Source: an uncultured bacterium | GTDB lineage: Bacteria; Patescibacteriota; Saccharimonadia; Saccharimonadales; Saccharimonadaceae | DNA length: 19,996 bases | Direction: 5' to 3' | Assembly: GCA_903861015.1 (NCBI GenBank) | Contig: CAIOSL010000089.1 | Coordinates: forward strand, 1 to 19,996 | In this document: positions 1 to 19,996 of the stretch, piece by piece | Numbering within the stretch: the first letter of the stretch is position 1 | Layout of the letters: every line of letters begins with the position of its first letter | The notes under the pieces: model-generated | Database searches by the model: none | Told to the model about the DNA's origin: nothing | Seen by the model: only the letters and a program-made list of their open reading frames with translations | Translations under genes and position numbers: made by a program

Positions 1-1
1 A

Positions 2-628
2 CCTGTCGTTATGTTATTTGCGCTATCGTTGCCGCCATTTAGACCGGTATTCGTTGATAGATATTTGATGCCATCGATCTTTTTTACTTATCTTTTTATT
101 GGAGTGACGTTGGCCCATGGATCTAGGTTCTTGCGCAAAAAAACTCATTATCTGGTCGTGGCGCTGGTTGTGATTGCGATGGTATTCGGAATATCGAACG
201 TATGGCATTACGGTAATTTTGCCAAGACGGCTAATCCGCCAGCTTCGGCTAATGCCAAGCAGATTTATGAGGCTGTCGTCGACAAATCGGGTGATAATCA
301 GCCATTCATTGCTGATTCGCCGTGGCTGTTCTATGAGGCGGTTAGTTATTCGACCGACAAGCACCCAGTGTATTTTATTGATGCCAATACTCAATATCTG
401 TATGGTTCACTGGATATGTTGAAACATAACGACCAGCATAAGATAAAGGACATTACCAAATTTACAGCTGATAACCCAATCGTTTGGTATGTTGGTCTGC
501 CGCGTGGAGCTGAATACAATGCGCCATATACCGACTGGAAAGAGTTGCAAAGAGCTTACGTCAACGATTCAATCAACGGCAAGCCGGCCTACGTCGCTAT
601 CCAATACCAGATTACCAGCAAGAAATAA
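2..628 (+). CDS. C-terminal part of a GT-C/GT39-like membrane glycosyltransferase (5' partial)
   Basis: The frame is open to the left window edge, so this is the last ~209 residues of a longer protein; the ATG at 11 is probably internal. It begins with a motif of the form RPVFVDRYLMPS followed by two hydrophobic helices (roughly IFFTYLFIGVTLAHG and YLVVALVVIAMVFGIS). A soluble, presumably extracytoplasmic tail of about 130 residues follows. A conserved F-x-x-RYL-x-P segment before the last helices is typical of polytopic, lipid-sugar-using glycosyltransferases of the PMT/ArnT/GT39 type, which act on the outer face of the membrane. The catalytic N-terminal loops lie outside the window, so donor and acceptor are unknown. 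The family call is an inference from topology and this motif only. Confidence 0.5.
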   Translation, partial: PVVMLFALSLPPFRPVFVDRYLMPSIFFTYLFIGVTLAHGSRFLRKKTHYLVVALVVIAMVFGISNVWHYGNFAKTANPPASANAKQIYEAVVDKSGDNQPFIADSPWLFYEAVSYSTDKHPVYFIDANTQYLYGSLDMLKHNDQHKIKDITKFTADNPIVWYVGLPRGAEYNAPYTDWKELQRAYVNDSINGKPAYVAIQYQITSKK

Positions 629-640
629 TCTGATTAGGCG

Positions 641-646
641 TATAAT
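641..646 (+). promoter_or_regulatory. -10 box of the bcp gene, leaderless arrangement
   Basis: A perfect TATAAT is followed by only six bases (ggaagt) before the ATG at 653. The expected transcription start falls on or next to the start codon, and there is no room for a Shine-Dalgarno sequence in the transcript. Confidence 0.65.
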
Positions 647-652
647 GGAAGT

Positions 653-1114
653 ATGATACAAACACCATACCCAGCATCGGATTTTTCATTAAAAGATGAA
701 TTAGGTAATGTACACTCTTTGGTTGATTACCGCGGCAAGTGGGTAGTCCTCTACTTTTACCCAAAAGACCAAACTCCTGGCTGTACGATTGAAGCCTGTA
801 GTTTGCGTGATGCCCGTGATGAAATAACGGCGCTTGGTGCCGAAGTGATAGGTGTTAGTCGTGACGATGCTGATTCGCATGACAAGTTTAAATCCAAATA
901 CAATTTGAACTTTATTTTACTTAGCGATCCCGACCATAAAGTCATGGACGCTTATGGTGCATGGGGTAAAAAACAGTTTGGGGTTGAAGGGGTGCTTCGA
1001 AAAACATTCATAATTAACCCAGACGGGCAAGTTGTTAAGGTTTATGGGCGAGTGACGCCTGTTGGTCATGGCGGCCAGATAATTAAAGACCTACAAAATT
1101 TGCAGACGGCCTGA
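653..1114 (+). CDS. bcp: Thioredoxin-dependent peroxiredoxin, Bcp/PrxQ type
   Basis: 153 residues, full length for the family. It reduces hydrogen peroxide and organic hydroperoxides in the cytoplasm using thioredoxin-like donors. The peroxidatic cysteine is C44 in the TPGCT motif, and a second cysteine, C49, lies five residues on. This is the spacing of Escherichia coli Bcp, where the two form an intramolecular disulfide (atypical two-Cys mechanism). The preceding FYPKD strand and the later RKTFIINPDG segment are standard for PrxQ. The start follows a TATAAT by six bases, so the mRNA is probably leaderless. The stop lies 16 bases from that of convergent gatD, with no clear terminator between. 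Family assignment is secure; the electron donor is not visible in this window. Confidence 0.93.
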   Translation: MIQTPYPASDFSLKDELGNVHSLVDYRGKWVVLYFYPKDQTPGCTIEACSLRDARDEITALGAEVIGVSRDDADSHDKFKSKYNLNFILLSDPDHKVMDAYGAWGKKQFGVEGVLRKTFIINPDGQVVKVYGRVTPVGHGGQIIKDLQNLQTA

Positions 1115-1130
1115 AGATCGGGCGTTCGGT

Positions 1131-1853
1131 CTAGCGGGGGCGACGCATGGCAAACTTGTGCGCCATGGTTGCGATAGTGTCGTTTATGGTCGGTTTTTCA
1201 AACTGGCCATATTTTTTGGTAATGGCTTTTTCGATTAAAAAGTCGGCAATGGCCGGGTTTTTTGGCAGCAGTGATCCGTGCAAATAGGTGCCAATAACGT
1301 TGTGATAACGGGCACCTTCGCTGGCATCGATCAAATTGTTGCCGGCGCCCATGCGAACGCGACCAAAAGTGGCAACATTATGACCCAAAAAGGTCTGACC
1401 GCTGTGGTTCTCGTAGCCGATGATATCGCCGAACTCTTCGCTTTTGGTGATAATATTGCCGATTAGGCGTTCGGATTTGCCGTAGGTTTCGATGTCAAAT
1501 AGGTCGATGCCTTCGATGATTTCACCGCTCGAGGTTTTGAAGAATTTGCCAAACAGCTGGTACATACCGCAAATCATCAGCATCGGCGTGCCGGCGTTGG
1601 CCAACTGTTTGAGTTTGGGGCCAATCGACAATAGGTCTTTTTGAGTGCGGTTTTGGCCGCTATCTTGGCCGCCACCACCGACAATAATGTCGACGTCGTC
1701 AGGGAATTTGTCGCCGGGGTTATATTCGATAACTTCAGGTTGATAGCCGTACCATTCGAGCCGTTTTTTGAGTGTCAGGACGTTGCCTTGGTCGCCATAA
1801 ATATTCATATCGCGGGCGTAAAGATGCAAAATTTTTATAATTGGTTGACTCAT
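1131..1853 (-). CDS. gatD: Lipid II isoglutaminyl synthase, glutaminase subunit GatD
   Basis: 240 residues from the ATG at 1853. A longer frame runs upstream into murT, but this ATG overlaps the murT TGA as ATGA, which indicates translational coupling and fixes the start. It is a class I (CobB/CobQ-like) glutamine amidotransferase. The nucleophile is C95 in MLMICGMYQ and the catalytic histidine is H192 in GTYLHGSLLPKNP, close to C94/H189 of the Staphylococcus aureus enzyme. GatD releases ammonia from glutamine and passes it to MurT, which amidates the alpha-carboxyl of D-glutamate in lipid II to D-isoglutamine at the inner membrane face. The pair implies a Gram-positive-like cell wall. Confidence 0.92.
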   Translation of the reverse strand: MSQPIIKILHLYARDMNIYGDQGNVLTLKKRLEWYGYQPEVIEYNPGDKFPDDVDIIVGGGGQDSGQNRTQKDLLSIGPKLKQLANAGTPMLMICGMYQLFGKFFKTSSGEIIEGIDLFDIETYGKSERLIGNIITKSEEFGDIIGYENHSGQTFLGHNVATFGRVRMGAGNNLIDASEGARYHNVIGTYLHGSLLPKNPAIADFLIEKAITKKYGQFEKPTINDTIATMAHKFAMRRPR

Positions 1854-3124
1854 TTGATAGCTACCTCGACATCGGTTAGTTTGGCCAGTAAACGGCGGAT
1901 TGTCAACATGGCGGTGTAGGTGCAATATATCCGTTTTGGCTGGTGCTGATTGACGATCAAAAAATGTTTGAGGGCGCGCTTTAAGTTGGTGTCGACATGA
2001 CTAAATGGCACGTCGTCGTATTGCAGGCGCAAGGCCATATCATAGGCGCGACTGCCGGCAACCTGAGCGACGCCATATTCGGTTAGACTGGCAAAATTAA
2101 CATCCCACAGCCACGACATATCGCGACCATCGGCATAGTTGTCGTTGATGGCAATCATGGTGGCGTGGTGATCGGGGTTGAATGACTGCAGGCCTAATCG
2201 AAAACCGGCCGGGTTTTTAACCAGAACCAGATCTACCGGCTGACCATCGATGATGATAGTTTCGCCACGGCCAAAGGCGGGAGTGATACTAGACAATGTT
2301 TTTATTAATCGGGATTGATTAAGGTTTTTACCAACGATCGAGTGAACTAGAGCGATGGCCGCCGCTGCATTGTAGATATTGTATATGCCGCTGATTTTAA
2401 GGCTGGTTTGGAGTGTCTGGTCGCCAACAACAAATGTTGCAAAGCGATCATCAAAATTATCTAGGACGACACCGGCTGGAACTATGCGACTAGATTTGGT
2501 GGTTTTGGCGTGGAGTTCGTCGTCATTTGGAAAAAGGCTGCGCAGGTTATCGCTCAGTCCAAAATAGTCGACTTTTTGGTTGGTTAATGATTTGGCGATA
2601 TCAGCGATTTGTGGGTCTTCGCGGTTTAAAACGACGCTGTCGGTGGTTTTGATGGCTATATGACGCAGCAGACCGGCGGTATGATCGATCTCGCCAAAGC
2701 GATCCAATTGGTCGCGCATAACGTTAAGGATCAAGCTGTGACGGGGTGGGATGGCGTCGACAAAATGAACAGCATGGGCTTCGTCCAACTCTAAAACAGC
2801 GATATCGGCGGCTAGTTCACCGCGGAGGTTGACTTCGCCTAGTAATGCCGCAGCCACGCCGCGAGTAAAGTTGCTGCCGGTACGGTTAGTAAATACACGC
2901 AAGCCTTGGCTTTCGAGTAATTCGACTACCATTTTGGTAGTAGTGGTTTTGCCGTTGGTGCCGCTGATGACAACAACGCCCAGGGGTAGGCCGGCAAGCG
3001 TACGTTTGATAAACTGTGGGTCGATGCGTTCAACGACTAGTCCCGGGAGGGCCGACCCGCCACCGCGTAACTTGGCGATGTGTTTAACTGTCTTGCCTAG
3101 AATTGTAACGAGTGGTTTCGACAT
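1850..3124 (-). CDS. murT: Lipid II isoglutaminyl synthase, Mur-ligase subunit MurT
   Basis: 424 residues with a Mur ligase fold and a C-terminal DUF1727 region. The ATP loop is GTNGKTTTTK (about 55-64), and LELDEA (about 111-116) is the usual acidic motif. The C-terminal DGRDMSWLWD segment (332-341) carries the aspartates expected to complete the GatD catalytic triad. MurT activates the D-glutamate carboxyl of lipid II with ATP; ammonia from GatD then gives the amide. The protein has a single cysteine, near residue 405. The Cys4 zinc ribbon described for S. aureus MurT is therefore absent; the corresponding linker (about 186-225) is short and cysteine-free. Transcription starts from one half of a symmetric two-way promoter, with a -10 box seven bases before the ATG. 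First gene of murT-gatD. Confidence 0.92.
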   Translation of the reverse strand: MSKPLVTILGKTVKHIAKLRGGGSALPGLVVERIDPQFIKRTLAGLPLGVVVISGTNGKTTTTKMVVELLESQGLRVFTNRTGSNFTRGVAAALLGEVNLRGELAADIAVLELDEAHAVHFVDAIPPRHSLILNVMRDQLDRFGEIDHTAGLLRHIAIKTTDSVVLNREDPQIADIAKSLTNQKVDYFGLSDNLRSLFPNDDELHAKTTKSSRIVPAGVVLDNFDDRFATFVVGDQTLQTSLKISGIYNIYNAAAAIALVHSIVGKNLNQSRLIKTLSSITPAFGRGETIIIDGQPVDLVLVKNPAGFRLGLQSFNPDHHATMIAINDNYADGRDMSWLWDVNFASLTEYGVAQVAGSRAYDMALRLQYDDVPFSHVDTNLKRALKHFLIVNQHQPKRIYCTYTAMLTIRRLLAKLTDVEVAIK

Positions 3125-3131
3125 ATGGTCT

Positions 3132-3154
3132 ATTATAACGTAAGCGGTTATAAT
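3132..3154. promoter_or_regulatory. Symmetric bidirectional promoter between murT and the membrane-Clp operon
   Basis: The sequence is ATTATAAC, seven bases, then GTTATAAT: a perfect 8-bp inverted repeat. Each arm is a TATAAT -10 box on its own strand, minus at 3132-3137 and plus at 3149-3154. They lie seven bases before the murT ATG and six before the ATG at 3161. Each promoter's -35 zone overlaps the other's -10 and start region, so the two polymerases probably cannot bind at once. Confidence 0.7.
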
Positions 3155-3160
3155 AGTGGT

Positions 3161-3538
3161 ATGTTTTTGGTCGGAATATTGTCATGGTGGTACGGCAATG
3201 GTTGGGTAGAGCGCCTGCGGATTATTAACGATCGCCTGCGAGTAACCACCGACCGGTTTTCGGTTTTCCAATTAATAACCACTTTGTTTGCACCCTACCG
3301 TCAGATCGCTGCCGGACGGGTTGAGGGCTCGATTGAAGATAAAATACGCGCTTTTTGGGATCGATCATTCTCGAGGTTGGTTGGATTCGTAGTTCGATCA
3401 GCGATGATCGTGATTGGATCATTCGTATTGCTGGCACAGATTATATTTGGGGCGGTAACATTGGTATTTTGGCTGTTTATACCTTTAATGCCTACCATGG
3501 GTTTGATTTTGATGGTACTGGGGTGGACGCCGGCATGA
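3161..3538 (+). CDS. Small two-helix membrane protein, partner of the membrane Clp-like ATPase
   Basis: 125 residues from the ATG at 3161. That ATG is chosen over one at 3125 because a TATAAT ends six bases before it and the upstream one lies in the promoter. The protein starts with a hydrophobic/aromatic stretch (MFLVGILSWWYGNGW). A polar middle carries FSVFQLITTLFAPYRQI (about 36-52), and two hydrophobic helices lie at about 73-95 and 97-120. The FS-x-x-x-L-x-TLFAP-[WY] pattern is one I associate with uncharacterised CPR membrane proteins; no function is known to me. Its stop overlaps the ATPase start (ATGA), so both are made from one message. I infer that they work together at the membrane. 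Confidence 0.8.
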   Translation: MFLVGILSWWYGNGWVERLRIINDRLRVTTDRFSVFQLITTLFAPYRQIAAGRVEGSIEDKIRAFWDRSFSRLVGFVVRSAMIVIGSFVLLAQIIFGAVTLVFWLFIPLMPTMGLILMVLGWTPA

Positions 3539-5970
3539 GGACGCTGAACTTTAATTACAATAGCGACCGCAGTCACAAGGCTAGGATAAGCGTCAAAATA
3601 AATCGCAGTATCAGTACTGGTTTGGCCGGAACGACGATCGCAATGTTGATTGCCGGGATGGCGATCTTGATCGGTGGCTGGCCGTTTGGCTGGGCATTAA
3701 TCGGATTCTCGGTCATACCCGCGATGACAATCGAGTGGTGGAATGGCGAATTGCATCACATGGCGGCGGCGGCCGAACCCAAGACAATTGATGATGTTTT
3801 GTCGGCCGATATCTTGGGACGATTATCGTCCAACCCAACTCTGCGCGAAATAGCGACGATAGTTGGCAGTGTGACTGGCGGTCACTTCTTGGCAGTCAGA
3901 TTTGGTATCAGCAATCGGTTTATTCATGATCTGATCGACGACAGTAATAACGATGTTCAGGCTTTGTGGCAAGAGGCGTGGCAGCTATACGAGCAAACTG
4001 GCAGTCAGAATATCTCGGCCTCGATTTTGGTAGCGGCCCTGATCAGCCGGCACCCTAACCACCAGCGACTGCTGAGCCATTTACAGCTGGACCTGGACGA
4101 CCTTACGAACGGTGTTAAGTGGTACAATCATTTGCGACAGCTGATTGACGAACACAAACAGCCGCGTTTGGGTGGCGGGTTGGCGCGGGATTGGTCGTTT
4201 GGCTGGACGCCTTTACTTAAACGTTTTGGCCAAAATCTAAGCGAACAAGCCAATGGCCTAAATGGCTCTTTTAAACATCTGGCAACTCACGAAGAAGCGC
4301 TTGATCAGATAATCGATATCTTTAGTAGCGGTGGCCGTCAAAATGTGGCGTTGGTTGGGCCGGACGGGGTTGGCAAAACTCAGATAATGCTGGCCTTGGC
4401 GTCGCGTCTGCTGTATGGGGACACTAATTTGCCAACCAATCTGCGTTATCGTCAAGTGTTCTCTCTGGATGCGGCATCTTTGATTGCAGCAGCGCCAGGT
4501 CGTGGCGAGATTGAACGATTATTGCCACAAATTTTGGACGAGGCCTATAGTGCCAAGAACATCATTATTTGTCTGGATAATGCCCAGTTGTTCTTTGAGC
4601 AGACTATCGGGTCGGTTGATATTGCCAATATTTTGCTGCCGATTATTGAATCTGGCAATTTGCGGTTGATATTGACAATGGACGATCAGCACTACCTGCA
4701 AATCAGCAAGCGCGACCCTAAACTGGCCGGTGTGATTAATCGTATATCGGTTGCGCCGGCCAGCGAAGCCGAGACGATGACGGTTTTAGAGGAGCGTTCG
4801 ATCAAGATCGAGTTCCAAAATCGGGTAACATTTATGTATCAGGCGTTGGTAGAGGCGTATCGACTGAGCGATCGATATGTTCATGATCTGGCGATGCCTG
4901 GTAAGGCGATTAGTCTGTTAGAAAACGCCGCTCATTACAGCAAGGACGGGTTGGTATCGGCGGAGTCGGTCAGGTTGGCTATCGAAAAAACCCTCGACAT
5001 CAAGATTGGAGTAGCTTCGCAGGAAGACGAACGCCAGACCCTGCTAAACATGGAAGATTTGATTCATGAGCGAGTGGTTAATCAGGTTAGGGCGGTTCAG
5101 GTAGTTAGCGACGCTTTGCGCCGAGCCCGGGCGGGGGTTCGTAATCAACTGCGGCCAATCGGAACCTTTTTGTTCTTGGGGCCAACTGGTGTCGGCAAGA
5201 CCGAGCTAGCAAAAGCCCTTGCCGATGTTTATTTTGGCGGCGAAGACCGGATGATACGGCTGGATATGAATGAATACACTGGTGCTGACGATGCTGGGCG
5301 GTTGATTGCCGATGGATCGGAGAACGGCAATAGTTTGACGGCGCGTGTCATGAAGCAGCCATTTAGCGTGGTATTGCTGGACGAAATCGAAAAAGCCCAT
5401 ACTAAGGTTCTCGATACTTTATTGCAGATGCTGGACGAGGGGATTTTGCGTGATGTCAAAAGCCGCGAAGTTAGCTTTAGGGATGCGATCATCATTGCTA
5501 CCAGTAACGCTGGGGCCGAGAGGATTTGTGAGTATGTTGAGCGGGGTTACGATATCGTGCAATTTGAAACCCGGTTTATTGATGAGCTGATCCGAACCAA
5601 TCAGTTTAAGCCAGAATTCTTGAACCGTTTTGACGAGATTGTGATGTTCAAGCCACTAACGCCTGACGAACTGTTGAGGGTGATCGATCTGATCTTGGTC
5701 GGTGTTAATAAAACCCTGGCGCTACAAAAAGTCAGTGTTCAGGTGACTGACGGTGCCAGAAAATATTTGGTTGACACGGGTTACGACCCTCGTCTGGGCG
5801 CCCGACCGATGCGTCGAATTGTGCAGCGAGCAGTCGAGAATACGGTTGCCAAGCAAGTTTTGAGTGGTCAGGCTGAAGCCGGTAGTGTGATTACGATCAC
5901 CCTTGATCAGGTACAGCAAATTCTTGAATTACAGGCTAATGCCGAGCATCTTGCCGGACCAATGATCTAG
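3535..5970 (+). CDS. Membrane-anchored Clp-family (ClpB/ClpC-like) double AAA+ ATPase with altered pore loops
   Basis: 811 residues from the ATG at 3535, which overlaps the preceding stop; the frame is open further upstream but that part is antisense-free overlap with the neighbour. Two transmembrane helices lie at about 29-49 and 51-68. A Clp-N-like helical region follows (about 83-200), then two AAA+ modules. D1 has Walker A GPDGVGKT at 275-282, but Walker B is CLDNAQ (D348, N349), so the catalytic glutamate is asparagine. The usual KYRG pore loop reads PGRG (321-324). D2 has Walker A GPTGVGKT (549-556), Walker B LLDEIEKAH (D616/E617), arginine finger R698 and sensor-2 R757. The region where the GYVG pore loop normally sits (about 591-601) reads IADGSENGNSL. 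No ClpP-docking [LIV]GF loop is evident. It looks like an ATP-driven membrane-tethered remodeller rather than a classical ClpP partner. Confidence 0.85.
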   Translation: MRTLNFNYNSDRSHKARISVKINRSISTGLAGTTIAMLIAGMAILIGGWPFGWALIGFSVIPAMTIEWWNGELHHMAAAAEPKTIDDVLSADILGRLSSNPTLREIATIVGSVTGGHFLAVRFGISNRFIHDLIDDSNNDVQALWQEAWQLYEQTGSQNISASILVAALISRHPNHQRLLSHLQLDLDDLTNGVKWYNHLRQLIDEHKQPRLGGGLARDWSFGWTPLLKRFGQNLSEQANGLNGSFKHLATHEEALDQIIDIFSSGGRQNVALVGPDGVGKTQIMLALASRLLYGDTNLPTNLRYRQVFSLDAASLIAAAPGRGEIERLLPQILDEAYSAKNIIICLDNAQLFFEQTIGSVDIANILLPIIESGNLRLILTMDDQHYLQISKRDPKLAGVINRISVAPASEAETMTVLEERSIKIEFQNRVTFMYQALVEAYRLSDRYVHDLAMPGKAISLLENAAHYSKDGLVSAESVRLAIEKTLDIKIGVASQEDERQTLLNMEDLIHERVVNQVRAVQVVSDALRRARAGVRNQLRPIGTFLFLGPTGVGKTELAKALADVYFGGEDRMIRLDMNEYTGADDAGRLIADGSENGNSLTARVMKQPFSVVLLDEIEKAHTKVLDTLLQMLDEGILRDVKSREVSFRDAIIIATSNAGAERICEYVERGYDIVQFETRFIDELIRTNQFKPEFLNRFDEIVMFKPLTPDELLRVIDLILVGVNKTLALQKVSVQVTDGARKYLVDTGYDPRLGARPMRRIVQRAVENTVAKQVLSGQAEAGSVITITLDQVQQILELQANAEHLAGPMI

Positions 5971-5983
5971 TTGATTTTGATAA

Positions 5984-6919
5984 CTAATCTTTAATAACTG
6001 GCACGCCGACTGATGATAGATACGATGTCAGCTTGTAGCAATAATGACCAGCGGGGTGTGAGTATGTGCTGGCGTAACTTGAGTAGCCGCTGACGCCAGA
6101 GTCGATAGGTGTAGGGTAGGCATAAACGCCACCGTTCGAGCTGGCTTTGGCGTAATCAACACACAGTTGGTAGTAGACTTGGGTTGACGAGGCCGGCTCG
6201 CTGTTGGTGATATATTGAACCAGGTTGTCGGTAACGATCTTTTTTGCGTCGCCCGATAAGCTGACGTTATCAAGGTTGGCTGGCAATTTGCTGTTGGTCG
6301 ACACGTAACCGTCGATAGCGTATTGAACCGCGCTGAGGTTGTTGTCGATCAAACGATCGGTTCTGGTAGCGAGCGAGCCATTGGCTGGCCCGACGATGCC
6401 AAATACGATCAGGACGCCAAAAGCTAGCGCGATAACACCGAAGAAAGCTTTGTGTAGCCATGATGGCTGGCTGGGGTGTAGCGTGCGCAGAAAGATTACT
6501 GAATATAGGATCGACACGATTATGCTGGTGTACAAAATAACCTGGTTGCTAGAGGTATCGCCGCTGATAGTCAGCAGTTGAATGATCGAGAAGGCAATTG
6601 TCACCAGAGCGCCGATGCTAAAGAGCGCGAACAAGACGGCATGAATAACCATAATTACAGATGCAATACCGAGTTTTTTGGCTGGTTCGACTCGCGAATA
6701 ATAAATGTCGCAGATTAATGCGATCGGCAAGATTATGATTACTCCGGCTAGGGCATATAGCGATAAACTGTCGTCGTTATTGGCTATTAAATAATGAGCA
6801 AAGACATTGCCAGCCAGTAGTGATGCAAAAAATACCGCCCAGCCCCAAAAAGCGTAAGTTAACCATTGTAATATTATCGTACCTGGAGTGTTTGTCGATT
6901 GCTTGTCGGTTTGTGCCAT
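5984..6919 (-). CDS. Polytopic membrane protein with a soluble C-terminal domain (DUF5671-like, tentative)
   Basis: 311 residues. A short polar N-terminus is followed by five or six hydrophobic segments within about 15-180 (for example WGWAVFFASLLAGNVF, LAGVIIILPIALICDIYY and FFGVIALAFGVLIVFGIVG). A soluble domain of about 130 residues follows. It begins RTDRLIDNNLSAVQYAIDGY, continues with a KLPANLDNV segment, and ends with a cysteine pair (YYQLCVDYA and HPAGHYCYKL) that could form a disulfide. This C-terminal pattern recalls pilin-like globular domains and the tails of CPR proteins annotated DUF5671; the name is tentative. The start is preceded by CGGGGA and an extended -10 box 42 bases upstream. 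The stop is 13 bases from that of the convergent Clp-like gene. Function unknown. Confidence 0.75.
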   Translation of the reverse strand: MAQTDKQSTNTPGTIILQWLTYAFWGWAVFFASLLAGNVFAHYLIANNDDSLSLYALAGVIIILPIALICDIYYSRVEPAKKLGIASVIMVIHAVLFALFSIGALVTIAFSIIQLLTISGDTSSNQVILYTSIIVSILYSVIFLRTLHPSQPSWLHKAFFGVIALAFGVLIVFGIVGPANGSLATRTDRLIDNNLSAVQYAIDGYVSTNSKLPANLDNVSLSGDAKKIVTDNLVQYITNSEPASSTQVYYQLCVDYAKASSNGGVYAYPTPIDSGVSGYSSYASTYSHPAGHYCYKLTSYLSSVGVPVIKD

Positions 6920-6961
6920 TTTGCTAATCCCCGATGGTTATTAAATGTTTATGGTAATGTG

Positions 6962-6970
6962 ATTATAGCA
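6962..6970 (-). promoter_or_regulatory. Extended -10 promoter for the 5984-6919 gene
   Basis: On the minus strand TGCTATAAT is a consensus extended -10 box. It leaves a leader of about 35 bases with a CGGGGA Shine-Dalgarno-like run before the ATG at 6919. It lies just after the stop codon side of the upstream gene. Confidence 0.6.
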
Positions 6971-6974
6971 CTAT

Positions 6975-7373
6975 TCAAAGCTTGGCGTAATGACTGAGCT
7001 GCGGCGTAATATCCGAGAAAGTGCCATATTGTATAACCTGGGTGGCCAGACCGTCGAACATCGACTTGTAATCCGCACCTTGTTTAACGATAACGAAAAT
7101 TGGTTTGTTCAAAGCGTAGGCAATACCAACTTCGGCAACTCGGCCGCCGCCTGGATTGTCCGAAACATCGATAAGTAATGCGTCACAGTTAGCGATCTCT
7201 TCTGTGGCCCTTTGCCATAATTCTTTTAGGTCGTCAAAAGTGTGCTGATAATTCTCGACATCTCGAATAAAGCAAAAATCTTCCATGCCGGACGCCTTGA
7301 CGGCGGCGCAAAGTGCTTCGATGTCGGCTTTGTTATCTAGGCCCTTGAACCTGGCGGTTATGTATATCTTCAT
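6975..7373 (-). CDS. Nucleoside 2-deoxyribosyltransferase-like protein
   Basis: 132 residues, a usual length for this Rossmann-like family. The start MKIYITARF resembles the first strand of the fold. Residues 63-88 contain CDALLIDVSDNPGGG followed by RVAEVGIAYALNKP. E81 is the likely catalytic glutamate, and D69/D72 occupy the conserved aspartate positions. Family enzymes move deoxyribose between nucleobases or hydrolyse nucleosides and nucleotides, a salvage reaction that fits an organism unlikely to make all its nucleotides. Related folds bind other nucleotides, so the substrate is not settled. A TATTAT box six bases before the ATG suggests a leaderless transcript. It is divergent from the carbamoyltransferase-like gene. 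Confidence 0.75.
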   Translation of the reverse strand: MKIYITARFKGLDNKADIEALCAAVKASGMEDFCFIRDVENYQHTFDDLKELWQRATEEIANCDALLIDVSDNPGGGRVAEVGIAYALNKPIFVIVKQGADYKSMFDGLATQVIQYGTFSDITPQLSHYAKL

Positions 7374-7379
7374 TATCTA

Positions 7380-7385
7380 ATAATA
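7380..7385 (-). promoter_or_regulatory. -10 box of the deoxyribosyltransferase-like gene, leaderless
   Basis: TATTAT on the minus strand ends six bases (tagata) before the ATG at 7373, the same spacing seen at other genes here. No convincing -35 is visible. Confidence 0.45.
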
Positions 7386-7419
7386 TCAAAGTTCTTTACG
7401 TAATCGTAAAAGCCTGTGA

Positions 7420-7425
7420 TACAAT
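7420..7425 (+). promoter_or_regulatory. Probable -10 box for the carbamoyltransferase leader
   Basis: TACAAT with no strong -35. It places the transcript start near 7432 and gives a leader of about 98 bases before the ATG at 7530. The leader holds an AGGAG (7433-7437), a 17-codon frame and a terminator hairpin. Confidence 0.45.
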
Positions 7426-7447
7426 TGTCGTCAGGAGTTTTAGGAAT

Positions 7448-7501
7448 TTGAATAGACTAGAACGATACGACAAGCCAATAATAACAATAGCCAGCAGGTG
7501 A
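7448..7501 (+). CDS. Possible leader peptide upstream of the carbamoyltransferase-like gene
   Basis: A TTG-started frame of 17 codons encodes MNRLERYDKPIITIASR. AGGAG ends ten bases before the TTG. The TGA stop (7499-7501) lies in the loop of the terminator hairpin, so a translating ribosome would cover the left arm of the stem. This is the geometry of translation-coupled attenuation, as in enteric pyrBI. Evidence is positional only: the start codon is weak, the peptide is short, and chance is quite possible. Confidence 0.3.
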   Translation: MNRLERYDKPIITIASR

Positions 7502-7516
7502 TCCTGCTGGTTTTTT
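7491..7516 (+). terminator. Intrinsic terminator in the leader of the carbamoyltransferase-like gene (attenuator candidate)
   Basis: A perfect 8-bp stem, CCAGCAGG / CCTGCTGG with loop TGAT, is followed by six T. It lies 13 bases before the ATG, with a GGAGGGG Shine-Dalgarno (7521-7527) directly after. No plus-strand gene upstream needs this terminator: the nearest ends at 5970. Its natural role is therefore control of read-through into the gene. I saw no PyrR-type binding sequence or obvious antiterminator partner. Confidence 0.75.
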
Positions 7517-7529
7517 CTATGGAGGGGAT

Positions 7530-8603
7530 ATGTCCAAACTCAAAGAATCAACCAAAATAACAGCAACCGAACCGGTTAACTTGTTGGGTGTTATGCAGCC
7601 GATCGCCGGCGATGCCAGTTTCAAGAATTTATTGTCAATGCATCAGTTGGAGGCGCGCGACATACTCGACTATATTAATGAGGCGTACGCCGCCGAGAAG
7701 CTGATCCGAGATCGCGATAGTCGCGGTGCGTCGATCCTGCCGCATGCTGTCATGAAGGCAGTAATGCGTCAGCCATCAACCAGAACTGGCGGCAGTTGCA
7801 CGACAGCTATGCGCAAGCTGGGTGGTGCGGCGGAATTGATTAGTGGCATGAGTAGTTCGTCCGAGGCCAAGGGCGAGACTTTGGCCGATTCGTGGGTGGC
7901 TTTTGCGACCCAATCGGATATTCTGGGTATTCGCACCGCCGACGATTACGGTGCCATGTTTGCCGCCCAGGTTATCGCGCAGGGGTATGAACGTGGTCAT
8001 TTGTGGCAGTTGGTGCCGGTAATTAACCTGGGTGATGGCCGTAACGAGCATCCAACTCAGGCTCTGGGGGATTTGTTTACGATTCACAAAAAGTTTAAAA
8101 AGTTTGATGGTCTGACAATTGTATTTGTAGGTGATCAAGCCAGGTATCGGGCCCATCATTCGTTAATGATTGGTGCCTACAAGATGGGAATGTCGATTAC
8201 TGCGGTTGAATCACCAGTCGCCAAGGTGCCGCAAGCTTTAGTTGACTTTTTGGGCGACAAGCTAACAATCACTGATGATCTGGATGCGGCTATGCGTCGG
8301 GCTGATGTACTTTATCTTGGACGCAACCCCGACGAGTATGATGGCGATGATGACGCCGAACTAGAGCGTAGTCAGGCTTTGGCGCGTGATTATATTCAGT
8401 GGATCGTTGACCGCCAGCGACTTCAACAGATGTCGCCTGACAGTATGGTTCTGCATCCTAGGCCAAGGCGTGACGAGCTGCAGACCGATGTCGACACCGA
8501 CAAGCGGATGTATGATGTTCAACAAATGGCCAATATGATCCCGATGCGTATGGCAATTATCGCCAGGCATTTGGGCAAGTCGATTATAAATAGTACAAAA
8601 TAA
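7530..8603 (+). CDS. Aspartate/ornithine carbamoyltransferase family protein (PyrB-like)
   Basis: 357 residues, somewhat longer than the typical ~310. The family's carbamoyl-phosphate motifs are present: PSTRT (82-86), KGETLAD with K114 matching the ATCase 80s-loop lysine, HPTQALGDLF from H174, a GDQARYRAHHS segment matching D-x-x-x-x-R-x-x-HS, and HPRPRRDE from H309. ATCase joins carbamoyl phosphate and aspartate in pyrimidine synthesis. The aspartate-binding 240s loop, usually TRVQKER, reads GRNPDEYDGDDD here, so the acceptor specificity is uncertain. No other pyrimidine gene is in the window. A strong GGAGGGG Shine-Dalgarno and an upstream terminator hairpin point to attenuation control. 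Family is secure; calling it pyrB is not. Confidence 0.8.
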   Translation: MSKLKESTKITATEPVNLLGVMQPIAGDASFKNLLSMHQLEARDILDYINEAYAAEKLIRDRDSRGASILPHAVMKAVMRQPSTRTGGSCTTAMRKLGGAAELISGMSSSSEAKGETLADSWVAFATQSDILGIRTADDYGAMFAAQVIAQGYERGHLWQLVPVINLGDGRNEHPTQALGDLFTIHKKFKKFDGLTIVFVGDQARYRAHHSLMIGAYKMGMSITAVESPVAKVPQALVDFLGDKLTITDDLDAAMRRADVLYLGRNPDEYDGDDDAELERSQALARDYIQWIVDRQRLQQMSPDSMVLHPRPRRDELQTDVDTDKRMYDVQQMANMIPMRMAIIARHLGKSIINSTK

Positions 8604-8606
8604 TTT

Positions 8607-8682
8607 TGGTACCCTGGGTTGGAATTGAACCAACGACCTTAGGCTTAGAAGTCCTCTGCTCTATCCACTGAGCTACCAGGGC
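8607..8682 (-). tRNA. tRNA-Arg(TCT)
   Basis: A full cloverleaf of 76 bases with CCA encoded. The acceptor stem GCCCTGG/CCAGGGT has G1-T72 as a wobble. The D arm is GCTC/GAGC, the anticodon loop CTTCTAA and the T arm GTTGG/CCAAC. The anticodon stem GAGGA/GCCTA is weak: only its three middle pairs are Watson-Crick, with G27-A43 and A31-G39 mismatched. It reads AGA/AGG codons. It is convergent with the PyrB-like gene, whose stop is four bases away. Confidence 0.9.
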
Positions 8683-8708
8683 GTACCGGTTGTTTTTTGT
8701 ACTCTGTT

Positions 8709-8714
8709 ATTATA
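8709..8714 (-). promoter_or_regulatory. -10 box of tRNA-Arg(TCT)
   Basis: Perfect TATAAT on the minus strand, 26 bases before the mature tRNA 5' end. No strong -35 is seen. Confidence 0.5.
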
Positions 8715-8756
8715 CCAAACTCAGTTCATAAAAAGCTAAAACCTATACTATATAAT

Positions 8757-8785
8757 AAAAAACCACACGCTAAGTATGGTTTTTT
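8757..8785 (-). terminator. Terminator after tRNA-Gly
   Basis: AAAAAACCA and TGGTTTTTT form a 9-bp A/T-ended stem around an 11-base loop, two bases after the encoded CCA of tRNA-Gly on the minus strand. The symmetry means it could act in both directions. Confidence 0.7.
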
Positions 8786-8787
8786 AT

Positions 8788-8862
8788 TGGTGCGGGCGGA
8801 GAGAATCGAACTCTCATCACTTGCTTGGAAGGCAGGTATATGAGCCATTATACGACGCCCGC
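8788..8862 (-). tRNA. tRNA-Gly(TCC)
   Basis: 75 bases with CCA encoded. The acceptor stem GCGGGCG/CGCCCGC is perfect. The D arm begins with the GTCGTATAATGG sequence common in bacterial tRNA-Gly(TCC). The anticodon loop is CTTCCAA and the T arm GAGAG/CTCTC. The anticodon stem CCTGC/GCAAG has one C28-A42 mismatch. It reads GGA/GGG codons. Confidence 0.9.
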
Positions 8863-8872
8863 AACTCACACT

Positions 8873-8878
8873 ATTATA
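8873..8878 (-). promoter_or_regulatory. -10 box of tRNA-Gly
   Basis: Perfect TATAAT on the minus strand, ten bases before the mature 5' end of tRNA-Gly, so the 5' leader would be only a few bases. Confidence 0.5.
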
Positions 8879-8937
8879 CCAGGGGTGGGGCGGTTATGAA
8901 AAGTCCAAAAGAGTGTATTTTCATATCGCTGGTTATC

Positions 8938-8946
8938 TGTTACAAT
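8938..8946 (+). promoter_or_regulatory. Extended -10 promoter of tRNA-His
   Basis: TGTTACAAT is an extended -10 box 18 bases before the tRNA. No clear -35. Confidence 0.45.
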
Positions 8947-8964
8947 ATTTAGGTCCCAGCTTAT

Positions 8965-9042
8965 GGCGAATGTAGCTCAGTTGGTTAGAGCGCTGGTCTG
9001 TGGATCCAGAGGTCGTGGGTTCAAAACCCATCGTTCGCCCCA
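8965..9042 (+). tRNA. tRNA-His(GTG) with encoded G-1 and CCA
   Basis: 78 bases. The extra 5' G (8965) pairs with C73, the identity feature of tRNA-His, ahead of acceptor GCGAATG/CGTTCGC. The D arm is GCTC/GAGC, the anticodon loop CTGTGGA and the T arm GTGGG/CCCAT. The anticodon stem CTGGT/TCCAG has a T31-T39 mismatch. The CCA end is the first part of the following terminator stem. Confidence 0.93.
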
Positions 9043-9082
9043 AATTAAAACACCAAGTTCTAACTTGGTGTTTTAATTTGGG
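9039..9082 (+). terminator. Long perfect hairpin terminator of tRNA-His
   Basis: A perfect 21-bp inverted repeat (arms 9039-9059 and 9062-9082, two-base centre) with a GC-containing core CACCAAGTT and a TTTTAATTT tail. The left arm starts inside the tRNA 3' end (CCC of the discriminator and CCA). Formation of the hairpin and of the acceptor end therefore compete slightly until processing. Confidence 0.75.
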
Positions 9083-9097
9083 ATGATCTATAGTTTT

Positions 9098-9219
9098 GAA
9101 TCCACGACGTCGTGGGTGAGAACTGCCAGTCGGCAGTTCGCAAGGCAATGTCACAAATGAATTATATTCATTTGACTGACTTGCGGGGTCGCCGCAGGTG
9201 ACCAAAACCCATAATTCGC
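9098..9219 (+). pseudogene. Degenerate tRNA-His 3' half split by an ~82-bp structured insert
   Basis: 9098-9117 (GAATCCA, CGAC, then GTCGTGGGT) resembles 9002-9020 of tRNA-His, with nine exact bases in GTCGTGGGT. 9203-9219 (CAAAACCCAT, two bases, TTCGC) matches 9022-9038 at 15 of 17 positions. In the tRNA these halves are one base apart. Here they are separated by 9118-9202, flanked by GGTGA at 9115-9119 and 9197-9201. Removing one GGTGA and the insert rebuilds a tRNA-like 3' half. The insert folds into hairpins: GAACTGCC/GGCAGTTC (9120-9139), CAAATGAAT/ATTCATTTG (9154-9174) nested within CGCAA/TTGCG (9139-9185), and GGTCGCC/GGTGACC (9187-9203, one G-T). A small palindromic mobile unit is a possible reading. 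Confidence 0.45.
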
Positions 9220-9238
9220 TTAATCACTGCATCTTACG

Positions 9239-9244
9239 TATAAT
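9239..9244 (+). promoter_or_regulatory. -10 box of the 9253-9540 gene, near-leaderless
   Basis: Perfect TATAAT eight bases before the ATG at 9253. No Shine-Dalgarno could be on the transcript. Confidence 0.55.
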
Positions 9245-9252
9245 ATATACAA

Positions 9253-9540
9253 ATGGATCTGAACAAACACATCGTTAAGTCGGACAACGACAGCCCACTT
9301 CACAGCAGTGGTTATGCCCAGATTGCCAGTGGCGATCGAATCGGATCAACTTCGAGCATGTCGTTTGAGCAGCGGCTGCAAATCGAGCGAAACCGTCAAG
9401 TTGTCGGCGGGTATAATCGGTCGGCGATTGGGCGGTCGTATGGCGTGTTGCGGGCCAAGGCGGTGTCGAACGAAGTTGGGCGGCGGGGTGTTTTGCCACC
9501 ACCACAGCCGACAGTTCGTAAGTACGACCCTTATGCCTAG
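9253..9540 (+). CDS. Small uncharacterised polar protein
   Basis: 95 residues, no membrane segment, no signal peptide and no cysteine. The first 35 residues are polar and look disordered. The middle (about 39-72) is rich in charged residues and could be helical (for example FEQRLQIERNRQVVGGYNRS). The tail is proline-rich (GVLPPPQPTVRKYDPYA). I do not recognise the family. It is supported as a gene by the -10 box eight bases before its ATG and by ordinary local composition. Its TAG overlaps the murA TAG on the other strand in a CTAG, so the two genes converge with no spacer. Basic tail and charged middle could suit nucleic acid or protein binding, but nothing shows it. Confidence 0.65.
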   Translation: MDLNKHIVKSDNDSPLHSSGYAQIASGDRIGSTSSMSFEQRLQIERNRQVVGGYNRSAIGRSYGVLRAKAVSNEVGRRGVLPPPQPTVRKYDPYA

Positions 9541-11066
9541 ATCTCGCGCAATGTCTCGATGTCGGCGCCAATGGCGTTTAGCCGATTAGCAAAGTCTTCG
9601 TAGCCACGATTGATCGAATAAACATCACGCAAAATCGATTTGCCAGGGGCGGCTAGCATAGCCAGTAATATTACAACCGATGGGCGCAGGGCGGGTGGCG
9701 CGATAACGTCAGCTGGCTTCCAGCGAGTTGGGCCGGTGATGTAAACTCGGTGCGGATCTACCAGCTCGATATTGGCGTTTAATTTGGTTAGCTCGGTAAA
9801 GTAAATCGCACGGTTTTCGTACGACCAGTCATGGACCAATGTTCGACCCTCGGCAACGGTGGCGATCAGGCCCATAAATGGCAGGTTGTCCATGTTAACA
9901 CCTGGGAACGGCATGCTGTGCAATTTGTCTTTTGGTGCGTGCAGGTTGGATTTGAGGATATGCACGTCAACCAGGCGAGTCATTTCGTTGCGGGCCGTGT
10001 ACTCGTCGCTCAGGCGGTATTCTAGCCCCATGCTCTCTAATATGGCCAGTTCGATCTCGATAAACTCGATTGGTGCGCGTTTGACGGTAATTTCGGAATG
10101 AGTGACGACGCCAGCGGCTATAAGACTGAGAGCTTCGATTGGGTCTTCACTGGGATAATATTCGACATTTTTGTTAATGCTGCGCAAACCGCGAATTTTA
10201 AGAGTAGTGCTGCCGATGCCTTCGATCTGAACGCCCAGCTTTTGCAAGAAAAAGCAGACGTCTTGAACCATGTAATTTGGGCTGGCGTTGCGGATAGTAA
10301 CCTCGCCGTCATAAAGGGCGGCGGCCATAATGACGTTCTCGGTGGTTGTGTCGCCACGTTCGGTCAGCAAGATCGTACGGGTGATGGGTTTTTTGTTGAC
10401 GGTAGCATGGTAAAAGTCACCGGTTGCTTCAACATTCAAGCCAAACGGCGCCAAGCCGGCCATATGGGGCTCGACGGTGCGCTTACCGAGATTGCAGCCA
10501 CCAGCGAAAGGAATCTTGAACTCGCTATATTGGTGCAGCAGCGGCCCCAGGAACATAATAACCGTACGAGTTTTCTTGGCCGCCTCGATATCCATGTCCT
10601 CCAGGCGCAGGCGAGCCGGTGGTGTAATCTCCAGGTCGTTACTGTCGTTTAGCCAGCGAACTTTAACGCCGATACTTTGCAAAACTTCGATTATGCGGTT
10701 AACTTCTTCGATGCGGGCCACGCGCCGTATAGTGGTGGTGCCACGGTTAAGTAAGCTGGCGCAAAGCAAGCCAACGGCGGCGTTTTTGCTGGTTTTTACC
10801 TCGATGGCACCGGAGAGCTCTTTGCCGCCGTTAATGAGGAAGTTAATTTTGCCAGACTGGTTAAGACTGACCAGCTCGCTTGATAAAACTTCGCTGATGC
10901 GAGCCAACATCTCAAGACTGATATTTTGACCGCCTTTTTCGATGCGATTAATGGCACTTTGGCTGGTGTTTAGGGCCTCGGCTAGTTGAGTTTGAGTTAG
11001 GCCCCGTGCCTGTCTTGTCTCTTGAATTAAGGTTCCAATTTTTGACTTGTAATCAATTGTCTTCAT
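9537..11066 (-). CDS. murA: UDP-GlcNAc 1-carboxyvinyltransferase with N-terminal helix-turn-helix (HTH-MurA)
   Basis: 509 residues against about 420 for ordinary MurA; the excess is an N-terminal XRE/Cro-type HTH. It spans about residues 10-68, with TQTQLAEALNTSQSAINRIE including a recognition helix near 34-44. The MurA domain starts near 73. K94-N95 in TSKNAA correspond to K22-N23 of E. coli MurA. C191 in GGCNLGKR is the PEP-binding loop cysteine (C115), so it should be fosfomycin-sensitive in principle. YENR and the FPGVNMDNLP segment match the active-site arginine and aspartate regions. The enzyme makes the first committed step of peptidoglycan synthesis in the cytoplasm. A perfect palindrome overlaps its promoter, so self-repression is plausible. 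It is divergent from glyA and convergent with the 95-residue gene. Confidence 0.92.
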   Translation of the reverse strand: MKTIDYKSKIGTLIQETRQARGLTQTQLAEALNTSQSAINRIEKGGQNISLEMLARISEVLSSELVSLNQSGKINFLINGGKELSGAIEVKTSKNAAVGLLCASLLNRGTTTIRRVARIEEVNRIIEVLQSIGVKVRWLNDSNDLEITPPARLRLEDMDIEAAKKTRTVIMFLGPLLHQYSEFKIPFAGGCNLGKRTVEPHMAGLAPFGLNVEATGDFYHATVNKKPITRTILLTERGDTTTENVIMAAALYDGEVTIRNASPNYMVQDVCFFLQKLGVQIEGIGSTTLKIRGLRSINKNVEYYPSEDPIEALSLIAAGVVTHSEITVKRAPIEFIEIELAILESMGLEYRLSDEYTARNEMTRLVDVHILKSNLHAPKDKLHSMPFPGVNMDNLPFMGLIATVAEGRTLVHDWSYENRAIYFTELTKLNANIELVDPHRVYITGPTRWKPADVIAPPALRPSVVILLAMLAAPGKSILRDVYSINRGYEDFANRLNAIGADIETLREI

Positions 11067-11075
11067 ATAACTTAT

Positions 11076-11084
11076 AGTATATCA
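11076..11084 (-). promoter_or_regulatory. Extended -10 promoter of murA
   Basis: On the minus strand TGATATACT is an extended -10 box ending nine bases before the ATG at 11066, leaving a leader of at most two or three bases. It sits inside the right-hand part of the 11078-11095 palindrome. Confidence 0.55.
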
Positions 11085-11095
11085 GTCATGATATA
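11078..11095. promoter_or_regulatory. Perfect palindrome over the murA promoter, candidate HTH-MurA operator
   Basis: TATATCA, GTCA, TGATATA: two perfect 7-bp arms about a 4-base centre, 18 bp in all. This is the size usual for dimeric Cro/XRE-type repressors. It covers the murA -10 and lies 22 bases upstream of the glyA -10. Binding would block murA and might touch glyA. The protein bound is inferred, not shown. Confidence 0.55.
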
Positions 11096-11116
11096 GCGTC
11101 AACGATATTTAGTTGG

Positions 11117-11125
11117 TGCTATAAT
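11117..11125 (+). promoter_or_regulatory. Extended -10 promoter of glyA
   Basis: TGCTATAAT is a consensus extended -10 box. The expected start near 11132 gives a leader of about 31 bases containing AAGAGG (11152-11157), five bases before the GTG start. Confidence 0.65.
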
Positions 11126-11162
11126 GATAATAAATATTGACTAGGGCAGAAAAGAGGTCTAT

Positions 11163-12440
11163 GTGAAGGATATTCAGATCGAGAAGTTAATTGCTAGTGA
11201 AGAGGCCAGGCAACGGGACGGCCTAGAGCTGATCCCGAGCGAAAATTATGTCAGTCGCGATGTTTTGACCGCGCTGGGCAGTGTTTTTACTAACAAATAT
11301 TCCGAAGGTTACCCAGGCAAGCGTTATTATGGCGGTCAAGACTTTACCGACCAGATCGAGCAGCTGGCGATTGATCGTGCTAAGCAACTATTTCGGGCTG
11401 ATCATGCCAATGTTCAACCACATTCGGGTGCACCGGCCAACGAGGCGGTTTATAACGCCTGGTTGCAGCCAGGTGATACGGTTTTGGCGATGGACCTAGG
11501 TCACGGCGGACATTTGACGCATGGTGCACCGGTAACTCGCAGCGCCCAATTATACAACTTTATTCGTTACAAGATGAAGGACACTACGACGGGTGAGATT
11601 GACTACGACAATCTGCGGCAGCTGGCGTTGGAGCACAAGCCAAAGATTATTTTGGCTGGCTTTAGCGCTTATCCGCGCGAGCTAGATTATGCTAAGTTTG
11701 CCGAGATTGGCAACGAAGTTGGCGCGCTGTTGATGGCCGATATGGCTCACATCGCGGGTCTTATTGCTGCTGGTGTTGCTAAAAACCCATTTGATTATGG
11801 CTTTCATGTTATTACAACGACAACGCACAAGACTTTGCGCGGTCCACGTGGTGGCATGATTTTGTCGATGGGCAAGGTCGGCAACCCACTACGCAAAGTC
11901 GAAAAGACGCTCGAGAATATACCAACGCTGATCGATCGATCGATATTTCCTGGTATGCAGGGCGGGCCACACATGCATTCGATCGCCGCTAAGGCAGTTG
12001 CGTTTTATGAGGCCTTGCAACCAGAATTTAAAGATTACGCCAAGCAGATTGTGGCCAATGCGTCCGTACTGGCTGATGAAATGCAAAAGCAGGGTTTTGT
12101 ATTGTTGACTGGTGGCACCAGTAACCACCTGATTCTAGCCGACGTCTACAAGAGTTTTGGCATTGACGGCAAGACCGTCGAGCATGCCTTGGACGCAATT
12201 GGTCTGAACGTTAATGCCAATGCGATAGCCGACGATACACTGCCGCCGTTTAGGCCAAGTGGTATCCGTTTGGGCACGCCCGCCATTACTACTCGTGGTT
12301 TTACCACCGAGCATATGCCACAAATTGCACTTTGGATGCGTCAAGCTATCGACAATCGCGATAATCCAAAAGTACTGGCCAAGCTTCATAAAGAAGTTAC
12401 AGCCCTGGCTCGCCAATTCCCACTGCCAAGCGATAAGTAA
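11163..12440 (+). CDS. glyA: Serine hydroxymethyltransferase
   Basis: 425 residues, normal length. It converts serine and tetrahydrofolate to glycine and methylene-tetrahydrofolate in the cytoplasm, the main one-carbon source. The PLP lysine is K223 in TTTTHKTLRGPRGG. The N-terminal LIPSENYVSRDV, the YPGKRYYGG loop and LMADMAHIAGL are all standard. The start is GTG at 11163 with AAGAGG five bases upstream. An ATG two bases earlier runs at once into TGA and cannot be the start, although ATGTGA might affect initiation. It is divergent from HTH-MurA and ends in a strong terminator shared with the pilin genes. Confidence 0.96.
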   Translation: MKDIQIEKLIASEEARQRDGLELIPSENYVSRDVLTALGSVFTNKYSEGYPGKRYYGGQDFTDQIEQLAIDRAKQLFRADHANVQPHSGAPANEAVYNAWLQPGDTVLAMDLGHGGHLTHGAPVTRSAQLYNFIRYKMKDTTTGEIDYDNLRQLALEHKPKIILAGFSAYPRELDYAKFAEIGNEVGALLMADMAHIAGLIAAGVAKNPFDYGFHVITTTTHKTLRGPRGGMILSMGKVGNPLRKVEKTLENIPTLIDRSIFPGMQGGPHMHSIAAKAVAFYEALQPEFKDYAKQIVANASVLADEMQKQGFVLLTGGTSNHLILADVYKSFGIDGKTVEHALDAIGLNVNANAIADDTLPPFRPSGIRLGTPAITTRGFTTEHMPQIALWMRQAIDNRDNPKVLAKLHKEVTALARQFPLPSDK

Positions 12441-12455
12441 TTTATGACAACCATA

Positions 12456-12486
12456 AAAATACCCATCGGATTTCGATGGGTATTTT
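12456..12486. terminator. Bidirectional terminator between glyA and the pilin genes
   Basis: A 13-bp perfect stem, AAAATACCCATCG / CGATGGGTATTTT, around GATTT. A and T tracts flank the GC core, so it can end glyA from the left and the pilin gene (stop at 12507) from the right. Confidence 0.85.
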
Positions 12487-12506
12487 GGTTATATATTTCT
12501 GTGCTG

Positions 12507-13349
12507 CTAAGACGCTGGTGTCCAGAAGTTAGTTGCCGAACCATAGGTTACGGTTGCTACTGCGCCGGCGCCATAATCCCAGAAGGTAATACGTCCACCC
12601 GTATTATTACATGGAGACGTCGCTGCGACCGCACTGCCACACTCAAACTTAACGGTTGTTGTGCCGTTGCCTGATGTCGGGTTGACTAGACCAACCGTCA
12701 TGCCCGCTGCTAATTTTGCACTAGATGCCGTATTAGCTTGAATCGACGCAGCTGTTGCTGGCCAGGTGCTAGAGTTCTCGTTATACATAGCACGAGCTAC
12801 TGCAATAGTAGCTTCTGCTAGCCCTACTTTATAACATGTAATATTGTAGCCATTGGTATATGTACCGGAAGTTATGCCTATGCTAGTGTTGGTATTTAAA
12901 CTACCCAACCCCTGGTCCCAGTAGGCAATTTTTACGCCAGTAGGTACTGTAATGGTCGCATAGCTCGTTGCAGCTGCCGCACTTGCTGTTCCGCATAAAG
13001 AAAAGTCTATTGCATCAGGCTGCGCTGGCTTGGTACTCATTGCAACGTTATTAGAAGCGGTTGTGAAATTTATCCCTGCTGCGTAGTAAGATGTGTTGGA
13101 CGAGCTGTTGTTTATAGACCCGTATGTAGTAGGCATACCGTATGCGGTGTCCACACTATATATATTGATTTTTGCTGCTGCTGCGTTTGCTTCAGATTGT
13201 CCAGCTGCCGTATTAGCTTTAGTCGTTATACCAGTATACGAAACAATCGTAATAGCTGCCAAGATACCAATGACAACGATAACGACCAAGAGTTCTACGA
13301 TAGTAAAACCACGAGATCCTTGTTTAGCTTTTATATTTTTTAGAACCAT
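12507..13349 (-). CDS. Type IV prepilin, two-module
   Basis: 280 residues. The prepilin leader ends at G14 in SRGFTIVELLVV, with F15 as the mature first residue and glutamate at +5. A hydrophobic helix of about 25 residues follows. The globular part seems to hold two related modules, each ending in a similar strand: VKIAYWDQGLGS near the middle and GGRITFWDYGAGA near the end. The second module resembles the whole body of the neighbouring pilin (13531-14019), including its C-x(n)-C before TGGRI. Its first ~40 residues and 5' leader are nearly identical at DNA level to that neighbour. It is likely a pilus subunit secreted by a type IV pilus or related machine; peptidase and ATPases are not in the window. 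Confidence 0.88.
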   Translation of the reverse strand: MVLKNIKAKQGSRGFTIVELLVVIVVIGILAAITIVSYTGITTKANTAAGQSEANAAAAKINIYSVDTAYGMPTTYGSINNSSSNTSYYAAGINFTTASNNVAMSTKPAQPDAIDFSLCGTASAAAATSYATITVPTGVKIAYWDQGLGSLNTNTSIGITSGTYTNGYNITCYKVGLAEATIAVARAMYNENSSTWPATAASIQANTASSAKLAAGMTVGLVNPTSGNGTTTVKFECGSAVAATSPCNNTGGRITFWDYGAGAVATVTYGSATNFWTPAS

Positions 13350-13370
13350 ATCTTCTGTATGCCCCCTAAT
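13225..13370 (-). repeat. Duplicated pilin 5' block, copy A
   Basis: 146 bases that match 13895-14040 at 144 positions (differences at 13293 and 13323). It covers the prepilin leader, the hydrophobic helix and 21 bases upstream of the ATG. Similarity stops abruptly on both sides, which indicates recent duplication or gene conversion of the pilin head. Confidence 0.9.
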
Positions 13371-13380
13371 ACTGGTATTA

Positions 13381-13386
13381 ATTATA
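13381..13386 (-). promoter_or_regulatory. -10 box of the two-module pilin gene
   Basis: TATAAT on the minus strand, 31 bases before the ATG at 13349, giving a leader of about 25 bases. A GGGGG run is present in the leader but is too far upstream to be a normal Shine-Dalgarno. Confidence 0.5.
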
Positions 13387-13425
13387 TACTAATTACTATA
13401 TAGGATAATAAGCATAAGTACAATA

Positions 13426-13481
13426 TTATTATCTTAGATATAGATATAGATATAGATATAGACATAGATCTAAGATAATAA
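13426..13481. repeat. Inverted repeat enclosing a hexanucleotide tandem repeat
   Basis: Perfect 14-bp arms TTATTATCTTAGAT and ATCTAAGATAATAA enclose 28 bases made of ATAGAT/TATAGA units (about four and a half, with one G-to-C-type change near 13463). It lies between the two pilin genes, just downstream of the second pilin's terminator on the minus strand. The tandem part could vary in copy number; no function is shown. Confidence 0.6.
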
Positions 13482-13507
13482 AGATGCCCGTATTCAATAC
13501 GAGCATC
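13476..13507 (-). terminator. Terminator of the short pilin gene
   Basis: On the minus strand GATGCTCGTATT and AATACGGGCATC pair (one T-G wobble) and are followed by TTTATTAT. It is placed 24 bases after the stop at 13531. Confidence 0.65.
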
Positions 13508-13530
13508 TGAATCTTAGTAATAACTCTATA

Positions 13531-14019
13531 TTAGTTAGCTGGCGCTGCGTATGTTCCAGCTGCTGTTCCGGCACCTACGTAGATATATTTATCAGCTGCG
13601 GCCTGGAAGTCCCAATAGGCAATACGTCCACCCGTTGAGTTTGTACATGTCGTGAGGCATGAGTAAGCAACGTTTGTGAGACCATTGGTTGCTGTAATGA
13701 CCGTACCGCCTGCGTTGTCTGGTATTGCTATACCCGCCTGTAGGTGAGATGATGCGCTACCACCAGTTAGGCCATAGTTAGCTAGCGTGTCTACTACCTT
13801 TGCTGGGTAAAAACCGTTGTCGGCGTTCATAGCTTCGGCTACTGCTTGCACTGCGTTTGCATTTGACTGAGCTTTTGCAGTATTGGCCTTTGCTGTTATA
13901 CCAGTATACGAAACAATCGTAATAGCTGCCAAGATACCAATGACAACGATAACGACCAAGAGCTCTACGATAGTAAAACCACGAGATCCTTGCTTAGCTT
14001 TTATATTTTTTAGAACCAT
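13531..14019 (-). CDS. Type IV prepilin, single-module
   Basis: 162 residues, a usual major-pilin length. It shares the prepilin leader, cleavage site (G14/F15, glutamate +5) and helix with the 12507-13349 protein. The body has AVAEAMNADNGFYPAKV followed by a C-x-x-x-C (SCLTTC) and an STGGRIAYWDF strand. It is monocistronic by position: its own TATAAT lies upstream and a terminator downstream. Compact size suggests this is the main pilus subunit and the two-module protein is a variant, but expression is unknown. Confidence 0.9.
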   Translation of the reverse strand: MVLKNIKAKQGSRGFTIVELLVVIVVIGILAAITIVSYTGITAKANTAKAQSNANAVQAVAEAMNADNGFYPAKVVDTLANYGLTGGSASSHLQAGIAIPDNAGGTVITATNGLTNVAYSCLTTCTNSTGGRIAYWDFQAAADKYIYVGAGTAAGTYAAPAN

Positions 14020-14040
14020 ATCTTCTGTATGCCCCCTAAT
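13895..14040 (-). repeat. Duplicated pilin 5' block, copy B
   Basis: Partner of 13225-13370, offset by exactly 670 bases, 144 of 146 positions identical. Confidence 0.9.
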
Positions 14041-14045
14041 TATTA

Positions 14046-14051
14046 ATTATA
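14046..14051 (-). promoter_or_regulatory. -10 box of the single-module pilin gene
   Basis: TATAAT on the minus strand, 26 bases before the ATG at 14019. The leader copies the block upstream of the other pilin. Confidence 0.5.
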
Positions 14052-14068
14052 TTTCTAGCTTACTATAG

Positions 14069-14084
14069 TGCTTAAATAAGCACA
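14069..14084. promoter_or_regulatory. Palindrome upstream of the single-module pilin promoter
   Basis: GTGCTTA, AA, TAAGCAC: perfect 7-bp arms. It lies where the -35 of the pilin promoter would be, eight bases past the stop of the upstream minor-pilin gene. No T tract follows on the minus strand, so an operator is as likely as a terminator. Confidence 0.4.
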
Positions 14085-14091
14085 AGCATTT

Positions 14092-15921
14092 TTATTGGTC
14101 GGCATAGAACGTTACACCATCCAGAGAGAACCAGCCGTTATTTCCGCTTATCGAAACTATATTTCCAGCAGTGTCGATATCTACCCGCGCGGCGGCGGCA
14201 TAACTGGTTGTATTTGACAATATGCGGCCAGATGGTCGATATCCTGGCGGCAAGGTGGCTATTATAGACCCGATACTTCCGCTTCTGACCATGCCTGCCA
14301 GGCTTACTAAATTATCTGGGCCCTTGGTGTATCGGGCATATCCGAAAGAGTTGACGTCTAAATTTGCCCAAGAGTTTAGCAGTACAAGGGTTGACCATTT
14401 GTTGTAGCTGGATGTGTAATATATGGCTTGGATCGACAAATCGTAACTTGATGGGCCGCCTTTTGCTACTATATTGCCACTAGTATCAATGGCGAATAGA
14501 TTTCCCGTAGAGGTATTATTGCTTCCGGCTATATGCATGTATTTGACAGGCGCTAGGGCGGAAGGTACGGACATTATTACATTAGAATCGGCAGTAGGGC
14601 CTCCAGTTACTAGCCCATTGACGTACACTCGGTTGTCATTGTCAAAAGTATATGACGGCGTGGCATAGCCCGAACCATAGCTGTGCCAACCTGTAGGAAA
14701 GCTACTAAAGTTGGTTAATGTATAGGGTGAGTCGGATGGAAGAAAGCGTATAGTGTCTAGTGATATCCAACCAGTATCGCCTATGCAAGCACCAATTGTG
14801 CCGTCTGGATATACATCAATCCTACCGTAAGTGTTTGGGTTGGTTTCGGTTATAAATATCAACTTTTCGGATGGTCTATAACCAACTGGCAGGGTGCCTA
14901 TGTTGTTTATGCAAGATATTCCAGCGACATTAACTTTTCTTATCAGGCCAGTCAATACGACGAGCCCGCTACTGGTACGTCTGAACGAAGCGTTGTTATA
15001 ACCGTAGCCATAATTTAGCCAGTTATTTTGCATCGGCAGCGATTTCCATACGACATCAGCCGATGGGGCGAAGTTGGTGTCGGGACTGGTTGCCCGGACC
15101 GTACCAGATTGGCTGATGTCACGACCGGCAATCGTAATGGTACCGTTGATACTTACCCCAATTGTACTGGCGGATTGTATCGCCGATTGTCTGATGCTGT
15201 CACTTTGGCTGCTGTCAGTGGCGGTGGTGCTAGCGACAGTTGAGCTGGGAGACGGGTAGTAACTGATCAAAAAGTTACCAGGCAGTACTCCATCGACTAA
15301 TTTTTCGTCTTGGGTTTTGCAAAATGTCGCTGATACGCCAGGGCTGCAGCTGGGTTGTTGCCACGACGCACCGACCGAACCATTTACGCAGCCACTGTTG
15401 GCATAATTTGATGGCATGACGGTTCGGCGCCAAAGTGTGTTGTTTTTGACGAAGTAGATAATATTGAGCATCACGATTGGGTTTTGGTTAAGTGCGCTGC
15501 TGCTGCAAGAATTGGGCTGATCGGCCATATACAAATAACTTTTTGTCTGGTTGGCGGGGTTATTGGTGGTGGCGTAGGTGTTAATAATCAACGCCTGGCC
15601 AATTGTCGAGTCGGTGTTGACGTTATGAAAGTTGGTTCGGTCATCATTATAGCCCTGCGGAGAGCTAAGAGCGATATTGTTGGTCGCCAAGATACCGCCA
15701 CTGTTGGTTACGTCTTGCTCGATTCGATTGAGGGCATCTTGGATACTGTAAGAAAGGTTGTTCGATGCACGACTGGCCAACACATTGCCGGTCAGGGTAA
15801 CGATAGTGCCAATAAAAATTCCAATTGTCAGCAGCACGATCGGAGCAACAATAATTATTTCAACCAGTGTAAAGCCGGTCGTTTGCAGCGGAGTTGTTGA
15901 GGTGGCTTTATGGTCTGACAT
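14092..15921 (-). CDS. Minor prepilin (PilW-like) with three C-terminal phage-tail-like domains
   Basis: 609 residues. The prepilin leader ends at G16 in TTGFTLVEIIIV, followed by a hydrophobic helix; residues ~20-280 resemble a large PilW/PilV-type minor pilin, with several cysteines. From about 299 come three related units of about 105 residues, starting around W301, W412 and W518. Units 1 and 3 contain a VVLTGLIRK / VSLAGMVRS strand, the signature LPVGYRP / LPPGYRP, a RIDVYPDGTIG / RVDIDTAGNIV strand, and a closing GWISLDTIRF / GWFSLDGVTF. Unit 2 keeps the frame but not LPxGYRP. I know this LPxGYRP domain from phage tail and baseplate receptor-binding proteins. A pilus-tip adhesin is the natural inference. 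The start overlaps the upstream gene by 14 bases; last gene of a three-gene operon. Confidence 0.87.
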   Translation of the reverse strand: MSDHKATSTTPLQTTGFTLVEIIIVAPIVLLTIGIFIGTIVTLTGNVLASRASNNLSYSIQDALNRIEQDVTNSGGILATNNIALSSPQGYNDDRTNFHNVNTDSTIGQALIINTYATTNNPANQTKSYLYMADQPNSCSSSALNQNPIVMLNIIYFVKNNTLWRRTVMPSNYANSGCVNGSVGASWQQPSCSPGVSATFCKTQDEKLVDGVLPGNFLISYYPSPSSTVASTTATDSSQSDSIRQSAIQSASTIGVSINGTITIAGRDISQSGTVRATSPDTNFAPSADVVWKSLPMQNNWLNYGYGYNNASFRRTSSGLVVLTGLIRKVNVAGISCINNIGTLPVGYRPSEKLIFITETNPNTYGRIDVYPDGTIGACIGDTGWISLDTIRFLPSDSPYTLTNFSSFPTGWHSYGSGYATPSYTFDNDNRVYVNGLVTGGPTADSNVIMSVPSALAPVKYMHIAGSNNTSTGNLFAIDTSGNIVAKGGPSSYDLSIQAIYYTSSYNKWSTLVLLNSWANLDVNSFGYARYTKGPDNLVSLAGMVRSGSIGSIIATLPPGYRPSGRILSNTTSYAAAARVDIDTAGNIVSISGNNGWFSLDGVTFYADQ

Positions 15922-16291
15922 AGGTTGCGTTGATTATGCTTAATTGAGGCGACCCGTATTTGAGCGTGACTTGAACTTTTGAAACAGATGTTGTCGAGCT
16001 ATATGGGCAAGTAATTGCCACACTGACAGTGACGTTGGACAGAGTGTCGACGGTAATAGCCTGGTCGGTAATAGGTGACTGGGCGGAGCATGGATTAGTG
16101 GCGATGGCTTTGTATCGCTGCAGGTAATCATAGGCGACGTTGCCGGCTTTGGCCTGGGCTCGGGCCTCGCCGCTATCTTTTATGATGGCGCTAAATAACT
16201 GAAAACCTGACATCAAAAAGGCGGCCGCGATAAACAGGGTAATTAATAGTTCGACGGTCGTAAAGCCACGGTTGTTTGATCGTTTGGTCAT
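15908..16291 (-). CDS. Minor prepilin / pseudopilin
   Basis: 127 residues with the prepilin leader ending at G9 in NRGFTTVELLIT, glutamate at +5, and a helix of about 20 hydrophobic residues. The small globular part has two cysteines (NPCSAQ and ITCPYS) that may pair, and ends in beta-type sequence. Its ATG overlaps the stop of the preceding gene by ATGA and its end overlaps the next by 14 bases, so all three are translated together. Small minor pilins usually prime assembly or sit at the tip with a large partner; here both neighbours carry adhesin-like domains. Confidence 0.88.
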   Translation of the reverse strand: MTKRSNNRGFTTVELLITLFIAAAFLMSGFQLFSAIIKDSGEARAQAKAGNVAYDYLQRYKAIATNPCSAQSPITDQAITVDTLSNVTVSVAITCPYSSTTSVSKVQVTLKYGSPQLSIINATYVRP

Positions 16292-17649
16292 TGGTTTTTT
16301 CCTGTTGCCATATACACGGTGTTGTCGCCCTCGAGTCGGTAATACAGATTAAATTTGCGGCATTCTTGTGATTCGTTGGTGCATAATGACCCGTCGTTTT
16401 GGATGGGTTGATAGACGTATTGATTAGCGTTAGGTTGTGGCAATACCCCTGCGGTTGTCTGGATGTTATTGGTGGCTGGTATGAATGTCTCGGATTGACT
16501 GGCGGCATTTGGGGAGATTAACGAGCTTTGATCGATATCACGCAACATTTGTTTGGCGTTGTTGTTGTAGATTATCAGGCTGGTGACGGTAAAAGTGCCA
16601 GGGCTAGTAAATATATGTATTGTATAACCCCCTGCTTGGTAAGTGATGCTTGGGTTGGCGTTGCTAGAATCGGTATAGAGTATTGTATTGCCGCCAGTTG
16701 CAGTTAGTGACCCGGTTGGGTACGAGACGATTACGACACCCGTTCCGCCGGTTCCACCAGCATTATTGCTGCCGACTTCCCAGCCACCCCCGCCACCACC
16801 ACCGCCAAAGTTGTTTGCTGCGGCCGTCGAGCTATAAATAATTGTCGAGCCAGAACTGACACCACCGTTACCGGCATTAGTGCCACCCATGCCGCGATTG
16901 ATGCTGCTGCCGGTGTTGCTGGTATCAAGCCAGCCACCGCCACCACCCGATCCGTATATCTGCGCAGTGCCGCTGATCGAACTCGATACTCCAATACCAC
17001 CGTCGCCGGCCTTTAGTGATGAAGCGTTTTGGCCCAAGGCTGCCGCACCACCGCCACCACCACCGTTGTAATAACGACTATAATTAGAATAGCCATTACC
17101 ACCGCTGTTGCCTTGACCGCTGTATATCGAAGTTCCGCCCAGATTGTATGTGTAACCGCCGCCACCCGAAGCACCATTGGCGCCACCACCGCCGCCACCA
17201 TATGCGGTTATGTCCGAAAAGGTTGAAAAGTTGCCATTTGAACCGTTAGCATTCACTGACGATCCAGGCGCACCACCACTACCAACGATTACGCCGTAGG
17301 AGTGTTGAGTAAGCCCGAATGAGGGGTTATAAACAACTCCGCCGCCACCGCCACCGCCATGGACGTTATTGCCACCACCGCCGCCACCACCCACAACCAA
17401 GACTTTGGCTTGGGCGGTAGTTAACGTAACTAATGTTGAGGGATATCGGCCTACGCTAGTACTGGTGTCAGACCCGTAGCTGTAAAAATTATCCAGGTGG
17501 GTGATTATGGTTTCGATGTCGGTTTTGCGCTCGGTGTCCCGGGCGCTAACTTGTGAGTCGCGCAAATTAACCACATTTAATACCAGCAGGGCGCCCATTA
17601 TCGTAATAACGATAATTAATTCAACAATAGTAAACCCACGACGCTTCAT
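16288..17649 (-). CDS. Minor prepilin with a nested glycine-rich adhesin-like domain
   Basis: 453 residues. The prepilin leader is very short (MKRRG, F6 mature, glutamate +5). Residues 6-80 are a pilin head with the usual RDTERKTDIETIITHLDNFY. Residues ~81-357 are an insert: KVLVVGGGGGGG, many poly-Gly loops, GTGVVIVSYPTG near 301-313, then GGYTIHIFTSPGTFTV near 340-355. The pilin body resumes with AKQMLRDIDQSSLISPN and a cysteine pair near LCTNESQECRKF. The insert resembles the glycine-rich domains of phage tail adhesins and some surface proteins. A binding role at the pilus tip is inferred. First gene of the minor-pilin operon; -10 TATGAT six bases before the ATG, hence leaderless. Confidence 0.87.
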   Translation of the reverse strand: MKRRGFTIVELIIVITIMGALLVLNVVNLRDSQVSARDTERKTDIETIITHLDNFYSYGSDTSTSVGRYPSTLVTLTTAQAKVLVVGGGGGGGNNVHGGGGGGGVVYNPSFGLTQHSYGVIVGSGGAPGSSVNANGSNGNFSTFSDITAYGGGGGGANGASGGGGYTYNLGGTSIYSGQGNSGGNGYSNYSRYYNGGGGGGAAALGQNASSLKAGDGGIGVSSSISGTAQIYGSGGGGGWLDTSNTGSSINRGMGGTNAGNGGVSSGSTIIYSSTAAANNFGGGGGGGGWEVGSNNAGGTGGTGVVIVSYPTGSLTATGGNTILYTDSSNANPSITYQAGGYTIHIFTSPGTFTVTSLIIYNNNAKQMLRDIDQSSLISPNAASQSETFIPATNNIQTTAGVLPQPNANQYVYQPIQNDGSLCTNESQECRKFNLYYRLEGDNTVYMATGKNQ

Positions 17650-17655
17650 AGATTA

Positions 17656-17661
17656 ATCATA
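17656..17661 (-). promoter_or_regulatory. -10 box of the minor-pilin operon, leaderless
   Basis: TATGAT on the minus strand ends six bases before the ATG at 17649. A TTGTGA 17 bases further upstream is a fair -35. Confidence 0.5.
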
Positions 17662-17688
17662 AACGGTTTAACGTCAAATCACAAGTTG

Positions 17689-18708
17689 CTAGATTTCGAG
17701 CGGTTCTTGCTCGATTATAATACCAAACATGTCGCGGACTTTGTCGATTATTGCGTTTCTGGCATAGGCCAAATCGTGGTATGAGGTAGCCGATTCGTTA
17801 ATTAACACTAATGCATTCTTGTCATGAACGCGAATGCCGTTAATTAATTGGCCTTTAAAACCGGCCCGTTCGATCAGCCAGCCTGTCGGCACTTTGTAGT
17901 GACCATCGCCCATATCGTATAGCGGTATGTCGGGGCTGATCCGTTTGAGGTTGTCGACTTGCCAGCTGTCAACAATTGCGTTTTTAAAGAATGATCCAGT
18001 GTTTGGGTTGACCTTGGGATCGGGCAGTTTGCTGGTGCGAATGGCTATCACGGCGTCGCGAATAATTTGTTGGGTGTATATTTTGATGCCATTATCGTCA
18101 AGGTATTTTTGCAAAGCTTCATAAAATGGCGGTTGAGGCTGGTTTTTGGATAATTTGATAGTTATCGATGTGATTACATAACGGCCTTTGTCACGACTGC
18201 GAAATATACTGTCGCGATATTTAAAGTCACAATCACTGTTTTCTAAAGTTCCAAAAGTGTTAGTTAGGCTATCGTAGGCCTCGGCCGATACCAGAGTGTC
18301 GGCGATTTCTTGACCATAGGCGCCAACATTTTGGATTGGTGCGGCGCCAGCGGTGCCAGGTATGGCCGACATAGCCTCAATACCGCTCAGGTTCATATCG
18401 ACGGTTCGTTTGACAATCGAATCCCACTGTTCGCCAGCCCCAATTCGGATAGTGGTCGAGCCTGGTTCGTCGGCAACAACTTCAAAACCCGGGATTCGTA
18501 TTCTAACCACGATACCTGCAAAACCTTCGTCTTTGGCAATAACGTTACTGCCGCCGCCCAGTACAAATACCGGCAGGTTTTGGGCTTTGGCGTTTTGATA
18601 AATTGTCGCTACATCTTCGGCGGTATGCGCCTCGGTAATGTACTTGGCGTTGCCGCCCAGACGCATTGTTGTGTAATTCTTAAGAGGGATGTCAGTGTGA
18701 ATATCCAT
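17689..18708 (-). CDS. murB: UDP-N-acetylenolpyruvoylglucosamine reductase
   Basis: 339 residues, close to E. coli MurB (342), so type I. It reduces UDP-GlcNAc-enolpyruvate to UDP-MurNAc with NADPH and FAD in the cytoplasm, the step after MurA. FAD-binding features are TTMRLGGNAKY near the start, VLGGGSNVIA, and IPGTAGAAPIQNVGAYGQE. The proton-donor serine is in NTGSFFKNA, and a late glutamate lies in IEQEPLEI. The first step's gene, HTH-murA, is also in this window but in a separate unit. The start has TATAAT eight bases upstream and no Shine-Dalgarno. The minor-pilin operon follows 39 bases after its stop but has its own promoter. Confidence 0.95.
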   Translation of the reverse strand: MDIHTDIPLKNYTTMRLGGNAKYITEAHTAEDVATIYQNAKAQNLPVFVLGGGSNVIAKDEGFAGIVVRIRIPGFEVVADEPGSTTIRIGAGEQWDSIVKRTVDMNLSGIEAMSAIPGTAGAAPIQNVGAYGQEIADTLVSAEAYDSLTNTFGTLENSDCDFKYRDSIFRSRDKGRYVITSITIKLSKNQPQPPFYEALQKYLDDNGIKIYTQQIIRDAVIAIRTSKLPDPKVNPNTGSFFKNAIVDSWQVDNLKRISPDIPLYDMGDGHYKVPTGWLIERAGFKGQLINGIRVHDKNALVLINESATSYHDLAYARNAIIDKVRDMFGIIIEQEPLEI

Positions 18709-18716
18709 ATAATCTT

Positions 18717-18722
18717 ATTATA
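18717..18722 (-). promoter_or_regulatory. -10 box of murB, near-leaderless
   Basis: TATAAT on the minus strand ends eight bases before the ATG at 18708. Confidence 0.55.
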
Positions 18723-18760
18723 GCAAATTAAATTGCTTAGATTCGAACAACAAATAATGT

Positions 18761-18766
18761 TATAAT
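18761..18766 (+). promoter_or_regulatory. -10 box of the HNH gene, leaderless
   Basis: TATAAT ends six bases (cttggt) before the ATG at 18773. It is divergent from the murB promoter, with 38 bases between the two -10 boxes. Confidence 0.55.
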
Positions 18767-18772
18767 CTTGGT

Positions 18773-19120
18773 ATGGCCTATAAAAACATTGAGGACCAAC
18801 ATGCCGCCAGTAAGCGCCATTACTACGCTAATAAGCAAGACTATTTAGATAGGAATAAAAAATATCGAAAATATATTCGAGACTATACTAAAAAGTTAAA
18901 AGAAAGCTCTCCTTGTCTTGACTGTGGAGTAAAATACCCGTACTATGTAATGGACTTTGATCACTTGGAAGACAAGGAATTTAGCATTAATTTTTTATCT
19001 GCAACCGGCAGGATCGCCGCCCTAAAGAAAGAAATACAAAAATGCGAAATTGTTTGCTCTAATTGTCATCGAATCAGAACGCACAAACGTGCTATAAGCA
19101 CCCGTAGCTCAGTGGATTAG
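18773..19120 (+). CDS. Small HNH-nuclease-like protein
   Basis: 115 residues. The first 45 are lysine/tyrosine-rich and probably helical. A treble-clef HNH-like core follows: C48-x-x-C51, MDFDH with D63/H64, then C95-x-x-C98 followed by H99-R100. The two CxxC pairs would bind zinc, and DH is the catalytic pair of this family. Stand-alone proteins of this type occur in phages and bacterial genomes; many are homing or restriction nucleases, but a biological role is not established. The last eight codons and the TAG lie inside tRNA-Arg(TCG). The DNA is more AT-rich than the murein and pilin genes, which hints at acquisition. The start follows a TATAAT by six bases. Confidence 0.8.
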   Translation: MAYKNIEDQHAASKRHYYANKQDYLDRNKKYRKYIRDYTKKLKESSPCLDCGVKYPYYVMDFDHLEDKEFSINFLSATGRIAALKKEIQKCEIVCSNCHRIRTHKRAISTRSSVD

Positions 19121-19174
19121 AGCATCTGTCTTCGGAACAGAGGGTCGGCGGTTCGAATCCGTCCGGGTGTACCA
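19098..19174 (+). tRNA. tRNA-Arg(TCG)
   Basis: 77 bases with CCA encoded. The acceptor stem is GCACCCG/CGGGTGT (G1-T72 wobble). The anticodon arm TCTGT-CTTCGGA-ACAGA is fully paired and the T arm is GGCGG/CCGTC. It reads CGA and related codons. The first 23 bases overlap the end of the HNH gene on the same strand, so it may share that transcript. Confidence 0.92.
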
Positions 19175-19186
19175 AGCGATATTTAT

Positions 19187-19215
19187 AAAAAGCCCTCAAT
19201 ATGAGAGGGCTTTTT
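19187..19215 (+). terminator. Terminator after tRNA-Arg(TCG)
   Basis: AAAAAGCCCTC and GAGGGCTTTTT form an 11-bp stem with a seven-base loop, 12 bases after the tRNA. Confidence 0.88.
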
Positions 19216-19263
19216 AGTTTATATCGATAGAAGAATATCTGGACTTTTTTATTTATGAGCATC

Positions 19264-19272
19264 TGCTATATT
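19264..19272 (+). promoter_or_regulatory. Extended -10 promoter of the 19299 gene
   Basis: TGCTATATT is an extended -10 box 26 bases before the ATG at 19299, with AGGA (19290-19293) as a short Shine-Dalgarno. Confidence 0.45.
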
Positions 19273-19298
19273 ACGAACATAAAAAGAATAGGAATAAA

Positions 19299-19996
19299 AT
19301 GAAAAACTTATTGCTACTAAAGATACGTTTGAGCTATTACTTTATAATACTTTTTCTCTTATTTATGACAATCGAGATGTTTATCCCTAGTGTCAAGTTT
19401 GATAGCGGTGCTCTAACATTATTCTCGGTTAACTCTTTCTTGTACGGATTTTATATTTCGCCAATATTAAGTTCTCAAAAATCTCGAGTAGAGGAACTAC
19501 ACAAAATAATCAGGGCTGAAGCGAACGCAATATTTGCAATGGTTATTAGCCTAGCCAAATTGCCCAAGTCGCTTCGTGAAAGTATCAAAGATATGTTTAT
19601 TGATTACCTAAAGTCATCAATTAAACAACATCGTTCGGGCGAGGGTGAAGATAAGTACGAGGCGATAATCGCATATTGTATTAGTTATAAAGGTGAATAT
19701 AAAGCCGAGATAGATAAATTGCTCGATAAAGTTGTTGCCAACCAACAGAATCGTACGAATTTCGCAATGCACGTGAGTAACAAAGTTTACAGTAATGAGT
19801 GGATAGTTATTTTGATGTTATTTAGCGTTACCTTATCGTTCATACTTTTGATGAACACTGGAGGTGATTTTGTCTACAAGATTCTCGCGGCCCTACTTTG
19901 TACAAGTCTAAGTATGCTCATTGTTATCTTAGTGAAGATGTCTACACTAACTCACAAAAAAGCCAAGCAAATATGGAACCCCTTCCAGAAACTGAT
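19299..19996 (+). CDS. DUF4239/bestrophin-like membrane protein (3' partial)
   Basis: The frame is open to the right edge, giving 232 visible residues. Two hydrophobic helices lie near the N-terminus (LSYYFIILFLLFMTIEMFI and LFSVNSFLYGFYISPIL). A long charged helical middle follows (including RVEELHKIIRAEANAIFAM and LPKSLRESIKDMFIDYLK), then two more helices near 165-210. Helix pair, cytoplasmic helical domain, helix pair is the layout of DUF4239 proteins, which are distant relatives of bestrophin channels. The similarity is by pattern only. AGGA precedes the ATG by five bases. The DNA is AT-rich like the HNH gene and unlike most of the window. Confidence 0.7.
   Translation, partial: MKNLLLLKIRLSYYFIILFLLFMTIEMFIPSVKFDSGALTLFSVNSFLYGFYISPILSSQKSRVEELHKIIRAEANAIFAMVISLAKLPKSLRESIKDMFIDYLKSSIKQHRSGEGEDKYEAIIAYCISYKGEYKAEIDKLLDKVVANQQNRTNFAMHVSNKVYSNEWIVILMLFSVTLSFILLMNTGGDFVYKILAALLCTSLSMLIVILVKMSTLTHKKAKQIWNPFQKL

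Follow-up and report, generated by a model that had tools for sequence, protein, structure and literature searches.

A probable modular minor prepilin of a saccharibacterial type IV pilus with a putative surface-binding head related to the tail proteins of Microbacterium phages

The minus strand of the window (the whole stretch of 19,996 nt analysed here, from a genome of 728,040 bases in 97 contigs) encodes a 609 aa prepilin that is probably a minor pilin of modular build in the type IV pilus of a saccharibacterium, with an exchangeable adhesin head serving host capture. Among its relatives the N-terminal scaffold is conserved and the C-terminal head is exchanged; the head found here is a fixed triple of units homologous to phage tail proteins, and the order of the operon is kept. 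The bacterium itself probably lives on other bacteria.

The gene is the third, counted from the 5′ end, in a row of five prepilin genes at 12507–17649 on the minus strand. The features are as follows.

16288..17649, minus strand: 453 aa prepilin with its own Gly_rich_2 head (PF21722, 2.1e-19; phrog_2295, 7.2e-51)
15908..16291, minus strand: 127 aa PilV/ComGE-like prepilin, overlapping the modular pilin gene by 14 bases (ORF, models)
14092..15921, minus strand: modular minor prepilin, 609 aa (ORF; phmmer homologues; family alignment)
15859..15876, minus strand: prepilin cleavage motif GFTLVE, residues 16–21, followed by a hydrophobic stretch (sequence)
15067..15921, minus strand: pilin scaffold, residues 1–285, kept while the C-terminal head changes (relatives' loci)
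14731..15048, minus strand: unit 1, residues 292–397 (Smith-Waterman, family alignment, profiles)
14872..14892, minus strand: LPVGYRP of unit 1, residues 344–350 (sequence)
14410..14718, minus strand: unit 2, residues 402–504, without LPxGYRP and with VPSALAPVKYMHI instead (alignment, profiles)
14095..14403, minus strand: unit 3, residues 507–609 (Smith-Waterman, family alignment, profiles)
14233..14253, minus strand: LPPGYRP of unit 3, residues 557–563 (sequence)
13531..14019, minus strand: 162 aa prepilin downstream of the modular pilin (N_methyl, 2.4e-7)
12507..13349, minus strand: 280 aa prepilin, last of the five-pilin cluster (N_methyl, 4.8e-7)

The modular pilin begins with a class III signal peptide and a hydrophobic N-terminal helix (GFTLVE, with F17 and E21), and F17, E21 and P27 are invariant across the 78 aligned modular-pilin rows; the Pfam N_methyl model gave no match to the 609 aa protein at E ≤ 1. 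Its 127 aa neighbour matches the ComGE (4e-7) and PilV (6.7e-5) models, both below the curated cut-offs, and N_methyl with 19.1 bits, again below cut-off. Many relatives have a prepilin of ~127 aa in the same position, 5′ of the modular pilin. No curated family model reached its cut-off with the modular pilin itself, the best being GspH (0.04) and HpsC (0.054), both far below. In the window and in most of the relatives' loci it directly follows the PilV/ComGE-like pilin, whose ComGE match is the sub-cut-off one given above, and this gene order suggests a PilW/ComGF position for the scaffold. The 453 aa protein is a second modular prepilin of the same operon.

Several further features of this genome were noted. 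The pilins at 12507–13349 and 13531–14019 (both minus) are nearly identical in their first ~47 residues and upstream sequence and different beyond, which looks like recent duplication or gene conversion. Between them, at 13428–13479, lies a run of atagat repeats flanked by a 12-base inverted repeat, attatcttagat / atctaagataat (both by eye). An XRE-type helix-turn-helix domain appears, again by eye, to be fused to a MurA-like enzyme at 9537–11066 (minus). On other contigs of the same genome, G000 (C53, C71 and C45; L173, L174 and L179), more large prepilins with glycine-rich C-terminal parts were seen by eye, one of them with a LamG-like C-terminal part.

The first-pass annotation had read the C-terminus as three repeats starting at W301, W412 and W518, phage-tail modules joined to a type IV prepilin, with possible variation in repeat number and a second unit whose loss of LPxGYRP could signal a changed specificity. 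The repeats of ~100 aa are borne out at those positions, and units 1 and 3 do share a motif series (LPxGYRP, RIDVYPDGTI / RVDIDTAGNI and GWISLDTIRF / GWFSLDGVTF). When unit-to-unit Smith-Waterman scores were judged against 1000 shuffles, units 1 and 3 scored 146 (shuffles: mean 29.1, sd 5.2, max 61) and units 2 and 3 scored 66 (mean 31.8, sd 6.1, max 62); units 1 and 2, at 54 (mean 29.1, sd 5.3, max 61), fell inside the shuffle range since the score is below the shuffle maximum. With HMMs built from 78 rows, the window protein itself included, unit 2 scored 50 bits against the model of units 1 and 3 and 97 bits against that of second units, and by these family profiles it is firmly placed as a repeat. 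Neither Pfam nor NCBIfam matched the repeat stretch at E ≤ 1.

The kinship with phage tails stood as well: the C-terminal 312 residues matched phrog_13022 (3.2e-18), phrog_3285, a ‘minor tail protein’ (7.3e-12), and phrog_14029 (6.2e-11) in PHROGs. So did the fusion; GFTLVE occupies residues 16–21 of the same ORF. The two remaining suggestions of the first reading did not hold. Exactly three units are present in 83/83 scaffold-bearing proteins among the 120 listed, counted with profiles that came from 78 of the counted proteins, and likewise in 38/38 distinct cassette ORFs of the examined loci. The LPxGYRP motif is found in 58/78 first, 5/78 second and 57/78 third units of the aligned homologues; its loss from unit 2 is thus family-wide, and because of this, and because the middle units of all seven named phages resemble unit 2, a local change of specificity is unsupported.

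The family was gathered by a protein search with residues 295–609, which returned 135 proteins, 120 of them listed; 83 of the 120 carry the scaffold. The family alignment holds 78 of the 120, those with the same scaffold and with the start present, and omits fragments, other carriers and non-pilins. Pairwise identity among the 78 averages 46 % in the scaffold and 38, 34 and 44 % in units 1, 2 and 3, the slice for unit 1 taking in the linker domain of longer members. Across the phylum, the full-length profile finds 152 of 379 genomes at E ≤ 1e-3, in most of those listed through the pilin start alone, and among the matches listed every one that spans scaffold and cassette belongs to the window's family. 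Within that family, 116/295 genomes match at 1e-15, and by a count of the listing the cassette is reached in at least 48 of the 116; cassettes on other carriers may be missed, as scoring took in no more than three candidates per genome.

The cassette is also found beyond this scaffold. A second pilin family (P0061, P0065 and P0197–P0207; 955–985 aa, of high-GC-type composition) has the same three-unit cassette at the end of all 13 members, which make up 13 of the 14 proteins found. In P0057 it stands behind an fn3-like domain, with a membrane-protein-like N-terminus in place of the pilin. Single units turn up in proteins of cyanobacteria as well as in Firmicutes and Proteobacteria phages, so the fold as such is generic. 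Plasmid carriage was considered and rejected, with 1 record among 72,556 matching about one unit. A scan of viral contigs with exact peptides of the modular pilin matched 8 stretches and no relatives, a result that says little because the patterns were narrow. A phmmer search of the C-terminus against solved structures found just two asparaginases (E 0.16), taken as chance.

Exchange of the head is evident when loci are compared. Scanning the named genomes with a 24-row alignment gave 33 loci, and in 20 of these the scaffold and the triple lie in one frame. In a further locus (L051) the modular pilin copy is split over two frames (8992–10820, plus strand), owing perhaps to gene breakage or to a fault of assembly. 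In another (L055) the scaffold has no head, and it is the pilin next to it that carries the triple, with a LamG domain after it. Other heads are present at 4/33 loci, namely LamG (L034 and L043), three Gly_rich_2 domains (L035) and a Fibrinogen_C-like domain (L036); six have a bare scaffold (L048 and L060–L064), and one (L058) ends at a contig edge. Forty further regions from relatives, mostly picked for a scaffold without the triple and in some cases contigs of the named loci, added heads of LamG (L101), CBM_4_9 (L115), fn3 with FG-GAP (L125) and fn3 (L114), as well as a scaffold protein of 703 aa whose extension lacks a domain assignment (L094). Domains that are not specific to pili are joined to this pilin module both as the cassette (residues 292–609) and as the other heads on the scaffold, and in the scaffold-bearing ORFs of the examined loci the cassette is the C-terminal end.

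Neighbouring pilins carry heads of their own. First-gene pilins bear Gly_rich_2 heads in the window and at L032, L034, L035, L036, L043 and L050, and second-gene pilins bear LamG heads at L047, L049 and L050 and an F5/8 type C domain at L035. A different pilin with fn3 and the triple, identical in kind to P0009, is encoded in genome G523 (L127, 543 aa). Close to it lies a pilin (L127:2857–5199, minus) with fn3, three Phage Tail Collar domains (5.6e-58) and Gp10_C. Collar domains were found at 1e-6 in 18/290 family genomes, and a prepilin motif starts several of these frames; Phage Tail Collar domains are thus further phage-tail parts on saccharibacterial prepilins (L127 and L144–L163).

On the phage side, tblastn of the window's cassette against 50,697 phage records matched 28, and the 15 in which at least 80 % of the cassette was covered are all from Microbacterium phages. 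With the cassette of phage Pumpernickel as query 73 records matched, 32 of them covered to at least 80 %, and 32/32 are again from Microbacterium phages, a raw count that depends on the make-up of the collection. The other 41 records are from phages of Streptococcus (37), Staphylococcus (2), Pseudoalteromonas and Paenibacillus, and the 28 of these that were listed covered ~30 %, i.e. one unit. Given the second pilin family and the wide spread of single units, the link to Microbacteriaceae rests on the make-up of the phage collection. Whole-cassette phage matches share 25–29 % identity with the window.

Seven phage records were examined, two from Akonivirus, one each from Dismasvirus, Neferthenavirus and Zetavirus, and two from unclassified ~190-kb phages. 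The carriers are Pumpernickel gp98, A3Wally gp101, Akoni gp37, Zhengyi gp35, BAjuniper gp18, Neferthena gp21 and Cen1621 gp16, annotated as minor tail proteins in six cases and as hypothetical in that of A3Wally gp101. The preceding gene is a minor tail protein in all seven records, and an endolysin gene follows one or two genes later in five; for the two ~190-kb phages, no endolysin was found after the cassette gene within the stretch examined.

The atypical middle unit is shared with these phages. All seven middle units prefer the second-unit profile, the margin running from 0.5 to 16.8 bits and staying as low as 0.5 to 2 bits in Cen1621, Neferthena and Akoni; the profile for units 1 and 3 is preferred by 14/14 outer units and, as a control, by 10/10 single-unit proteins. 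The metagenomic protein P0101 conforms to this rule; P0094 (12.1 versus 22.8 bits) and P0092 (3.0 versus 4.4) are exceptions. Letters common to the middle units include an H (46/78 in the family, 7/7 in the phages) and a K (44/78 and 7/7). A search with the Pumpernickel cassette found 76 proteins, and hhalign of 24 of these with the 78 family rows gave an alignment collinear over 309 columns (100%, E 5.8e-54). Judged by sequence, the whole U1-U2-U3 cassette, its odd middle unit included, is homologous to the Microbacterium phage minor tail proteins over the three units in order.

A single origin of the triple is favoured but not proven, and transfer could have run in either direction. In a quick tree, 19/19 second units from pilins and other carriers (14 scaffold proteins and 5 others) grouped with 8/9 phage-type second units at an SH-aLRT of 99. 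The exception, unit 2 of P0094 (counted as phage-type), fell outside the U2 clade, and this protein was left out of the first AU test, in which phage units as one clade were not rejected (p-AU 0.762). The trees holding second units together and phage units together were both likelier than the free quick tree, so the first tree search is judged to have been short. A smaller AU test, using 18 of the 28 three-unit proteins (12/19 from pilins and other carriers, 6/9 phage-type) and 4/10 single units, did not reject phage units as one clade (p-AU 0.188, with a shortened search) or saccharibacterial-side units as one clade (p-AU 0.167).

Which pilus the operon serves can be approached through linkage. 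In each of 12 genomes, the window's and 11 relatives, two matches of the PilB type span almost all of the PF00437 model, and they are accompanied by a PilT-like gene and a third ATPase in a longer frame. The PilT-like gene lies beside one PilB; the other PilB has no second PF00437 match beside it and lies 5–6 kb from RecA in 11/12 genomes, the two being on different contigs in the window's genome. In relatives the pilin operon is linked to this RecA-side machinery: it lies 24–66 kb from the RecA-side PilB in nine of the ten genomes with both on one contig, a count covering ten relatives, as the window's genome (G000) and G260 have operon and PilB on different contigs. Eight of the nine linked genomes have the cassette and the ninth, G389, a bare scaffold; in the exception, G461, also with a bare scaffold, the distance is 378 kb.

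This arrangement resembles T4P-2 of TM7x, in which a pilin cluster likewise stands apart from recA-linked machinery without a retraction ATPase: locus two is described as containing recAX and lacking the retraction ATPase, and locus three as holding five pilins (PMC12206443), the nearness of the two being judged from locus tags only. The thin pilus of TM7x aids host binding and, according to a section heading of the same report, has no part in motility or competency. Loss of PilA2, PilX2, PilB2 or PilC2 lowered bound host cells from ~10.6 % to 3.7–4.8 %, and loss of PilK, PilW2, PilV2 or PilZ2 did not significantly change binding (PMC12206443). The intact binding after deletion of PilW2 or PilV2 counts against a role of the modular pilin in host capture. 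According to the same report, variable loops lengthen PilW2, and it has no extra domain at its C-terminus. The type of pilus thus fits host binding, the TM7x pilin of the same letter not being itself needed.

Taken together, the scaffold (residues 1–~285) would co-assemble with the minor pilins encoded beside it. Its place would probably be the tip of the pilus, the position suggested for modular pilins in general (PMC8179133). The last ~318 residues would form the exchangeable head, here the fixed three-unit cassette, whose phage counterpart is the C-terminal, presumably receptor-binding, part of the Microbacterium phage minor tail proteins. The lectin-like domains found in its place in relatives, the homology to a phage tail C-terminus and a weak similarity to the PSA protein discussed below make the head most likely a putative cell-surface binder. 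Its ligand would most likely be a glycan of the cell wall, or some other structure on the surface, of an actinobacterial host, and through such binding the pilus would help to capture that host; we infer the tip position, the binding, the nature of the ligand and the host alike. That the number of units is fixed at three and that phage receptor-binding proteins are homotrimeric suggests that the cassette could form a single-chain pseudo-trimer.

Heads of this kind could also serve general attachment to surfaces, through a common environmental polysaccharide or matrix and not through a particular host. The general lectin-like or carbohydrate-binding heads on the same scaffold, and the cyanobacterial proteins with single units, would agree with this. 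Nonetheless it seems unlikely, as the only phages with the complete cassette among 50,697 records infect a single actinobacterial genus, and Actinobacteria are the hosts of cultivated Saccharibacteria (PMC10633639). That the cassette is a mere structural spacer or oligomerization piece without a ligand of its own is quite doubtful: always having exactly three units is as expected of a structural element, and siphophage receptor-binding proteins, that of PSA included, are homotrimers (PMC7291167), but the cassette ends the scaffold-bearing ORFs, leaving nothing further to be carried, and lectin-like domains replace it in relatives.

A pilin of a DNA-uptake pilus, its head assisting DNA capture, would account for the resemblance of the neighbouring gene to ComGE (4e-7, below cut-off). 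We regard this as very improbable, given that the relatives' operon is linked to RecA-side machinery without PilT, that the comparable pilus of TM7x serves host binding and not competency (PMC12206443), and that the head has its relatives among phage tail proteins, with no DNA-binding domain matched in Pfam, PHROGs or NCBIfam. The modular pilin with an exchangeable host-capture head remains the preferred explanation.

A bolder extension, tentative and on the whole somewhat unlikely, is an exchange, between Saccharibacteria and the phages of their actinobacterial hosts, of an entire host-recognition cassette in three parts, folded as a single-chain pseudo-trimer whose middle unit is specialized, with host range set by the heads and a receptor shared by both. 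If so, with a shared receptor on Microbacteriaceae-like hosts, epibiont and phage would compete, and phage-resistant host mutants would also escape the epibiont. Exchange of heads on the scaffold would set the epibiont's host range, and one monomeric pilin would present a whole receptor-binding head.

How ultrasmall epibionts identify and bind their hosts has been described as largely unknown (PMC12206443). The locus described here supplies a candidate for such a recognition protein, one whose heads are interchangeable, and one head is tied to a cassette on the tails of phages with a known host genus, so that the question of its ligand is directly testable. This suggests that epibionts and viruses share parts for recognizing bacterial hosts and that phage tails could help to predict the hosts of epibionts. 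One cultivated case, known at the level of the pilus, is in line with this: the host of TM7i is Leucobacter, type IV pili have been credited with the association (PMC8672522), and Leucobacter and Microbacterium both belong to the Microbacteriaceae. No published work combining saccharibacterial pilins with phage tail parts was found within the literature searched.

Among known systems, the closest in architecture are the modular type IV pilins, of which 264 architectures have been surveyed, including Streptococcus sanguinis PilB with a vWA domain and PilC with a lectin domain (PMC8179133). Like the window's protein, they consist of an N-terminal pilin module with a grafted functional domain for display on the filament; PF13385 heads occur both among them and on the saccharibacterial scaffold, and a saccharibacterial protein is among the survey's examples. 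The window's pilin differs in having a three-unit phage-tail head without a Pfam match, a kind of head not named in the available part of that survey, and its family differs in placing several alternative heads on one scaffold among close relatives. PilX1 and PilX2 of TM7x are likewise saccharibacterial minor pilins with an added C-terminal domain, and PilX2 is needed for full host binding (PMC12206443). The head of PilX2 is an RCC1 beta-propeller, unlike the cassette; PilX1 is described as jelly-roll-like (PMC12206443). RCC1_2 had no match at 1e-8 in the window's genome (completeness 94.5 %) and was found at that threshold in 81/199 family genomes, not all in pilins; three frames were checked, and each encodes a prepilin that bears an RCC1 domain.

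A more tentative comparison is with Gp15 of Listeria phage PSA, identified with the chain of PDB 6r5w by a 100 % match. It was matched weakly by three profiles over about one unit (E 0.0026, 0.024 and 0.15), tying with chain 9nxp at E 0.024 in one of these searches; the single window sequence matched neither when searched against solved structures. A published tool kit employs PSA Gp15 to bind wall teichoic acid decorated with galactose (PMC7301860). Solved siphophage receptor-binding proteins, PSA Gp15 among them, are homotrimers, and Gp15 has one head domain per chain, whereas the window's cassette has three units in one chain (PMC7291167). The Microbacterium phage minor tail proteins, finally, share with the window a C-terminal U1-U2-U3 cassette with an atypical middle unit; the carrier is a tail protein in the phages and a pilin in the window, and receptor binding by the phage proteins is presumed.
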